DNA of 64,000 nt from Armatimonadota bacterium (GTDB lineage: Bacteria; Armatimonadota; UBA5829; DTJY01): the NCBI GenBank assembly GCA_023511795.1, contig JAIMAU010000001.1, positions 62,001 through 126,000 on the forward strand, written 5' to 3'. This document shows, in pieces, positions 1-64,000 of this stretch (position 1 is its first letter; each line of letters starts with the position of its first letter). Below the pieces are notes generated by a model that was not told where the DNA came from, searched no databases, and worked only from the letters and a program-made list of their open reading frames with translations. A program made the translations under genes and the position numbers.

Positions 1-2
1 TT

Positions 3-929
3 TCCGAGCCGAAGCCACGCAACATTCAGGTTGAATATGAACAACACGTAAAACAGGCGAATGAATATATTCAGAAGAACGATTTAATTAATGGCATTCA
101 TGAATTGCGAGAGGCAATTAACCTTAATCCATCGAATTCGGAGAGTCGCGTCAAGCTTGCGGAACTCTATTGGAAATTTGGAATGGTGGATGAAGCGATT
201 GACGAGTGCCGCCGGGGGTTGCTTTTTAAGAAGGACGATGCATCGCTTATAACTGCGTTAGTTCAGTATTATATGACAACAGGTAATCTTGAGGAAGCCG
301 CCGAGGAATGCCAAAAAATTTTGCAGCTCGAGCCGCAAAATGTTAAAGTCCGCCTTAGTCTTGGGGATATTTATTGGAACCAGGGCAAGATTGACGAGGC
401 GGTAAAGACTTACGAGGAAGCAGCGGAGCTCAATCAAAAAGATGCCGCGCCACATGAAAAGTTGTACAAACTATATGCTGCAAAGCGTATGTATGCGGAG
501 GCGCTGAAACATTTAGTCAAGGCTAAAGAAGTGGCGCTTGGTGATAATCCAACTGCTGCCGAACGCCATGGGGTTCTCGCTCAAATTTTGGAAGAGCGAT
601 TCAATGCAGTATTAGAGAAACTAAAAGTTGCATCCGAAGACTATAGCCGGCAGAAGCTCAGCAGGGAAGACTATTACCAAGAATGCAAAGATGCTGATGC
701 AGAGGCAGAGGGGCTTGCGACGTTTATTTCAAGCCAAAATAGCTCTGACAATCTAAAAGAGGTGCTTCCCAGAGCTGTGCTTGCGACAAGTCTTCTAGCT
801 CAAGCAACTGGCAGCCTAGTCTTATATCTTGAAACCGAAAAAAAACAGTATATGGAGCAGGCGTCGATTTTACAGGATGAAGCAAAAGCAGAGTTAGCAG
901 CCTTTCTCAGCGCAATAAGGCAAAGATAA
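3..929 (+). CDS. TPR-repeat protein, 5' end outside window
   Basis: The frame is open from the first bases of the window, so the start lies upstream. Tetratricopeptide repeats fill the first two thirds, with the usual A/G/Y/P spacing (for example LGDIYWNQGKIDEAVKTYEE). The last ~100 residues are charged, helical and not TPR-like. No signal peptide can be judged because the N-terminus is missing. TPR proteins are protein-protein scaffolds; the partner is unknown. It ends 45 bases before a DUF2905 gene on the same strand and is probably the upstream member of that operon. A TTG at 105 could serve as an internal start, but the TPR pattern continues upstream of it, so I treat the gene as truncated by the window edge. 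Confidence 0.8.
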   Translation, partial: SEPKPRNIQVEYEQHVKQANEYIQKNDLINGIHELREAINLNPSNSESRVKLAELYWKFGMVDEAIDECRRGLLFKKDDASLITALVQYYMTTGNLEEAAEECQKILQLEPQNVKVRLSLGDIYWNQGKIDEAVKTYEEAAELNQKDAAPHEKLYKLYAAKRMYAEALKHLVKAKEVALGDNPTAAERHGVLAQILEERFNAVLEKLKVASEDYSRQKLSREDYYQECKDADAEAEGLATFISSQNSSDNLKEVLPRAVLATSLLAQATGSLVLYLETEKKQYMEQASILQDEAKAELAAFLSAIRQR

Positions 930-973
930 CATAAAAGTTTAGTCAAATGTCTTTTATGGAGAGAGGTTTTGTA

Positions 974-1213
974 ATGAATGGAGTTGCATCCGCCGGCAAG
1001 ACAATTATTGCCATAGGGGTGTTGTTGATAGTAATCGGCGGGATTATTCTCCTGCTGTCGAAGGTTTCGGGCGGGCGAGGACATCCGTTGCCCGGTGATA
1101 TAGCCATTCGGTGGGGAAATGTAAGGATTTATTTCCCAATTGTTACCAGCATAGTGATTAGCATTGTGCTGACACTGCTTTTCATGGTTTTCTCATGGTT
1201 GAGCAGAAAATAA
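974..1213 (+). CDS. DUF2905 family small membrane protein
   Basis: About 79 residues with two hydrophobic helices (roughly residues 8-28 and 52-74) joined by a loop containing GRGHPLPGDIAIRWGN, the PGDI motif typical of DUF2905. I chose the ATG at 974 because a GGAGAGAGG ribosome site lies 6-7 bases upstream; a start at 947 would add nine residues without a ribosome site. The family is widespread, its role is unknown, and it often sits next to queA and ruvB. Here queA follows after 13 bases. The location is the cytoplasmic membrane by inference. Confidence 0.82.
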   Translation: MNGVASAGKTIIAIGVLLIVIGGIILLLSKVSGGRGHPLPGDIAIRWGNVRIYFPIVTSIVISIVLTLLFMVFSWLSRK

Positions 1214-1226
1214 ATGTAGCAGGACC

Positions 1227-2237
1227 ATGCGGCTAAGCGAGTTTGATTATGATTTGCCGCCTGAGCTTATCGCTCAGGAGCCGCTGCCGGAAAGGGATAA
1301 ATCAAGGCTGCTCGTATTGTTTCGCAAAACGGGCCGCATCGAACACCGATATTTTTATAATCTTCCTGAGTACCTGAATCCTGGCGACCTTCTGGTGATG
1401 AACAACACGAGAGTAACTGCTAAGCGGCTCAGGGGAGTTAAGCCAACAGGCGGCAAAGTCGAGGCTCTTTTGCTACACGAGGTCGGCCCAAATAAGTGGG
1501 AGGCATTAGTCAAACCTGGTAGACGAGTTGAGCCTGGCACGGTTATAAACTTTGGCGATAATTTGAGTGCCGAAGTGATTGCCCGGACAAAAGAAGGTGG
1601 TCGCATCCTTGATTTTGGCGATGTTCCAGAGGTGAGAGAGGCAATCGAGCGGATCGGAGAAGTACCTCTGCCGCCATATATAAAAAAGGAACTTAGGTTA
1701 GCAGAAAGATACCAGACAGTTTACGCGCAGGTTCCAGGTTCAGCAGCAGCGCCAACTGCAGGTCTCCATTTTACGCCGAGGCTTATTTCGAAGATACGCG
1801 AAAAGGGGGTCGAAATAGCGTTCGTAACCCTCAACGTTGGCGTTGCAACGTTTCGGCCAGTAAAGACTGAGCTGATTGCCGAACATCCGATGCATCGCGA
1901 GATGATTTCTGTCTCTCCAAAAGCTGCAGAGATGGTAAATTCGGCCAAAGGGCGCATAATTGCAGTTGGAACGACTACCGCAAGGGCGCTTGAAAGTGCG
2001 GCTGTGGGCAAACGAAAAATCCAACCCATGGAGGGCGAGACAGGGCTTTATATTATTCCTGGTTATGAGTTTAAGGTTATTGATGGGTTGATAACAAACT
2101 TTCACATGCCTAGGTCTACACTTTTAATACTTGTCTCAGCTTTTGCAGGGCGAGACAATATAATGCGAGCATATGAGGAAGCAAAAAGGCTGAAGTATAG
2201 ATTTCTCAGCTTTGGCGACGCAATGCTTATAGTATGA
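1227..2237 (+). CDS. queA: S-adenosylmethionine:tRNA ribosyltransferase-isomerase QueA
   Basis: At 336 residues this is the normal length for QueA. The enzyme transfers and isomerises the ribose of SAM onto preQ1 at tRNA position 34, giving epoxyqueuosine in the queuosine pathway. The N-terminus LSEFDYDLPPELIAQEP, the central TAGLHFTP and the C-terminal NFHMPRSTLLILVSAF are diagnostic family blocks, and all are intact. The start at the ATG 1227 has a weak AGGA site. Neighbours on both sides run in the same direction with 13-18 base gaps, indicating an operon. No tgt gene is in the window. Confidence 0.97.
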   Translation: MRLSEFDYDLPPELIAQEPLPERDKSRLLVLFRKTGRIEHRYFYNLPEYLNPGDLLVMNNTRVTAKRLRGVKPTGGKVEALLLHEVGPNKWEALVKPGRRVEPGTVINFGDNLSAEVIARTKEGGRILDFGDVPEVREAIERIGEVPLPPYIKKELRLAERYQTVYAQVPGSAAAPTAGLHFTPRLISKIREKGVEIAFVTLNVGVATFRPVKTELIAEHPMHREMISVSPKAAEMVNSAKGRIIAVGTTTARALESAAVGKRKIQPMEGETGLYIIPGYEFKVIDGLITNFHMPRSTLLILVSAFAGRDNIMRAYEEAKRLKYRFLSFGDAMLIV

Positions 2238-2255
2238 CCGGGGGGTTGAGATTAT

Positions 2256-2747
2256 ATGCGTAGCCTTGAGGAATGGACAAGGTATCTTGAACGCCAAGAG
2301 CAGGCGCTGAAGGAAGCAAAAAGCGAGGGGCTAGAGAATGATAAAAACCATACTGCTCCTACCGCGGAGGGCGTTAAAGCTAAAGTTACTAAGGAGGAAT
2401 CTACAGAGACAAATGCCTCTGCGCCCATACTGCCCAGAACTAAGATTGCAGCGAAATCAAGACTAAATGCAATGGCAAATCTTACCCTGACTGGCGAAGA
2501 AGTGGCACAGCGTTCATACAAGCCTTTCAAAGAAACGCGAGAACAGCTTCTCGAACGTCTGCTAGATCCTGAACTTACGCTTGAGGAAACAGCTCGTTTG
2601 CTGAACTGCTGTCCAACGACCGTTCGACGCTATACAAACAAAGGGATCTTAAAGCATATTCGCACAGGAGGCAACCAGCGGCGCTTTAAGCTGTCCGACG
2701 TACTAGAGTTTTTGGAGTCGCGCAAGGTCTCTGGAAATGAAGATTAG
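2256..2747 (+). CDS. helix-turn-helix (excisionase/MerR-like) DNA-binding protein
   Basis: 163 residues in two parts. The first ~95 are charged, low in hydrophobics and probably disordered. The C-terminal ~55 form a winged-helix domain of the excisionase/BldC type: LTLEETARLLNCCPTTVRR (recognition helix) followed by GGNQRRFKLSDVLEFLE. Such proteins bind DNA as regulators or recombination directionality factors. No integrase or phage gene is nearby, so a regulatory role is more likely. The start has a G-rich ribosome site (GGGGGG) 10 bases upstream. The target is unknown. Confidence 0.75.
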   Translation: MRSLEEWTRYLERQEQALKEAKSEGLENDKNHTAPTAEGVKAKVTKEESTETNASAPILPRTKIAAKSRLNAMANLTLTGEEVAQRSYKPFKETREQLLERLLDPELTLEETARLLNCCPTTVRRYTNKGILKHIRTGGNQRRFKLSDVLEFLESRKVSGNED

Positions 2748-2843
2748 CGGTGGCAAAGTTTAGGAAATTTGAGCTCTGTTGGTGAACATTTATATGGAAT
2801 CTCGGCTTGCATAAAATTAAGATTGAAACACTCTGGTCGCTTT

Positions 2844-3185
2844 ATGAAAATTACAAACACACATGGCACCGTAATCGCTGAGAGAGTTGAATCAGCAAAA
2901 GACTTTCTTCCACGTTTAATCGGATTGATGGGTCGTAAGTCTCTGGCAAAAAATTCGGGATTGCTAATACATGGATGTTGTCAAGTCCACACTTTTTTCA
3001 TGCGATTCCCAATCGATGTAATTTACGCTGACCGCGAGCTTCGCGTGTTGAGAGTGGACGTTAACGTACCTCCTTGGCACATCCTACCAAGATGTAACGG
3101 CGCTTTCTATGTGATTGAACTTCCTGCATGTGCAGGTAGTGTTTCCATTGGAGACAAGCTCAGGCTGGAGGATGCCTGCGGATGA
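2844..3185 (+). CDS. DUF192 family protein
   Basis: 113 residues from the ATG at 2844; a start 75 bases upstream is possible but adds non-conserved sequence. The DUF192 fold is shown by LIGLMGRKSL, GLLIHGCCQVHTFFMRFPIDVIY and the C-terminal YVIELPAC-G. These small beta-rich proteins are of unknown function and often carry a signal peptide; none is seen here. The last four bases overlap the start of the glycosyltransferase (ATGA), so translation of the two is probably coupled. Confidence 0.83.
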   Translation: MKITNTHGTVIAERVESAKDFLPRLIGLMGRKSLAKNSGLLIHGCCQVHTFFMRFPIDVIYADRELRVLRVDVNVPPWHILPRCNGAFYVIELPACAGSVSIGDKLRLEDACG

Positions 3186-4324
3186 GGGTTTTCATCTTCA
3201 GTGAAAGCTATGAGCCTTTGTTAAATGGAGTCGCCGTCTCTGTTGGAACGCTAGCAAAGGAGCTAAGAGCACGTGGGCATGAGATATATGTTGTGACCTC
3301 TTCCTATCGCGGCTATAAGGATTCAGACCCGCATGTTTTTCGTGTTCCTGCAATACGGACCTGGATAGACCCAACCTACCCAGTGCCAATCCCATGGTTT
3401 AATCGAATTCCAGAAAAGATTCGTGAGCTTAAGCCAGATATTATTCATACACATACACCCTGGATGCTCGGCCAAGTGGGTCTTAAATTGGCAAAACAGA
3501 TGGGGATTCCTTGCGTATCAACTTGCCATACGCAATATACGGAATATATACATTATTTTCCGCTTGCTCCTCAGAAGGCAAAGCGATTGTTCATAATAAA
3601 CTTGATGCGAAGATACTACAATCAGTGCAATGTGGTGATTGTTCCCTCCAAACTAACGATGGAGATGCTTCGAAGCTTTGGTGTGCAGGCCCCGATATAT
3701 ATTATTCCAACAGGCAATGCCCTTGATACAACGATGGATTTCAAAGCAAGGGTGCAAATCCGTCAAAAACTGGGGATTCCTGAGGATGCCCGTGTGCTTA
3801 TTTATGTTGGAAGACTTGCTAAGGAGAAAAACCTACAGTTGATTTTTGAATCTTTCAATAAGCTTGCTCAGAGGCATAGTAATCTTTACTTGCTGATTGT
3901 TGGCGGCGGGCCATATGAGTCCCAAGCCAAGCAAATTGCTGCATCCCTGAAATCATCTGATCGTATTGTATTTGCTGGTGCAATGCCAAGGTGTGAAGTG
4001 GCGAAATATTATTCGGCAGGCGATATTTTTGTATTTCCTTCGACGACAGAAACCCAGGGGCTAGTACTATGTGAGGCTCTTGCTGCAGGGCTTCCTTGTG
4101 TGGCTGTTCGAGCTGGTGGAATTCCGGAAATGATAAATGACGGAGAAGAGGGCTTGCTTACTGAAGACGATGTGGAAGACTTTGCAGAGAAAATAGAGCT
4201 ATTACTTATTGATGAGGAGTTGTATAAACATTTTTCTGCCTCGGCAGTCCGGAATTCTGCCCGTTTTACTCCAGCTGAAATGGCAACAAAAGTGTTGGCA
4301 GTCTACGAGTCCCTGCTTGCATGA
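3182..4324 (+). CDS. GT4-family glycosyltransferase
   Basis: 380 residues with a GT-B fold. The N-terminal acceptor domain (FIFSESYEPLLNGVAVSV, then DIIHTHTPWMLG) and the C-terminal donor domain (YVGRLAKEKN, then ETQGLVLCEALAAGLP with the E-x7-E catalytic motif) are both complete. The N-terminal block resembles diacylglycerol glucosyltransferases and the PimB/MgdA group, which transfer a sugar from NDP-sugar to a lipid at the inner face of the membrane. The substrate cannot be set from sequence. It overlaps the upstream DUF192 gene by four bases and closes the operon. Confidence 0.88.
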   Translation: MRVFIFSESYEPLLNGVAVSVGTLAKELRARGHEIYVVTSSYRGYKDSDPHVFRVPAIRTWIDPTYPVPIPWFNRIPEKIRELKPDIIHTHTPWMLGQVGLKLAKQMGIPCVSTCHTQYTEYIHYFPLAPQKAKRLFIINLMRRYYNQCNVVIVPSKLTMEMLRSFGVQAPIYIIPTGNALDTTMDFKARVQIRQKLGIPEDARVLIYVGRLAKEKNLQLIFESFNKLAQRHSNLYLLIVGGGPYESQAKQIAASLKSSDRIVFAGAMPRCEVAKYYSAGDIFVFPSTTETQGLVLCEALAAGLPCVAVRAGGIPEMINDGEEGLLTEDDVEDFAEKIELLLIDEELYKHFSASAVRNSARFTPAEMATKVLAVYESLLA

Positions 4325-4417
4325 GCTTTTATAAGAGTGGGAAATCGTGGCGTGAGATTGTTTTGTTTGCATTTCGCTGCTTTGTTTGTGTGGAATGTTA
4401 CAGTAAAATAGGAGCGA

Positions 4418-5536
4418 CTACCTTACTCCGACGAGGTAGAGCCATCCGTCCCCACAGTAGATGAGGATTTGGCGACAGTCATTAGAAGGGATGCAAGTTC
4501 GAATAACACCACCAAGGGTAAGCTTTGAGCGAATCTTTCCATCGCTTTGTATATTGTAAAGGCTGGACTTTCCGTCAGATGCAATGACCGATGAGCCTGT
4601 TGGCGAAATGGCTACAAGCCTCGGGCTGAAAAATAGGCCGCCCTTTTCCCAGAGAAGGTTTCCCTTTGCACTGTATACCTTAATTTTTCGTTCTAGCATG
4701 TGCGAACGTGAGCGGCTCAAATATTTTGCAAAGCTTATTGCAACGTATTGGCTTCGTGGAGACACGCGGGCGAATGGCTCAAAACCCTCAACTTTCTGCC
4801 GCCAAAGCAGGCGGCCTTGTGTATTCCATAGGCATACCTCTGTCACAGGTCTATGCTGTGAGCCAGGTTGAACCCCTAAGATAGTGTTTCCATCGGCACT
4901 CACTTGAAGGTCGTACTGGCGGTCATTATAATGTCCATATCGCCATAGTAGCTTACTTTTGAGGTCATAGCATGCGATTGCAGATTTTTGCCAAGTTCCC
5001 GCAACTATTCGCTGACTATCAGGAGTGAATGTTAGCGAATGAACGATGCCTTCCAGCCGCCATCGCCGCCATCGCGGACGAATTGGGTAGGGTGGGTAAA
5101 GGTAAAGGTAACATTTGCCTGTTCCAACAGCCACATAGTCTCCATTAGGAGAGACAGCAGCCGACCATATGCTGCCGGAAACATCATGCCTCCAGTATAA
5201 ATTGTTATTAAGTCGGAAATAGTGAACGGTTGTACGAGTCGGATCAAGTTTTGTATATACTAATAGGCTACTGCCATTTTGAGCTATAAGGGCATCAGTT
5301 GCGCCTTCAATTTTCTTTTGCCATATCAGCCTTGCATTTTTATTGTAGAAGCGAACATTTCCTTCGGTATCCACCGTGCCGAAGTAGTTGCCGCCGGGCG
5401 CAATTGTAAGAGAAACTGGCGGCTTTATTGGGCGTTTCCAAATGAGATGTAAATCGTCACCAACTGCTCCATTTATTCCTGCAAAGAGTAAAAGGATAAT
5501 GGCAGCGATAGCGACGCAGGGGATTCGTTTGGGCAA
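4418..5536 (-). CDS. secreted or membrane-anchored beta-propeller (WD40/PQQ-like) protein
   Basis: About 372 residues from a TTG at 5536. The frame is open further upstream, but that part overlaps pdxT and has no secretion signal. A hydrophobic stretch (CVAIAAIILLLFAG) forms a signal peptide or anchor, followed by propeller blades with repeated pairs such as LIWQKK, LLWRYG, LLWRQK and LLWEKG, each preceded by a VAVSPNG or SADGN type turn. Repeats of this kind form six- to eight-bladed propellers. It probably acts in the periplasm or outside the membrane; the ligand is unknown. It starts six bases after pdxT ends. The start codon is the least certain point. Confidence 0.72.
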   Translation of the reverse strand: MPKRIPCVAIAAIILLLFAGINGAVGDDLHLIWKRPIKPPVSLTIAPGGNYFGTVDTEGNVRFYNKNARLIWQKKIEGATDALIAQNGSSLLVYTKLDPTRTTVHYFRLNNNLYWRHDVSGSIWSAAVSPNGDYVAVGTGKCYLYLYPPYPIRPRWRRWRLEGIVHSLTFTPDSQRIVAGTWQKSAIACYDLKSKLLWRYGHYNDRQYDLQVSADGNTILGVQPGSQHRPVTEVCLWNTQGRLLWRQKVEGFEPFARVSPRSQYVAISFAKYLSRSRSHMLERKIKVYSAKGNLLWEKGGLFFSPRLVAISPTGSSVIASDGKSSLYNIQSDGKIRSKLTLGGVIRTCIPSNDCRQILIYCGDGWLYLVGVR

Positions 5537-5541
5537 AGGTA

Positions 5542-6132
5542 TTACTGCTGTGATTCTTGCACCATGCGTATGAAATATTCGTGAATCCTGGTATCGGTGG
5601 TCAGCTCGGGATGGAAGGCTGCCCCCAGCAGATTTTTTTGCTTTACAAAAACAATCTTTTCGTTGCATCGCGCAAGTACCTCCACGCCGGGATTTGCTTT
5701 CTCGACATATGGGGCGCGAATGAAGATTGCACGGAATGGCGGTTTGCCGAGCGCTTCAATATCCAAATCTACTTCGAAGCTGTCCACCTGTCGCCCAAAT
5801 GCATTGCGAAGAACTGTTACATCGAGCAGTCCTAACCTGTGTTGATCACTACCGACGATTTCTTTCGCAAGCAGTATCAGACCAGCGCAAGTTCCAAAAA
5901 TTGGCATACCCCGCCCGGCAGCCTCGATAATCTTCTTGTCGAGATCGTACCGGGCGAGGAGTTTGCCTATGGTGGTGCTTTCGCCGCCGGGGATTATTAG
6001 CCCCTGAACGGAGTCGAGCTCTTCATGCGTTCGCACAGGTGTTGCCTGCTTGCCGCATAGTTTAATGGTATCAATATGTTTTTGAAAAGCCCCCTGGAGT
6101 GCGAGGACTCCGATTTTTAGCGTTTTACCCAA
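5542..6132 (-). CDS. pdxT: pyridoxal 5'-phosphate synthase glutaminase subunit PdxT
   Basis: 196 residues, standard length. PdxT hydrolyses glutamine and passes ammonia to PdxS in the DXP-independent route to PLP. The class-I amidotransferase features are intact: IIPGGEST (oxyanion strand), the nucleophile Cys82 in FGTCAGLILL, and the His/Glu pair in AAFHPEL near residue 173. It lies four bases after pdxS on the same strand, the usual gene pair. PLP made here is the cofactor of the MetY enzyme encoded at 24.3 kb. Confidence 0.97.
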   Translation of the reverse strand: MGKTLKIGVLALQGAFQKHIDTIKLCGKQATPVRTHEELDSVQGLIIPGGESTTIGKLLARYDLDKKIIEAAGRGMPIFGTCAGLILLAKEIVGSDQHRLGLLDVTVLRNAFGRQVDSFEVDLDIEALGKPPFRAIFIRAPYVEKANPGVEVLARCNEKIVFVKQKNLLGAAFHPELTTDTRIHEYFIRMVQESQQ

Positions 6133-6135
6133 CTC

Positions 6136-7026
6136 CTACCAACCTCGAACTGAAAGGAGTTCGTTTTCTGGAATCTGCCGAATGTCAAGACCAGGCATTG
6201 CGCTGCCTAGGCCCATGGAAAGTTCGGCAAGGATCTCGGGTTTGTCATAATAAGTCGTTGCGTCTACAATTGCCTTTGCACGCTTCACGGGATCCTCCGA
6301 CTTAAAAATGCCCGAGCCGACAAAAATGGCTTCTGCACCGAGTTGCATCATGAGCGCTGCATCTGCAGGGGTAGCTATACCTCCAGCCGAGAAGTTTGGC
6401 ACAGGGAGCTTGCCTGTTTCCGCAACCTCAAGCACCAATTCGTATGGTGCATTCATGTTCTTTGAGTATGCCATAATCTCATCACGACGCATGGATTGTA
6501 GTCGGCGGATTTCAGACATTACTGACCGCATGTGCCTGACTGCCTCTACAATGTTTCCAGAGCCGGCTTCACCCTTCGTGCGAATCATTGCCGCACCTTC
6601 ACCAATGCGCCTTAGGGCTTCTGCAAGATCACGGCACCCACAGACAAAAGGCACTTTAAACTGGTGCTTGTCAATATGGTGCATTTCGTCAGCCGGCGTG
6701 AGCACTTCGCTCTCGTCAATGTAATCAACACCAAGCGCCTCCAGAATCTGTGCTTCAACGAAGTGGCCAATCCTCACTTTTGCCATTACTGGGATGGTAA
6801 CAGCATCCATGATTTCTTTAATTTTAACAGGGTCAGCCATTCGCGCCACGCCGCCCTCACGGCGGATGTCGGCTGGGACTCTCTCAAGCGCCATAACTGC
6901 AACTGCGCCGGCTTCTTCGGCAATTTTAGCTTGTTCGGCGTTCGTTACATCCATAATAACGCCGCCTTTTAGCATCTCTGCCAGGCCAACTTTTGTCCGC
7001 CATGTGGATTTTTGAACATCCGTCAT
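6136..7026 (-). CDS. pdxS: pyridoxal 5'-phosphate synthase lyase subunit PdxS
   Basis: 296 residues, normal for the dodecameric TIM-barrel synthase that makes PLP from ribose 5-phosphate, glyceraldehyde 3-phosphate and ammonia. Visible active-site elements are [17 protein letters not shown], Lys83 in MAKVRIGHF (the Schiff-base lysine) and [11 protein letters not shown] (second lysine and phosphate loop). It begins 25 bases after porB ends with a GGGGGTGA ribosome site, so it may be read from the same transcript as the por genes. Confidence 0.97.
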
Positions 7027-7051
7027 AACCTATCACCCCCTTGATTTTGGC

Positions 7052-7975
7052 TCACTCGCTTTCAGCCATCTTGAGCAGCCTTTCCCATTGGGTATCAACC
7101 TCTTTCTGGATTTCTTCAATAATCCATTGGTTCTCCGGCTTCATAAGATGACGGTATTTTGTCTGCTCTTTTAAGAACTCTGTGATTGGCAGCTTTTCCT
7201 TTGGCTTGTAGGTGAGCCTGTATTTTCCATTCTCAACCTCATATAAAGGCCAGTAGCATGAATTTACCGCGTCGCGTGCAATCTGTATTGCCTTTTCTGG
7301 CGGGAAAGCCCATCCAAGACGGCATGGAGACAAGACATTAATAAATGTTGGACCATCCGTATTGAGGGCTTTCTGAACTTTAGTGACAAAGTCGTTCCAA
7401 TGGCTTGGCGAAGCCTGCGCACAGTATGGAATGTTGTGTGCAACCATTATCGCAGTCAAGTCTTTGCTTCTTTGTTTCTTTCCATAGGATGCTTTGCCAA
7501 CGGGTGATGTGGTTGTTTCTGCACCCAATGGCGTAGCGCTAGATCGCTGAATACCTGTGTTCATGTAAGCCTCGTTGTTGTAGCAGATGTAAAGCATCCT
7601 ATGTCCGCGTTCCATCGCTCCTGATAGCGATTGTAGCCCAATGTCGTACGTTCCACCGTCGCCGCCGAATGCAATGAAGCGAATTTCTTTGTCAAGCTTC
7701 CCTTGTTTCTTTAGTGATCTGTAGGCCGCTTCCACGCCGCTTATTGTTGCCGCCACATTTTCGAAGGCACTGTGAATGAAGGGTACTCTCCAGGCGCTAA
7801 ATGGGAAAATGGTTGTTGCTACTGACATACATCCCGTTGCCGCGCCAACTACCACTGGGGTATCCGTCGCAGCCAAAGCCTGACGTATTATTGTAGGGAA
7901 TGTGCATCCGGCGCACGCTCGATGTCCACCAGAGAGCAATTCACCTTTTTTTGCTAGTTCTTTTAGATTTGCCAT
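7052..7975 (-). CDS. porB: pyruvate:ferredoxin oxidoreductase beta subunit (TPP-binding)
   Basis: 307 residues. The beta subunit binds thiamine diphosphate and a [4Fe-4S] cluster and decarboxylates pyruvate to acetyl-CoA with the alpha and gamma chains. The cluster-binding CAGCTFP near residue 21 and a TPP motif FGGDGGTYDIG...YICYNNEAYMNTG (GDG through NN) are intact. It starts 11 bases after porA. The family also contains 2-oxoisovalerate enzymes; sequence features favour pyruvate but substrate specificity is inferred. Confidence 0.92.
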   Translation of the reverse strand: MANLKELAKKGELLSGGHRACAGCTFPTIIRQALAATDTPVVVGAATGCMSVATTIFPFSAWRVPFIHSAFENVAATISGVEAAYRSLKKQGKLDKEIRFIAFGGDGGTYDIGLQSLSGAMERGHRMLYICYNNEAYMNTGIQRSSATPLGAETTTSPVGKASYGKKQRSKDLTAIMVAHNIPYCAQASPSHWNDFVTKVQKALNTDGPTFINVLSPCRLGWAFPPEKAIQIARDAVNSCYWPLYEVENGKYRLTYKPKEKLPITEFLKEQTKYRHLMKPENQWIIEEIQKEVDTQWERLLKMAESE

Positions 7976-7986
7976 TTTTTTCTCCT

Positions 7987-9183
7987 TTACTCACGTACTC
8001 CAAGGTAGTTAATTGCCTTGTAGGGGCGCTTGCCATTCTTGGAGATTGCTTCAAGTTCCTCGTAGACAGAGGCTATGTGGCTGAGGTTAATGTCTCGACC
8101 ACCTAGACCGTAAACGTAGTTCACGGCCGTAGGACGTTTTTCGCAATCATAAAGTGCAGAGCGAATCTCGGCATAAAGTGGGCCGCCGGTTCCAGCCACG
8201 GCGTCTGAACGATCGAGGACTGCAACCGCTTTCATTCTGCACAATATTTCGGCTATTTGCTTCTCAGGGAATGGCCGGAACACGCGAAGCTTAAGCATTC
8301 CTGCTTTCATGCCTTTCTTGCGCAATTCGTTAATAACGACCTTCGCTGTGCCAGCAGTGGAGCCGAGGACAACAATTGCGAGTTCTGCATCATCTAGGTA
8401 ATACTCTTCAAATAAGCCATACTTTCTGCCAAACTTCTCTCCAAATTCTGCGCCGATTTTTTCAATGATTGGAAGAGCATGGAACATTGGCTCAATTTGG
8501 GAGCGTTTGTGCTCGAAGTAATAGTCAGTGAAGTCTAGCGAGCCTATGGTAATTGGATGCTCCACATCGAGCAATGCATACTTCGGTTTGTATTCGCCGA
8601 TAAAATCTCTGATGTCTTTGTCGTCGTAAACTTCGACCGGTTCCATGCCGTGGCTGATGATGAAACCATCATAATTGACCATTACTGGAAGTTGGATATC
8701 GTCATGCTCGGCAATTCTGACCGCCTGAAATAGGTTGTCATAGACCTCTTGTGCATTTTCTGAGAATATCTGTATCCAACCAGAGTCGCGCGCTCCCATA
8801 GAATCGCTATGGTCGCAGTGAATGTTAATAGGAGCGCTTAATGCTCTATTAACCATTGGCATTACAATTGGCAGTCTCAAGCCTGATGCTATATACAGCA
8901 TCTCCCACATTAATGCTAAGCCTTGCGATGAAGTAGCAGTCATTGTGCGAGTGCCTGCGGCTGCCGCACCAATTGTTGCGCTCATGGCGCTATGTTCGCT
9001 CTCCACGGTAATTAGCTCGGTGTTAACCAGTCCATCAGCAACATAGCTGGCGAATATCTGCATGACTTCGGTTTGCGGAGTAATGGGATAAGCAGCAACC
9101 ACATCGGGGTTAATCTGCTTCATTGCCATTGCCGCTGCTTCGTTGCCCGTAAGGGCGATTCTTTCTTTGGTAGTCGTAGCCAA
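7987..9183 (-). CDS. porA: pyruvate:ferredoxin oxidoreductase alpha subunit
   Basis: 398 residues, the normal size of the alpha chain of multi-subunit 2-oxoacid:ferredoxin oxidoreductases, which carries the pyrimidine-binding and transketolase C-terminal domains. Recognisable blocks are LTGNEAAAMAM, AYPITPQTEV, ESEHSAM (activating glutamate) and TATSSQGLALM. No ferredoxin domain is fused to it. It lies between porG and porB, with gaps of 10-11 bases and an AGGA site at its start, so the three chains are co-translated. Confidence 0.94.
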   Translation of the reverse strand: MATTTKERIALTGNEAAAMAMKQINPDVVAAYPITPQTEVMQIFASYVADGLVNTELITVESEHSAMSATIGAAAAGTRTMTATSSQGLALMWEMLYIASGLRLPIVMPMVNRALSAPINIHCDHSDSMGARDSGWIQIFSENAQEVYDNLFQAVRIAEHDDIQLPVMVNYDGFIISHGMEPVEVYDDKDIRDFIGEYKPKYALLDVEHPITIGSLDFTDYYFEHKRSQIEPMFHALPIIEKIGAEFGEKFGRKYGLFEEYYLDDAELAIVVLGSTAGTAKVVINELRKKGMKAGMLKLRVFRPFPEKQIAEILCRMKAVAVLDRSDAVAGTGGPLYAEIRSALYDCEKRPTAVNYVYGLGGRDINLSHIASVYEELEAISKNGKRPYKAINYLGVRE

Positions 9184-9193
9184 TTTTGTCCTC

Positions 9194-9772
9194 CTAACCT
9201 TCCGTCACTTCGTCATATGCTCGCTGGATTGCTTTGATATTTCCCTCAATAATTTCAGGCCTTGAGCGGAATTTCTTCTCCAGTTTTTTGCGTGTGTCTT
9301 TGAGCATTTCTTCAAAGTCTAGTAGGCCTGTAACTTTTACAAGTGCGCCCATCATCGGTGTGTTGGGGATATCCCTACCAATCGTTTCGCGAGCAATTTT
9401 TGAAGCATCAACTGTGTAAACTTTTTGTCCATTAAGCTTCAGCATCTCACGAAATTTGGAAGCCGGTAGGCTGCTGTTAATCAGTATTATTCCGTTTTCT
9501 GGCAGACCCTGCGTCACATCGATGTTGCCGATAAGAGTTGGGTCGAGCACAACTACGATATCGGGCGACGTAACGTGGCAGTGCAAGGTGATAGGCTGGT
9601 CGCTGATTCGGTTGAACGATTGGACGGGCGCCCCCATCCTTTCAGGGCCATACTCGGGGAATGCTTGCATGTATTTTCCTTGTCCGAGCACGGCTTCTCC
9701 AAACAGTAGCGCAGCCGTTTTGGCACCTTGCCCACCTCGGCCGTGCCACCGTATCTCGGTTAGCTTTGACAT
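9194..9772 (-). CDS. porG: pyruvate:ferredoxin oxidoreductase gamma subunit
   Basis: 192 residues from the ATG at 9772, chosen because AGGGAGG lies ~9 bases upstream; a longer version would add ten residues ahead of it. The gamma chain binds coenzyme A. The start EIRWHGRGGQGAKTAALL is the family signature, with EYGPERMGAPV following. It is the first gene of the por run. The delta (2x[4Fe-4S] ferredoxin) gene that usually follows gamma is absent here. Confidence 0.93.
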   Translation of the reverse strand: MSKLTEIRWHGRGGQGAKTAALLFGEAVLGQGKYMQAFPEYGPERMGAPVQSFNRISDQPITLHCHVTSPDIVVVLDPTLIGNIDVTQGLPENGIILINSSLPASKFREMLKLNGQKVYTVDASKIARETIGRDIPNTPMMGALVKVTGLLDFEEMLKDTRKKLEKKFRSRPEIIEGNIKAIQRAYDEVTEG

Positions 9773-9795
9773 TTTTAGATGCCTCCCTTTTATTT

Positions 9796-9884
9796 GTAAC
9801 AAGCGACGGGTGACGGGTAAGGAAGTATTTTCCTCGAATTGTGTGAGGCACTAGCCGATTACTCGTCACTCGTTACTCGTTATC
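9796..9884. repeat. imperfect inverted repeat between recR and porG
   Basis: Two ~25-base arms (9796-9820 and 9860-9884) are inverted copies that differ mostly by C/T changes, so the RNA could keep pairing through G-U wobbles. Each arm is itself built of short direct units (CGGGTGACGGG on one side, ACTCGTCACTCGTTACTCGT on the other). The 39-base centre holds two small hairpins (GGAA/TTCC and CCTC/GAGG). It may be a dispersed palindromic repeat or an RNA hairpin between the two genes. Confidence 0.6.
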
Positions 9885-10481
9885 TTACATTTCCCGTCTC
9901 CACTCGAGGGCGCGAATAAGCGTTGCTTGGTCTGCATAATCCAAATCACCTCCAACCGGCATGCCGTGGGCGATTCTGGTAACTTTTACACCCATGGGTT
10001 TTAGGATGCCAGCCAAGTACATTGCTGTAGTATCACCCTCGATGGTCGGGTTTGTCGCCAAGATAATTTCTTTAACGTTGTTTTCTATGACCCGTTGCTG
10101 AAGCTCGCGGATTCGAAGCGTCTCAGGGCCAATGCCGTCCATCGGTGAAATAAGACCTTGAAGGACGTGATAGGTCCCCCGAAATTCGTTCGTCTTCTCC
10201 ATGGCAATGACGTCGCGCGGTTCAGCAACCACACAAATAGTTGTTTTATCTCTCTTGTCGCTTCGGCATATATCGCAGATATCTTCATCTGCGAAGTTAC
10301 AGCATATTTTGCACTGGGTAATGCGTTCCTTGACTTCTTTGATAGCTTCTGCTAGGGTGGCGACCTCATCAGGCGGAGCCTGTAGAATGTAAAATGCAAG
10401 CCTTTGCGCTGACTTCGGTCCTATGCCCGGCAGTTTTTCAAGAGCACCTACCAGTTTAGCTAGCGGTTTTGCGTAGTACAT
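9885..10481 (-). CDS. recR: recombination mediator protein RecR
   Basis: 198 residues, standard length. RecR forms a ring-shaped clamp that, with RecO (and RecF), loads RecA onto single-stranded DNA. The helix-hairpin-helix [20 protein letters not shown], a four-cysteine zinc finger ([16 protein letters not shown]) and the Toprim region starting [10 protein letters not shown] are all intact. It lies downstream of ybaB and dnaX, the conserved dnaX-ybaB-recR order, with a 64-base gap. Confidence 0.97.
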
Positions 10482-10545
10482 TATTTACTCAACCAACAAA
10501 ATTAGAAAACTGAGTATTGCAAACCTAGACTATGGTCTCTTTGTT

Positions 10546-10887
10546 TTACATAATGCCTGGAATGGGCAAGCCCCCCGTGGCCGCCTCCATCTTTTTCGCT
10601 TTTATTTCATTTGCTTTTCTTATCGCCTCTCTGACGGCACTTGTGACGAGATCTTCTAGCATCTCAACGTCGTTGGGGTCTACAACTTTAGGGTCGATCT
10701 TTACTTCTACAATTTCGCCCTTTCCAGTTGCAACCACTTTTATCATGCCGCCGCCTGAGGTAGCTTCTACTCTCTCTTCGTTGAGTTCCTCAGCAGCTCT
10801 TTCGATATCTTCATATAGTTTTTTTATTTGCTTCATCATGCCGCCTAGGTTTCCAAGTCCCCCTAGGTTGGCGAATGGATTGCTCAT
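10546..10887 (-). CDS. YbaB/EbfC nucleoid-associated protein
   Basis: 113 residues with a Gly/Met-rich N-terminus (NLGGLGNLGGMMKQIKK), the VEATSGGGMIKVVATGKGEI strand region and a C-terminal helix LVTSAVREAIRKANEI. The family forms small dimeric DNA-binding 'tweezers' whose main role is in nucleoid organisation. The ATG at 10887 has a strong AGGAGG site. It sits 30 bases after dnaX and before recR, the classic arrangement. Confidence 0.95.
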   Translation of the reverse strand: MSNPFANLGGLGNLGGMMKQIKKLYEDIERAAEELNEERVEATSGGGMIKVVATGKGEIVEVKIDPKVVDPNDVEMLEDLVTSAVREAIRKANEIKAKKMEAATGGLPIPGIM

Positions 10888-10917
10888 CGTATCCTCCTAA
10901 AAATTCCAAGAAGCCTG

Positions 10918-12588
10918 TTAGTCGTCCACAAGCTCTCCTTCGAACATATCGAGCACGCTGCGAAGTGTTTCGTTGTCATCAGTAGCTGCAGCTGGCTCTT
11001 GGAATGGGTCCGGCAAGTCTTCCTCTTCCTCTGGCTTTGGGATCGTCCGCCTAGGAGCTGCTTGTTCGGACGCTGTCTCGCAAATTATCGGAATGTTCGG
11101 TGTCCCAAAAACTCGTTCAAAAGCCATTTGGAACGCACGCCGTTTTGATGGAGTGTCAGGCTTCTCCTTCTCGTTCATTATTAATACACAGTGCCCTTCG
11201 TGTTTGAAGTGCAAGACAAGTGCATTTCCACGTATAGCCGCCGGTTTGCTCTCACTGAAGAGTACGTGCGCCGGCAGACTTATGCTCCGAACGTGTTGGA
11301 GAACCTGGTTCCATTTTTCCAATATTGTATCAAATTCTGGTATTTTTTTCTCGTCGGTTGCTTGTTTTGCCGAAGATGCAGGTCTTGCTTGTCGGATTTC
11401 AGGCTGAGTCGATGTTGGCTTCTCACGCCTGTCGGGCTGTGAAGTCGTTTGGGATGGTTCGCTCGGCGCAGAGGCAGGAACAGCTATCTTAGCTTGCTGA
11501 GGATTGGCGATTCTGATTGCTTTTAGAAATGCCATCTCGGTGATGAGACGGTGTTGGTCGCTTAAGCGGGCCTCACGCTCAGCTTCCAAGAATGTCTCTA
11601 CAAGGTTTATTAATTCGGCCTTTTTGAATTTTGCTGCTTGCTGAGCCAACCTTTCTGATGCTTCCTTGCTTGTGCCGAGCACATACTGGTCCTTGGTTAC
11701 TGAAGCGAATAGAAGGTTTCGAAAGTGCTCAGCAAGAGAACGGAGAAGTTGGCGCAGGTCTTTTCCAGATGCCACCGCCTCTGCTGCCATCTCGAATGCC
11801 CCGGGCTCGTCTCCTTCGGCGATGACATCGGCCATTCGGAATAGAAAATCCTGGGTAACTGTGCCAAGAACTTTGTAGACGTCATCTACTCGGAGCTCGC
11901 CATCCGTATAGGCAAGCACTTGTTCCATTAGGCTTAATCCATCTCGCCACGAACCGTCTGCATTTAGGGCAATGAGGTCAAGTGCTGCATCTTCGGCTTT
12001 GATGCCTTCGCTATTTGCCACATAAGCAAGCCTAGCTCGGATATCTGCAATCGACCCACGTCGAAAGTCAAATTGCTGACATCTAGACCTGATGGTAATT
12101 GGTATTTTATGGGGCTCGGTAGTTGCAAGGACAAAAATGACATAGGATGGAGGCTCTTCCAACGTTTTAAGGAATGCATCTTTTGCGTCACCTGAAAGCT
12201 GGTGTGCCTCATCGATGATAAAAACCTTGTAGCGAAGAGCCATCGGGGGAAATTTTACGTTCTCGCGAATCTTTGCAACATCGTCAACTCCACGGTTGGA
12301 TGCAGCATCCATCTCGATAATATCGATTGCCGTTCCCTCATTTATGCTTTTGCATGCGGCACATTCGTTGCAGGGATTTGGAGTTGGTCCCTTCTCACAA
12401 TTGAGAGCCTTGGCAAGCAAGCGAGCTGTTGTGGTTTTCCCAGTGCCCCTTGTCCCGCAAAATAAATATGCGTGTCCAATTTTCCCGAGTTTGATGGCGT
12501 TCTGAAGGGTCCTGGTGATGTGCTCCTGCCCCATTACCTCTTCGAAAGTTTGCGACCTGTATTTTCTGTAGAGTGAGACGTATGCCAT
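10918..12588 (-). CDS. dnaX: DNA polymerase III subunit gamma/tau
   Basis: About 556 residues from the ATG at 12588 (MAYVSLYRKYRSQTF, the universal DnaX start). A longer frame runs into the SRP RNA and is rejected. DnaX is the ATPase of the clamp loader. Walker A GTRGTGKTTTARLLAKAL, a zinc module CNECAAC, Walker B IIDEAHQL and sensor IRSRCQQFDFR are present. Domain III follows, then a Pro/Gln-rich linker (~385-440) and a C-terminal tau-like part. I saw no obvious slippery A-run that would make a separate gamma form. The ribosome site is weak (CTAAGAAAA). Confidence 0.96.
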   Translation of the reverse strand: MAYVSLYRKYRSQTFEEVMGQEHITRTLQNAIKLGKIGHAYLFCGTRGTGKTTTARLLAKALNCEKGPTPNPCNECAACKSINEGTAIDIIEMDAASNRGVDDVAKIRENVKFPPMALRYKVFIIDEAHQLSGDAKDAFLKTLEEPPSYVIFVLATTEPHKIPITIRSRCQQFDFRRGSIADIRARLAYVANSEGIKAEDAALDLIALNADGSWRDGLSLMEQVLAYTDGELRVDDVYKVLGTVTQDFLFRMADVIAEGDEPGAFEMAAEAVASGKDLRQLLRSLAEHFRNLLFASVTKDQYVLGTSKEASERLAQQAAKFKKAELINLVETFLEAEREARLSDQHRLITEMAFLKAIRIANPQQAKIAVPASAPSEPSQTTSQPDRREKPTSTQPEIRQARPASSAKQATDEKKIPEFDTILEKWNQVLQHVRSISLPAHVLFSESKPAAIRGNALVLHFKHEGHCVLIMNEKEKPDTPSKRRAFQMAFERVFGTPNIPIICETASEQAAPRRTIPKPEEEEDLPDPFQEPAAATDDNETLRSVLDMFEGELVDD

Positions 12589-12658
12589 TTTTCTTAGTTG
12601 ACACGAAAATAGCAGTATCCTTGTTGGGATACTGCAAAGCAAATTACCGAATAAGTTT

Positions 12659-12928
12659 GATCGTGCACCTGCTTTCGATAAGGCACCCCAAGTGATACCG
12701 CACGTAGCCAACTCCGGCCAGGAAACCCTGCGGCACACGGGCGAACTTACTTACCGCTGCTTCCTTCCGGACCTGACGGGGTTCATAAGCCGGCCGTTGC
12801 GCAGGACCCGGCCATCAGCGCCGCTTGCGGCGGCCGAACCTCAAAGTGCCAGACCTCGAGCAGGAATTCGACCCCGCTATAGCGGATTGCGGGTACAGGG
12901 CACCGCTAGCTCCCCGTCTAGCACGATC
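12659..12928 (-). ncRNA. ffs: signal recognition particle RNA, large bacterial type
   Basis: About 270 nt. The RNA strand carries the S-domain core GTCAGGTCCGGAAGGAAGCA (complement of 12757-12777), the sequence that binds Ffh. The 5' part GCTAGACGGGGAGCTAGCGG with GTGCCCTGTACCCGC forms the Alu domain, as in Bacillus-type RNA. The ends GATCGTGC and GCACGATC pair perfectly, which sets both boundaries. It lies just upstream of dnaX on the same strand. Confidence 0.95.
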
Positions 12929-12941
12929 AAACACTTTAATA

Positions 12942-12950
12942 ATTATACCA
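12942..12950 (-). promoter_or_regulatory. extended -10 promoter of the SRP RNA
   Basis: On the minus strand the sequence reads TGGTATAAT, a perfect -10 hexamer with the TGn extension. Its distance puts transcription start within a few bases of the predicted 5' end of the SRP RNA (12928). The -35 region is poor, as expected for extended -10 promoters. Confidence 0.65.
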
Positions 12951-12975
12951 GGTCGTTCTTAATATTACCAGTCCG

Positions 12976-14187
12976 CTAGATTATATCTTCGCGCTTTAGG
13001 ATAATGACTTTCTTTATCTTTCGGAGGCCCTTGACCGAGTTGTCGGGGTAGTTCTTTACAATAATTCCTTCGCCGCTCCAGCCTACTATGTCTTGTATAT
13101 CGCGTGCGGCGTTGCGTGGATTGAAGAAAATGCTAAGTTTATATTTGCTGGCTCTAAGCGGATATTGCTTTGGGTCTTTGCTTAGGTCATATTCGCGCGA
13201 GAATCTTCCGCCACGCACGACTATGCCGTGGATTCCGGTGTCGTAAACAAGGGTTTGGTTTGGATCAACTTGCCAGCTTGCCTCTTCTAGGGTCGGCTCT
13301 TTGTAGCCGAAATCGGTTAAAGTAACTTCCACTCGTGCGCCATCCGGGAGGTTCGTGTGCCCGCTTATGAGAAACTGTTTGGGGCCAAGCCGCCGGAATG
13401 TCGCCTCAAAGTTTACAGCTAATGGATGGTTGGCTAGCTTGCTGCGCTCCATTTGTTGGATTACTATTCGATCGTAATTCCTCTTTGAGATAGCAAGATC
13501 ATACGATGCGTCAGGATCGTTTGGATTTTGCTTGAGCCTGCGCTTGGCGTCGGCTATGCAGTGCTTCCATTGAGCAATGCTTTCGTCTATCCTCCCAGCC
13601 CTTTCAAGTGCGTGCGCCACACACCTTTGGACGCGCCCGGGTGCCCCGCGTTCCTGCGCCTGCTTGAGCCAATATGCCGCTTCGTCATAGTTGAGAACCT
13701 TCAAGAAGTACATCGTAAAGCCCATTTCGAAATAAAGATCCCAGAGCTCGGAATTGTTTTGTATCCCTTCAAGCAAGAACTTCATGCCGGGATAGAGATA
13801 TCTTCTATCTGCACGCTCTTCAAAATCTACAAAGTTATAAGCCAAGTGCCATGCCCCAACCGAATATACAACAAGCTGGTGAGGATCAAGCCAGGTAATC
13901 ATTCGGCTAAGTGGAACAATTGCGTCATAATTGCCGGTATGAAAGAAGTCATTCGCACGAACCCAAAGGAGTCCTGCTACGACTTCGCGAAAGCCAATAA
14001 CCGTTCCAAACACAAATTGGCTTGGAAGAACAACGGGGTTCGACCCAAATTCGGTAACTACGGAAGCAACACCCCGACCAGGTTGGAATTGTGCACGTTG
14101 GGGGTCTATGACCATTTGCAGCTTAATGATTACAGGCAGAAGTATGATGACAATGCATATGAGGATGATTTTAGTGCTTGGCTTCAC
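12976..14187 (-). CDS. membrane-anchored TPR-like protein of an ABC exporter operon
   Basis: About 403 residues from a GTG at 14187; GGGAGG lies 12 bases upstream, and a TTG 27 bases earlier is the alternative. One N-terminal membrane segment (IILICIVIILLPVIIKL) is followed by an outward-facing part with helical repeats: AYWLKQAQERGAPGRV, then AHALERAGRIDESIAQW. The last ~130 residues are beta-rich (VEVTLTDFGYKEPTLEEASW and similar) and resemble an Ig-like or carbohydrate-binding fold. The gene starts eight bases after the permease, so it probably serves the same exporter. The function is not recognised. Confidence 0.7.
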   Translation of the reverse strand: MKPSTKIILICIVIILLPVIIKLQMVIDPQRAQFQPGRGVASVVTEFGSNPVVLPSQFVFGTVIGFREVVAGLLWVRANDFFHTGNYDAIVPLSRMITWLDPHQLVVYSVGAWHLAYNFVDFEERADRRYLYPGMKFLLEGIQNNSELWDLYFEMGFTMYFLKVLNYDEAAYWLKQAQERGAPGRVQRCVAHALERAGRIDESIAQWKHCIADAKRRLKQNPNDPDASYDLAISKRNYDRIVIQQMERSKLANHPLAVNFEATFRRLGPKQFLISGHTNLPDGARVEVTLTDFGYKEPTLEEASWQVDPNQTLVYDTGIHGIVVRGGRFSREYDLSKDPKQYPLRASKYKLSIFFNPRNAARDIQDIVGWSGEGIIVKNYPDNSVKGLRKIKKVIILKREDII

Positions 14188-14194
14188 TTGGTCA

Positions 14195-14971
14195 TCACAC
14201 CTCCCGCCTCTCAAAAAGTAGTATGGCGATTATTAATACAACCGAGGCATATACGATTGCATATAGGATATTTTCAACGTAATATGTCAGTTCGTTTTTA
14301 ATTACTACCTCTGGGTGGATTAAAGGATTTTGGGTGAAGAAGTTTGCAAAGTTCGGCACTACGTAATGCAGAAAGGCAAAGAACCATCTCACGATTAACG
14401 CTTTCTCAGGTAGTCTGCTTAAGGAAAGTGTTACTGAGGAAAGACTGCCAATTATATACATTGCCGATGTTAGGAAAAAGTTTACAACAGGGGTTGTGAA
14501 AACGGAAAACAGAATCGCCAACGATGTTAGGAGAAATACCTGGAAGAATATCATTAGAATGCCTTTGAGTAATGCCCATTCTACGTGCCATCCCATCTTC
14601 CAGGCGACCATCGCCATAAAGACGATGGTCATCAATGACAAGTTTACCAAAAGCGTCAAAACACCTCCGACGAATTTTCCCAACAAGAACTCATGTCGCT
14701 TAACAGGCTTTGACAAAATCGTGTAAATTGTGCGTTTATCTATCTCCGACGGAATCAGATTGATGCCCATGACGACGGCGATGAACATGCCGGCGATGGC
14801 GATAACGCCTAGTCCCATGCTCTTTATGATTATCATCTCTTCGCGCTCGGAGAAAAACGCGAATGATACCGAGAAAGCGATTAGGGCAATGGCTACCAGT
14901 AAGAATATGTTTAGGATCTTTTTTCTCCACGCCTCTCCAAATGTGGCTTTTGCAATAACCATTATGCTCAT
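14195..14971 (-). CDS. ABC-2 type transporter permease
   Basis: 258 residues with six hydrophobic segments (about 17-37, 50-72, 99-122, 135-160, 165-185 and 232-252), the pattern of ABC-2 permeases. The motif DKRTIYTILSKPVKRHEFLLGK between the second and third helix is the family's coupling region. The start overlaps the upstream ATPase gene by four bases. The pair would export an unknown substrate or act in membrane or copper maturation like NosFY. No ligand can be inferred. Confidence 0.88.
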   Translation of the reverse strand: MSIMVIAKATFGEAWRKKILNIFLLVAIALIAFSVSFAFFSEREEMIIIKSMGLGVIAIAGMFIAVVMGINLIPSEIDKRTIYTILSKPVKRHEFLLGKFVGGVLTLLVNLSLMTIVFMAMVAWKMGWHVEWALLKGILMIFFQVFLLTSLAILFSVFTTPVVNFFLTSAMYIIGSLSSVTLSLSRLPEKALIVRWFFAFLHYVVPNFANFFTQNPLIHPEVVIKNELTYYVENILYAIVYASVVLIIAILLFERREV

Positions 14972-15894
14972 TTGCGTTCCTCCCTGATTGTTTCAACGAA
15001 AAGATCCTCAAGTGTCCTACGCTGCGGAATCACGGAAACTATCCGACCATTCATTTGCCGAATCATGTCTATGGCATCGTCAACTTTCGGCCCTGCCTCT
15101 TCATGCACAACTATCGAACCATTGTTAGCTTGCAAAGTTGGATACGCTTCGCGTAGCTTTGCGAGTGCTTGCTCGCCTAATCCTTGAGCAGTGATTTCTA
15201 CTTTACCATGGGCTAGAAGGTCTTTAAGATAGCCGATTTTGAGCAACCTGCCTCTGTTGAGTATTGAGATGCGATCACAGACCATCTCAACGTCTGAAAG
15301 CTGGTGCGAGCTTAGGAAGACCGTCTTTCCTTGTTCTTTAAGCTTCAAAATCAAGTCTCGAATATCCATATGTGCAATTGGGTCAAGACCTGATGTGGGT
15401 TCGTCAAAGAAGAGTAGCTTGGGGTCATTTACAAGTGCTTGGGCTATACCAATTCTTTGTAGCATGCCTTTTGAATATTGGCTTAAGGGTTTGAACCTAT
15501 CTGCGTAAAGCCCTACTGTTTTGAGGAGTTCTTCAACTCGGCGTTTGCGCGTGTCAGCGTCGAGGCCGAATAACCTGCCATAGAAGTCGAGAACCTCTTG
15601 TCCAGTCATGTATTCGTAGAAATAGGGGCTTTCCGGCAGGTAGCTTATTTCTTTTTTTGTCTCAATATCTCCTGCAGGCTTTCCTAGTACGAATGCTTGC
15701 CCGGCTGTAGGGTACGTGAGACCGAGAAGCATTTTGATTGTGGTTGTCTTTCCTGCGCCGTTGGGGCCTAGAAAGCCAAATATTTCACCTTCGTAAACCT
15801 CTAGGTTTAAGTTTTCAACTGCGTTGACAAGGCGTTTTGGCATATACAGGCGGTAGGTTTTGGTGTAGCCCTCAATCTTGATCGCAACTCCCAT
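14968..15894 (-). CDS. ABC transporter ATP-binding protein
   Basis: 308 residues. Walker A GPNGAGKTTTIKMLLG, signature YSKGMLQRIGIAQAL, Walker B LLFFDEPTSGLDP and the H-loop FLSSHQLSDVE are all intact, and a ~90-residue C-terminal extension follows. It powers the permease encoded downstream. The start has GGAGGT five bases upstream. It is driven by a consensus promoter and a 5' hairpin described separately. Confidence 0.95.
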   Translation of the reverse strand: MGVAIKIEGYTKTYRLYMPKRLVNAVENLNLEVYEGEIFGFLGPNGAGKTTTIKMLLGLTYPTAGQAFVLGKPAGDIETKKEISYLPESPYFYEYMTGQEVLDFYGRLFGLDADTRKRRVEELLKTVGLYADRFKPLSQYSKGMLQRIGIAQALVNDPKLLFFDEPTSGLDPIAHMDIRDLILKLKEQGKTVFLSSHQLSDVEMVCDRISILNRGRLLKIGYLKDLLAHGKVEITAQGLGEQALAKLREAYPTLQANNGSIVVHEEAGPKVDDAIDMIRQMNGRIVSVIPQRRTLEDLFVETIREERK

Positions 15895-15921
15895 GCATTA
15901 CCTCCGAGTGGTTCCATAAAA

Positions 15922-15941
15922 ACGGCAGCGAATGCTGCCGT
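15922..15941 (-). promoter_or_regulatory. hairpin at the 5' end of the exporter mRNA
   Basis: A perfect eight-base stem (ACGGCAGC / GCTGCCGT) with a four-base loop, followed on the minus strand by TTTTTA. The promoter upstream would start transcription right at its base, so it is the first structure in the mRNA, about 28 bases before the ATPase start codon. It could protect the 5' end or act as a weak attenuator. Confidence 0.6.
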
Positions 15942-15946
15942 GGCTC

Positions 15947-15975
15947 AGTATACAGAAGAGCTGATATAGTGTCAA
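15947..15975 (-). promoter_or_regulatory. sigma70-type promoter of the ABC exporter operon
   Basis: On the minus strand TTGACA (15970-15975) and TATACT (15947-15952) are separated by 17 bases. The predicted start is at about 15940, giving a leader of ~45 bases to the ATPase. The rest of the gap between here and 16269 shows no gene or structure I can support. Confidence 0.75.
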
Positions 15976-16269
15976 GGTAAATGGCGCCCTTGAATATAGC
16001 AGCTACCCCTTGGTTTTTCAGTAACGTTAGTTTAAGCTCTAGTATTACTACGGAATTTAATCCCATTAGGTTCCTAAGTGGCGTTTTGGTGCTGTTGATA
16101 GACGATGGTTGAAGCTGTTGGATTATTGATGACGCATGGTACCGGAACAAACTTGGCTAGTTAGGGGGTGGCCATGGTTTTTAAAATATATTTCATCGTT
16201 TAAAAACGCATCTAAATATTTTAAAACATTCTTGCGCAATCTTACCGTTTATGCTTCCTGCAATTATAG

Positions 16270-16298
16270 TTGACAAATGAAGCAAAGGTAGGTATAAT
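16270..16298 (+). promoter_or_regulatory. perfect sigma70 promoter of a small RNA gene
   Basis: TTGACA (16270-16275), 17-base spacer, TATAAT (16293-16298): both hexamers match the consensus exactly. Start of transcription is expected at 16305-16306, ahead of the structured RNA. It is the strongest promoter in the window. Confidence 0.88.
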
Positions 16299-16304
16299 TT
16301 AAAC

Positions 16305-16523
16305 TAGAAAGTCACAAAGGAGCTTTTCGCGTGCAGTTTGGAGTTTACAACCAGACCAATTGCTGTTTAGTAAGAGAAGGTGTGGTTTGCACCAGCGCAA
16401 TCAGCGGCATTCGAAGCCGCCGATTGAAGCTTCTCGAGGACAATTTGTCGAAATACCGTAAATCAGTCCTTGAGTATGTCTGCACGTGAACCCGCTTGTG
16501 CTATGCATTAAGCGGGTTTTTTC
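16305..16523 (+). ncRNA. structured small RNA, 6S RNA-like
   Basis: About 215 nt between a perfect promoter and an intrinsic terminator, with no reading frame of note. Visible pairing: closing stem 16328-16336 with 16480-16488; a large bubble (17 and 30 nt sides); stem 16354-16362 with 16441-16449 (one mismatch); stem 16374-16379 with 16430-16435. Two hairpins follow: 16379-16393, and 16398-16402/16404-16408 with 16416-16420/16422-16426. A closing stem, a wide central bubble and a terminal stem are the layout of 6S RNA, which sequesters sigma70 RNA polymerase. No primary-sequence signature proves this, so a novel RNA or a cis-acting leader of the HNH gene is possible. Confidence 0.55.
16489..16523 (+). 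terminator. intrinsic terminator of the small RNA gene
   Basis: AACCCGCTT and AAGCGGGTT form a nine-base stem around a 12-base loop, followed by a T run (TTTTTT). It directly follows the closing stem of the small RNA and precedes the HNH start codon by ~50 bases. Confidence 0.85.
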
Positions 16524-16572
16524 GTTTGAAAGTTCACGTTGGCTTTTCAAGCAATTGGATGGAATAGCAGCT

Positions 16573-17106
16573 ATGAGTCACGAGGTATTAGTTCTAAATA
16601 ATGATTATGAGCCGCTGAATGTTTGTAACCTAAGGCGGGCGATTGTCCTTGTTTACCTTGGGAAAGCTGAGGTTCTTCACACGAACTCGAAGGTTATAAC
16701 AACTCTCAACGGGTCGTTTGACTCGCCGACCGTGGTCAAGCTGCGCTATCATGTGAAGCGTCCTATCCCTGAGCTCAAATTATCGCGAAGAAGCATTTTC
16801 GCTCGTGACAACTATACCTGTCAGTATTGCGGCCAACAGTCCCATGACCTTACGCTCGACCATGTGATTCCAAAACGACTTGGCGGCAAGTCTACGTGGG
16901 AGAACCTCGTCTGCTGTTGTCGGAAGTGCAATAGCAAGAAGGGCGACAAAACTCTTAAAGAAGCTAATATGACACTTATCCGACAGCCACGTCGACCAAG
17001 ATATGTGCCATTTATAAGCATGACAAAATATCTTGAGGGTGCGCGGAACGAGCATTGGCGTATGTATCTGCCAATCTTTGGCGATCTGCCCGAAGCGGCC
17101 TCTTAG
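16573..17106 (+). CDS. HNH endonuclease family protein
   Basis: 177 residues from the ATG at 16573; the frame is open upstream but there it runs through the RNA terminator. The N-terminal ~75 residues (VLVLNNDYEPLNVCNLRRAI) are the conserved leader of a widespread chromosomal HNH family. The HNH zinc-and-metal module follows: CQYCGQQSHDLTLDHVIPK then CRKCNSKKGDKTLKEA, with both CxxC pairs and the catalytic DH intact. It resembles the McrA/restriction-like nuclease fold, but in this family the role is unknown. No RuvC domain is present, so it is not IscB. Confidence 0.85.
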   Translation: MSHEVLVLNNDYEPLNVCNLRRAIVLVYLGKAEVLHTNSKVITTLNGSFDSPTVVKLRYHVKRPIPELKLSRRSIFARDNYTCQYCGQQSHDLTLDHVIPKRLGGKSTWENLVCCCRKCNSKKGDKTLKEANMTLIRQPRRPRYVPFISMTKYLEGARNEHWRMYLPIFGDLPEAAS

Positions 17107-17136
17107 CAAAAAGTGTGAAATTTCAATATGGCAACG

Positions 17137-17165
17137 TTGACTGTCCCCTCAATAAATGTTAAAAT
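17137..17165 (+). promoter_or_regulatory. sigma70-type promoter of the tRNA gene
   Basis: TTGACT, 17-base spacer, TAAAAT. Predicted start at ~17172, four bases before the mature tRNA end. Confidence 0.7.
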
Positions 17166-17175
17166 TCTAATGTGA

Positions 17176-17252
17176 GGCGGAGTACCTCAGTTGGTTAGAG
17201 GAACCGGCTCATACCCGGTGCGTCGGCGGTTCGAGTCCGCCCTCCGCTACCA
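17176..17252 (+). tRNA. tRNA-Met (CAT), elongator type
   Basis: 77 nt including an encoded CCA. Acceptor stem GGCGGAG / CTCCGCT, D stem CCTC / GAGG, anticodon stem ACCGG / CCGGT with loop CTCATAC, T stem GGCGG / CCGCC. The anticodon stem lacks the three G-C pairs of initiator tRNA, and the acceptor stem begins with a G-U pair. A lysidine-modified tRNA-Ile2 also has a CAT anticodon, but the ends GGCGG...CCGCTACCA match elongator tRNA-Met. Confidence 0.93.
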
Positions 17253-17258
17253 GATTCG

Positions 17259-17284
17259 AAAGCCCGCAAAAGCGGGCTTTCTTG
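17259..17284 (+). terminator. intrinsic terminator after the tRNA
   Basis: AAAGCCCGC and GCGGGCTTT form a nine-base stem with an AAAA loop, followed by CTTGCTTT. It ends the tRNA transcript. Confidence 0.8.
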
Positions 17285-17375
17285 CTTTATAGGTTGTCGA
17301 TGTAAACCTTTTGCGCGGTGGATAGTACCTAGGGTGGCTGGAGTTTCAACGCCAATTTATCCTCAATGTGAAGCT

Positions 17376-17891
17376 TTAAGGTGCAAGGGATTCTATTTTC
17401 CAGGTTGTAGTCAGCGTATGAGTGCCCGCAAGAATATTGCTACCGGGCGCCGCAAGCGTCCAAATAATGGCCACACTGCCGGATGTAGCGTCTGCGTTTC
17501 CCTGAAATACTGGGGTGAATGACGATGAGCTTAGAGTGCCAGAAAAACCTGTCCCGTTAACCGCCGAGCTGGTTGTCCAGCTTATTTTTGATGCAGGTAT
17601 GTATTCACCGCCTTCTGCTGGACGAGCGAAATTCACAGAATTTGCTTGTATACTTATGCGAATTCCACAGCCTGGTGTAAGGATTGCATCACTAAATTCT
17701 GCAACAGTTGGATTTGGAGTACCAATTGTAGGAAATTCAGCATTTGTAACCAGAAAACTTATGGAAGTTGGTAGAGTCATGTTGACACTGTCGCCGTTGG
17801 CGTTCCCTAGCATGATTATGTTCAGCGCAAGGCTTAGCATAACGGAAATTTGTATTATGGTCAGTTTTTGACAAGAACAAATGCTAATCAT
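17376..17891 (-). CDS. secreted WxL-like protein 2
   Basis: 171 residues from the ATG at 17891, whose ATGA overlaps the stop of the barrel gene upstream, so translation is coupled. A hydrophobic signal (IIQISVMLSLALNIIMLGNANG) is followed by a beta-rich domain. Its last 14 residues HTLTTTWKIESLAP match the end of the paralog at 21137-21682 (HTLQATWRFSSFTP), and the segment LRISIQ/LRIEIA with a following GG turn is also shared. The C-terminal 'xLTWxL..AP' pattern is that of WxL surface domains, with WKI in place of WxL. It is probably a secreted fibre or surface subunit; assignment by pattern only. Confidence 0.66.
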   Translation of the reverse strand: MISICSCQKLTIIQISVMLSLALNIIMLGNANGDSVNMTLPTSISFLVTNAEFPTIGTPNPTVAEFSDAILTPGCGIRISIQANSVNFARPAEGGEYIPASKISWTTSSAVNGTGFSGTLSSSSFTPVFQGNADATSGSVAIIWTLAAPGSNILAGTHTLTTTWKIESLAP

Positions 17892-20182
17892 TGCAATTTT
17901 GTGTGCCATTCTACTGGCATGATGTGCACCAGCTTCCCCCTTTCGTCAAGGGTGAATTCAATATCGGTTATGCATTTATCAGGTTTGAGTTCGATTTCGA
18001 TGCTATCGTTGCCACGCACGATATATCGTTTTGGCAGAGCTTCTACTGCAATTCGAATGCGATAGCGGCCAGGTTCTAGATTGCAAAAAGTAAATACCCC
18101 ATCCCGACCCGTAGCGGTTGCCCGGTCGGCAATGCATACTGGTATATCTGGCAAACCTTCATCAAGGTCAAATCTGCCGTTGCCATTTTTATCTAGATAC
18201 ACTCGGCCTGATACACATCCAAGGGGTATAAGATGAAAATCCAATTCTTGCTTTGATTCCCGTGTGACTGCAATATCACGTATGGCGCTAGTGAGTTTAT
18301 AATCTGCTGGGACGCTTTCTTCAGCAACAGTTGCTTGGTAGGCTCCTGTTGGGACGCATTTGAAAAGATAACGCCCATGTTTGTCAGTTATGGCGGAATA
18401 TGGACCCAAGCGAACCGTGATGTTCTCGAGCGGTTGTCCTAATTGATCGGTGACTGTTCCCGCAACTTCCCCGCCGCGTGCTGGGACCCACGTAGGCCAA
18501 GTCTTTTTGAGCATCACGAGGAAACCTCGCTTACCACGCAGGTTATCTGCAGATTGGTAAGGGCTTAAACGGCCGTAGTCAAGTATTAGAGATAATCCGT
18601 TTGAAAGCTGATGGTCTAGACGAACTCTTAGAAGATCAGAATCCGCTAAATTAGGAAATCCGCTTATGGTTTGCAAGGTGGTTTGCTTGGAAAGCCTGAA
18701 GCTTGCGATGAGCTGTTGTTGATTAGCTGCACAGCCGCCTATGGATTGCCTAGTTAGTTGATAGTCAATATGGACTCTTTGGTTTAGCAGCATCGAGAGC
18801 GAGCTTATTAAGCTACTGCCGGAATTGTGAATTTCCAGATTTCGACCCGTAAGGCTGTCTACCTTGGAGGAGTTTTCTTGGTAGCGCACGAAGAGGTTTG
18901 CTTTGTTTGAAAGTGGTATTGTAACTCCGACGCCGTGCCCTGTTGAAGACTGGTTTAAAACTTTATGTTCTGTGCGGTCAAGTGTTAGAGCCCAGCGCTT
19001 CAACAAAGGAAACCTTAATCCGAGGGTTCGGAATAAAGACTCTTGGTCGTTGGCATCTGTAGAGGAGCTGTAACCATAAAAAATAGATGTGGTTGGCGTG
19101 ATTTGAACAGATGCAAATATACCTGATGAATGACCAAATCCAGAAGGCAGGTGGCGTAGGAATGCGTAAACTTCAAATGGATCCCTATCGCATCGAACTG
19201 ATAAGTATCTCGATTCGTCTGTCGCTATTTCCCCATTAAGCTGCACATATTCGTTTAAACGCACGGCGTCTCTGTATGTTACTATTGCTTCGGGATTCGT
19301 TGTCTTTTCTGTTTTCATATAAGCACCAAGGTAGGGCCACCTTCCGCCGGCATCCCAAGTGTAGCGGATTCCTTTCACTAGACCCCATATCTCGCTGTAC
19401 AAATCGCCTCCCTCAAAGCCACGGCCTCCTTCTTTGTCAAGCCATCTGAAATGGCTATTATGCAACCGCGTACCTTGGTTTCCTTTGGTAACTAGCGCCC
19501 ATAAGTCTGTCTCACCACCCCAAACCTTGCCATTTGCCGTCAGTTCAAATCCCCAGTCAAAGCCTTGCACGTGCCCAATGCCAACGCCAATATTGAGCTT
19601 CTCCTTTGTCGGAGGTAGATTGATGCTGGAGAGTTTATTCTTGGTAAGTTGGGGCATGTTTTTTTGTTGAGCCCTGGGCTTTGGGATAATAAGTGCTCGC
19701 CATCCATCGCCGATATCGTTTTGTTCGTTTAGTCCAGGTATAGGCAATATAGGGCGACTGAAGGTGACGCGCTTGTTGGAGGAATCTACTGTAACAGCGA
19801 GACCGCTTAGTTTTGCGATGGCATGGGGATCCAAAAATAAGCAAAAACCCTGTCTCATCGCAGGAAGGGCTAGTGGTGTTACTTCATCACGACAGCTCAG
19901 TACCCCGGCGCCGTCAGTCCACTGCCACAGTCTGCCATCTACACTTCTAAGTAGCAGACTTTGCCCTTCAACTGAGGTATGAATACCGAGTGGTGGGCCA
20001 ATGCCTGTGGAGTTTAGAAGTACGCTCCCTGCTACTGGTATGGGAGAGGCTGCTTGAGTTAGGTCAGTTTCTTCGTAAAACACTGCCCATGATGAGCGTT
20101 CAGCATGGCTGTCCGCACACGAAAAAAAACATATGATGCCAGTGATGGCGGTAATGCAAAGAAAAGCTCGAATCGTCGGCAT
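17888..20182 (-). CDS. probable outer-membrane barrel with Cna-B/carboxypeptidase-regulatory repeats
   Basis: 764 residues. A signal peptide (IRAFLCITAITGIICFF) is followed by an N-terminal globular part (to ~190). A long region (~190-590) then runs in alternating beta strands of the outer-membrane type (FLRHLPSGFGHSSGIFASVQ, then NLFVRYQENSS). Two Ig-like repeats close the protein: GTVTDQLGQPLENITVRLG (carboxypeptidase regulatory-like) and GRVYLDKNGNGRFDLDEGLP (SdrD/Cna-B-like, with a DxNxNGxxD turn that may bind calcium). The layout of barrel plus terminal Ig domains recalls ushers of fimbrial assembly, though no usher signature was recognised. Its start overlaps the stop of the chaperone-like gene (TAATG). 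Confidence 0.62.
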   Translation of the reverse strand: MPTIRAFLCITAITGIICFFSCADSHAERSSWAVFYEETDLTQAASPIPVAGSVLLNSTGIGPPLGIHTSVEGQSLLLRSVDGRLWQWTDGAGVLSCRDEVTPLALPAMRQGFCLFLDPHAIAKLSGLAVTVDSSNKRVTFSRPILPIPGLNEQNDIGDGWRALIIPKPRAQQKNMPQLTKNKLSSINLPPTKEKLNIGVGIGHVQGFDWGFELTANGKVWGGETDLWALVTKGNQGTRLHNSHFRWLDKEGGRGFEGGDLYSEIWGLVKGIRYTWDAGGRWPYLGAYMKTEKTTNPEAIVTYRDAVRLNEYVQLNGEIATDESRYLSVRCDRDPFEVYAFLRHLPSGFGHSSGIFASVQITPTTSIFYGYSSSTDANDQESLFRTLGLRFPLLKRWALTLDRTEHKVLNQSSTGHGVGVTIPLSNKANLFVRYQENSSKVDSLTGRNLEIHNSGSSLISSLSMLLNQRVHIDYQLTRQSIGGCAANQQQLIASFRLSKQTTLQTISGFPNLADSDLLRVRLDHQLSNGLSLILDYGRLSPYQSADNLRGKRGFLVMLKKTWPTWVPARGGEVAGTVTDQLGQPLENITVRLGPYSAITDKHGRYLFKCVPTGAYQATVAEESVPADYKLTSAIRDIAVTRESKQELDFHLIPLGCVSGRVYLDKNGNGRFDLDEGLPDIPVCIADRATATGRDGVFTFCNLEPGRYRIRIAVEALPKRYIVRGNDSIEIELKPDKCITDIEFTLDERGKLVHIMPVEWHTKLQ

Positions 20183-21024
20183 TACCTCCCATCGGTGCCT
20201 GCCGGTCTGTTGATTTGTAGTTCTTTCTCGGCTCCCATCAGGTAGTCAAGACCAACGTCAACGATTACTCTGACCTTATATGTGCCAGACGGTAGTATGC
20301 TAGGATTGGGTAGGGGAGCGCTGAATTCGCATGTATTCAGCGGCTCCGGTAGCAGTGGCTCACCGCCAATTTGCACCGTAGTAACCGGATTCTGTTCGCC
20401 AGGTTTGTAAAACTCAAACGTGCCATTTACTTTGAGGGGAATATTGCCATCGTTTTTCAACGTTACGGCAACTTTTTCAGCCGTGATGCGAACACCGGTG
20501 ATCTTGGCAGAGCGGGTTGCATTAGGTATCTCAATGAAAATACCAACGGATACCGAACCCCTGAAAATCACTGAAACGCCTGATGGTTTAGGTGCAAGCG
20601 GATCAGGAATCTCTTCAACTGTCAAAGCAGCCCAGTAGCCGCCAGGTTCAACCTTGTCAGGTACCCGAATGGTCAGCTTTACAGTCATTGTTTCTCCCGG
20701 ATTGCAGGTAGCCTCGACCGGGTTTACGGTGCACCAAGGGCCGCAAGATCTTTTAACCGTGCCTGGTGTTGCGAAAAATGTATGATTGTTGTCAGCACTG
20801 CGCCACCAATCTTCTAGGCGTACGCGAAAATGTGTGACAGGAGAATCTTTGGCAAGCGTCAAAGTGAAGATATGGTTAAGCACTTGTCCGGGTCTAGCCT
20901 TGGTGCTTATATTTGCGGGCGAAAAGTGGAATCCAATGGCGTGCACAGGCGCCTGGGCTGCAAGGACCACAGATATTCCAAAAATGCCCAGAGCGACTGC
21001 GCTTCCAATATTGCGCGGCCGCAT
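20182..21024 (-). CDS. secreted DUF916/pilus-chaperone-like Ig protein
   Basis: 280 residues with a clear signal peptide ending PVHA. Two Ig-like folds are suggested: an N-terminal one with FHFSPANISTKARPGQVLNH and RVRLEDWW, and a second with VAVTLKNDGNIPLKVNGTFEFY. The VEPGGYWAALTVEE strand resembles WxL-interacting DUF916 proteins and periplasmic pilus chaperones. Its cysteines (CGPWC and C nearby) could form a disulfide. There is no C-terminal membrane anchor, unlike Gram-positive DUF916 proteins. It probably chaperones or anchors the two WxL-like proteins of this operon; that is inference from fold resemblance and position. Confidence 0.6.
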   Translation of the reverse strand: MRPRNIGSAVALGIFGISVVLAAQAPVHAIGFHFSPANISTKARPGQVLNHIFTLTLAKDSPVTHFRVRLEDWWRSADNNHTFFATPGTVKRSCGPWCTVNPVEATCNPGETMTVKLTIRVPDKVEPGGYWAALTVEEIPDPLAPKPSGVSVIFRGSVSVGIFIEIPNATRSAKITGVRITAEKVAVTLKNDGNIPLKVNGTFEFYKPGEQNPVTTVQIGGEPLLPEPLNTCEFSAPLPNPSILPSGTYKVRVIVDVGLDYLMGAEKELQINRPAGTDGR

Positions 21025-21136
21025 TACGATTCCTCCCCATCTTTTAAGTATTCAACAGCAAATTGTCCCGACGCTTACCTCTAGCGTAACCCACAGGTTG
21101 GTGATATTGAAATTAAACCTAAAGGATTACCCCTTC

Positions 21137-21682
21137 TTAGGGCGTGAAGCTAGAGAACCTCCATGTTGCTTGGAGTGTATGGTCGCCCGCACGGTCTACG
21201 GTCGACTTCGCCGCAAGCGTGAAGACCAATGCATTTGTGGATACTTCACTCGCATTAGCTGTGGACATATCTGCTACTTTGGTGTATGTTCCTACAGCGT
21301 CGCTCATACTTGCAGCGTTTCCAGTTCCGCCTGTCCACGATGGGGCGTTCCACGATATGTCTGAACTTGCCCATGTTACCGAACCACCAGACGGTGGAGT
21401 AAAGTTAGCGGCGTTTGGGGCAATTTCAATTCTTAGCTTTTTCCCATCGCTGAGAACTATAGAGGTGGCGCTTACGGTTTGGTTGGCGGAGTTTGTGCTC
21501 GTCGAAACATCGTTCACACTGAAGGTTACAGATGCGGGTACAGTTACATTTGCTTGCTCAGCAACCGTTGCTGTGAAGGTTGTTGTTTGGGATGTGTCCG
21601 GTAGTGTTACAACGGCGGCCCACAACCCGCTGTTTGCGAGCATCATGCTCAAGATTACAGCCACTTTCCTCATATTTATCAC
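21137..21682 (-). CDS. secreted WxL-like protein 1
   Basis: 181 residues; start at a GTG with AAGGAGG five bases upstream (an ATG nine bases later is too far from it). Signal peptide MRKVAVILSMMLANSGLWA. The mature part is Thr/Ser/Ala-rich and beta-stranded, and ends HTLQATWRFSSFTP. It shares that tail and the LRIEIA...GG segment with the second small protein of the operon (17376-17891). The tail matches the C-terminal motif of WxL domains apart from the third residue. First gene of the operon, 112 bases before the chaperone-like gene; a structured leader lies upstream. Confidence 0.68.
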   Translation of the reverse strand: MINMRKVAVILSMMLANSGLWAAVVTLPDTSQTTTFTATVAEQANVTVPASVTFSVNDVSTSTNSANQTVSATSIVLSDGKKLRIEIAPNAANFTPPSGGSVTWASSDISWNAPSWTGGTGNAASMSDAVGTYTKVADMSTANASEVSTNALVFTLAAKSTVDRAGDHTLQATWRFSSFTP

Positions 21683-21709
21683 CCTTCCCTCCTTGGTAGG
21701 ATTGATTTA

Positions 21710-21727
21710 TGGACCAAGTTTTTGGTC
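21710..21727 (-). promoter_or_regulatory. hairpin close to the WxL-like 1 start
   Basis: GGACCAA and TTGGTCC form a seven-base stem with a short loop, about 28 bases before the start codon and next to the AAGGAGG site. It may shape access to the ribosome site. The rest of the 21.7-22.1 kb gap holds the terminator-like hairpin described separately, an unassigned TATAAT on the minus strand near 21.97 kb, and the promoter of the URO-D-like gene. Confidence 0.45.
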
Positions 21728-21778
21728 CCTCGGGCTTTCAGGTCGGTTGCATGTTTTCCCTTTGTCTGGTTATTGAAC

Positions 21779-21824
21779 AAAAAAGTGTCCGCAATCCCGA
21801 CTTGCTTTTGTCGGCTTCGGACAC
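21779..21824 (-). terminator. terminator-like hairpin in the leader of the WxL-like operon
   Basis: On the minus strand GTGTCCG and CGGACAC pair, with a second inner stem GCCGAC/GTCGG, followed directly by TTTTTT. This is a good intrinsic terminator placed ~100 bases before the first gene of the operon. A terminator between promoter and gene usually means conditional read-through (riboswitch, T-box or protein attenuator). I could not match the upstream sequence to any riboswitch class. Confidence 0.7.
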
Positions 21825-22096
21825 CCCCTAATTCGCCCTAGTACTTCCCCATCCTTGGGTCCGAGCTGACCAATCTTTTGTTCCATTTTTGTGTATCGGC
21901 ATACTTTGAAGGTTTCTTTAGGGTTTTTATTAAAAACTCTTTGAACGCAGCAATATTGAAGCTCAAATTATAACCAACAAGTCACCTGCCTTTAGGTTAA
22001 CGCTTTTGGTGAAAGTGAACGATGTTCCATCTTCTGTAGTGTGGCATTCGATTGGTTGGCAGTTAAGTCTTTTTTTGCCCTTTTATTCCTATCTTG

Positions 22097-22125
22097 TTGA
22101 CAGCTTTCTTCACTCCTGCTATGTT
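22097..22125 (+). promoter_or_regulatory. sigma70-type promoter of the URO-D-like gene
   Basis: TTGACA, 17-base spacer, TATGTT. The predicted start, ~22132, is only about 10 bases before the ATG at 22143, and no ribosome site fits in between. Confidence 0.72.
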
Positions 22126-22142
22126 TTCACTTGGATGAACAA

Positions 22143-23174
22143 ATGAGCTACGAGATTGGATGGAAAGCGATTAATCTTGAGATGCCAGAGCGGGTGGGGC
22201 ATACGGAGTACTGTTCACATCCCTTGCTTGTGAAGGCAATTACTGGGGTGGATCCCAGAGAAGATGGAGAAGGCTGGCGGAAGTTCTACGACGCCGTGGG
22301 TTATGATTTTATCTGGAGTGCGAACGATGGCCCAGAATGGAAAGGCCGCCGAACAAGCATGGGGCACGCGGTTTTTCAGCAAGACGGCACTGATTATGAC
22401 CCAAATGTTTACTGTTCGTTTGAGACGCCAGAGGATGTTCTTAGCTTTGACCCAGTCAAGGAGTACGGCATTCCCGACATCGATGAGCGCACGGCTTTTT
22501 TTGAAAACGCTTGGCAGAGTGCTCAAGCAGCTTATCCCAACCAGGTAGTCCCCGGAGGCTATTACAAGACGCTTTTCTCCGCGTGTATTCATGCCTTTGG
22601 CTGGGAGATGTTTCTATCCTCCGCTCCTCTTGATTATGACCGCTTTGATAGGGTGCTCGAGGGCTTCTACGAAATTTCTTTGGCAAATTTCATAGCGTGG
22701 TCGAGAACATCCGCGCCAGTGTTTCTCTGTCATGACGATATGGTCTGGACACAAGGTGCGGTTTTTCACCCGGATTGGTATCGAAAATACATTTTCCCTC
22801 GATATAAAAAGTTGTGGTCGGTTATAAAAGATGCCGGAAAAATTGTTCTTTTCTGCTCGGACGGTAATTTTACCGAGTTTATAGACGACATTGCCGAAGC
22901 AGGAGCTGATGGATTTATATTCGAGCCATTGACCGACCTTGAGGTTGTGGTTCATAAATATGGTCAGACCAAGGTTATCATTGGGAATGTGGATACTAGG
23001 ATTCTCACGTTTGGCGACAGGGAAGCAATCCGAAGCGAAGTAGAAAGATGTATGAACCTAGGGAAGCCATGCCCAGGGTTTTTCATTGCAGTAGGTAACC
23101 ACATTCCTCATAACGTCCCTATTGAAAATGCGCTATATTACTTTGAACTTGTTGATAAGCTTGGCAGGCGGTAA
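22143..23174 (+). CDS. uroporphyrinogen decarboxylase-family protein
   Basis: 343 residues from the ATG at 22143. The URO-D TIM-barrel superfamily includes heme-pathway HemE and many methyltransferases that act on corrinoid proteins. Visible marks are a C-terminal GNVDTRILTFGDREAIRSEV (the conserved G-N-x-D segment), PGFFIAVGNHIPHNVPIENA and FHPDWYRKYIFPRYKKLW. The N-terminal HemE signature for porphyrin binding is not seen, so a heme role is unlikely. A methyltransferase-like or unknown role is more probable. It stands alone between divergent units. Confidence 0.8.
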   Translation: MSYEIGWKAINLEMPERVGHTEYCSHPLLVKAITGVDPREDGEGWRKFYDAVGYDFIWSANDGPEWKGRRTSMGHAVFQQDGTDYDPNVYCSFETPEDVLSFDPVKEYGIPDIDERTAFFENAWQSAQAAYPNQVVPGGYYKTLFSACIHAFGWEMFLSSAPLDYDRFDRVLEGFYEISLANFIAWSRTSAPVFLCHDDMVWTQGAVFHPDWYRKYIFPRYKKLWSVIKDAGKIVLFCSDGNFTEFIDDIAEAGADGFIFEPLTDLEVVVHKYGQTKVIIGNVDTRILTFGDREAIRSEVERCMNLGKPCPGFFIAVGNHIPHNVPIENALYYFELVDKLGRR

Positions 23175-23246
23175 TATTGCCGCTTGGTTTTACTAGTACA
23201 CAAACTGCTTGCCTATTTAAAAATTTTAAACGAGTTATTAAAAAGC

Positions 23247-23276
23247 TTGACATTCTGGCCTGTTGCGTGTTATCAT
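23247..23276 (+). promoter_or_regulatory. promoter of the TPP riboswitch-thi4 transcript
   Basis: TTGACA (23247-23252), 18-base spacer, TATCAT (23271-23276). Predicted start ~23283, about 13 bases before the riboswitch. Confidence 0.65.
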
Positions 23277-23295
23277 CCTAGTTGAAAGTAGAAAA

Positions 23296-23385
23296 CCGCT
23301 AGGGGTGCTGCCGAGCAGCTGAGACTCCGACGTAAGCGGAGGTCCCTTTGAACCTGATCCGGGTAATGCCGGCGTAGGGAAGCGG
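23296..23385 (+). promoter_or_regulatory. TPP (thiamine pyrophosphate) riboswitch
   Basis: The THI-box consensus is intact: GGGGTGCT, GCTGAGA, then CCTTTGAACCTGATC and GGGTAATGCCGGCGTAGGGA. P1 is CCGCT (23296-23300) with AGCGG (23381-23385). A second copy of the P1 left strand, TCCGCTT at 23430-23436, could pair with the same AGCGG; this gives a ready switch in which ligand binding and the alternative hairpin exclude each other. There is no T run, so control is probably translational. It sits 98 bases before the thi4 start. Confidence 0.96.
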
Positions 23386-23483
23386 AGAGATCTCTTCAAC
23401 CGAAGGCCTCAAAAGCGAGTTTCTCGTTGTCCGCTTAGCATCCCCCTGGCATAAATTTCAATCAAACACCAAGGAGGAAGCAA

Positions 23484-24254
23484 ATGATTGGTAAGGTTTC
23501 AGATTTAGATGTTTCACGCCTTATTATTCAAGACTATTACGAGGTGCTGAGAAACTCTCTTGAGTCGGATGTTATAATTGTGGGCGGGGGTCCAAGCGGA
23601 CTGGTCGCAGGTTATACACTTGCGGAGCAGAACAAAAAGGTGGTAATTATGGAGAAAAGGCTGTCACCTGGCGGCGGCATTTGGGGTGGAGGCAAAGGTT
23701 TCAACAAGGTTGTTTTGGAATCTTCGGTTGGGGACATTCTCCGCGAGTTGGACATATCATTTGAAGAAAATGACGGTTATATTGTAGTTTCATCAGTTCT
23801 CCTAGCAGCATCCCTTATCAAGAAAACTGTCGAGAGTGGGGCAATTTTGCTCAATCTTTTTTCAATTGAGGATGTTTACTTTAACGAAAACCACGAAATC
23901 GCAGGTGTGGTTGTCAATGATACAGCATACAAGATGACGAACCTTCATGTAGATCCTCTCACATTTTGTAGCAAAATTGTTATGGATAGCACCGGCCATG
24001 ATGCAGTTGTGTGCAATTGTCTTGCACGGCGTGGATTAATTCAATTAAAGGGCGAGCAGCCGATGAATGCACAACTAGGCGAAGAGGGTGTAGTAGAAGG
24101 CACAAGGGAGATTTATCCAGGGCTGATAGTGACGGGCATGGCGTCTGCACAGTTCCATGGGACTTGTCGAATGGGACCAATCTTCGGAGGCATGCTTCTA
24201 TCAGGCAAAAAAGCAGCAAAAATCGCAATTGAGAAACTGGCTAAGGGCTGCTAG
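23484..24254 (+). CDS. thi4: Thi4-type thiazole synthase, histidine (sulfide-using) form
   Basis: 256 residues. Rossmann GGGPSGLVAGYTLAE, GGGIWGGGKGFNKVV and the C-terminal GMASAQFHGTCRMGPIFGGML are typical. The enzyme makes the thiazole carboxylate of thiamine from NAD and glycine. In eukaryotic Thi4 a cysteine at the active site is the sacrificial sulfur donor; here the corresponding position is His155 (NLHVDPL, codon at 23946), as in archaeal enzymes that use free sulfide with Fe(II) and turn over many times. Under control of the TPP riboswitch upstream. The start has AAGGAGGAAG. Confidence 0.93.
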   Translation: MIGKVSDLDVSRLIIQDYYEVLRNSLESDVIIVGGGPSGLVAGYTLAEQNKKVVIMEKRLSPGGGIWGGGKGFNKVVLESSVGDILRELDISFEENDGYIVVSSVLLAASLIKKTVESGAILLNLFSIEDVYFNENHEIAGVVVNDTAYKMTNLHVDPLTFCSKIVMDSTGHDAVVCNCLARRGLIQLKGEQPMNAQLGEEGVVEGTREIYPGLIVTGMASAQFHGTCRMGPIFGGMLLSGKKAAKIAIEKLAKGC

Positions 24255-24322
24255 GGCATAAGCAGTTGCTGGAATAAAGCCGATGGAATTAAAGTATTAA
24301 ATAAAGATGGGAGAGCTTAGAA

Positions 24323-25630
24323 ATGCCAGATGAACCAGGAATAGAAACTTTATCGCTACACGCGGGCCATAAGCCAGATTCAGAGACAAATTCGCGCGCA
24401 GTCCCAATTTATCAGACTACATCCTATGTCTTTAATTCGGCAGAACATGCCGCGAAGCTTTTTAGCCTGGAGGAGTTCGGCAACATCTACACGCGAATAA
24501 TGAACCCCACAACCGATGTTCTTGAAAAGCGCCTAGCTGCAATGGATGGTGGGACAGGTGCACTGGCTGTAGCGTCTGGGCAGTCAGCGATTGCACTTGC
24601 AGTTCTAAACATCACTCGCTCAGGGCAAAATATAGTCTCTTCGAAATACCTTTATGGCGGTACATATACATTATTCAACTATACATTACGCAAGTTGGGC
24701 ATTGAGGTCCGCTTTGTGGATTCATCGGATCCAGCCAATGTTGAGGCTGCGATTGATGAGAACACGCGGCTTGTCTACGCTGAGTCAATCGCCAATCCGA
24801 AGAACAATATTGACGACTTCCCAGCGGTCGCCGAGATTGCTCACAAGCACGGAATTCCATATATTGTTGATAACACCGTTTCGCCGCCACCTCTTCTGCG
24901 CCCGTTTGATTTTGGCGCGGATATAGTTGTTTACTCGCTTACGAAGTTCATAGGAGGTCATGGCACGAGTATCGGCGGTGCGATAGTCGAGTCAGGCAAA
25001 TTCAATTGGGATAATGGAAAATTTCCAGAGATAACTGAGCCCGACCCGTCCTATCATGGCGTTAACTACTGGGAGTCATTTGGTCAACATAGCAGGGCAA
25101 AAGTTCCTGGTATTGCTTATGTTTTTAAAGCACGAGTGCAATTACTCCGAGATCTTGGGCCTGCGTTGTCACCCTTTAACTCGTTCTTGTTCCTGCAGGG
25201 ATTGGAAACTTTGCCGCTGCGCATCCGCCAGCAATCGGCAAATGCATTGGCTGTTGCAAAGTGGTTGGAGTCGCACCCGGCGGTCAGCTGGGTAAACTAT
25301 CCTGGGTTGCCAAGCCATCCAAATCATGAGAGAGCAAAGCGATTCCTTAAAGAGGGTTGTGGTGCAATTATTGGCTTTGGAATTAAAGGTGGTATGGAAG
25401 CTGGTATAAAGCTGATAGATTCGGTGAAGCTGATTTCTCATCTTGCCAATATTGGCGATTCCAAAAGCCTAATAATCCATCCTGCTTCCACGACTCACCA
25501 ACAACTTACCCCTGAGGAAAGAATATCGTCAGGCGTGACGGATGATTTTGTTAGGTTTTCGGTGGGTTTGGAGAGCTTGAGCGATATTTTAGCGGATTTG
25601 GATCAGGCGCTGAGGAAGTCACAGGAGTAA
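24323..25630 (+). CDS. metY: O-acetylhomoserine sulfhydrylase MetY
   Basis: 435 residues, PLP-dependent Cys/Met metabolism family. MetY joins O-acetylhomoserine and sulfide to homocysteine. The start [15 protein letters not shown], the substrate loop [17 protein letters not shown] and the PLP lysine in [11 protein letters not shown] are intact, and [15 protein letters not shown] and [11 protein letters not shown] complete the C-terminal domain. Together with metX downstream it forms the direct sulfhydrylation route. The length and the HPAST loop match MetY rather than the shorter MetB/MetZ. Confidence 0.93.
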
Positions 25631-25779
25631 TTGAGGACTGAGTGTTTATCTCAAGCTTGCATGACATTATGAAATTTGCTATCCTTTACCTTCGTTAGTG
25701 CAACGGCAGAGTTGGAGCTTGAGAGGTAGCGATTTTTGAATCCTTTTTGGTGGTTATTAGCCTGCTAATAGGTGGATAA

Positions 25780-26919
25780 ATGTCAGAGAATGGTTCAGTA
25801 GGCTATGTTGAAACAAAATATTTCACATTCGCTGAGCCGCCGAATGAGATGCAGCTCGAATGTGGGCGGAAGCTGGGTCCTATTACTCTTGCCTATGAAA
25901 CATACGGCGAGCTAAACAAAGCAAAGGATAACGCAATCCTTGTACTTCATGCACTTTCGGGAAGTGCTCACGTAGCGGGACCAAATCAGGGCGACCAGGA
26001 TCCCCCTTGGTGGGATACCATGGTAGGCCCCGGCAAGGCATTAGACACAAACAAGTATTTTATAATTTGTTCAAATGTTATCGGTGGTTGCAAGGGTTCT
26101 ACAGGTCCAAGCTCGATAAATCCCGCAACTGGTAGACCCTATGCACTCTCATTCCCTGTAGTCACAATAAGTGACATGGTAAATGCACAAAAACATTTGA
26201 TTGACTACCTCGGCATAGAGCGCTTGCTGTGTGTTATAGGCGGTTCAATGGGTGGTATGCAAGCCCTCCAATGGTGTGTAAGCTATCCTGACATGGTAAA
26301 GCTCGCTGTGCCAATTGCTACCACAAGCTGTCTATCGGCCCAAGCTATTGGTTTCAATGAAGTAGGCAGGCAAGCAATCATGTCCGACCCAGATTGGATG
26401 AATGGCGAATACTACGGCAAAACAGTGCCCCGAAGAGGATTGGCTATCGCAAGGATGATAGGACACATAACCTACTTGTCGGAAGAAGCTATGCACCGAA
26501 AATTTGGACGTCAGCTACAAGACAAGGCAGAGTATGGGTACGACTTCGTAACCGATTTCCAGGTTGAAAGCTATTTACGCTATAAGGGCGACCACTTCGT
26601 TAAGCGGTTTGATGCGAATTCTTACCTATATATTACGAAGGCTATGGATTACTTTGACCTTACTATGCCGAGTGGCTCGCTCAAAGAGACATTCAAAGTA
26701 GTAAAAGCGAAATTTCTCATCATTTCATTTTCATCCGACTGGCTCTTTCCTACACATCAGTCTAAAGAAATTGTGAGTGCATGTAGGTACAATAACCTGG
26801 ATGTCATTTTTACGGAGATTCAGACAGATTACGGTCATGATGCTTTTCTGCTTGAGTCAAAACAACTTACACACTTGATCTCTAATTTCCTAGAATATGG
26901 TTGGAAAAGGACGCAATAG
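25780..26919 (+). CDS. metX: homoserine O-acetyltransferase MetX
   Basis: 379 residues, alpha/beta-hydrolase fold. It acetylates homoserine with acetyl-CoA, supplying MetY. The nucleophile serine is in [12 protein letters not shown], the Asp in [11 protein letters not shown] and the His in YGHDAFLLE, a complete triad. [12 protein letters not shown] and [21 protein letters not shown] are MetX blocks. It is followed two bases later by metW. The acyl donor (acetyl versus succinyl) is inferred from the family. Confidence 0.95.
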
Positions 26920-26921
26920 CT

Positions 26922-27572
26922 ATGGCATGCGTTGAGGAAGTTCATACGAAAGACGGCCACATTCTTCATTTGGCGCCCGAGCACAAATTAATTATTGATT
27001 TAGTTGAGGAAGGCAGCCGAGTGCTTGACCTTGGATGTGGTGGGGGTGATTTACTGAAAGCATTGAAGGACAAGAAGGGCGTCAGAGCAGAGGGCATTGA
27101 CTTATCCGAAGAATGCATCCAGGCGTGTGTGGCAAAGGGTCTCTTTAACGTTCATCATGGTGATCTAGACGAGGGTCTTGCTGATTATGCAGACCAATCA
27201 GTTGATTACGTTATCCTGACAAACACCATCCAAGTGCTCCACCGACCGCTGTTTCTTATTAAAGAAATGGCAAGAGTCGGTAAAAAGTGCATCATAAGCT
27301 TCCCGAATTTCGGCCATTGGTCAATTCGGTTTCAGTTGTTATTCAAAGGCAGGATGCCCAAAAATGCCAGGTTACCATACGAATGGTATGACACGCCAAA
27401 TATTCACCTCACAACAATCGCGGACTTCTACGATTTTTGCAAGGTTGCTGACCTGCGTGTCCTCAAAGTCATTCCCCTCCGAACTGTGGGGGAAGGTGAG
27501 TGTAAAATTGTGCGCCTTCTGCCAAATTTCTTTGCCGATGCGGCAATTTTCGTCGTAGAGCCAGAAAGATAG
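26922..27572 (+). CDS. metW: methionine biosynthesis protein MetW
   Basis: 216 residues from the ATG at 26922, which has an AAGGACG site; a start 21 bases earlier is inside metX. A SAM-dependent methyltransferase fold is shown by VLDLGCGGGDLLKAL (motif I). YVILTNTIQVLHRP and ISFPNFGHWSIRFQLLFKGR are MetW blocks. MetW partners MetX in many bacteria and is needed for full MetX activity. It is translated right after metX (two bases), which supports this role. Confidence 0.93.
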   Translation: MACVEEVHTKDGHILHLAPEHKLIIDLVEEGSRVLDLGCGGGDLLKALKDKKGVRAEGIDLSEECIQACVAKGLFNVHHGDLDEGLADYADQSVDYVILTNTIQVLHRPLFLIKEMARVGKKCIISFPNFGHWSIRFQLLFKGRMPKNARLPYEWYDTPNIHLTTIADFYDFCKVADLRVLKVIPLRTVGEGECKIVRLLPNFFADAAIFVVEPER

Positions 27573-27712
27573 ACACTTTTAGATAAGTTAATTGTCGTTT
27601 GCAGAGTCTGCACCTCGAATTTTTGCCTCTTTATGGCAGATAGTGCGATTTCAAGATTACTAGAACTTTTCTTGGCGGCATGTTTCTTGTTCATTGATAT
27701 CGTGTGTAGAGC

Positions 27713-28282
27713 TTATGGCGGGGCGAGCGGAAGGGATAGTATTTCTTTGCCGCTTTCGAGCTCAAGAACGCTAACTTTCTCTTTTAAGATCATCCCTACA
27801 GTTGGTACAAGAATTCCCGCACGCTGAAGTTTTGGATGGGTTGGACTTCCGGGGTTGATATGAATTGTATTGTCAATTTTTTCGATTACTGGCAAATGCG
27901 TGTGTCCTGTAACTAAAATATGTGCGCGGTATTTGGCGGCGACTTTTGACATTTTCTCTTCATCAAGCGTGTGCCCGTGTGTAGCGACGATTCTTGATCT
28001 ATCAAACTGCACGACTGCATATGGTGAAAGTACGGGTACCTCAAGGAGTTCTTCATATACTTCTGCGTCGCAGTTGCCGCGAGCAATTACTATGGGCACA
28101 TTTGATGAGTTGATTAGCTGAACAAGAGCTGGAATGTCGTATTCTTGGTTTGGCAACAGACGCGGTGGATGATACAAGACGTCTCCTGCGTGAAGTATCA
28201 GGTCAACTTCACCAAAAACATTCATGGCTTTCTGCCATGCAGAAACACTGCCATGAGTATCACTAATGACCCCAATTCTCAT
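27713..28282 (-). CDS. YfcE-like metallophosphoesterase
   Basis: 189 residues with the calcineurin-type metal motifs in order: ISDTHGS (D, H), HAGDVL (D), ARGNCD (N), THGHT, and TGHTHLP. The last ~20 residues after INPGSPTHP form the family's small C-terminal strand. The family hydrolyses phosphodiesters and phosphomonoesters with Mn; the natural substrate is unknown. The gene faces metW, with a 140-base gap. Confidence 0.9.
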   Translation of the reverse strand: MRIGVISDTHGSVSAWQKAMNVFGEVDLILHAGDVLYHPPRLLPNQEYDIPALVQLINSSNVPIVIARGNCDAEVYEELLEVPVLSPYAVVQFDRSRIVATHGHTLDEEKMSKVAAKYRAHILVTGHTHLPVIEKIDNTIHINPGSPTHPKLQRAGILVPTVGMILKEKVSVLELESGKEILSLPLAPP

Positions 28283-28350
28283 TTTTTTTCCTCATTTTGT
28301 AATCGCAATTAACAGTAATATTTTGCCAAAAAACCATGATATTATACGAC

Positions 28351-28384
28351 AAAAAGGGCCGGAGCTCCTTCTTTGCCCCGGCCC
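28351..28384 (-). terminator. intrinsic terminator after the GHL10 array
   Basis: On the minus strand GGGCCGG and CCGGCCC pair around a 15-base loop, followed by TTTTTG. It ends the long minus-strand GHL10 transcript(s) 25 bases after the last gene. Confidence 0.8.
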
Positions 28385-28408
28385 GTCAATTGCGCGGTAT
28401 CGTGCTAG

Positions 28409-31144
28409 CTATTGTATAGTAAGTGTTAGATTGCTGGTGTAGGTATTTATCCAGTAACCATACCAGGGTACCAGATATTCCGAAGCTGGCCAATCCTCAG
28501 GTAGCCCAAGAGTTTGCAGTGCCTGTGCTGAATTGTCCCACCACCAGCCAACGGAGTCCAGCCATCCATTTGTTTTAGCGGCTGTGGCGAGACTTACCGT
28601 ATTGCCATCCTTAGTTACGTTTGTATCTGCCCAGTACTTACCATTTGGGAAAGGACAGCCAATGATTGCCCACCCTGCTGCCGATATTTGGACGTCGCGG
28701 GTAGGCGGAAAGCTCGCCCATGCCTGGTAACTAATCGTTTTTGGCCCATCAGCGAATAGCCAATAACCCTCGCCAACTCTGCAGTTGCCGAAAACCGAAG
28801 GTGTCCAGGGGTCGTAAGTTATAAAAGACGCTGTAGGATTGTCGTAGCGATATAGTTTGCTATCTATGTCTATGCCATTGAACACAACTGCTGGGTCAGG
28901 ATTGACCGGGTCAAGCGGCAAACTAATTAAGTTCCAACCTGCACGCACAATACCATTATAGGACGTCTTTTGTGTGTATCCGAGTGCAAAGTTCTCACGC
29001 AGATACTGTCCTGCTGCCAACGTTTGATTGTAGTAGGTGTACGGCGGAAGGCCGGTTTTCGAACAGGTGATTGTGTATGTTCCAGGTGGAAGATCTAAGA
29101 AGGCGTAGAAGCCTGTTGCGTCGGTCTCAGTGGAACGTGTGACTGGGCCTGTTACGGTTACAGTAGCTTTATACACCCAATTATAGTATATGGGATCGTT
29201 CGGGTTTGATGCATTGGTGACCACGCCAAATATGCAGCCCGTTGTCGGATTGCTTTTCCATGGCATGTTTGGGGTGGGCACAGGAAGTGTGTACAGGTTT
29301 GACTTGACAGCAGACCAGAAGCTTTCGTTTGGCTGGTAATCTTTGTTCGTCACGGCGTAACTGTAGTTGCATATACCAGCAAGCCCGGCATCTCTGGCAA
29401 CTTGCATTTGTATGATGCTGTCAGAAATCGAGTTTAAGTAACACGCTTGGCCGTCGACGCTGTGTCTGCCGGTGGTTGCTTGCATAGTAGCAAGCCAGTT
29501 AGTCCAGAGTCGGTAGTCTTGCTTCTGGGCGCTATCGTATTCTCGCTTGTAGTTCATTAGGATATTAATATCCACTATATGCTGTTCCATCCAGCCTTTT
29601 CCATCTTGGAAGACTTCTTTGTATTGGCGGGTCTGTGTGAAGTCGACATTTGGATCAACGCCCATCCAGCCTACCGTGTCTACAGAGGTTTTTACGTTTG
29701 GTTTCTTAGCCCAGATTTGAACATGGCATTTTTTGAGAAGATCTGTTACCTGCCTTCGCCGGAAGTCGCTCCATGTGTTCCAATGAGGATCCGAAGTGGA
29801 GGTAGGTGGCCAGTAGCCATATTCGTTGTAGAATCTTTGTTGTGTAATTGAATTGTAGCCCCAGTTGTAGCCAGGATATCTGATGTAATCCCAGTTGAAA
29901 CCATCGATATCATATTGATTAACGATATCCATAACAACCTTGTAGATGTAATCCTGCACGCCGGGGACTCCTGGGTCAAGATTATAGTACTGGCCGTCAA
30001 GGTTGTTCCCTGAACTGTCGGTCATAGCCCATTCTGGGTGAAGCGTCCAAATATGATTGGCTGGCGCTGCTCCCCATCCGCTGTTCCATATTCTGTACGT
30101 TACAATCCACGGGTGAACCTCGATGCCCTGAGCATGTGCCTTTTGTATGAGGTCACCAAGCGGATCGAATGGCGGGGCGTCTATTATATTTGAGGCTCTT
30201 GGTTCAAATGTTGAGTTATAATACGCATCACCGCACTTTCTGACCTCAGGGATTATAACGTTATAGTTGTAAAGTTTGTGGACATTCACGAGGTTTGTGA
30301 TTTGCTCAGCGCTAAGAATGCCGTCATGCCACGTATCCACCCAATTTGCCCGATATTCAGGTGTGGGAGCATTTGTAGTAAATGTGTAGTCGCTTGAAAC
30401 AGCTTCGTTATTGCTCGCGTCTGCAGACTTTACTCTATAATGGTATAGAGTAGTGGGCGAGAGACCCGAAATCAGCACGCTGTGGTTGGTTACGAGATTG
30501 GTGTCTTTTGGCGTCTGGTTTCCATAGCTTGTGGTAAGCCCATATTCAACTTGCGATGTCGAGGGCTCATTGGTCGTCCAGGTTATGGTAGCTGTTGTCA
30601 CCCCAGGCGAGGCCGAAACATTAGAGATTGTGGGGGGCGTCGTGTCTGTGGCTGTGGCAGAGTAGAACCGCATGCCGTCTGCTACGACGTATCTCGTGGT
30701 GCTCGACCCTTGGTTTGAAATTCTCGCATAGTTGCCTGAGCCGGCATTCATTGTATACGTGCCGACTAGGAACCATGTTCCTCGATTTGTGGTCTGGTTT
30801 ACATAAATAACATCATCGCCGGAAGCATGGTGGATGGTGTACTGGGCTGCGGTGGTTTCCGACACTTCTGTGTTGCAGTACCATGTGTACACTTGCCAGT
30901 CCGGGGCAGTTTGGGGTATAAAGGGTGTATAAGTTGCCGTACTGCCACCGGCAGTTGCAATCTTACAATACCTGTAATCGCTGCCATACTTATCGGTAGC
31001 ACTCGTGCCAGTAGTCCACGAGTTCGATCCGTTTACAAAAACGGCACCTGGATTGTCTATTATAATTTCGACTGCTCCATGTAGACAGGTCGAAATTATT
31101 AGCAAGACCAGAAAAGTGATTGATAGCCAAAGCCTCCTTTTCAT
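28409..31144 (-). CDS. secreted multidomain GHL10 (DUF187) protein 1
   Basis: 911 residues from the ATG at 31144 (AAGGAGG six bases upstream). Signal peptide RRLWLSITFLVLLIISTCLHG. Domains in order: a golvesin-like beta domain (~25-155, YGSDYRYCKIAT, VYTWYC, VADGMRFYS); a fibronectin-III domain (~160-250, TATITWTTNEPSTSQVEYG); a GHL10/DUF187 TIM barrel (~255-640, DGFNWDYIRYPGYNWGYN); a carboxypeptidase-regulatory beta sandwich (~655-720); and the shared C-terminal domain (~725-911). The GHL10 barrel resembles glycoside hydrolases and probably acts on cell-surface or external glycans; the substrate is unknown. Confidence 0.85.
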   Translation of the reverse strand: MKRRLWLSITFLVLLIISTCLHGAVEIIIDNPGAVFVNGSNSWTTGTSATDKYGSDYRYCKIATAGGSTATYTPFIPQTAPDWQVYTWYCNTEVSETTAAQYTIHHASGDDVIYVNQTTNRGTWFLVGTYTMNAGSGNYARISNQGSSTTRYVVADGMRFYSATATDTTPPTISNVSASPGVTTATITWTTNEPSTSQVEYGLTTSYGNQTPKDTNLVTNHSVLISGLSPTTLYHYRVKSADASNNEAVSSDYTFTTNAPTPEYRANWVDTWHDGILSAEQITNLVNVHKLYNYNVIIPEVRKCGDAYYNSTFEPRASNIIDAPPFDPLGDLIQKAHAQGIEVHPWIVTYRIWNSGWGAAPANHIWTLHPEWAMTDSSGNNLDGQYYNLDPGVPGVQDYIYKVVMDIVNQYDIDGFNWDYIRYPGYNWGYNSITQQRFYNEYGYWPPTSTSDPHWNTWSDFRRRQVTDLLKKCHVQIWAKKPNVKTSVDTVGWMGVDPNVDFTQTRQYKEVFQDGKGWMEQHIVDINILMNYKREYDSAQKQDYRLWTNWLATMQATTGRHSVDGQACYLNSISDSIIQMQVARDAGLAGICNYSYAVTNKDYQPNESFWSAVKSNLYTLPVPTPNMPWKSNPTTGCIFGVVTNASNPNDPIYYNWVYKATVTVTGPVTRSTETDATGFYAFLDLPPGTYTITCSKTGLPPYTYYNQTLAAGQYLRENFALGYTQKTSYNGIVRAGWNLISLPLDPVNPDPAVVFNGIDIDSKLYRYDNPTASFITYDPWTPSVFGNCRVGEGYWLFADGPKTISYQAWASFPPTRDVQISAAGWAIIGCPFPNGKYWADTNVTKDGNTVSLATAAKTNGWLDSVGWWWDNSAQALQTLGLPEDWPASEYLVPWYGYWINTYTSNLTLTIQ
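29364..29560. repeat. 197-base segment identical to 32140-32336
   Basis: Within the GHL10 domains of the first two paralogs, 197 bases are identical without a mismatch. The flanks diverge at once (for example CATTAGGATATT against CATTAGAATATT). The encoded segment spans NILMNYKREYDSAQKQDY through DAGLAGICNY. This patchy identity is the mark of recent gene conversion between tandem copies. Confidence 0.9.
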
Positions 31145-31187
31145 GTCAAACCTCCTTTTTGAAATTTTCTCCAATGCTTATCTATAC

Positions 31188-33968
31188 CTATCTTAGAGTA
31201 AGTGTCAAATTGTTATGGTTGGTAGAAATCCAATAGCCGTGCCAAGGTTGAATGTATTCGCTATCAGGCCAGTCTTCTGGGAGACCAAGTGATCTAAGGC
31301 TCTGGCTGTTATTGTCCCACCACCAACCCGTTGCATCTAGCCATCCGCGATCTTTTGCTGCAGTGGGCAGAGTAATTGTTTCTCCTGCCTTTGTCACCAG
31401 AGTGTCTGCCCATCGTTTCTCGCTTAGGAATGGACAACCAATGAGGTTCCACCCGGCGTTTGGCAAGCTTATGTCTCGAGTTGTAGGTGTACCTCCATAT
31501 GCTTGGTAGCTTATCGTTGGATTACCGCTCGAATATAGCCAGTAGCCTTCTTCTACTCTGCAGTTACCGAATGTTCCAGGACTCCACTGGTCGTAAGCTA
31601 TGAAAGACCTTGTCCCAGCGTCGTATCTGAATAGATTGCTATCTATGGCTATCCCACTGAATACCGATGCGGGATCGGGATTTGCAGGGTCTAGTGGCAG
31701 GCTGATGAGATTCCAACCGTTCTTAATTGTTCCCGCGGGCGAAGTGCAGGTTGTGTATCCCAAATCGAAGTTTTCTCTGAGAACTTGCCCAGCGGCTATC
31801 GTCTGGTTGGTATAAGTCCGGGTTTTTGTGCCTTTAGTTGCCGTTATTGTGTAAGTTCCTGGCGGTAGATCAATGAAGCCATATGTACCAGTGGCGTCTG
31901 TCTCGGTGGTCCGAGTCACAGGACCTGTAACGGTTACTGTAGCTTTGTATATCCAATTCCAGTAGATGGGATCGTTCGGTTTTGAAGCGTCGGTAACCGT
32001 TCCGAAGATGATGCCTGTTGTAGGATTGCTCTTCCACGGCATATCCGGAACAGGCACTTTCTGCTGGTAAATATTTGTCCTCACTGCGTCTAGGAATGCA
32101 GAACGAGGTTGCCCATCCTTGTTGGTTGTGTTGTAATCATAGTTGCATATACCAGCAAGCCCGGCATCTCTGGCAACTTGCATTTGTATGATGCTGTCAG
32201 AAATCGAGTTTAAGTAACACGCTTGGCCGTCGACGCTGTGTCTGCCGGTGGTTGCTTGCATAGTAGCAAGCCAGTTAGTCCAGAGTCGGTAGTCTTGCTT
32301 CTGGGCGCTATCGTATTCTCGCTTGTAGTTCATTAGAATATTGGTATCTATGATGTGCTGTTCCATCCAGCTCTTTGCATTTTGGAATACATCTTTATAT
32401 TGGGAAGTACCTTCATAGTTAATGTTGGGGTCCACGCCCATCCATCCAACTGTGTCCACATTGTGGTTCACGTGCGGTTTTATTGCCATTATTTCAAGAT
32501 AGACTTTCTTAATAAGATCTGTGACTTGCCTTCTTCGAAAGTCACACCACGTACCCCAGTTTGGGCTGGATGATGAGGTAGGCGGCCAGTAGCCATATTC
32601 GTTGTAAAATCTTTGCTGTGTAATTGAATTGTAACCCCAGTTGTTGCCAGGATACCTGATGTAGTCCCAGTTTAACCCATCGACGTCATAGCGGCTGACT
32701 ATGTCAAGAGCAACTTTACATATATAATCCTGGACGGAGGGAATGCCAGGGTCGAGGTTATAGTTGCTTCCGTCATCATATGTGCCGTCGGATTTTTTCA
32801 TTGCCCAGTCTGCTCCAGGGCCGCCTGGCCTATGAACATACCATATATGGTTCTCTGGGGGCGTGCTAGTGCCCCAGATTCGATAGGTAACTAGCCAAGC
32901 GTGAACCTGCATGCCCAAAGCATGGGCTTTATTTATGCAGTCTTGGAGAGGATCGAAGGGCGGTGGGTCTATGATGTTGCTTGCTCTAGGTTCCTGATAA
33001 TATGCGTTGTCAATTGGAACGTAGATCGGTGAACTATTGTAGTAAGCATCTCCGCGTTTGCGTACTTCTGGAATCAAGACATTGTAATTGGCGCCGTAAG
33101 CTTCATTCACCAAGTTCGTTATCTGTGAAGCGCTTAGAAAACCATTATTCCATGTGTTTATCCAAAAAGCGCGGAACTCGCCGTTTTGGCTGGCAGGAGC
33201 AGTTGTAAAAGTATAATCCGACGATACTGCCAGGTTGCCTGACCCATCTTTTGACTTCACCCTATAATGGTAAAGGGTTGCTGGCTGTAGTCCAGAAATT
33301 ATTACACTATGACTTATGACTAATGAAGTATCTTCGGGTGTTTGGTTTCCATAACTTTGAGTAGTGCCATATTCAACCTGCGAGGTTGCCGGTTCGTCAG
33401 TGGTCCATGTAATGGTTGCTGACGTTTGACCTGCCGCTGAGGATACATTAGAGATAACTGGCGGTGTGGTATCGTTTCCGCCTGCACTAATTGAGTAGAA
33501 GCGCACAGCATCCGCCATTACTACCTTTGTGGTCTCAGTGCCGGCATTTGTGATGCGTACATAATTGCCCGTTCCTGCATTCATTGTATATGTAGCAATA
33601 TAAACCCATTGCCCGCCGTTCGTTTGTTGGTTGACATATCTGTAGTCATCGCCTGCTGACGTATGTATGATATACTGAGCGGCGGTTGGCCTGTTTGTTC
33701 CAGATGGGTACCAGGTATAGACCTGCCAATCGGAGGCAGTTTGTGGAATAGTGGGCGTATATGTCGCCGTATTGCCATTTGAAGTTGATATAAAGCAATA
33801 GCAATAATCGCTCCCATACTTGGTTGTTGTCATTGTGCCTGTTATCCATTCGCCAGTAAAATAGGCGTTTGGATTGTCAATGATGATTTCGACTTCTGCA
33901 ATTGCTACTGATAGCGACAACAGAAGTGTTGTAAGGGTAAGAGCAATTAACACTAATTTAACTTTCAT
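31188..33968 (-). CDS. secreted multidomain GHL10 (DUF187) protein 2
   Basis: 926 residues; GGTGG ribosome site before the ATG. Signal peptide LIALTLTTLLLSLSVAIA. Same domain order as its neighbour at 28409-31144: golvesin-like (VYTWYPSG, VMADAVRFYS), fibronectin-III (TSATITWTTDEPATSQVEYG), GHL10 barrel (DGLNWDYIRYPGNNWGYN), carboxypeptidase-regulatory sandwich and the shared C-terminal domain. The fibronectin domain is close to that of purple acid phosphatases. One 197-base stretch is identical to the neighbour. It starts 84 bases after the third paralog ends and probably lies in the same transcript. Confidence 0.85.
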   Translation of the reverse strand: MKVKLVLIALTLTTLLLSLSVAIAEVEIIIDNPNAYFTGEWITGTMTTTKYGSDYCYCFISTSNGNTATYTPTIPQTASDWQVYTWYPSGTNRPTAAQYIIHTSAGDDYRYVNQQTNGGQWVYIATYTMNAGTGNYVRITNAGTETTKVVMADAVRFYSISAGGNDTTPPVISNVSSAAGQTSATITWTTDEPATSQVEYGTTQSYGNQTPEDTSLVISHSVIISGLQPATLYHYRVKSKDGSGNLAVSSDYTFTTAPASQNGEFRAFWINTWNNGFLSASQITNLVNEAYGANYNVLIPEVRKRGDAYYNSSPIYVPIDNAYYQEPRASNIIDPPPFDPLQDCINKAHALGMQVHAWLVTYRIWGTSTPPENHIWYVHRPGGPGADWAMKKSDGTYDDGSNYNLDPGIPSVQDYICKVALDIVSRYDVDGLNWDYIRYPGNNWGYNSITQQRFYNEYGYWPPTSSSSPNWGTWCDFRRRQVTDLIKKVYLEIMAIKPHVNHNVDTVGWMGVDPNINYEGTSQYKDVFQNAKSWMEQHIIDTNILMNYKREYDSAQKQDYRLWTNWLATMQATTGRHSVDGQACYLNSISDSIIQMQVARDAGLAGICNYDYNTTNKDGQPRSAFLDAVRTNIYQQKVPVPDMPWKSNPTTGIIFGTVTDASKPNDPIYWNWIYKATVTVTGPVTRTTETDATGTYGFIDLPPGTYTITATKGTKTRTYTNQTIAAGQVLRENFDLGYTTCTSPAGTIKNGWNLISLPLDPANPDPASVFSGIAIDSNLFRYDAGTRSFIAYDQWSPGTFGNCRVEEGYWLYSSGNPTISYQAYGGTPTTRDISLPNAGWNLIGCPFLSEKRWADTLVTKAGETITLPTAAKDRGWLDATGWWWDNNSQSLRSLGLPEDWPDSEYIQPWHGYWISTNHNNLTLTLR
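32140..32336. repeat. 197-base segment identical to 29364-29560
   Basis: Second copy of the conversion tract, offset 2776 bases from the first. Both are in the same relative position of their GHL10 domains, so a misassembly would need to be excluded before reading it as conversion. Confidence 0.9.
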
Positions 33969-33991
33969 TACAAGCCACCTAAATAAGATTT

Positions 33992-34025
33992 CCTGGCTTT
34001 GAGTTGCGCTAGGCTCAAAGCCAGG
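33992..34025. repeat. 12-base inverted repeat between two GHL10 genes
   Basis: CCTGGCTTTGAG and CTCAAAGCCAGG, perfect, ten-base loop. No T run on either strand, so an RNA-processing hairpin or differential-stability element is more likely than a terminator. Confidence 0.65.
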
Positions 34026-34052
34026 TTAGCTAATTAAATACAAAACGAAAGG

Positions 34053-36053
34053 TTAGCGCAGCGTTAGAGTCACATCGTTTGTGTAAGTCTTTATCCAGTA
34101 GCCGTACCAGGGTTGTAGATACTCGGTAGCTGGCCAATCCTCTTCTAATCCTACCGTTCTTAGACTCTGACTGCTGTTGTCCCACCACCAACCTATTGAA
34201 TCAAGCCAGTTATTTTCTTTGGCGGCGATTCTTAGCGGCACTGTTGTTTCTCCATGCTTTACTTCCGCGTCTTCCCAATGCTTGTCGGTGGTGAATGGGC
34301 AACCGATAATATTCCAGCAGTTGTTGCCCAATGTAGTGGTCCTTTGAGTGGGTCCTCCTGCATACGCTTGATAGCTTATCGTTTTCGGGCTATCCGCAAA
34401 TAGCCAGTAGCCTTCGTCAGTTTTGCATGGACCGAAAATGTCTGGTGTCCAGGAGTCGTATCCTATAAGTGACCAAGTCGTTCTACAGAATCGGAAGAGC
34501 TTGCCATCTATATCTATACCATTAAACACCGTGGCGGGATTGGTATTTACGGGGTCGAGTGGCAGACTAATCAAGTTCCAGCCAGCAGTTACTGTACCAG
34601 CAGGAGAAGTGCAGGTGGTGTAAGACAATTGGAAGTCTTCTCTCAAAGCCTCACCCGCTTTTAGTGTCTGATTTGTATAAGTTCGTGATACCATTCCTGC
34701 TTTCTCGGCAGTGATTGTATAGCCGCTCCTTGGTGGAACATCCATGAAAACGTAGTAACCTGTTTGATCTGTAAATGTCGACATGTAAACTTCGTCGGGT
34801 GGCCCGGGGTGGTATAGTGTAACGGTGGCTCGGTATACCCAATCGTGAGTATATGGATCATTTAAACCAGGCTTGGTTACTCTTCCATGAATGATTCCAG
34901 TGGTTGGGTTAGATTTCCACGGGAGGTCAGGCACTGTATTATCAATGTTGTAGTATGGTCGGCCGCTTGCTGCCACATATTGGAACCAACCTGGGCTTGT
35001 AACTGTTCCATGATAGTAGCTGTACGTTTGACAACCCCACGGGATTCCTGCTCCCTGATTGTAGGTTCGACAATATCCAATTTGAGTACAAGCATTGGCT
35101 TGTGTTTGACCGCTTTCGCCTACGCTCATGCCAGAGTATACATAACGCCCATATCGTCTATTTAGATAATCTTGGAGACGAGTGGTAAATGTTGTATTGT
35201 TGGATGTATAATTCATTGGGACATTAATGTCTAGCCAGTGGTTAAACATCCACGCGTTCCAGTCTTGAAGGTATGTGCTGTTACCAATGCTGTATTCCGG
35301 CCAAGTGTTTGCACCTACAACGATGTGTGGTTTTATCTCCATTATCTGTGCATAAACCCTGGCGACAAAGGCGTTGAGATTATTTTTTCTCCAATTTATG
35401 AAAGTTGAATCAGAATAGCTTGGATAGTAGCCTTTTTCTGCCTGGAATCGCGCAATTGCAGTTGGATTGTATCCAGAGTTTAGCTGTGGATATCGTATTC
35501 TGTCCCACTGAATGCCGTCTATGTCGTAATTCTTGACTATATCCAAGATTACATTTACCGTATATTCTTCGCCATCAGGATGGCCAGGGTCTAGCCAATA
35601 ACCCTCGACATACAGCGGCGAGGTGCCCCCCTGTGACCTGGTAAGCCAGTCGGGATGTGAGATGTAGAACCAGTCAGTTGTAGTAGTGGGGCATCTGTGA
35701 GTGCAGACCCAGGGGTGAACCTCAATGCCCCTTTCGTGGGCCTTTTGAATCATGTAGGCGAGCGGGTCAAAGTCAGGCGGTTGTACTTGCTCAGGCTTGG
35801 GCTCGCCTGTGCCGTTTGGCCCTCCATATGTGGAGTTGTAGAGCGCATCGGCTTTCTTTCGTATTTGTGGAACGATGACGTTATAATGGCCTTGAGTGCA
35901 GACATATGATAGCATGGTGTCTATTTCAGATGCCGTCCACATTCCGCTGTGCCATCCGTCAATCCACACAGCTCGATATTCGGTGGCGTTTGCAATAGTT
36001 AAACAGCTTGAAAAAAGTATGCAAAGAAAGATAAGCACCACCAATTTTTTCAT
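34053..36053 (-). CDS. secreted GHL10 (DUF187) protein 3, short form
   Basis: 666 residues; AGGAGG site ahead of the ATG. Signal peptide LVVLIFLCILFSSCLTIANA. It lacks the golvesin-like and fibronectin domains, beginning directly with the GHL10 barrel (EYRAVWIDGW, PQIRKKADALYN, DGIQWDRIRYPQLNSGYN; ~25-400). A carboxypeptidase-regulatory sandwich (~415-480, ATVTLYHPG, VFMDVPPRSGYTI) and the shared C-terminal domain (~485-666) follow. DRIRYP replaces DYIRYP of the other copies at the conserved barrel strand. The shortest member shows the minimal module order: barrel, sandwich, tail. Confidence 0.85.
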   Translation of the reverse strand: MKKLVVLIFLCILFSSCLTIANATEYRAVWIDGWHSGMWTASEIDTMLSYVCTQGHYNVIVPQIRKKADALYNSTYGGPNGTGEPKPEQVQPPDFDPLAYMIQKAHERGIEVHPWVCTHRCPTTTTDWFYISHPDWLTRSQGGTSPLYVEGYWLDPGHPDGEEYTVNVILDIVKNYDIDGIQWDRIRYPQLNSGYNPTAIARFQAEKGYYPSYSDSTFINWRKNNLNAFVARVYAQIMEIKPHIVVGANTWPEYSIGNSTYLQDWNAWMFNHWLDINVPMNYTSNNTTFTTRLQDYLNRRYGRYVYSGMSVGESGQTQANACTQIGYCRTYNQGAGIPWGCQTYSYYHGTVTSPGWFQYVAASGRPYYNIDNTVPDLPWKSNPTTGIIHGRVTKPGLNDPYTHDWVYRATVTLYHPGPPDEVYMSTFTDQTGYYVFMDVPPRSGYTITAEKAGMVSRTYTNQTLKAGEALREDFQLSYTTCTSPAGTVTAGWNLISLPLDPVNTNPATVFNGIDIDGKLFRFCRTTWSLIGYDSWTPDIFGPCKTDEGYWLFADSPKTISYQAYAGGPTQRTTTLGNNCWNIIGCPFTTDKHWEDAEVKHGETTVPLRIAAKENNWLDSIGWWWDNSSQSLRTVGLEEDWPATEYLQPWYGYWIKTYTNDVTLTLR

Positions 36054-36179
36054 TTTTAAAACCTCCTCTTTTCAATATGTGCCCAAGTCTTCTAGACAGA
36101 GCTAAGGCAAATACTTTTTTGTTTTATAGCCGTCCATTCGGCAGCACTATAACCGTTTGGGGAGCGTAATACCCCACTA

Positions 36180-38810
36180 TTAATCCTGCTGCACAATTAA
36201 TGCCAGTTTGTCAACATTGCTTCTGAGCCAATATCCATACCATGGATCTATGCTTTCAGATGCCGGAAAATTTTCTGGAAAGCTGACCGTTTTGAGACTT
36301 TGGCTGGAGTTCTCCCACCACCAGCCAACGCCATCCACCCATCCTTTGTCTTCAGCGCCAACTTTAATGGGAACAGTTTCTATTCCATTTGTAATAAGCA
36401 TCTCTGCCCATGGGTGGCTGGTTTGAAAAGGACAGCCTATGATTGTCCAGCCAGCTTTCGGTAAACCGATATAAAAATCTGCGCCAAAGTTCTCGAATCC
36501 CTCAAACTCTGGGCGCCCGGGAATAGAAGCATTCAACCAATAGCCTTCACCTCTTAGGATGCTTCCGAAATCCTGTGGCGTCCATGAGTCGTAAGTTCGG
36601 AATGATTGTATTTGGGTGTCCCACTTCCATAAACAACCATCGAGAGGTATTGCGCCGAAAACAGCAGGCGGCGATGGATTTCTTGGCGTGCAAGGAATGC
36701 TTATAAGATTCCATCCTGGGGTGATAAGGTCTTGTGGAGCAGTAGTAATTGGGCATACTTCATAGACCCAATCCGCTTGATCTCGCAGACGAATCGCTCT
36801 ATAGATGTTTCCGGATAATTTTACGGTTGAGCTCAAACCCGTTGCCCGAACATAGGAATTTTGCTGTGGCGGAACAATTGTGTTACCATCTGCAAGACAA
36901 TCGTAAAGCACGCGTACACCCATTGAGCTAAAGCCGTCTTCTATTCCGCTCCCGTCATCTATGTAAAAACAGCTATTTGCAGGGTCAATTGCGGTTATTC
37001 TGCCGACGGTTTGCACAAGCAAGCCGATGTTGTTTGTGCCTCTGCCCTCAACAACCCCAGGTGTATATGCGCCTAGTGACTGTCCACCTAAATCACGTTG
37101 TGCAATTGCTATTGGTTCAGGCGCACTATTCCCAGTTGATTCGATTATTACCAGTGGATTAGTAATTTGTCGCTCTCCACTCTCGGAAGTGCCCATTTGA
37201 CCGCAAACCCTTACGATGTCACCAGGATGAACCTTCACGTCACTGTTGGTAGCAAGCTGGACTAATATCCCAGATATTTGTTCAGTATCCTCAATGTAAA
37301 ACTTCTCTTTTAACTGGTTTGTGCCAGCAGTTACTACCATTGGAGGAAGCACCACGCCAATTCCATCATTTATAAGTTTTGCCGCTGAAATTCCGCTGAC
37401 TTCATTTCCAGCCAGGGTAAAGTCAATTGTTTGAATTTCGCCTGCTGAGATTGGCACCGTTTTAACTTGTGCTGCATATCCTGATTTTGTTACGCTTATT
37501 GTGTATGTGCCAGGTGCAAGATTCAAGTGCGCATAAAAGCCTGTGCCATCTGTGTAGGTTCCAAACCCCACTGGCTCGACCATTACCCAAGCAGCATCTA
37601 CTCCTTTACCTTGATTTGCATCTAGGATTCTACCTTTCACGTGTCCTACTGTTGGCGAAGTTTTCCAGCTCATTGGCGGCAAAGCCGTCGGTGCTGTATA
37701 TACTTGGCTTGTTAGCGCGGAGTAGAAACTGGGTTCGTCATCCGCATTAAAATCTGTATCCCCACTATGTGTATAGCAATATCTGTATATCCCCTGGCCT
37801 TGCGAACCGCGCGACCGGGCAGAGAGCAATTGTGTCATCGAGTTTGCGACTGTATTCTTATAAGCCCCCTGAAGTATGTATACATGGCGGCCGCCAGAAT
37901 TCGCCACAGCATCGTCCACTCGGCTGTTGAAAATGCTGTTGCTCGTCGTGTAGACCATAGGGCAATTGGCGTCTAGATATCCACTCATCATCCAAGTTCG
38001 CCAATCCTGAAAGCGATAGTTGTACGCATCATTTCGGTCCGAGAACGTTGAAGCGCTAAGGACCATGTTTGGCTTTACGCTTAGCATGTTAGCGTAAAGC
38101 TTGCGGACGAAGAACGTCACCTGTTCTCGCCGCCATGCGCTGAAGAGGCTATCATTTGGCGCCGGAATATAGGTAGGCGCTAGTCCATACCGATCTCGGA
38201 ACCTCTGCAAAGCAATGGGATTATAGCCAGAGTTTTGCTGTGGATATCGAATAAAATCAAGGAACAAGCCATCCAAATCGTAATGCATTATCAAATCCAT
38301 GCAGACATTGTGGTTCCATTCCATTGCGCCCGGTACACCCGGGTCCACAAAATAGCCTTCGTCAAATAACGTCTGCCCAGCATTCGACATGCAAAGCCAC
38401 TCAGGATGGCGATTGTAGATGTGGCTCGGGTCGCTAGGCGGAATTGTAGCAATCCTGTTCACGACCACCCATGCATAAACCTTAAGACCTACACTGTGCG
38501 CTTGGTCTAGAAGCTCCTGAAGTGGATCATAACCTTCGGGAATATCGACTGCGCGCACATCACAGTTCGGTCTTGTCGGTGTATAGTATGCATCACCAAC
38601 CTTACGCACCTGCGCCGCAATAACGTTGCAATTGGCGCTTAAGGCTCGAGAAACCAAAGCGCTGACCTCCGCAGGACTCTTTATTCCAGGTCCCCATGCA
38701 TAAGCCCAAAGCGCTTTGTGTTCGGGATTTTGAGCCCAGGCGGTCCGGCTTACCGCCATCATTATCAGCGAGACGGCCAGCGCGGATACAGCCCTTCTTT
38801 GCAATTTCAT
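36180..38810 (-). CDS. secreted GHL10 (DUF187) protein 4 with OB-like insert
   Basis: 876 residues from the ATG at 38810 (GAGGT site; a start 36 bases upstream is possible). Signal peptide VSALAVSLIMMAVSRTAWA. Order: GHL10 barrel (~20-400, DGLFLDFIRYPQQNSGYN); carboxypeptidase-regulatory sandwich (~410-470, GTYTISVTKSGYAAQ); a ~220-residue pair of OB-fold-like domains (KFYIEDTEQISGILV, then RDLGGQSLGAYTPG and SCFYIDDGSGIEDG); the shared C-terminal domain (~700-876). The OB-like part is also found in the surface protein at 39506-43396. It is the first gene of the minus-strand array, reached by a ~340-base leader. Confidence 0.84.
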   Translation of the reverse strand: MKLQRRAVSALAVSLIMMAVSRTAWAQNPEHKALWAYAWGPGIKSPAEVSALVSRALSANCNVIAAQVRKVGDAYYTPTRPNCDVRAVDIPEGYDPLQELLDQAHSVGLKVYAWVVVNRIATIPPSDPSHIYNRHPEWLCMSNAGQTLFDEGYFVDPGVPGAMEWNHNVCMDLIMHYDLDGLFLDFIRYPQQNSGYNPIALQRFRDRYGLAPTYIPAPNDSLFSAWRREQVTFFVRKLYANMLSVKPNMVLSASTFSDRNDAYNYRFQDWRTWMMSGYLDANCPMVYTTSNSIFNSRVDDAVANSGGRHVYILQGAYKNTVANSMTQLLSARSRGSQGQGIYRYCYTHSGDTDFNADDEPSFYSALTSQVYTAPTALPPMSWKTSPTVGHVKGRILDANQGKGVDAAWVMVEPVGFGTYTDGTGFYAHLNLAPGTYTISVTKSGYAAQVKTVPISAGEIQTIDFTLAGNEVSGISAAKLINDGIGVVLPPMVVTAGTNQLKEKFYIEDTEQISGILVQLATNSDVKVHPGDIVRVCGQMGTSESGERQITNPLVIIESTGNSAPEPIAIAQRDLGGQSLGAYTPGVVEGRGTNNIGLLVQTVGRITAIDPANSCFYIDDGSGIEDGFSSMGVRVLYDCLADGNTIVPPQQNSYVRATGLSSTVKLSGNIYRAIRLRDQADWVYEVCPITTAPQDLITPGWNLISIPCTPRNPSPPAVFGAIPLDGCLWKWDTQIQSFRTYDSWTPQDFGSILRGEGYWLNASIPGRPEFEGFENFGADFYIGLPKAGWTIIGCPFQTSHPWAEMLITNGIETVPIKVGAEDKGWVDGVGWWWENSSQSLKTVSFPENFPASESIDPWYGYWLRSNVDKLALIVQQD

Positions 38811-39160
38811 GCGTGACCTCTCGCGAATTTTTCTTTTTCTGTGCAATCGAATGAGGCCACAGCCTCAATATCGACTAGCTTTGCGTAAGGAAATTAAACC
38901 GCCGACTTCGTTCGCTTTTCGGCAAGGTGTTGCGCACCCAGACTACTCGGCCGCACTGCCAGTCGGGAGGTAAACTGGAGTGTACGCTAATCCGCTAGTT
39001 TGTTCTTAAAAAGAACTTACTCGATTTGGATTTTAGGGGTGTGCACTACTTCGTAGAGAACTTTGCCTTCCTCACACCTAATTTCACCATTTCCGCAGGG
39101 GATTGGCCGACCTTAATCCGTCTGCATGAATGGTCATTTTCTGATATTTTCTTTGACAAA

Positions 39161-39189
39161 AGTATACTCTACAAAGGCCTTTTTGTCAA
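39161..39189 (-). promoter_or_regulatory. sigma70-type promoter of the GHL10 array
   Basis: On the minus strand TTGACA (39184-39189), 17-base spacer, TATACT (39161-39166). Start at ~39154 gives a leader of ~340 bases before the first GHL10 gene. A palindrome TTGACAAAAG...CTTTTTGTCAA (39153-39189) overlaps the promoter and could be an operator or a hairpin in the opposite RNA. Plus-strand signals in the 38.8-39.5 kb gap are weaker: a TATAAT at 39360-39365 without a good -35 may drive the surface protein. No riboswitch was recognised in the leader. Confidence 0.65.
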
Positions 39190-39505
39190 TAAAACATGGA
39201 AAAACCTGGTAATTATACTTGTTTTGGACCACCAGTCATGCTATCTCTTAAACCTTATTGTATCTTAAGCGATAAAAGTGTTGCCGCCATCCAAATTGAA
39301 ACCCCTAGTAAAATTGCTGGTTTTTCTGACAACCAAAGTTAAAACCCCCCAATGTGTTGTATAATTTAATTAGTTCAACCGTTTTTGTGCTAGACGTTTA
39401 AAACTTGGCGATAAGTAAATAATGTTAATAGCTACTGCCCAGCCTTAAAGTTTGAGTTTATTAGCTTGCCGATTATCTGTTCTATTCGGCGGAAAGGAAC
39501 GGGCT

Positions 39506-42500
39506 ATGAGGTTCCAAAGGGGCACCTTTTTGATTTTTGCGGTACCTCTATTATTTGCGCTGGCTTTAGGTGCTGGCTTTGCAAAAGTTGCTATTTATGA
39601 GCCCACAGGTTGGGCGCAAAGTAGCCTTGCGAAAATAAGCTATAGGCTGAACACTACCGTTTTCTACCTCGAGTGCACAATCTATCATGCCGATGCGAAT
39701 GGCAACCCAATTGGCGATCCAGTGCAGTGCGAGTCCTACTATTCGGAGTCAAAGGGTTATCACGAGCATTTCTTCTATGGATTAGAGCCAGGATCTTATG
39801 TGGCTGTGCTTGAAGCTGTCGGGCCGAATGAGCCCCAGTGGCGACCTCTAGTTGGGATTTTTAAATATAATGACCCAACTGTGGAATACTCACCTCCTAA
39901 TCCGCCAGTTCCTGATATGGAAGGTTGGTATGGCATTGCCATCAATACTAGGCCAAACAGTCCATACTTTGGTTGGACCTATGTGCCCCACAAGAGCTAC
40001 CAAGATATTTACATTTACCGGGGAGATGGGTCTTGCGTTGGCACAATGAACGATTCAGGCATATATTGGGGTGGAAGTGCTCCATGGGATGCCAGTGTTG
40101 CCGATGACGATTATGTCTACGTTGGTGACCGAAGCAATAGATATGTTTATTGCTTCAAGCCCGACGGCTCAGGATGGGTCTCGTGTTCGCCGCCAATTAC
40201 ATACTCTAGAGGAATTTTTGCACGCACCGATAGCTCCGGTGTCACCCATGTTTTTGTGACCGGTGGATTCGGTCAGGTTTACGAGGTTACTGTACAGTCT
40301 GATCATGCAACTTGGGGCACACCAGCTGTAATAGCTAACCTTGGCAGTCTCAGCGAGGATAATTTCAAAATTGGTGGCGTATGGGTGAGCGCTGACCTCC
40401 AGACAATGTTCGTTTGCTATGATGGCAAGATTTACAAGTTTATAAAAAATGGTTCTGTCTATGAGCAAGCTTCATCTCCGTGGCCGGTAGATATTCCTGG
40501 CGTCTGGGATATTGATGCTAGCCCAGATGGCTCAATATTGTGGGCTTCGTGTACTGCCGCATATAATCCGCCAGCCACCTATGCAATTTATAAGGTTAAT
40601 CCCGTCACTGGCTCGGCAACCCCTGTAGATGGTAACAACATTGTAACGTGGGGCCACATGATAAAGATTGATGCAGTTGGGAATCCCGGAGTAACGTATG
40701 GTAAGTTTACAAACACTTGGGGCCAATATTATTGGGCGCTCTTCACCGAACCCGGGACTTCATCGCATACGGTAAAAACAAATGTGTTTCACACCACAAG
40801 TGACCATCTTCCAGTTATGACTTTCTACTCAATAATCCCAACCAGCGTACCTGGGGATAATACAACCACCGCAACCCTCACAGCTTGGATTTATGATGGA
40901 GCAGGTTGGCAAGACGTCAGCGAAGTGCGGGTAGACCTAGACCCCGTTGGTATTCAGGAAGATGCGGTTAGCACAAGCCTAGTTAGGGATACATCCGACC
41001 CAACAGGTAGGACAGTAGTTGCTACCGTTCCGGGCCTAAAGGCAGCCATCGGTGCCAAAGTCGCCACCCACGAGTTGGCAGTTACCATGATCGACAGCAC
41101 GTCATCGAGCGAAGATACGGTGGCGCTTAAGGTAACAGGTGTTCCAGTTACATTTACAATAAAGCACAGTATTACAAATCACCCAATTGCGGGAGCTTTT
41201 GCCCATGCTACAGGTGGCATGAGCGGTTTGCCTGGCTATCCGTTTACTTACAATTCAACCACCACTAATTCTAACGGACAGACGACGGTTCAACTTAGCC
41301 AGGGGACGTACCAGGTCAAAGCGGTGAAAACAGGGTACGGGAGTATGGACCCAATAGAGGTCGTAGTTGGTCCTAATCCAATTTCTGTGGATATATATTT
41401 GCGTCCTTGTACCGTTGCAGAAGCTAGACAGCTTCCTGACTCAACCCTATGTAATGTTAAAGGCGTTGTTTATGCGCAGACCTGCGGTCCATATACACCT
41501 CCCAGCCCGCCTGAGGTATTAGGGCTAGCCGAACGTAAGGATTCTGGAGATTATAACTATCAGTGGTATGTTTGCGATCCAAACGACCCCGGAAACGGCA
41601 TTCTTATGATGTTTCCTGTCCCCCAGGATGAATACTTTTATCAGATGGACGACCCGGAGGGAACGGACCCCGATGGTAATTCTACATATATAGGGCCTAG
41701 GCCGAGGGTTGGAGATACCGTGATGATAACGGGTATGCTTGGCACGCCAAGTGGTCATGAGCGGCGAATTAAGGCAGATATATCACTGCAATATAAGGAT
41801 GATATCTACTTGAATCTTGGCAATCAAGGTGGCTTGCCAGTTAGTCCCATTGGCCTAAGTATTCCAGAGTTTATGCATGGCAATATTTCTGTTCATCCTT
41901 GCTGGGGGAAGTATGCGATTACAACTGGAGCAATTGTGGTAAAAAACGTCCCAAGTGGAGCGCCTTATGATCTTGGCGACCCAATTCCTTACATTGTAAT
42001 CGCCGATGTTTCAGGAAATATTGCTGAGGTTGCAATAGAAAAACCTTTGACGCTGGGCATTAACACTTGGCCAATACCAGGAGCCACGTACAACTTCCGT
42101 GGTCCCATTGGTCGCAGAAATAGATATGGCAATGGTTGCATTCGCCCAAGAGGCCCGTCTGATATAATTTACACGGCACCCGCCCCGCCACCAGGTAATC
42201 CTATAGGTTCGGTCCGCGAGCTGCCCAATGGCGAATTTGTAAATGTGCAAGGCATTGTTACCGCTGTCTTTGCAACTTGTTTCTATATCGAATCGGCTGA
42301 CCGAGCGTCTGGAATTCGAGTAAATGCTTCTGTTGGCTCATATGTAAGTCGGGGGGATGTAGCCCAGGTTATAGGTACTTTGGGAATTACAGATGGAGAG
42401 CGCTCGATTAGTCCAAGCCAGGCAGTCATTGTCCATGGCACTACGACCGTGCCAGCGCCAATTGGGGTGAGGAACCGTGACCTTGGTGGAGCAGGAGCGG

Positions 42501-43396
42501 GAGCGGACAACCCAGGAGTGACTGGTGGCAGAGGCGCACTAAACGTTGGCCTTTTGGTGAAGGTAACTGGTACCGTAACGCATGTAGGTTCTGGCTTCTT
42601 CTATATTTGGGATGGCTCAAATAGAACGACTAGTCCGCTTGATGACGGTTCAGGTTTCAACGGAATAAGGATTACTACAAACCGCTCTGCATCTATCGGC
42701 GACCGAATGGAGATAGTAGGTATATCAAGCACAGACACTTATAATGTGCCGCCCAACAACATACCAACTATTATGCCTCGAGACAATAATGATTTTGTAA
42801 TCAACCCGCCTCTTAGCAATATTCAATCCCCGGAGGGCACAGTAGGTGCTGGTTGGAATTTACTAGGTATTCCGGCAATTCCTGGGAATTGGGACCCTCA
42901 AGCTGTTTTCGGTTCGATTCCTATTAATGATAATCTTTGCAGATGGGAAGCGGAGGACTCAAGCTTTATCTTTTATGACGAGTGGTCTCCAAGTACGTAT
43001 GGCGGAATGCTTCTGGGCGACGGCTTCTGGTTATCTGTGGGTTCGCCTACGAACATATCATATCAAGGGCGATATCAGCCCGAGGACCAATGGGTTACAC
43101 TCCCAAAGAGTGGGTGGACTCTAATAGGCCATACCTTCGACTACGATACATACTGGTCAGATGTGAAGGTACACAACGGGTGTGAATGCATAAGCATGGA
43201 GGAAGCATCTCGTGAGCGGGGATGGCTAAACTCCATGGGCTGGTGGTGGGAGAATTCAAGCCAGTCGCTTATGACACTTGGTTTACCCGACGATTGGCCA
43301 GAGTCTGAAAAACTCGAAAGGTGGCATGGCTACTGGATCTATAGCAACACAGATAGCCTTTCATTGATAATCCCAGCAAGTCCGAGCGCACCGTAA
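39506..43396 (+). CDS. large secreted surface protein with propeller, Ig/Cna-B-like and OB-like domains
   Basis: 1296 residues from the ATG at 39506 (GGAAAGG eight bases upstream). Signal peptide GTFLIFAVPLLFALALGAGFA. A beta-propeller-like part (~130-420: DDDYVYVGDRSNRYVYCFKP, WDIDASPDGSILWASC) is followed by Ig-like domains and a carboxypeptidase-regulatory sandwich (~560-635: GTYQVKAVKTGYGS). Several OB-fold-like repeats come next (NVKGVVY, NVQGIVTAVFATCFYIESAD, SGFFYIWDGS). The protein ends in the same ~185-residue domain as the four GHL10 proteins. It has no catalytic motif I can name; a structural or binding role at the surface is likely. It is divergent from the GHL10 array. Confidence 0.8.
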   Translation: MRFQRGTFLIFAVPLLFALALGAGFAKVAIYEPTGWAQSSLAKISYRLNTTVFYLECTIYHADANGNPIGDPVQCESYYSESKGYHEHFFYGLEPGSYVAVLEAVGPNEPQWRPLVGIFKYNDPTVEYSPPNPPVPDMEGWYGIAINTRPNSPYFGWTYVPHKSYQDIYIYRGDGSCVGTMNDSGIYWGGSAPWDASVADDDYVYVGDRSNRYVYCFKPDGSGWVSCSPPITYSRGIFARTDSSGVTHVFVTGGFGQVYEVTVQSDHATWGTPAVIANLGSLSEDNFKIGGVWVSADLQTMFVCYDGKIYKFIKNGSVYEQASSPWPVDIPGVWDIDASPDGSILWASCTAAYNPPATYAIYKVNPVTGSATPVDGNNIVTWGHMIKIDAVGNPGVTYGKFTNTWGQYYWALFTEPGTSSHTVKTNVFHTTSDHLPVMTFYSIIPTSVPGDNTTTATLTAWIYDGAGWQDVSEVRVDLDPVGIQEDAVSTSLVRDTSDPTGRTVVATVPGLKAAIGAKVATHELAVTMIDSTSSSEDTVALKVTGVPVTFTIKHSITNHPIAGAFAHATGGMSGLPGYPFTYNSTTTNSNGQTTVQLSQGTYQVKAVKTGYGSMDPIEVVVGPNPISVDIYLRPCTVAEARQLPDSTLCNVKGVVYAQTCGPYTPPSPPEVLGLAERKDSGDYNYQWYVCDPNDPGNGILMMFPVPQDEYFYQMDDPEGTDPDGNSTYIGPRPRVGDTVMITGMLGTPSGHERRIKADISLQYKDDIYLNLGNQGGLPVSPIGLSIPEFMHGNISVHPCWGKYAITTGAIVVKNVPSGAPYDLGDPIPYIVIADVSGNIAEVAIEKPLTLGINTWPIPGATYNFRGPIGRRNRYGNGCIRPRGPSDIIYTAPAPPPGNPIGSVRELPNGEFVNVQGIVTAVFATCFYIESADRASGIRVNASVGSYVSRGDVAQVIGTLGITDGERSISPSQAVIVHGTTTVPAPIGVRNRDLGGAGAGADNPGVTGGRGALNVGLLVKVTGTVTHVGSGFFYIWDGSNRTTSPLDDGSGFNGIRITTNRSASIGDRMEIVGISSTDTYNVPPNNIPTIMPRDNNDFVINPPLSNIQSPEGTVGAGWNLLGIPAIPGNWDPQAVFGSIPINDNLCRWEAEDSSFIFYDEWSPSTYGGMLLGDGFWLSVGSPTNISYQGRYQPEDQWVTLPKSGWTLIGHTFDYDTYWSDVKVHNGCECISMEEASRERGWLNSMGWWWENSSQSLMTLGLPDDWPESEKLERWHGYWIYSNTDSLSLIIPASPSAP

Positions 43397-43403
43397 AGGT
43401 TTT

Positions 43404-43895
43404 TCAGAAACCAGGTACAAACGCACCCTCGATGGATATGCTTATAATGCGCCATTTAGGTATGTGAAAGAAGAAGTAGCGGGTCTGCTGCTCAAGCCTT
43501 AACTTTAAGGTTACAGGTGAGCTAAAAACATTTTGTCGCTCTCCAGCTCTGATTGCCGCCACCGAAACGTCGAGGTTCACGACCGCAGAGTTTCCGCTGA
43601 TATGTATTTTCGGATGCCCTAGAATGACGTCAAAAGCATCTGCACTTCTGAATGCTTGCATTACTTCAATGCGCAGTGTTGGATAAGTAAAACCCACTGA
43701 GTCTTTATAATCAGCGGAGACTAGAGACATTGCCTGCCGCACATTTCGGCTTTCGATTGCAGTTTCACCTTTTGCAAGCAAGGCTTGAATTTGCTCCTCA
43801 TTGCTCAAATGCGGCTCACTACTTAGTTTTAGGTAAAGAGTAGCAATTGCTAGCACAAAAATCATAGAAAATATTATCCACAAGGATTTTCTCAT
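43404..43895 (-). CDS. membrane-anchored NTF2-like protein
   Basis: 163 residues from the ATG at 43895 (GGAAGG site). One N-terminal membrane helix (LWIIFSMIFVLAIATLYL) then an alpha-plus-beta domain starting with a helix EEQIQALLAKGETAIESRN and ending in antiparallel strands (KIHISGNSAVVNLDVSV, KWRIISISI). This is the pattern of the SnoaL/NTF2-like superfamily, but no active-site residues are recognised. It converges on the large surface-protein gene with an eight-base gap. Confidence 0.66.
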   Translation of the reverse strand: MRKSLWIIFSMIFVLAIATLYLKLSSEPHLSNEEQIQALLAKGETAIESRNVRQAMSLVSADYKDSVGFTYPTLRIEVMQAFRSADAFDVILGHPKIHISGNSAVVNLDVSVAAIRAGERQNVFSSPVTLKLRLEQQTRYFFFHIPKWRIISISIEGAFVPGF

Positions 43896-44053
43896 ATCAG
43901 CACCTTCCAAAAATGTTGTTGAAGCCGAGATTTTCTAGAACCACGGTTCGGTTGCCTGTTTACTCTACATATACCCAAATCCCCTGCTTTGGAAGGAAAT
44001 GGCATGGATAGCGTTTAACCGATTTTTAGCTGACAGCATGGAGGGTCTCTACG

Positions 44054-45127
44054 ATGCCTCTGCACGTGCCTGAGGAATGGTTGCCCCATATAGAGGAAGT
44101 GCTCCAATTGCCAGGCGTTACCATGGTTATTGGTGGCGTTGATGTTGGGAAAACAACTTTCACCACTTTGATTGCCAACCGAGCATTTGAAGCAGGCATC
44201 CCAGTCGCCGTGATTGATGGAGATATGGGGCAATCCGAGATTGGTCCTCCCACTACAGTGGGTCTTGGAATGGTCGAATTTCCAATCCAGTCGCTTGGGG
44301 AGCTCCATCCGCATGCACTCTTTTTTGTTGGGTCAACTTCCCCAGTTGGACACCTACTAGCCACCGCAACAGGCGTAAAAACTCTTGTCGAACGGGCATT
44401 AACCGTTGGAAAGACGCTTATTGTTGTTGATACAACCGGTCTTGTGCGAGGCTCCGTTGCGCGCAAACTAAAAACCCATAAAATAGAGCTTATTCGCCCC
44501 AAACATTTGGTGGCGATTCAAAAAGCCACAGAACTTGAACATATCCTTCAGTTTTTTGACTGCTGGGTTGACTGTAAGGTTCATCGCCTCGTTGCTTCTC
44601 CTGCTGTGAAGCCGAAAAGCGTGACGTTGCGGGTGCAGAGAAGAGCTGCAAAGTTCAATCAGTATTTCCGCGACGGCCAAACATACGAGCTAAACCTTGA
44701 AAACGTAGGCACATTCGGCACATGGTTAAGCGCCGGCCAGGTGCTTGAGCCCAAATACCTAAAATTTGCTTCCGGGGCCCTTGGAGTTAATGTCCTTCAT
44801 GGGGAAATGGTTGGACGAACAGTTTACCTTGTCACGGAGCGGGATTATAATAAGAAGGGCATTGAAGAAATTCAAGAGGTATTTGCAACAAATAGTGTTG
44901 TTATAACTACGGCATCGAAATTTGCTAATCTTATTGTTGGGCTTTCTGATAAACATCTTGAGCTTCTTGGACTTGGCATAGTAACGAGCATTGACTTTAA
45001 AAGAGCTATGATGCAAATTTTCACTCCTATACGGTCAGTCTCCCCAATATGCACGGTTCGGTTTGGCGTTATAAAACTGCGTACTGACGGCACAGAAATC
45101 GGCCGAATCCGCCCAGGAGAAATATAG
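44054..45127 (+). CDS. Clp1/Grc3-type P-loop protein (putative polynucleotide 5'-kinase)
   Basis: 357 residues. The P-loop VIGGVDVGKTTFTTLIAN, the following VIDGDMGQSEIGPPTTVGLG and the later VVDTTGLVRGSVARKLK are hallmarks of the Clp1_P domain. In eukaryotes and archaea these proteins (Clp1, Grc3/Nol9) phosphorylate 5'-OH ends of RNA. The C-terminal ~130 residues form a separate beta-rich domain of unknown role. The start has GGAGGG. The gene is followed without a gap by a histidine phosphatase. Bacterial homologues are poorly studied; kinase activity here is inferred from the P-loop family only. Confidence 0.82.
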   Translation: MPLHVPEEWLPHIEEVLQLPGVTMVIGGVDVGKTTFTTLIANRAFEAGIPVAVIDGDMGQSEIGPPTTVGLGMVEFPIQSLGELHPHALFFVGSTSPVGHLLATATGVKTLVERALTVGKTLIVVDTTGLVRGSVARKLKTHKIELIRPKHLVAIQKATELEHILQFFDCWVDCKVHRLVASPAVKPKSVTLRVQRRAAKFNQYFRDGQTYELNLENVGTFGTWLSAGQVLEPKYLKFASGALGVNVLHGEMVGRTVYLVTERDYNKKGIEEIQEVFATNSVVITTASKFANLIVGLSDKHLELLGLGIVTSIDFKRAMMQIFTPIRSVSPICTVRFGVIKLRTDGTEIGRIRPGEI

Positions 45128-45748
45128 GTGAGAATAATCCTTGTTAGACATGGAGAGACGATTTATAACTTGGAACGACGGTACCAAGGACACACCGACG
45201 CCGAGCTGACCGAATTAGGGAAAAAGCAGGCTTTGCGTACTGCCGAGCGGCTGAGTAGAGAAGATATCGCAGCCATATACTCAAGCGATTTAATTAGGGC
45301 TAGCGAGACAGCAAGTACAATCGCTAAATGTCATAATCTTCCTGTGCAAACCGATATGCGGCTTCGAGAGTGTGCGTTCGGCGATTGGGAAGGCTTGACG
45401 GTTGATGAAATAAAAGAGCGATATCCCGAACTTTATGCGAACTACCAGCGAGATTCTGTGCAACACAGAGCTCCAAATGGTGAGCGGCTTGAATCTTTGC
45501 TTGAAAGGGTTTCTAGCGTTGTCAACCGAATCGTGAAAAAGCATCCTAATGAAACAGTGGTATTGGTTGGGCACGGCGGCACAATCCATGCATTCATATG
45601 CTATGCGCTTGATGCTCCCCTATATGCATTCCGGAAGATAAGGCTTGATAATTGCGGAATAACAATTTTTTCCAGACTGCCAAATGGCAAATGGTTTCTT
45701 GAAGTCTTGAACGAGACTTGTCACCTTGAGGGTTTGGTTAAAATTTGA
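45128..45748 (+). CDS. histidine phosphatase (phosphoglycerate mutase-like)
   Basis: 206 residues with a GTG start directly after the stop of the Clp1-like gene. The RHG motif ILVRHGETIYN holds the phospho-acceptor His8; RLRECAFGDWEG and VVLVGHGGTIHAF (second histidine) complete the active site. The family contains phosphatases for sugar phosphates, nucleotides (CobC-like) and others. CobC-like alpha-ribazole phosphatase is the closest common annotation, but the partner gene gives no support for a cobalamin role. Confidence 0.9.
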   Translation: MRIILVRHGETIYNLERRYQGHTDAELTELGKKQALRTAERLSREDIAAIYSSDLIRASETASTIAKCHNLPVQTDMRLRECAFGDWEGLTVDEIKERYPELYANYQRDSVQHRAPNGERLESLLERVSSVVNRIVKKHPNETVVLVGHGGTIHAFICYALDAPLYAFRKIRLDNCGITIFSRLPNGKWFLEVLNETCHLEGLVKI

Positions 45749-45825
45749 CCTATGAAGCCTTATGCGGTAGATTATCGGTCGGCAAGTTTTGCAAGCTAAT
45801 AATCAAAAATTTTCGGAGATGAACG

Positions 45826-47808
45826 ATGAAATCTTTTCACCCGCCATATCTTGGCGCAGCGTACTATCCGGAAGACTGGCCCATCGAGCAAATTGATGCC
45901 GATATTGCTTTGATGAAAGAAGCCGGCATGAATGTCATGCGAATTGGTGAGTTTGCGTGGAGCCGCATGGAGCCCAAAGAAGGGGTTTTCGACTTTGACT
46001 GGCTACATCTAGTTGTCGAGAAGCTTGGTGAAGCTGGGATTGCAGTAATCATGGGGACACCTACATGCACACCACCTGCCTGGCTTACGGAACGCTATCC
46101 AGAAATACTCTTTGTTCGTGACGACATTGGCGTTGCCATGCATGGTTCGCGAAGGCATGCATGTCCAAATAGTCCCGTTTATCGCGAGCATTGCAGCCGT
46201 ATTGTTACTCGATTGGCTGAAGAGTTCGGAAAGGATGAGCGGATTATAGGTTGGCAAATTGATAACGAGGTGCATCCATATGGAGGCCGCTCGTGTGTAT
46301 GTTCGGTTTGTGTAAAAAAGTTTCGAGATACTATGCGCAAAAAGTTCGGCACAATCGAAGCATTGAATGCTGCCTGGGGCACGAACCTTTGGAGCATGAC
46401 ATACCAATCGTTCGACCAGCTTCCGATTCCTCATCGGCATACTTGGCACCATCCGTCATTGCTAACAGCATGGGCTGAGTTTACAAGCGACTCTTATGTA
46501 GAGTTTGTAAAGCACCAGGCGGATATTCTTCATGAACTAACCATACACCCAATAGGAACAGATATGATGCCTGTTCCGGGAATTGACTATGGGGATATAC
46601 ATCGCGCGCTTGATGTGGTGCAGTTCAACCACTACCACGGAATGTCGAACCTCTGGCAGGCGGCGTTCTGGTTTGATTTCTGCCGGCCAATTAAGGAGAG
46701 GCCTTTTTGGAATACAGAAACTGCTACCTGCTGGAATGGCTCAACCACGGCAAATGGTTATAAGGAGCCCGGATTCTGCCGAGCGAATAGTTGGCTTCCT
46801 GTTCTTATGGGCGGTGAGGCAAACCTTTATTGGCTTTGGAGGCAGCACTGGAGTGGTCAGGAATTAATGCATGGCGCAGTCGTTACAAGCTGTGGGAGAC
46901 CCATGCATATCTTCGACGAGGTAAAGGAAATTTCAGCAGGCTTCCGAGCGGCGGCCGACTTCTTGAATAATACTAAGCCTGTGAACACTGGCCTAGCTCT
47001 CCATTTTTCACATAGGGCTGCGTGGATGTTTGAATATCAGCCGATGGTGAATGGTTTTAATTACCAAGTGTTCCTGCTTGAAAAGGTCTATCGTCCTATG
47101 ATGCAGGCGCAATTTCGGCCTGATGTAATTCTTCCGATGAGTGACCTATCCAAATACAAAATGGTGTTCTCGTCTTTCTTGCCCGCGCTTGATGAGTTTG
47201 GTCTTCGTGAGCGGCTGAAAGCATGGATAGAAGCAGGTGGGACATGGATAGTTGGTCCTCTCTCCGATGTTCGGACTATCCATGCAACGAAATTTACACA
47301 TGCGCCTTATGGGAGCCTGGAGGAATGGATGGGCATTCGATGCCGATATGAGATTCCAGCAGACCCTCATGAATTTGGGCTTCGCTGGTGGGATGGCAGA
47401 TCATCTGCTGGCTCAGTTTGGTACGATGGTCTGGAGCTTCGAGGAGCGCAGGCTCTTGCTACGTATACCGAATATCCTTTGCAGGGATTGGCGGCCGTTG
47501 CTAGGCAAAAAATTGGTAGGGGCCAAATTATCATGCTTGGTACTCTACCGCAACCTGAAGATCTTCAGAAGCTTCTTATTACAATTGGCAATGATGTCGG
47601 CGTTCGACCTGTTGCGGAGGCATCTCCTAACCTTGTTGTTGTTCCACATGAAGGCCAGGGCGGCAGCGGATTGGCTGTAGCAGAAGTAGAAAACCAGCCG
47701 GCAAAGTTGGCGATTGGCAGTTTAATGATAGACGTGCTGACAGGTAAAAAATATGAGGGCACTGTAGAGATTCCGCCATACGGTGTAATGGTACTGAAAT
47801 ACATATAA
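45826..47808 (+). CDS. GH42 beta-galactosidase-like glycosidase
   Basis: 660 residues, family GH42. The start YLGAAYYPEDWP is typical. The acid/base Glu148 is in IGWQIDNEVH and the nucleophile Glu298 in FWNTETATC, both in the expected places. A four-cysteine zinc cluster, as in Thermus A4, is formed by Cys113 and Cys157, Cys159, Cys162 (CVCSVC). The trimerisation domain and the small C-terminal beta domain (GTVEIPPYGVMVLKY) follow. No signal peptide, so it acts on oligosaccharides in the cytoplasm. Confidence 0.95.
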   Translation: MKSFHPPYLGAAYYPEDWPIEQIDADIALMKEAGMNVMRIGEFAWSRMEPKEGVFDFDWLHLVVEKLGEAGIAVIMGTPTCTPPAWLTERYPEILFVRDDIGVAMHGSRRHACPNSPVYREHCSRIVTRLAEEFGKDERIIGWQIDNEVHPYGGRSCVCSVCVKKFRDTMRKKFGTIEALNAAWGTNLWSMTYQSFDQLPIPHRHTWHHPSLLTAWAEFTSDSYVEFVKHQADILHELTIHPIGTDMMPVPGIDYGDIHRALDVVQFNHYHGMSNLWQAAFWFDFCRPIKERPFWNTETATCWNGSTTANGYKEPGFCRANSWLPVLMGGEANLYWLWRQHWSGQELMHGAVVTSCGRPMHIFDEVKEISAGFRAAADFLNNTKPVNTGLALHFSHRAAWMFEYQPMVNGFNYQVFLLEKVYRPMMQAQFRPDVILPMSDLSKYKMVFSSFLPALDEFGLRERLKAWIEAGGTWIVGPLSDVRTIHATKFTHAPYGSLEEWMGIRCRYEIPADPHEFGLRWWDGRSSAGSVWYDGLELRGAQALATYTEYPLQGLAAVARQKIGRGQIIMLGTLPQPEDLQKLLITIGNDVGVRPVAEASPNLVVVPHEGQGGSGLAVAEVENQPAKLAIGSLMIDVLTGKKYEGTVEIPPYGVMVLKYI

Positions 47809-47893
47809 CCCTACTTGTTTTGTGCTGAGCCCAGAAATGGCCGATTTTAATTAAGTGGATGTGTAAGATAAGCTTCTTGTATGGCAAAAATAA

Positions 47894-47998
47894 GAGGACA
47901 GGCGGTAGACTGATGTGACATCGGGCTATACTTGATTCCGACAACCGGAATCTTCTTAATTCAGCCTGAGGGAGGCTAAAGTCTACCTCCTGCCCCTT
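47894..47998. repeat. cloverleaf-like palindromic element
   Basis: Outer arms (47896-47911 with 47980-47995, ~14 pairs, two mismatches) enclose three hairpins: 47912-47915/47919-47922, 47934-47940/47946-47952 (seven pairs) and 47963-47967/47973-47977. It could be a dispersed palindromic repeat or a structured RNA. It lies in the gap after the GH42 gene. The remaining gap bases up to 48082 show no gene I can support. Confidence 0.6.
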
Positions 47999-48082
47999 GC
48001 GCGGTACTTTAATTCTATCACCCACAATCAAGTTATGGAATCCGTATTTGTACCTGTTTTTTGTCTTATTCAGAAAAAAGCA

Positions 48083-48108
48083 AAGAGGCCTTCGGGCGAA
48101 GGCCTCTT
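48083..48108 (-). terminator. intrinsic terminator after the small ORF at 48135
   Basis: AAGAGGCCTTCG and CGAAGGCCTCTT form a long stem around a short loop; on the minus strand it is followed by TGCTTTTTTC. It ends the minus-strand transcript that begins upstream of 48323. Confidence 0.85.
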
Positions 48109-48134
48109 GTTGAAAAACTTGGTGAGTTTTGTTG

Positions 48135-48323
48135 CTAGACTTTTGCAATCACCCCTACGTTGGCGTTATCTTTGGTTTCTTCAATATCGAATTCCCTACA
48201 TAAGTTTGCCAGCTTACATAGGGCGCTTCTTGCTACTTCCTCATCAACCTTTGCGTAAGTCAGCAACGACATGTCAAGTAAAGCCGCCACCTCCGCATGG
48301 GTGAGCGATATGCTTTTCTCCAC
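48135..48323 (-). CDS. small hypothetical protein, 62 residues
   Basis: GTG start with AGGAGG seven bases upstream and a terminator ~27 bases after the stop, which supports it as a real gene. The sequence is helical (LTHAEVAALLDMSLLTYAKV, then EVARSALCKLANLCREF). The beginning vaguely resembles GatC, but it is too short and lacks conserved residues. No membrane segment. Function not recognised. The next gene upstream on the strand is a DUF402-like protein. Confidence 0.62.
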   Translation of the reverse strand: MEKSISLTHAEVAALLDMSLLTYAKVDEEVARSALCKLANLCREFDIEETKDNANVGVIAKV

Positions 48324-48432
48324 TCGGCGTCCTCCTCTTTGGCGCTTGCGACAGTAAAACCTGTCTGAAATTTTACTTCCAAGTGGAGTATCGGTTTATT
48401 GGATGATAATCCTACCTGTAACAATTCCCTGA

Positions 48433-48924
48433 TTATGCGCCGACTGCATCCATTACTTCGGGGGGCAGACAGTGTTCATCCAGCATCAAGGTTAACTTGC
48501 GAAGACACTCTCGGGCGTTGGCTGCGGCATATATCCTCATCCAACCTTCCTCGACTGCGCATGAGAAAGCTTCTTCGTTTAGAATTGCATATTCCCAGTT
48601 TGAGTATACCTCGACCGCTAGTACAAGGTCATCGCCTTTCCAAACGCCGTTGTCGTTTCTTAAAGGAGATTGGATTGAGATATGATAATGGCCAGTTGGG
48701 TTCTTTGCGCTGTCAAGGAAGGCGGTGACGCTATACCAATCCTCAATGAAGTCAAATCGAAGGGCAGTTGCGTCTTTGTCCAGTATGGCTAAACCGTTGG
48801 ATACAGTGGATTGAGTAATTAAAAGTCCGGGTAGCTGGGCAACCAAATCGTTTTCAAACTTTTGAACGCCGTTTTTGTATCGCCGGATTTCGAATTTGAC
48901 TTTTGAAGCGTCAGGACAGGTCAA
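48433..48924 (-). CDS. DUF402-like protein (FomD family), tentative
   Basis: 163 residues with two halves: an N-terminal beta-rich part (KVKFEIRRYKNGVQKFENDL) and a C-terminal part with GHYHISIQSP, GDDLVLAVEVYSNWEYAILNEEAF and helices at the end. The order Y/H-x-SP, D-D-L, V-x-V, then L-N-E-E-x-F is that of the DUF402/FomD nucleotide-hydrolase fold. The usual YxDxxxD metal residues are only partly conserved, so activity is uncertain. Confidence 0.55.
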   Translation of the reverse strand: MTCPDASKVKFEIRRYKNGVQKFENDLVAQLPGLLITQSTVSNGLAILDKDATALRFDFIEDWYSVTAFLDSAKNPTGHYHISIQSPLRNDNGVWKGDDLVLAVEVYSNWEYAILNEEAFSCAVEEGWMRIYAAANARECLRKLTLMLDEHCLPPEVMDAVGA

Positions 48925-48977
48925 TTATAAACTCCATGCTAAAGAGCTATTTTCATAGAAAGTGCGCCTTGAACAAA

Positions 48978-49355
48978 TCATGAGTCAATTGGCAGGCGGA
49001 GGGCTTTTTTGACCTTTACTACTAGTTTCTCCGGGTCAAAAGGTTTGACAACATAATCGGAGACCCAAAGCTGTCTGGCTTGGTCAACTGTGATACTGGT
49101 AGTTTTTGCTGTAAGCATAATCACAGGAATTTTTGACGTTAGTCGCCTCGACCTAATCTGCCTTAGCACTTCCATTCCATCCATTAAAGGCATCATGATA
49201 TCGAGGATTACAAGGTCGGGTTTTTCCTCTTCAGCCATTTTTAGCGCGGTTTGGCCATCACCGCAGGATATTACTTCGAAGCCTTCTTTTTCTAGTCGAA
49301 ATTGTATCAGGCGAACAACGTCTGCCTCATCATCAACTATGAGAATCTTTGCCAT
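48978..49355 (-). CDS. single-domain response regulator
   Basis: 125 residues from the ATG at 49355 (GGAGGG site). One receiver domain: acidic pair in ILIVDDEADVV, phospho-acceptor Asp52 in LVILDIMMPLMDG, Thr/Lys in MLTAKT and VVKPFDPEKLV. No output domain, so it acts through partner proteins, like CheY or SpoIIE-type circuits. It follows the GAF sensor kinase, with a 76-base gap, and is the likely acceptor of its phosphate. Confidence 0.93.
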   Translation of the reverse strand: MAKILIVDDEADVVRLIQFRLEKEGFEVISCGDGQTALKMAEEEKPDLVILDIMMPLMDGMEVLRQIRSRRLTSKIPVIMLTAKTTSITVDQARQLWVSDYVVKPFDPEKLVVKVKKALRLPIDS

Positions 49356-49431
49356 GTGCCATCCCTCCATTTCGGAATCCTAACTGACGGTTTTGAGGCG
49401 ACTGAGAGCATCGAAGCCAACCCAGCATCAC

Positions 49432-51711
49432 CTAAGCGCTTTCTGCCGGAAGAGCGGATATCGTGAAGCTGAATGTGCTACCCTGACCTTTTTCGCTCTC
49501 AACCCAAATTTTTCCTCCATGCATCTCGACTAAATAGCGAGTAATAGCAAGTCCTAGACCTGTGCCGTGTGTGGACTGAACTGCCTGGTCGCTACTCCGA
49601 TAGAATCGCTGAAAGAGCTTCGCACGCTCTTCTGGAGCTATGCCGATTCCTGAGTCTATGACCTTTACTAGTACATTTTTTCCCAATTGGTTGGCAGTAA
49701 TCTTTACTTTGGAACGCGGCGGGCTGTATTTGATTGCATTGCTTAGTAGGTTGCTGATTATCTGGCCTAGCCGGTGTGAGTCAGCCTTAACCTTGGTAAG
49801 TCCTTCCTCAAAATCGACAATTATTTGGATTTCTTTCTCATCAGCCAGGGCTTTGAGCGTTTCTATCTCATTCTGTACTACTTCGCTCAAGTCCAAAGGC
49901 TCCATGACGAGCTCAAGACGGCCTGATTCAATGCGCGAGATGTCTAGTAAGTCATTTACCAGAGCTATTAGCTTCTCGGTATTCCGGCTGACAGTGGTCA
50001 AAAATTCACCTTGAAGGGCGTTAAGTTTTCCAGTATGACCTTCGAGGAGGAGTTTCACATAGCCTTGTATTGAAGTAAGCGGTGTGCGAAGCTCATGCGA
50101 AACTAAAGAGACGAATTCCGTTTTTAAATGGCTTACCTCTTCCAAAGCTCGTCTAGTGACTTCTTCTCTTAGGAGACGTTCGTCGAGTATCGCTCTTTGA
50201 AGCGCAATTGCTGAAGTGCGAGCAGCAGTCTGGAGTAGTTTTTGCTCACCTGGCCGAAAGCGTCGTATTTTTTTGAAATATAGGCTGAGTACCCCGATTG
50301 GTTCGTCTGCGGGAATCAAAGGAACGCACACCAATGACTTGTAACCTTCCATGCGAGCGAAATCACGCCAGGCGGCAAATCTGCGATTGCGCGAAATATC
50401 TGCTACCGCGCATATTCGCTTTTCTCGAATTGCCACCGCCGCCGGACTCTGGCCGCTAGGTGTAGCTGGGTCAAGGGTCATTTGGACATTTTCATTTGCG
50501 ACTTTGGTGTATTCGTCTGTGGTTCCATAAATGGCACCAGTAAGCAAAGTAGCTCCTTCCTCATCAAGCAGTCGCAGTGAGCCAAACTTTGCACCGAAGG
50601 ATTGCGCAAGGTGATTGACGATAAACTGAAGCAATGTTGAGACGTCGGCTGTAGATGCTAGATATTCGGCCATGCGATAGAGAATTCTCAATTCTGAGAG
50701 CTGCTTATTTACCTGTTCATATAATCTGGCATTTTCAGTAACGACGGCGGCTTGACTTGCCAAAAGCATAAGCAGACTTTTATCTTCCTCTGTGAAGATT
50801 TTCGGCTTACTGCTACCCGTCATCAATACGCCGATGGTTTTGTTTTCAAGGATCATGGGCACGCAGAGAAGGGAAGCCACTCTGCCAATTTCTGCGGCAT
50901 GTTTTCGTGCCTCCGGGTAGGATGCTACGTCGTTTATAATTATCGGCTTGCCTTCCTTGGCGACCCTCCCCAGTATTCCTTCGCCGACCTTCAGCTTGAT
51001 GTTTCGCATTGTAGAACGGCTGATGCCCAATGTAGTGCCCACCGTGAGCTCGCGGGTTACTGGGTCAACCAATCGTATAATGCTTCTGTCGGTTCCTAGA
51101 AGGCGGTTGGCTTGATTAATGATGGCATCGAGAACTGGTTTAATCCTTGGCGAACGACCTATTGTTTGTATAACATTGAACATTGCATCGAGGGCAATCG
51201 ACCTTCGCCTCGCTTCGCGAAGAAGGATGGCATTTTCTATTGCAGCGCCAGCTTGGTTTGCTAAAAGGAATATTGGCTCGATACATTCTGAGAGGAATTG
51301 CCTTGAGCGATCCCAAAAAACGGTTAGAACTCCAACGAGTGCTTCCTTGTAAGTTATCTTGACAATGGCTGCGGCATCAAGCAAATGACGTTCGGCGGCA
51401 ATTTTGAGGACTGGGTTGGATTTCAAATCAGTGAAGATAATGGGCTCTAATTCTTTGCCGGTTGCTAAAGGAATCCACTCCTCGGCCCTATCAGCCAAAG
51501 TGCTCACTATGTCCTGGTCGAGGTTTTGGCTTGCCGCATACGAGAGATTTCCGGAAGTTCGGTCATGTAAGGCAAACCAGCTAGCTTTTGCATTGCCCAG
51601 CGTTATCGCCGAATTCACGATTGTCCTTATTAAGTCATCAAGTTCCGGCGATGCAGAGAGCACGCGGCCTATTTCGTAAAGTGTTGCCAGCTCCCATTGA
51701 ATGTTTTCCAT
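49432..51711 (-). CDS. soluble sensor histidine kinase with GAF domains
   Basis: About 759 residues from the ATG at 51711 (GTG nine bases earlier is the alternative). No membrane segment. Three GAF-type sensor domains fill the first ~520 residues (~20-165, 185-340, 370-520). The HisKA box follows with the phosphorylated His in SLVSHELRTPLTSIQGYV, then the ATPase with N box LLSNAIKYSPP, G1 VIDSGIGIAPEE and G2 GTGLGLAITRYL. It senses small ligands or redox state in the cytoplasm and probably phosphorylates the response regulator encoded downstream. Confidence 0.93.
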   Translation of the reverse strand: MENIQWELATLYEIGRVLSASPELDDLIRTIVNSAITLGNAKASWFALHDRTSGNLSYAASQNLDQDIVSTLADRAEEWIPLATGKELEPIIFTDLKSNPVLKIAAERHLLDAAAIVKITYKEALVGVLTVFWDRSRQFLSECIEPIFLLANQAGAAIENAILLREARRRSIALDAMFNVIQTIGRSPRIKPVLDAIINQANRLLGTDRSIIRLVDPVTRELTVGTTLGISRSTMRNIKLKVGEGILGRVAKEGKPIIINDVASYPEARKHAAEIGRVASLLCVPMILENKTIGVLMTGSSKPKIFTEEDKSLLMLLASQAAVVTENARLYEQVNKQLSELRILYRMAEYLASTADVSTLLQFIVNHLAQSFGAKFGSLRLLDEEGATLLTGAIYGTTDEYTKVANENVQMTLDPATPSGQSPAAVAIREKRICAVADISRNRRFAAWRDFARMEGYKSLVCVPLIPADEPIGVLSLYFKKIRRFRPGEQKLLQTAARTSAIALQRAILDERLLREEVTRRALEEVSHLKTEFVSLVSHELRTPLTSIQGYVKLLLEGHTGKLNALQGEFLTTVSRNTEKLIALVNDLLDISRIESGRLELVMEPLDLSEVVQNEIETLKALADEKEIQIIVDFEEGLTKVKADSHRLGQIISNLLSNAIKYSPPRSKVKITANQLGKNVLVKVIDSGIGIAPEERAKLFQRFYRSSDQAVQSTHGTGLGLAITRYLVEMHGGKIWVESEKGQGSTFSFTISALPAESA

Positions 51712-51783
51712 CGTAAACACCGCTTGGGGGGACGATGATTATGAGAAAATAGATAGGCATTTAGTTACTTGCCACAGATTAAA

Positions 51784-52596
51784 TTATATCACTACTTCCA
51801 TGCCGTCATAGGCTACTATTATTCCATGAGGTTTGAGAAGTTCTTCGATTTCATCGTGCATCATGCCAATATTATGAGAGAAATGTGTAACAATAAAGGG
51901 CCCAGTGGTGTAAGAACTAAATTTCTCCAAACGCTCTTTTAGAGTGAGAACAGTCTCAAAGTTCATATGCCCACCTCCACCTGGAAGTGGGCCGCAAGTG
52001 CATTCGGAAATCACACAATCAATCTTTGTGCTTTCTAGGTAATCCCAAGTATCGTCTTCGTATTGGCCTGTATCGCAATTATAGAGTATGGTTTTACTCC
52101 CGTCGCTAGCTATGTAGTTTAAGGGTATTTCGCCGCCTTGCATATGGATTGCTCTGAGTGGAGTAAATATCATGTTGCCCGCTTGGATGGGCACAAATGG
52201 TTCAATTTTGTGCAGAATAATAGTTTCTCCTTCCAACCGCCCCCAGTGTTCCTTTAGAGTTGAGATTACTTTCTCGTTGCCGTACACGTGGAGAGCCCCT
52301 GTTCGGCCATGTCCGAACGGAGGAATCAGATAATGAAGTTGGTGATGATAGAAGTGATCCTCGTGTGAATGGGTGATAAATAAGTGTTCAAGTTTTGATA
52401 TGTCAACGTTGAGGATTGCTTCATGGTACCAGGCGTCGGGTCCAAAATCAATACGATGCTTTTCGCCAAATTGGATGGCAGCACGACTTCTGATATTCTT
52501 GCCGCCGAGTTGTCTAGCTTTTCGGCAAGTCTCGCAACTGCAGAAGAGTGCTGGCCACCCTTCTGCGGCAGCAGTGCCAAGTATTTTAATGCGCAA
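51784..52596 (-). CDS. MBL-fold metallo-hydrolase, PhnP-like
   Basis: 270 residues with the metallo-beta-lactamase metal motif FITHSHEDHFY and later His/Asp ligands (LYNCDTGQYEDD, FIVTHFSHN). The start ILGTAAAEGWPALFCSC with four nearby cysteines (CSCETC region) resembles the PhnP branch, which cleaves cyclic phosphodiesters. No phosphonate genes are nearby, so the substrate is open. It follows the GH38 gene with a 62-base gap. Confidence 0.85.
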   Translation of the reverse strand: MRIKILGTAAAEGWPALFCSCETCRKARQLGGKNIRSRAAIQFGEKHRIDFGPDAWYHEAILNVDISKLEHLFITHSHEDHFYHHQLHYLIPPFGHGRTGALHVYGNEKVISTLKEHWGRLEGETIILHKIEPFVPIQAGNMIFTPLRAIHMQGGEIPLNYIASDGSKTILYNCDTGQYEDDTWDYLESTKIDCVISECTCGPLPGGGGHMNFETVLTLKERLEKFSSYTTGPFIVTHFSHNIGMMHDEIEELLKPHGIIVAYDGMEVVI

Positions 52597-52658
52597 GTCA
52601 ACCTCCAGGTGTTATTTTTTATTGAACGCCGAAAGTGGGGTACTAACCTTTTCGGCTT

Positions 52659-55313
52659 CTATTTTTCTAAATTAAACTCGAGGGTAGCTATTTTCCTCCC
52701 GGGAACATCGATAATAACTGAGCCATCGGATTCCATAGTAAGCTCTGTTCCTGGTTCTTCGTTCAGGTTGACAGTTCGAGCTGATATAGCTTTGTCAACC
52801 CTAATTTTTACATTGTGGGCATTTTGCTCGCTTATATTGAAGAATCGCACAATCAATGAATCTCGGTCTTCTGCTTTCTTAATTGCTGTTATAACCAACG
52901 AGGGTGCGTCAACTTCAATAAAGCTGTGCTCTGCTGGAAGTTTTCCTTTGTGAACGCCTGTTTGAATGGCGAGCATTTTCACATTGAATTGGTATGCTTG
53001 GCGCCACACCATAGCATCTTCCCATGTTCCCTTGTGCGGCAGGATTGCATATTCAAACCTATGCTTACCCAAACATTGTGCGCCAGGCGTGGGTATTGCA
53101 GTTGGTGTTTCCCCGCTTCCGCTTAGCCGCCCTACGCATCTGAGTAATGTAAGCGCGATGGTTCGCGCCTCATCGTCGTATACTTCATACTCGGGCAACC
53201 CCTTATTTATAATTGTCAATCCCTTTTTGCCATCGTTAACATCCACCCACCAGCGTTGAGGATAAAATGGCGCAGCATCATGCCATTCCTTCGGCGGACG
53301 AATTGGCCTAGTGATAACGTCGAATTGTCCTTCTGCATGCGAGACGTTGGTTTCAATGCCGCTTGGGAAAAGCACTCGAAGGCGGTGGTCTTTAGCTTGG
53401 TTTTCAAACTCAGTAACTACATCTACCCTGGGAGACTTGGCTGACACCGTAATCCAAGTAGTTACTGGGCAATCTACTACCTCTTCAGAGCGCTCCCTTT
53501 CATTGGATTGTGCAGATTTTGGCAACTTGAGAGTCATATCCAATCGAAATGTTGCAGATATGGGACTGTTGTCTTCTATTGAAACCTTTGGTGCGGATTG
53601 GAGAGTGGTAATTTTGCAATCCTTTGTTGGTTGTCGATAATGGTATTCATCACCTACATCGCCGCCATCCTCAAGAATTCCAAGACCGCTATATGCCAGG
53701 CCGCCTTCTGCCTCGCCAACCTCAGCCTGCTTGTCCAAAAGCGTGATGGTTCCTTCGAATATATTCACCGCTATTGTTTCGTTGGATAGAGCACCTTCCC
53801 AGTAAAGTTGATTAGTAAGGCAATTTTCGAATTTAGGAATCCTTGGCATAGGATTAATGGAGTAGGTTTTGTAACCACATGCCGGCACGTTTTCTGCGAT
53901 AAACTCAACTAGAAAACGCCTGACCATGACCGAGCGCGGAAGTTCAATAGGAGATAGCACTTGTTTGGCAGCAATGCTTCGGTCAAGAAGTTTATACGGA
54001 ATGCGCTTGCCATGAGAATCGAGTATCTCAATTGCCTTGACGTCTTTTGAATAGTCAATAGTTGGCTCCCCCCTAACGGGCTCGCCAAGTGGGAACTCGA
54101 TGGTTGCTGTTACCCTATCCGTACGTGGCCAACTGAGCGGATTAAAGACAACCAGGCTTTCGTGAAGCGTGTTTATTGCAGAGGCTAGGTATTCTAGACT
54201 TCGATTGGTAAGTTCCTGGGCAATTTGTTGGACTTGAGCAAACCTCGTCATCATTTCATCGTGAACTTGGTCGATGCTGCAGCCGCAGATACTGTCGTGA
54301 GGATGATTTTGCATTAGCAACTTCCAGGTGTAGAGCAGAAAGTCGGAGGGGTATTCATTGCCAATCATCCAGGCGAATGAAGAGAGGGGCTCTGCATATT
54401 TTTCCAACCATATCTCACACTCATTATTTGCCTGTTTTAAATACATGCGGCTGGAGAGAGTGCCAGCGAGTACTGATTCACCTCTGTCCTCACGGAGCTC
54501 ACCTCTGATTACTTCAAGCTCCAACTTATTTTTCTTAATATCCTTTTGAACAGCTTCGATATATGCGGGCAGCGTACTATGGACGAGTTTATCTTCCTTT
54601 AATTGTTCGTTGACCCGCTGAATGATTTTAGAGAGATTCTCTTGCGGCTCAAGATGGTCAACGCCGTTCATTAAAAGAAGTTGCGACGTTGCTGCGTGAG
54701 GCGCCATCATATCCCGGATGCGTTTTGTGTATTCGACTGCTTCCTCTGTATCTGAAGGGAATCTTTGCGCGTTGTTGTACCAGAAAGCCATTAGGGAAGC
54801 GAGAACCTGTGAACCATCGGGCGATTCCCAGATGAATTCCATTTTTCTGCCGTCAGTGAGTTGAAGCCCTCGTCCGAATATGCAGCTTTTTATCCCAAAC
54901 TCTTGCAGAATCTGAGGCATCTGAGATATGTTGCCGAACTGGTCTGGGAGATAGCCGACCTTCATTATGTTGCCAAACTTCGATGCAATGCGGTGGCCTA
55001 TCAGTAGGTTTCGTATCGTGGATTCACCGCTTACCAGGAACTCGTCATTTAGCTGATACCATGGGCCGATTAGTATTCGTCCTTCCTGAATGTATCTTCG
55101 GAGCTTTTCCTCGTCCTGTGGTCGAATCTGAAGATAGTCCTCTAAAATTATCGTTTGCCCATCGAGGTTGAAGTGTTTAAAATCTGGGTCGGTGTCGAGG
55201 ATATGAAGCAAGTGGATGATGAGATCCACGAGCCTAATGCGGAATTTTTGGAACGTTAGATACCACTCGCGGTCCCAATGAGTATGGGAGACCACATGCA
55301 TGGTATAACTCAT
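52659..55313 (-). CDS. GH38 alpha-mannosidase
   Basis: 884 residues from the ATG at 55313 (GGAGGG five bases upstream). The start VVSHTHWDREWYLTFQ holds the zinc-binding His and Asp; GYLPDQFGNISQMPQIL holds the nucleophile aspartate of GH38. DSICGCSIDQVHDEM contributes the next zinc-site residues. The central helical domain and the long C-terminal beta domains are complete. The enzyme cleaves alpha-mannosides. No signal peptide: it acts in the cytoplasm, as does the GH42 enzyme. Confidence 0.93.
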   Translation of the reverse strand: MSYTMHVVSHTHWDREWYLTFQKFRIRLVDLIIHLLHILDTDPDFKHFNLDGQTIILEDYLQIRPQDEEKLRRYIQEGRILIGPWYQLNDEFLVSGESTIRNLLIGHRIASKFGNIMKVGYLPDQFGNISQMPQILQEFGIKSCIFGRGLQLTDGRKMEFIWESPDGSQVLASLMAFWYNNAQRFPSDTEEAVEYTKRIRDMMAPHAATSQLLLMNGVDHLEPQENLSKIIQRVNEQLKEDKLVHSTLPAYIEAVQKDIKKNKLELEVIRGELREDRGESVLAGTLSSRMYLKQANNECEIWLEKYAEPLSSFAWMIGNEYPSDFLLYTWKLLMQNHPHDSICGCSIDQVHDEMMTRFAQVQQIAQELTNRSLEYLASAINTLHESLVVFNPLSWPRTDRVTATIEFPLGEPVRGEPTIDYSKDVKAIEILDSHGKRIPYKLLDRSIAAKQVLSPIELPRSVMVRRFLVEFIAENVPACGYKTYSINPMPRIPKFENCLTNQLYWEGALSNETIAVNIFEGTITLLDKQAEVGEAEGGLAYSGLGILEDGGDVGDEYHYRQPTKDCKITTLQSAPKVSIEDNSPISATFRLDMTLKLPKSAQSNERERSEEVVDCPVTTWITVSAKSPRVDVVTEFENQAKDHRLRVLFPSGIETNVSHAEGQFDVITRPIRPPKEWHDAAPFYPQRWWVDVNDGKKGLTIINKGLPEYEVYDDEARTIALTLLRCVGRLSGSGETPTAIPTPGAQCLGKHRFEYAILPHKGTWEDAMVWRQAYQFNVKMLAIQTGVHKGKLPAEHSFIEVDAPSLVITAIKKAEDRDSLIVRFFNISEQNAHNVKIRVDKAISARTVNLNEEPGTELTMESDGSVIIDVPGRKIATLEFNLEK

Positions 55314-55412
55314 CAAATCCCTCCATTTCAAATTCTTTGGGAAAAGGCATGCTTTTGAAGCACGCTTCTCACGTTTATTCGAATTATGCTCTTTTGTGCG
55401 TCCACCTTACAG

Positions 55413-55637
55413 CTAGTATTTTGCTTTATCTATGACCTCAATCTCGCGTCCGAGTAACCGATACACCGTTACTGTGTTCGTCCGAGGATTGGCAACCGCG
55501 AACATTGGAGTGTCCGGATACGCAGTGAGCTGGGTAATAGCAGGAGTAATAATTTTTGCCGATGGCAGCAGCCAAGCGCCTAGTACGGCTCCGACGAGCA
55601 ACGCGATTAGTGAGATAAGCAAGTATCTAGCCCACAT
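55413..55637 (-). CDS. small membrane-anchored hypothetical protein
   Basis: 74 residues; AGGAGGG site before the ATG. One N-terminal membrane helix (YLLISLIALLVGAVLGAWLL) then ~50 outward-facing residues with strands (FAVANPRTNTVTVYRLLG). Function not recognised. It precedes the GH38 gene on the same strand, with a 99-base gap. Confidence 0.7.
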   Translation of the reverse strand: MWARYLLISLIALLVGAVLGAWLLPSAKIITPAITQLTAYPDTPMFAVANPRTNTVTVYRLLGREIEVIDKAKY

Positions 55638-55949
55638 AGTTTACCCTCCTGCCAACCGTACCATTCTTGTATACAGCTGGCTTTTCCTTCTTACCCAACA
55701 TGCTGCTGTTACAATCAAGTTAGCCAACTATTTTTGGTTTGTAAGCGAATTCGCGTGTTTTATGGAAGAATGGGAAATGTAAATAATTATTATGAGGAAT
55801 GTATGTTCCTTGTTTTTGGCTAAATGGCATGCTAAACTATCGTTGGATAGTAAAGTTACTCAGTGCTCTATAACTGGGGGTGAAACATCCTGCCAATGCT
55901 GGGCGTCAGAATTTATGAACACAGTAGGCAAGGGTGGAGCATCTGCACT

Positions 55950-58139
55950 ATGTTGTATCAACGTGCTTTGGTATATGCACTTTCCATAGCGTTATTAATC
56001 GGATTTCTTTGCCCTGTCGCCTTTGGACAGGAGCTAGCAGGGCGAACGGCAAATATTAGTTCCTCGGCGAACTACTATGCGGCGAGCTCTGTTAGCGGAT
56101 TACAGTCTCTCACAGGCGTAGTTGATGTCTTCCTTGGCAAAAACACAAAGGGACCTTACTATTTATCCTGGCGGCCGATTGAGGAAGGTACTGAGAACGT
56201 TCAGCTTAATGGTAGACGACTTCAGCGAGGGAAAGATTACACTATTGACTCAGCATCTGGAACGATTGCCTTCTCCGAACCTGCTGACGAAAAAAGCATC
56301 GTTCGCGTTGAGTATTCTCGTGACCCGAAAAAAGCCGTGCAGAATACTGCGCCAACAGTACTTCCGATGACATACGATCTTCTCAAAAAGGAGAATTCAA
56401 GTCTCCAGTTGCTTGGCTTATATAAGCAAGGTGATCCTAATAAGCAGAATTCAGCAGACCTAACGGTTTTCGGTTTCACCGGCGAGCGAAAATCTAAGGA
56501 ATCTACCATTTCCTCAATGTTTCTTTACGGGAGCGATGACGGCTCCAGTGGACCCAGTTCAAACAAGTCTTTTCTTGACCAGGCGGCGCTTAAGTTGGGC
56601 GGTTCTACTGCCACGGATAATTTCCAGCTAAGAACCTCTTATATGAGAATTGGAGAGCATTTTGCTGGCGCAAAGGAATACAAGCTCCAGCAAGGTTCTG
56701 AAGCAATGGACTTGCTTGCAACTTACAGGCCAACGGATATTCTTACCCTAAGTAGTTCATTCACGCGTAGCGAGAACCTCAAGGAGGAAAAGAAGGGCGA
56801 GGTTCTTTCTACCAGCGAGCATAAAATAATTGTTGACCCCAAAGATTCGTCCAAGCTGACCCTGTCGCATAAGGAAGTAAACAAAGAAAAACCCGATGTA
56901 GCCGAACAAAAGACTATCACCGACAGGTTTCAGCTTGAAGGCAAGCTAGGTGAGAGTACCTCAGCTACAGCAATCCATGAGACGACGAATACTCTGGTAG
57001 GAGATGTTGGCAGCAAGGTCACAACAAATGAGCTAATGCTTAATACTGCTGCCGCACCAAATATGGCGGTTAAGAGCAAAATCATGCAGAAAGACTCCAG
57101 CGAGACTGGCGAAGAAGTAAGATTAAATTTCGACGTAGACGCAACACCATCAAAATTGGTGGGAATCAATCTCGGTATCAGCCACATAGATGCGGATGCG
57201 GCTGGGCGGGACGATTCTCAAACCCTTAAGCTTACGGCAAACCCAAGCTCGCGATTAAGCTTCGAGATGGGTTTTGCACGCAGAGATTCTTCCCAGAAGG
57301 GCGACGAAGAAGGTCAAACCTTGAAGCTTACATCTAATTTGACGCAGAAACTTAAGCTGGAAATGGATTACGCAAACCTTGACTCGAACATCGGAGAGTC
57401 AAAGGAAGTTGGAAACCTACGTCTCCAAACTTCGCCTATGGAATATATGACAATATTTGCAGCCCTCGGCCAACAAGAGATTGGCGATGTTCGCAGTTTA
57501 AGCAGGGAGGCTCGGATGGAGTTGCGTCCATTCAAGCATACTGCCTTGAGCGGCGGCTATAAAGAGGTTGAAAGTAATGGTTCTACAGTTGCCCGGGTTA
57601 CGGAAATCAGCGCTTCTACAAAACCAGCGGATTTTGTAGAATTCTCGGGTGCGTACAAGCAACGCGAGGCAGACAATCAAGAAGACATTGATTCTCTGAA
57701 CCTAACTTTGAAACTTGATGCAGGTGGGCCATTCAAATTCTTTGGCACATACGTGTCGAATCCGGAGGAGAAGGGCATCGTCCAGCGAACTCTTAGACAG
57801 ACGCTTGGACTCACATCTGACCTTGGCAGGCTAAAGTTGCGTGGTGGTTTAACTCTAAAGGACGATTACATGGCTAGCAAACGTAGCGAAATAACCGAAG
57901 TCGGCATGGATTACCGTCTGTCTCCAAGGTCTACGATTTCAACCGGATACAAGCTTGATGAATATGTTGGGCAAGGTGTGCTTGACACAACGAGTTACTT
58001 CTTGGGCTATACTCGCCGTGTTGGTTCGGATTTCAATCTATATTTGGGCGGAAAGTTGACAACATACGATGGCGACATAGCTTTGATGGAAAACCGCACC
58101 GAGTATGAAGCCGAGGCAAGACTAGGAATAAAATTCTAA
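55950..58139 (+). CDS. probable outer-membrane beta-barrel protein
   Basis: About 729 residues from the ATG at 55950. Signal peptide LVYALSIALLIGFLCPVAFG. The N-terminal globular domain holds VQLNGRRLQRGKDYTIDSAS followed by GTIAFSEP, the 'L..G.DYTID...G.I.F' strand pair known from SprA-like and related surface proteins. The rest is a long series of amphipathic strands with alternating hydrophobic residues (LRLQTSPMEYMTIFAALGQ) ending near the stop (YEAEARLGIKF, aromatic final residue). The pattern fits a large outer-membrane barrel. Function not recognised. Confidence 0.7.
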   Translation: MLYQRALVYALSIALLIGFLCPVAFGQELAGRTANISSSANYYAASSVSGLQSLTGVVDVFLGKNTKGPYYLSWRPIEEGTENVQLNGRRLQRGKDYTIDSASGTIAFSEPADEKSIVRVEYSRDPKKAVQNTAPTVLPMTYDLLKKENSSLQLLGLYKQGDPNKQNSADLTVFGFTGERKSKESTISSMFLYGSDDGSSGPSSNKSFLDQAALKLGGSTATDNFQLRTSYMRIGEHFAGAKEYKLQQGSEAMDLLATYRPTDILTLSSSFTRSENLKEEKKGEVLSTSEHKIIVDPKDSSKLTLSHKEVNKEKPDVAEQKTITDRFQLEGKLGESTSATAIHETTNTLVGDVGSKVTTNELMLNTAAAPNMAVKSKIMQKDSSETGEEVRLNFDVDATPSKLVGINLGISHIDADAAGRDDSQTLKLTANPSSRLSFEMGFARRDSSQKGDEEGQTLKLTSNLTQKLKLEMDYANLDSNIGESKEVGNLRLQTSPMEYMTIFAALGQQEIGDVRSLSREARMELRPFKHTALSGGYKEVESNGSTVARVTEISASTKPADFVEFSGAYKQREADNQEDIDSLNLTLKLDAGGPFKFFGTYVSNPEEKGIVQRTLRQTLGLTSDLGRLKLRGGLTLKDDYMASKRSEITEVGMDYRLSPRSTISTGYKLDEYVGQGVLDTTSYFLGYTRRVGSDFNLYLGGKLTTYDGDIALMENRTEYEAEARLGIKF

Positions 58140-58183
58140 CAACGCCCTATGTTTTGGGAATTCTCGATAAAAAGGAGGATTAA

Positions 58184-58426
58184 GTGCCACAAACCGAATT
58201 AAGACCAATTGCTGGAGCTTGCAGGCATCTCAGAGGCCGATATAAGGTTGAGCAGAGAGGACGCTCGCCAGTTCCCGAGCTTGAACTAATAAGATATGAG
58301 TGCGAGCGTAAATATCCTGTTGAGAGCGATGAAGAAGTAGAGAAATGCATGGCAGCAAGACTTGAGTGCTGGCGTGAAGCGGGTGTGTCGAAAAAAAGAG
58401 AATCGTCCGCTGAAGAAACTTCTTGA
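58184..58426 (+). CDS. small cysteine-containing hypothetical protein
   Basis: 80 residues; GTG start with AAGGAGG eight bases upstream. Cysteines at about 13, 40, 55 and 62 could bind a metal (CRHL, YECERKYP, KCMAARLECW), though spacing matches no known finger. Highly charged, no membrane segment. It follows the barrel gene by 44 bases on the same strand. Confidence 0.6.
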   Translation: MPQTELRPIAGACRHLRGRYKVEQRGRSPVPELELIRYECERKYPVESDEEVEKCMAARLECWREAGVSKKRESSAEETS

Positions 58427-58461
58427 TTTGTGATCCGTTAATAATTTATGGACTTACATAA

Positions 58462-58519
58462 GCAGATAGGGCTTGGTATCAGTTGGCTTTAAATCTATCC
58501 AATACCAAGCCCTATCTGC
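58462..58519. repeat. perfect 18-base inverted repeat between convergent genes
   Basis: GCAGATAGGGCTTGGTAT (58462-58479) and its exact complement (58502-58519), 22-base loop. It lies between the convergent genes ending at 58426 and 58586, where a bidirectional terminator is expected, but the T runs are poor (TTGTTT). Confidence 0.8.
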
Positions 58520-58585
58520 GTTGTTTCAAGGCGAGGAGAAGGAGGCTGCTCTTTGCCGACGTTTGGGCTGTCGTTTTTTCTTCTT

Positions 58586-59755
58586 CTACGCCGCTAGTGT
58601 TTGCATTGAGATTGATTGTTTTGCTACAAGTCTTTTGATATCAAGGCCGGACCAAGTCAAGGCGATTTCCTCCGTTAATCGTGGACTTAGAAGTTCGGAG
58701 TTTATTTCTGCCCTCAAAACTGCATCGGACTCATCGTGTACTGCGATTTCGTCGTCCATATGCCGACCTTCTGGCAAATTGAATCCTGGTCCAAGTACCG
58801 ACCCGAAGACTTTTGCGTTTCTACCAACAGTAGTTTTAGGGCTCAAAATGCTGTGGGTTATATGGGCTCTTTCATCTACCAGGCTAAGATCGCCGATAAC
58901 TGCAAATCTCCCAAGTGAGGCATTGCGGCGGACAATTGTGCCGTTGCCGACATAGCAAGGTCCCGAAAGCTTTACCGATGGATGAATGTCTGATTTAGCC
59001 CCCAACCATATTCCATTGGCAACCTGGTTCGCTGGTAGGTTGAGCTTAACCTTCCCAACCAGCGCATCAAAATGTACGTTTCGGTACTGTGCTAAGTTGC
59101 CAACATCACACCAATAGCCCTGCGTTCTGACAGCATAGAATGGTTCTTGATTCTGAAGCAACCTGGGGAATAAGTCTTTGCTAAAATCATAGAAAGCGTC
59201 ATATGGTATTGAGCTCAATACCTCCGGCTCGAGTACGTATATGCCGGTATTGACGGTATTTGTAAACACTTCTGAGGGACTAGGTTTTTCGATAAAGCGC
59301 TTAATCTTACCATCTTTGGCGGTCTCAACTATCCCAAATTGTGTGGGGTTTGTGACCTCATAGAGTAGCATTGTAGCAATGGCTGACTTTTTACGATGAA
59401 ACTCAATTGCAGCTGTCAGGTCAAGGTCGGTTACTGCGTCGCCCGAGATAACGAGAAAAGTTCCATTAAGTACAGGCTGGATTCTCCTCAATCCGCCGGC
59501 TGTTCCTTTCGGCGTATCTTCAAGTGAGTACTGGATGTTTACGCCCCATCTAGAGCCCCCTCCGAAATAATCAATGATTTGTTCTGCCTTGTACGCTAGT
59601 GTGATTACTATGTCGCGGATGTCATGTCGTTTTAAAAGCTCAATTGTGTGTTCTAAAACCGGTTTATTAAAGAGGTTGACCATTGGCTTGGGAGTGGTAG
59701 AGGTAAGGGGGTGAAGGCGTGTTCCCTTGCCGCCGGCAAGAATCACAGCTTGCAT
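58586..59755 (-). CDS. sugar-phosphate nucleotidyltransferase with left-handed beta-helix tail
   Basis: 389 residues. An N-terminal Rossmann nucleotidyltransferase domain (AGGKGTRLHPLTSTTPKPMV is the nucleotide-binding signature, VISGDAVTDLD the metal-binding aspartate) is followed by a C-terminal beta-helix with hexapeptide-type turns (GNGTIVRRNASLGRFAVIGD). The type resembles mannose-1-phosphate guanylyltransferase/GlmU-like enzymes. It activates a sugar phosphate for glycan synthesis; which sugar is not settled by sequence. Transcribed from the opposite strand to its neighbours. Confidence 0.88.
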   Translation of the reverse strand: MQAVILAGGKGTRLHPLTSTTPKPMVNLFNKPVLEHTIELLKRHDIRDIVITLAYKAEQIIDYFGGGSRWGVNIQYSLEDTPKGTAGGLRRIQPVLNGTFLVISGDAVTDLDLTAAIEFHRKKSAIATMLLYEVTNPTQFGIVETAKDGKIKRFIEKPSPSEVFTNTVNTGIYVLEPEVLSSIPYDAFYDFSKDLFPRLLQNQEPFYAVRTQGYWCDVGNLAQYRNVHFDALVGKVKLNLPANQVANGIWLGAKSDIHPSVKLSGPCYVGNGTIVRRNASLGRFAVIGDLSLVDERAHITHSILSPKTTVGRNAKVFGSVLGPGFNLPEGRHMDDEIAVHDESDAVLRAEINSELLSPRLTEEIALTWSGLDIKRLVAKQSISMQTLAA

Positions 59756-59999
59756 ACGGTATACCTCCTTGGGGTGGTGTTAGTTAGTTTGCCCGGCAAA
59801 ATTACCAGCATCTTTGCGCGCGGCTCGTAAAAAAATTATCGGCTGAAATTGTGCAAAAACTTAGGATATCTGGAGGTTCTTTGCGAACAATATTTTCGAA
59901 GGCCTAATCTTAGCCTCTATAAAGTTTAATAAAACCCTAGCTTCTGGGTGTTAAGAAATGCATTTGGACAATAGCTACAAATCCATCAGGAGGTAAAAC

Positions 60000-60995
60000 A
60001 TGTCTATCGTTACTGGAGTAATAGGCTGTGGAAGCTTTGCTCGCGGTATTCACCTTCCGAATCTAGCCAAACTTCCTCAATTTGAACTTAGAGCCGTTGC
60101 GGACCTAAATATCGAGCTTGCGGAAAAGGCGGCAGAAGATTTCGGAGCAAGTTACAGTACTTCCGAGTATGAGCGCCTTCTAAAAGATAGTGATATCGAG
60201 CTTATTGTAATTTGCACGCCTCACAACAGCCATGCTTCCCTAGCATTAGAAGCCCTAAAAGCAGGGAAGCATGTTCTTGTAGAAAAGCCCATGGCATTAA
60301 AGTTGGAAGAAATTCCTCCGCTCGCACAGGCAGTTAAAGAATCCGGCCTTGTGTTTTCTGTTGGGTTAAACCGAAGATACTCTCCGCTAGTTCAGGAGGC
60401 AAAGGATCTTATGCGAGAACGCTCCGGGCCTGCTATGCTTAGCTATCGAATAGTTGACCAGCTTTGGAAGCATCCGTGGGCGCTCGACCCTGAAATTGGC
60501 GGCGGGCGAATTCTTTCTGAAACAGTTCATGTTTTTGATGTTTGCTCTTACCTATTGGATTCAGAACCCGTTCGCGTGTTTGCTGAGGGTGGAGCGCTCA
60601 CTCATCCAGATATGCCCGAAACTCAAGACAATGCGGTCATGGTTCTGCGATTTGACGATGGCTCAATAGCTTCAATTGTTCATGGGGATTTGGGAAACGC
60701 TGCCTATCCAAAAGAGCGCATTGAAATGTTCATCGGGGAGCGGACTATTGTAATTGACAATTTTGAGTGTTTTGAAGCCGTTGGATTTGGCGAGCCAATC
60801 CAGATAACATTACCCGAGGTTGACAAGGGGTTTTTGCAGGAACTTCAAACACTTGCATGCGCAATCAAAGGAAATGTTTCAAGTGATTTGGTGACAGTCG
60901 TTGATGGCGCTCGAACAGTTTTATGTGCGGTTAAGGCAATAGAATCAATCAAGACTGGGTTGCCACAAAAAGTTGACTTGAAATCCATCATCTAA
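60000..60995 (+). CDS. Gfo/Idh/MocA-family oxidoreductase
   Basis: 331 residues; AGGAGG site before the ATG. The N-terminal NAD(P)-binding region (VIGCGSFARGIHLPNL) is followed by the family motif VEKPMALKLEE. GLNRRYSPLV and GGGRILSETVHVFDVC complete the substrate domain, with a catalytic Lys expected in EKP and His in the HVFD region. The family oxidises or reduces sugars or inositols. The next gene, a carbon-nitrogen hydrolase, follows 20 bases later; the substrate is unknown. Confidence 0.9.
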   Translation: MSIVTGVIGCGSFARGIHLPNLAKLPQFELRAVADLNIELAEKAAEDFGASYSTSEYERLLKDSDIELIVICTPHNSHASLALEALKAGKHVLVEKPMALKLEEIPPLAQAVKESGLVFSVGLNRRYSPLVQEAKDLMRERSGPAMLSYRIVDQLWKHPWALDPEIGGGRILSETVHVFDVCSYLLDSEPVRVFAEGGALTHPDMPETQDNAVMVLRFDDGSIASIVHGDLGNAAYPKERIEMFIGERTIVIDNFECFEAVGFGEPIQITLPEVDKGFLQELQTLACAIKGNVSSDLVTVVDGARTVLCAVKAIESIKTGLPQKVDLKSII

Positions 60996-61015
60996 GAGTG
61001 GAGGTTTTTTGAATA

Positions 61016-61903
61016 ATGCGCAAAGTTCGCGTAGGCACGGTTTCTTTTCTTGTTGACGAACGACCGCACACGATAGAGCAAAATATTGAGAGGGGTAAGG
61101 CATACGTTGATGAAGCAGCTGCACAAGGCTGTGATATTGTGTGCCTGCCAGAACATTTTAGCACAGTAAATGTTCGCTTTGACAGCGATGATGTGCTCAG
61201 AGGTGCAGAAAGCATACCTGGTCCTTTATCCGATTGCCTTTCAGCCAAAGCTTCTCAGTACAAGATGTATATTGTGGCGAATTTCCCAGTTATTGACGAA
61301 GGAAGGCGATTTAACCAAACAACATTCTATGGGAGAGATGGAAGCATCATAGGCAGATACCGCAAAGTCCAGCCGACGGCGAGCGAATACATGGTGCATA
61401 ATGTTATCCCAGGGGACGACCTCCCCGTCTTTGAGCTTGATTTTGGAAAGGTTGCATGTATAATCTGCATGGATATTTATTTTCCTGAGATTATGCGGAT
61501 TTATTCTCTAAAGGGGGCAGAAATTGTATTTTGGCCTACCGTTGCGCACGGACCCAGTGAGTTCAACTTGGAAACACAACTTTGCGCACGAGCAATGGAT
61601 TATTCTGTCTACATGGTGGAATCGAACCTGTCTATGAAGCCGCCATATGCACCATATTCAGGAAGATTTTATCCTGGCCGAGCAAGGATTGTAGACCATG
61701 ACGGGCGCATTATTGCCGATACAGGCCATCGCCCTGGTATTGCGGTCGCTGATATTGACCTTGATGAGCCACGGCTTGGGTCACAGATTGTGGGAATACG
61801 CGAGCCGGATGTAATGAAAGAAGACCTCGCCCGATTGGTTAGACTTGATCTCTACGCTAGAGAGTTTACTGTTTTAGATAAAGTAAGGAATAGGGTGTAT
61901 TAG
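61016..61903 (+). CDS. carbon-nitrogen hydrolase (nitrilase superfamily)
   Basis: 295 residues with the complete E-K-C triad: Glu46 in VCLPEHFS, Lys117 in GRYRKVQPT, Cys151 in CIICMDIYFPE. The family cleaves nitriles, amides or carbamoyl groups. The ATG has GGAGG ~10 bases upstream. It converges on a TPR gene with a short gap. The substrate cannot be set from sequence; the pairing with the Gfo/Idh protein upstream suggests a common catabolic step. Confidence 0.9.
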   Translation: MRKVRVGTVSFLVDERPHTIEQNIERGKAYVDEAAAQGCDIVCLPEHFSTVNVRFDSDDVLRGAESIPGPLSDCLSAKASQYKMYIVANFPVIDEGRRFNQTTFYGRDGSIIGRYRKVQPTASEYMVHNVIPGDDLPVFELDFGKVACIICMDIYFPEIMRIYSLKGAEIVFWPTVAHGPSEFNLETQLCARAMDYSVYMVESNLSMKPPYAPYSGRFYPGRARIVDHDGRIIADTGHRPGIAVADIDLDEPRLGSQIVGIREPDVMKEDLARLVRLDLYAREFTVLDKVRNRVY

Positions 61904-61934
61904 CAGAGAAAGCCGCCCCATGGTGCTTGTCCTC

Positions 61935-62318
61935 TTACTTTGCCGGGGCGACCCCTCCAGTTTGCTGGTCTAAGCCTTCGAGAGCTTGTCTAGCCAACGA
62001 ATATGTTGGATCCAATCCTAGTGCTCGCAAGTATTCTTCCTTAGCTCCAGTTAGGTTATTTGCTTTGTGGTACGCTACGCCTAGGTTGTAATGCACTTTT
62101 GGCGAAGTTGGTGCAACGTCAACCGCTTTTTCCAGTACTTCGATGGACTTGTCGAGTTGGTCTAGCTTTGCATAGGCATAGCCTAAGTAGAGGTGAATTT
62201 CCGGGTCCTTTGGATTTTCCCTCAGGGCTTCTTCAAGGAACTCAATGCTTTCATTATATAGGCCTTCGCGCAGCAGTTGAGTGGCTTTTTCACGAGCTGA
62301 TGGTTCGGTGGGAGTCAT
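61935..62318 (-). CDS. small TPR protein
   Basis: 127 residues with about three TPR units (YNESIEFLEEALRENPKDPE, YAKLDQLDKSIEVLEKAVDV, KANNLTGAKEEYLRALGLDP) and a Gly/Pro-rich tail. No signal peptide or anchor. It acts as a scaffold; partner unknown. AAAGGAGG lies about seven bases upstream of the start. The ~215-base gap to the next gene holds nothing I recognise. Confidence 0.85.
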   Translation of the reverse strand: MTPTEPSAREKATQLLREGLYNESIEFLEEALRENPKDPEIHLYLGYAYAKLDQLDKSIEVLEKAVDVAPTSPKVHYNLGVAYHKANNLTGAKEEYLRALGLDPTYSLARQALEGLDQQTGGVAPAK

Positions 62319-62535
62319 TTTTAAGCGCCTCCTTTGGGGAGTTTGGGTTGCAAAAGCAAATATTGTTTTGCACCTATAATCAATTCGGCGCTTAATACAT
62401 ATTTCCTTCTGTCAAGTCAAAATCTTAAGAAATCAATCGGTGCTTTTCGAAAATAAGGCCGCTTCAAATAGTTTTGATTATATGGGCTTTAATTTGGGTA
62501 GACAGTTACAGGTTGTTTGAATTTAGGTGATGCTG

Positions 62536-62976
62536 ATGATAATGAAAATACTTTTGCCGACCGATGGGTCGCCATTTGCGATAAAAGCCGCTGAGTTCGC
62601 GGCTGACTTGGCGAAGCGATATGAGGCCGCCGTTACCGTAATTACGGTAGTTGAGATGCCGCTTCGAATTGGGATGTCTATGGATTCACACGAAGATGAG
62701 GGCCTGCGAAAACATTTGGAAATGCATGCGAAGGGAATACTCGAGGACACAAGGCGTGTTTTTGAGCAGGCGGGGGTTGAACCGAAAGAAGAGATTGTTT
62801 TTGGGTCTGCCGTGTCGTCGATCCTGCGTTATGCTCGTGAAGGCTCATACGACCTGATTGTAATAGGTCGCAGGGGCGCTGGCACGAGCGCAATTGAACA
62901 GATTCTCCTTGGAAGTGTTGCTGAGGGTATTCTACACGAAGCTACATGTTCAGTGTTGCTAGTACCTGCAAAGTAA
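62536..62976 (+). CDS. universal stress protein (UspA family)
   Basis: About 146 residues; I chose the ATG at 62536 (AGGTGA five bases upstream), with one at 62542 also possible. KILLPTDGSPFAIKAAEFA begins the family, and the ATP-binding G-2x-G-9x-G(S/T) signature appears as GRRGAGTSAIEQILLGSVAE. It is probably an ATP-binding stress protein of the MJ0577 type. It converges on the TamB-like gene with a nine-base gap. Confidence 0.9.
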   Translation: MIMKILLPTDGSPFAIKAAEFAADLAKRYEAAVTVITVVEMPLRIGMSMDSHEDEGLRKHLEMHAKGILEDTRRVFEQAGVEPKEEIVFGSAVSSILRYAREGSYDLIVIGRRGAGTSAIEQILLGSVAEGILHEATCSVLLVPAK

Positions 62977-62985
62977 ACCGCTTTA

Positions 62986-63999
62986 CTAGAACCGCCATGC
63001 GGCTTGCAGGAGATAAGTTACTTCGTTTTCATCTTCAATAAGGATGGTAAAATCTGTCCTTCGCGAAAGAGTATAGCTTATCCCAAGACTAGAGAATAGG
63101 CGGTTTGAGACCAACGATCTGCTATAAGTAAGTGATAGCTTCGGGGTCAACGACGTGCTTACATTTAAAATTAATGGTATATCAAACCCCGGTTCAATTG
63201 CTATAACAAATGGCCCCGTTTCAAACTCTTCAAAAAGAGTTGGTAGTGCTGCTCCAAGAAGAATTTGTGGAAGCTGCCTTTGCAAAACCTGCCCGAAAGG
63301 CTCACCTCTTAGAAACGCCTCAATTTGTGTTGGTTGAAAGACTAAGCCAAGTGCTTGTTCTCTAGTCAAGCCAGGTGGCGAGCTTGTTACATCTATGTCG
63401 AGATTGCCGATTAGTCCTGAAATGTCAAAGTTTACAGTATATCGGGTGATTCGACCTGTTGTAGGCGAAACAGTTGTAATTCGTGTATTTGCTACCACGT
63501 CGACGCTAATTCTAGACTCTGGCGGTTGGAAGACAAGAGTGGCGGTTCCTCCGGGCGCCAAGTTGAAGGTTCGCCCAGGATAACTCAGAGTACCCTTTTT
63601 AATTGCGAAAGTTCCAACAATTGTTGGTTGGCTAAGGTTTCCGCTTACATTGAGTGGCCCCACTATACTGGCAGTAAGTTGCCCGCGGCGAACTTCTACG
63701 TTTTCTGCCAGGGTCAAAGAAATGTCAAACCCCGGATTAAACATTTTGTGGGCTGTTGGCGTAAACGATGGCGGCATTTCTGGAGGAGCTTCCATAAGAG
63801 CATTGTTTACAACAATCTGCCCTTGGATGAGCGGGGAAGGCAATTCACCCGTCACAATTAGTTGCCCGGTAGCGCTGAGCCGCATATGTTCGTCATATGC
63901 ACCAGTAATGTTGGAGGTACGAAGGGTCAGGTCATTAAGCACCACGAAGTTTGTGAATACAGCTGAGGATAAATTGGGGAACACTATATTTCCTCCAAT
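62986..63999 (-). CDS. TamB-like translocation/assembly protein, C-terminal part only
   Basis: At least 337 residues; the frame is open to the window edge, so the N-terminus is outside. The C-terminal DUF490/TamB domain is recognised by LSLTYSRSLVSNRLFSSLGISY, ISGLIGNLDIDVTSSPPGLT and the ending QAAWRF, an aromatic end typical for outer-membrane-linked proteins. TamB bridges inner and outer membranes for barrel assembly or lipid transport. Its presence supports a diderm cell. Confidence 0.9.
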   Translation of the reverse strand: MGGNIVFPNLSSAVFTNFVVLNDLTLRTSNITGAYDEHMRLSATGQLIVTGELPSPLIQGQIVVNNALMEAPPEMPPSFTPTAHKMFNPGFDISLTLAENVEVRRGQLTASIVGPLNVSGNLSQPTIVGTFAIKKGTLSYPGRTFNLAPGGTATLVFQPPESRISVDVVANTRITTVSPTTGRITRYTVNFDISGLIGNLDIDVTSSPPGLTREQALGLVFQPTQIEAFLRGEPFGQVLQRQLPQILLGAALPTLFEEFETGPFVIAIEPGFDIPLILNVSTSLTPKLSLTYSRSLVSNRLFSSLGISYTLSRRTDFTILIEDENEVTYLLQAAWRF

Positions 64000-64000
64000 G

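Follow-up and report, generated by a model that had tools for sequence, protein, structure and literature searches.

A four-gene secreted cassette of an Armatimonadota bacterium with likeness to chaperone-usher systems

What might be built by a cluster of four genes for secreted proteins, in which two small paralogs bracket an Ig-like protein and a protein with a predicted barrel? The cluster lies in a window of 64,000 nucleotides (the whole stretch of DNA that was analysed) from an Armatimonadota bacterium, and the original prediction had proposed a chaperone/usher-like or anchor-type surface assembly whose small proteins end in WxL-like tails. We consider it likely that these genes specify a surface fibre system of the chaperone-usher type, in a divergent form, and not a WxL system. 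The support for this reading is computed and consists of the gene set, order and co-occurrence, the profile similarity to chaperones and ushers, the predicted barrel fold and domain order, and the presence of two classes of N terminus among the small proteins.

A recurrent four-gene cassette

Four open reading frames were found where the original prediction had placed them, all on the minus strand:

21137..21682, minus strand: sA, 181 aa with a GTG start, a putative secreted rod-type pilin-like subunit (alternative start: ATG at 21673, three codons inside)
20182..21024, minus strand: Ig protein, 280 aa, a putative PapD/DUF916-like periplasmic chaperone
17888..20182, minus strand: Bar (barrel protein), 764 aa, a predicted usher-like outer-membrane protein
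17376..17909, minus strand: sB, 177 aa as listed, a putative secreted pilin-like subunit of tip type, lacking the N-terminal extension

The last three genes are coupled, as had been noted before. The joint between the Ig and Bar genes at 20182 reads TAATG, with one base common to both genes, and an ATGA at 17888-17891 couples the Bar stop with codon 7 of sB; because of this overlap the start of sB is probably at 17891. The genome of the window holds a single copy each of the Ig and Bar genes, and sA and sB are its only small genes of this kind. Omp85 is present as well, indicating that the host is diderm, with an outer membrane. We propose that all four cassette proteins reach the periplasm by signal peptides.

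To place the cassette within the phylum, 291 Armatimonadota genomes were considered. The Ig protein found a match in 36 of them, about 10 of these strong, and a barrel-only Bar profile found a match in 13. In all 13 genomes the Bar-family gene stands with cassette partners where the contig permits a view, so that homologues do occur together outside the window, as the original prediction had asked. The usual order is one or two sA genes followed by Ig, Bar and sB (five genomes, G228 among them, and two more, including G225, across contig breaks), and the upstream position of sA is kept in relatives. Both subunit genes lie upstream of Ig in another genome, G280, and likewise in three more distant ones. 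Two contigs, in G225 and G058, start within Bar and carry a further small gene after it, which in G225 is clearly without the N-terminal extension. Each complete barrel-family cassette has at least one sA-type and at least one sB-type gene. We conclude that the four-gene cassette is real and recurrent across Armatimonadota. A scan of contigs gave six loci, apparently in the same genomes as the earlier search.

The Pfam Usher and SCPU models have no member in the genome of the window. Across the 291 genomes the Usher model matched two, the window's genome not being one of them; the canonical Usher of G228 belongs to a separate, ordinary archaic operon, possibly a contaminant, and lies outside the Bar family.

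The Ig protein and the usher-like barrel

The Ig protein had been described as DUF916-like and pilus-chaperone-like, and by profile it resembles DUF916/WxLIP and PapD-type chaperones to about the same degree. Using an alignment restricted to proteins with the expected length and genomic position, the Ig family matched archaic pilus chaperones at 99.5% over 228 columns with a score of 156 (reversed and shuffled controls at most 18 and below 1%). It also matched DUF4402-type chaperones (99.6%), the DUF916 proteins (99.4%) and the Ig proteins of Deinococcus (99.9%). The hhalign percentages, here and below, come from pairwise comparisons gauged by reversed and shuffled controls rather than by a database search. 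For the mature sequence of the close family the corresponding values were 96.6, 96.3, 98.0 and 99.4%, and DUF916 matched archaic chaperones at 96.5%. Because of this equal closeness, a common origin of the Ig protein, DUF916 and the chaperones is plausible. The Pfam PapD models gave no direct match to the window's Ig protein, Pfam DUF916 (WxLIP_PGBD) matched 4 of 17 Ig homologs, the window protein not among them, and a PDB sequence profile search with the Ig protein gave nothing informative.

In pilus chaperones the F1-G1 region carries the donor strand. This region aligned across the Ig protein, the archaic and DUF4402-type chaperones and the DUF916 proteins, and it locates a candidate donor strand:

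20524..20580, minus strand: residues 149-167 of the Ig protein, GVSVIFRGSVSVGIFIEIP, predicted from the F1-G1 alignment to be the G1 donor strand

The nearness to DUF916 also suits a different reading, which we regard as unlikely, namely that the cassette corresponds, in a diderm, to the WxL/WxLIP clusters of Gram-positives. The small proteins would then bind peptidoglycan, the Ig protein would stabilise them by strand insertion, and the barrel would be an outer-membrane anchor or partner, with no exporter involved. A DUF916 hairpin is indeed predicted to complete the WxL sandwich in Gram-positives (PMC10599100), and the small proteins have a short C-terminal likeness, with TWK near the end. 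However, all seven DUF916 references have a membrane helix at the C terminus, and the Ig protein lacks one (maximum C-terminal hydropathy 1.27 in the Ig protein versus 1.9-3.7 in the references), which fits a soluble periplasmic chaperone. The operon also includes the usher-like barrel.

In an usher, a barrel of 24 strands is combined with a plug, one N-terminal domain and a pair of C-terminal domains (PMC8410936). An AlphaFold2 model of Bar, built on 15 homologs (pLDDT 80, pTM 0.56) and with strands assigned by DSSP, was divided together with Pfam matches into four parts:

19757..20086, minus strand: N-terminal domain of Bar, residues 33-142 (AlphaFold2 secondary structure)
18482..19606, minus strand: beta-barrel of Bar, residues 193-567, with 24 predicted strands and without plug insertion (DSSP on the AlphaFold2 model)
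18230..18466, minus strand: CarboxypepD_reg domain of Bar, residues 573-651, transthyretin-like and resembling usher CTD1, the first of the C-terminal pair (Pfam family E 1.1e-14)
17942..18220, minus strand: SdrD_B domain of Bar, residues 655-747, transthyretin-like and resembling usher CTD2, the second of the C-terminal pair (Pfam family E 1.3e-08)

The original prediction had seen a barrel-like middle and Cna-B-like repeats; the middle is indeed predicted to be a barrel, whereas the repeats, which have CarboxypepD_reg, SdrD_B and SpaA matches, are better read as two usher C-terminal domains. As modelled, the layout of Bar is that of an usher minus the plug and with a non-canonical N-domain. 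In the model no insertion between consecutive barrel strands exceeds about 15 residues, leaving no plug. The canonical usher N-terminal domain is likewise absent by profile comparison, in which the N-domain matched archaic ushers at 0.2%; its resemblance to the corresponding domain of DUF4402-type ushers was weak (24.5%), and some homologs match Cu_amine_oxidN1.

When the Bar model was compared with the PDB using Foldseek, the top 11 matches were all FimD or PapC (best 3rfz_B, E 1e-14, probability 1.0), with low TM-scores of 0.21-0.35 for the top usher matches. Full-length profile comparison gave 98.0% for Bar against ten archaic ushers and 99.5% against the ushers of DUF4402-type operons, which themselves matched archaic ushers at 99.1%; controls for the full-length Bar comparisons were at most 2%. 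Most of this signal is borne by the C-terminal domain pair (95.3% against archaic usher C-terminal domains). The barrel segment alone is a weak match, at 76.6% against archaic ushers (reversed control 3.1%) and 1.4% against the DUF4402 type, and Bar has no direct match to Pfam Usher.

The weakness of the barrel-only signal could suggest that Bar is an unrelated outer-membrane barrel with transthyretin-like domains, porin-like or receptor-like and possibly binding carbohydrate or matrix, accompanied by accessory secreted Ig and beta-sandwich proteins and making no fibre. Siderophore receptors and OprD-type porins do follow the ushers among the Foldseek matches, and transthyretin-like domains occur in many contexts outside ushers; a PDB sequence profile search with Bar was informative only for these domains, its matches including SdrD and NOMO. 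We find this explanation unlikely, however, as the ushers top the Foldseek list with E-values ahead by several orders of magnitude, and an unrelated barrel would not account for the likeness of the Ig protein to chaperones, for a gene order that runs subunit, chaperone, usher, subunit, or for the two classes of subunit described below.

Two classes of small secreted protein

The small proteins are true paralogs with shared C-terminal tails, as originally described (phmmer E 3e-16): HTLQATWRF and HTLTTTWKI are present in sA and sB, and the consensus of their relatives at this place is HTLxxTWK. The further claim that these tails match WxL domains was not supported. Pfam WxL (PF13731) is found neither in the genome nor among 26 small homologs, and profile comparison with three WxL proteins gave about 1%, which also speaks against a WxL/WxLIP counterpart. 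Membership in SCPU or DUF4402 found no profile support either (13% and below 2%, respectively); among the 26 homologs there was no Pfam pilin or SCPU (PF05229) match, and a PDB sequence profile search with the small proteins gave nothing informative. The AlphaFold2 model of sA has a beta-sandwich core at residues 41-181 (pLDDT about 95) and disordered residues 1-42. Against the PDB, the Foldseek match of highest probability was FimG (0.75, E 0.11), and no match had an E-value below 0.07.

The N-terminal part of sA includes an extension that may serve to complete a neighbouring subunit:

21548..21616, minus strand: residues 23-45 of sA, AVVTLPDTSQTTTFTATVAEQAN, an N-terminal extension proposed to act as donor strand

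With signal cleavage sites set by eye at signal-peptidase motifs (A-x-A-type in sA), 14 sA-type proteins have mature N termini of 28-35 residues, counted up to the same core residue, whereas 12 sB-type proteins, which lack the extension, have 13-17; the two ranges do not overlap (n = 26). This contrast, the strongest line of evidence on the small proteins, is what donor-strand exchange would lead one to expect, and we interpret the two classes as the difference between a strand-donating rod subunit and a non-donating tip subunit. Binding of the small proteins to the wall, as in a WxL/WxLIP cluster, would leave this pattern of presence and absence unexplained. A comparable division is described for the Csu system, where CsuA/B uses its N-terminal sequence to polymerise, unlike CsuE, the proposed tip subunit (PMC4654587).

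A possible fibre and its relation to known systems

Based on this likeness to chaperone-usher systems, we infer donor-strand complementation and exchange, with sA as rod, sB as tip, export to the surface and a role in adhesion or biofilm formation. The Ig protein, as chaperone, would lend its G1 strand GVSVIFRGSVSVGIFIEIP to sA and sB, completing the beta-sandwich that each leaves unfinished, and hand both over to Bar. As usher in the outer membrane, Bar would join a barrel of 24 strands to a recruiting domain at its N terminus and a pair of transthyretin-like domains at its C terminus. The first protein to leave would be sB, as the tip, since without an N-terminal extension it would be unable to complete another subunit. 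sA subunits would then join in turn, the N-terminal extension of each displacing the chaperone strand in the preceding subunit, to give a thin fibre. The chaperone/usher side of the original prediction is strongly supported, by the predicted barrel, the chaperone-like Ig protein, the conserved order and the constant co-occurrence; its WxL side finds no support as family membership.

The cassette's order, sA(-sA)-Ig-Bar-sB, equals the SCPU(-SCPU)-chaperone-usher-SCPU order of archaic (sigma, Csu-type) chaperone-usher operons in Deinococcus, Sphingobium, Sphingomonas and Variovorax. Shared with these are a profile-detectable two-domain Ig chaperone, an usher with an N-domain, a 24-strand barrel and two C-terminal domains, and a terminal subunit that differs from the rod subunit. 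Unlike them, the window proteins have no Pfam Usher, PapD or SCPU match and the subunits are not SCPU; Bar has no plug, its N-domain is not the canonical usher one, and Pfam recognises CarboxypepD_reg and SdrD_B at its C terminus. We group the cassette with chaperone-usher systems because the evidence fits them, but as a variant, as neither plug nor canonical N-domain was found and the small proteins gave no significant match to a pilin fold. It looks like a stripped-down, heavily diverged relative of Gram-negative adhesive-pilus machinery.

Operons of Proteobacteria that combine DUF4402 subunits, a chaperone and a carboxypeptidase-like usher (e.g. Polaromonas JS666) come close in other respects: the usher N-domain is similar, the C-terminal domain types are the same, the chaperone matches by profile and the subunit genes lie upstream. 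Their DUF4402 subunits, however, do not match sA or sB, and the Polaromonas usher has a plug-like insert where Bar has none. Gram-positive WxL/WxLIP (DUF916-DUF3324) clusters likewise place a small secreted protein beside a DUF916-like Ig protein, with strand insertion predicted, but the small proteins of the cassette are not WxL, its Ig protein has no membrane helix and an usher-like barrel is present.

In formal terms, the predicted insertion of a DUF916 hairpin into WxL amounts to donor-strand complementation. This allows a tentative idea, which we hold to be somewhat less probable than its negation: that pilus chaperones and DUF916/WxLIP proteins form one superfamily, that WxLIP strand insertion into WxL is the donor-strand mechanism of the chaperones, and that the cassette is an intermediate with a DUF916-like chaperone and a plugless usher. 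If this were true, strand-donating Ig chaperones would either predate the canonical Gram-negative usher or be independent of it. The paper on WxLIP strand insertion makes no mention of chaperones or PapD (PMC10599100), and in the open-access literature we found no paper linking DUF4402 or DUF916 with an usher, nor any on DUF4402-chaperone-carboxypeptidase-like-usher operons. A connection between pilus assembly in diderms and the WxL system of monoderms becomes testable through the near-equal likeness of the chaperone to DUF916.

Archaic chaperone-usher systems have been placed in Proteobacteria, Cyanobacteria and Deinococcus-Thermus (PMC4654587). No report linking chaperone-usher systems with Armatimonadetes or Armatimonadota was found in the open-access literature, which is not proof of their absence. 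If the chaperone-usher reading is true, the pathway extends to Armatimonadota in a form missed by standard models, and the absence of a plug from the usher would pose the question of what gates its secretion pore.

Outside the phylum, the nearest Ig proteins are those of three Deinococcus Ig-barrel cassettes (tblastn 6e-12, in addition to the profile match), in which a CarboxypepD barrel-like protein adjoins the Ig protein. These cassettes differ in their order, which is secreted protein, Ig, small protein and barrel, and their small proteins have no match to those of the window. The Deinococcus barrel protein, at 1,013-1,090 aa, is also larger than Bar and carries extra Ig-like domains at its N terminus. 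Ig-like N-terminal domains were also seen in some barrel proteins when the Ig alignment was assembled.

Operons and cassettes on bacterial plasmids

Plasmids of Deinococcus carry an unannotated cassette (L101:4854-10539, L102 and L103) that is related to the cassette of the window. Its genes encode one secreted protein, one Ig protein, one small protein and, as the largest product, a CarboxypepD barrel-like protein of 1,013-1,090 aa. On proteobacterial plasmids we found operons composed of one or more DUF4402 proteins, a chaperone and a carboxypeptidase-like usher (L104:3055-8396, from Polaromonas, L106, L109 and L110). Existing annotation of these operons is piecemeal only, and the usher of the Polaromonas operon contains a plug-like insert. 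The DUF4402 operons look like an undescribed branch of chaperone-usher systems.

On actinobacterial plasmids, a small secreted protein is encoded immediately 5′ of a membrane-anchored DUF916 protein (L111:609-2451, L112:649-2463 and L113:721-2298), and the C-terminal end of these small proteins is pilin-like (e.g. PGSYSSTLTLTLF).

Other cassettes in Armatimonadota genomes

The Armatimonadota MAG G228, which has an estimated contamination of 6%, contains an archaic chaperone-usher operon of the canonical kind, whose subunits are SCPU proteins (L064, contig G228:C105); this contig may be a contaminant. In a second genome, G058, a small protein, an Ig protein and a 943 aa protein are encoded together (L100:38-4584, contig C338), and it seems that G058 carries this second cassette, of a different type, beside the window-type barrel on another contig.

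RNA elements in the window

Three RNA elements lie outside the cassette:

12661-12926, minus strand, large bacterial SRP RNA (212 bits)
17176-17252, strand opposite to the cassette, tRNA-Met (CAT) gene, about 120 bases past the cassette 3′ end
23291-23397, TPP riboswitch (84.5 bits), directly 5′ of the gene at 23484-24254

The product of the gene behind the riboswitch looks like a Thi4-type thiazole synthase.
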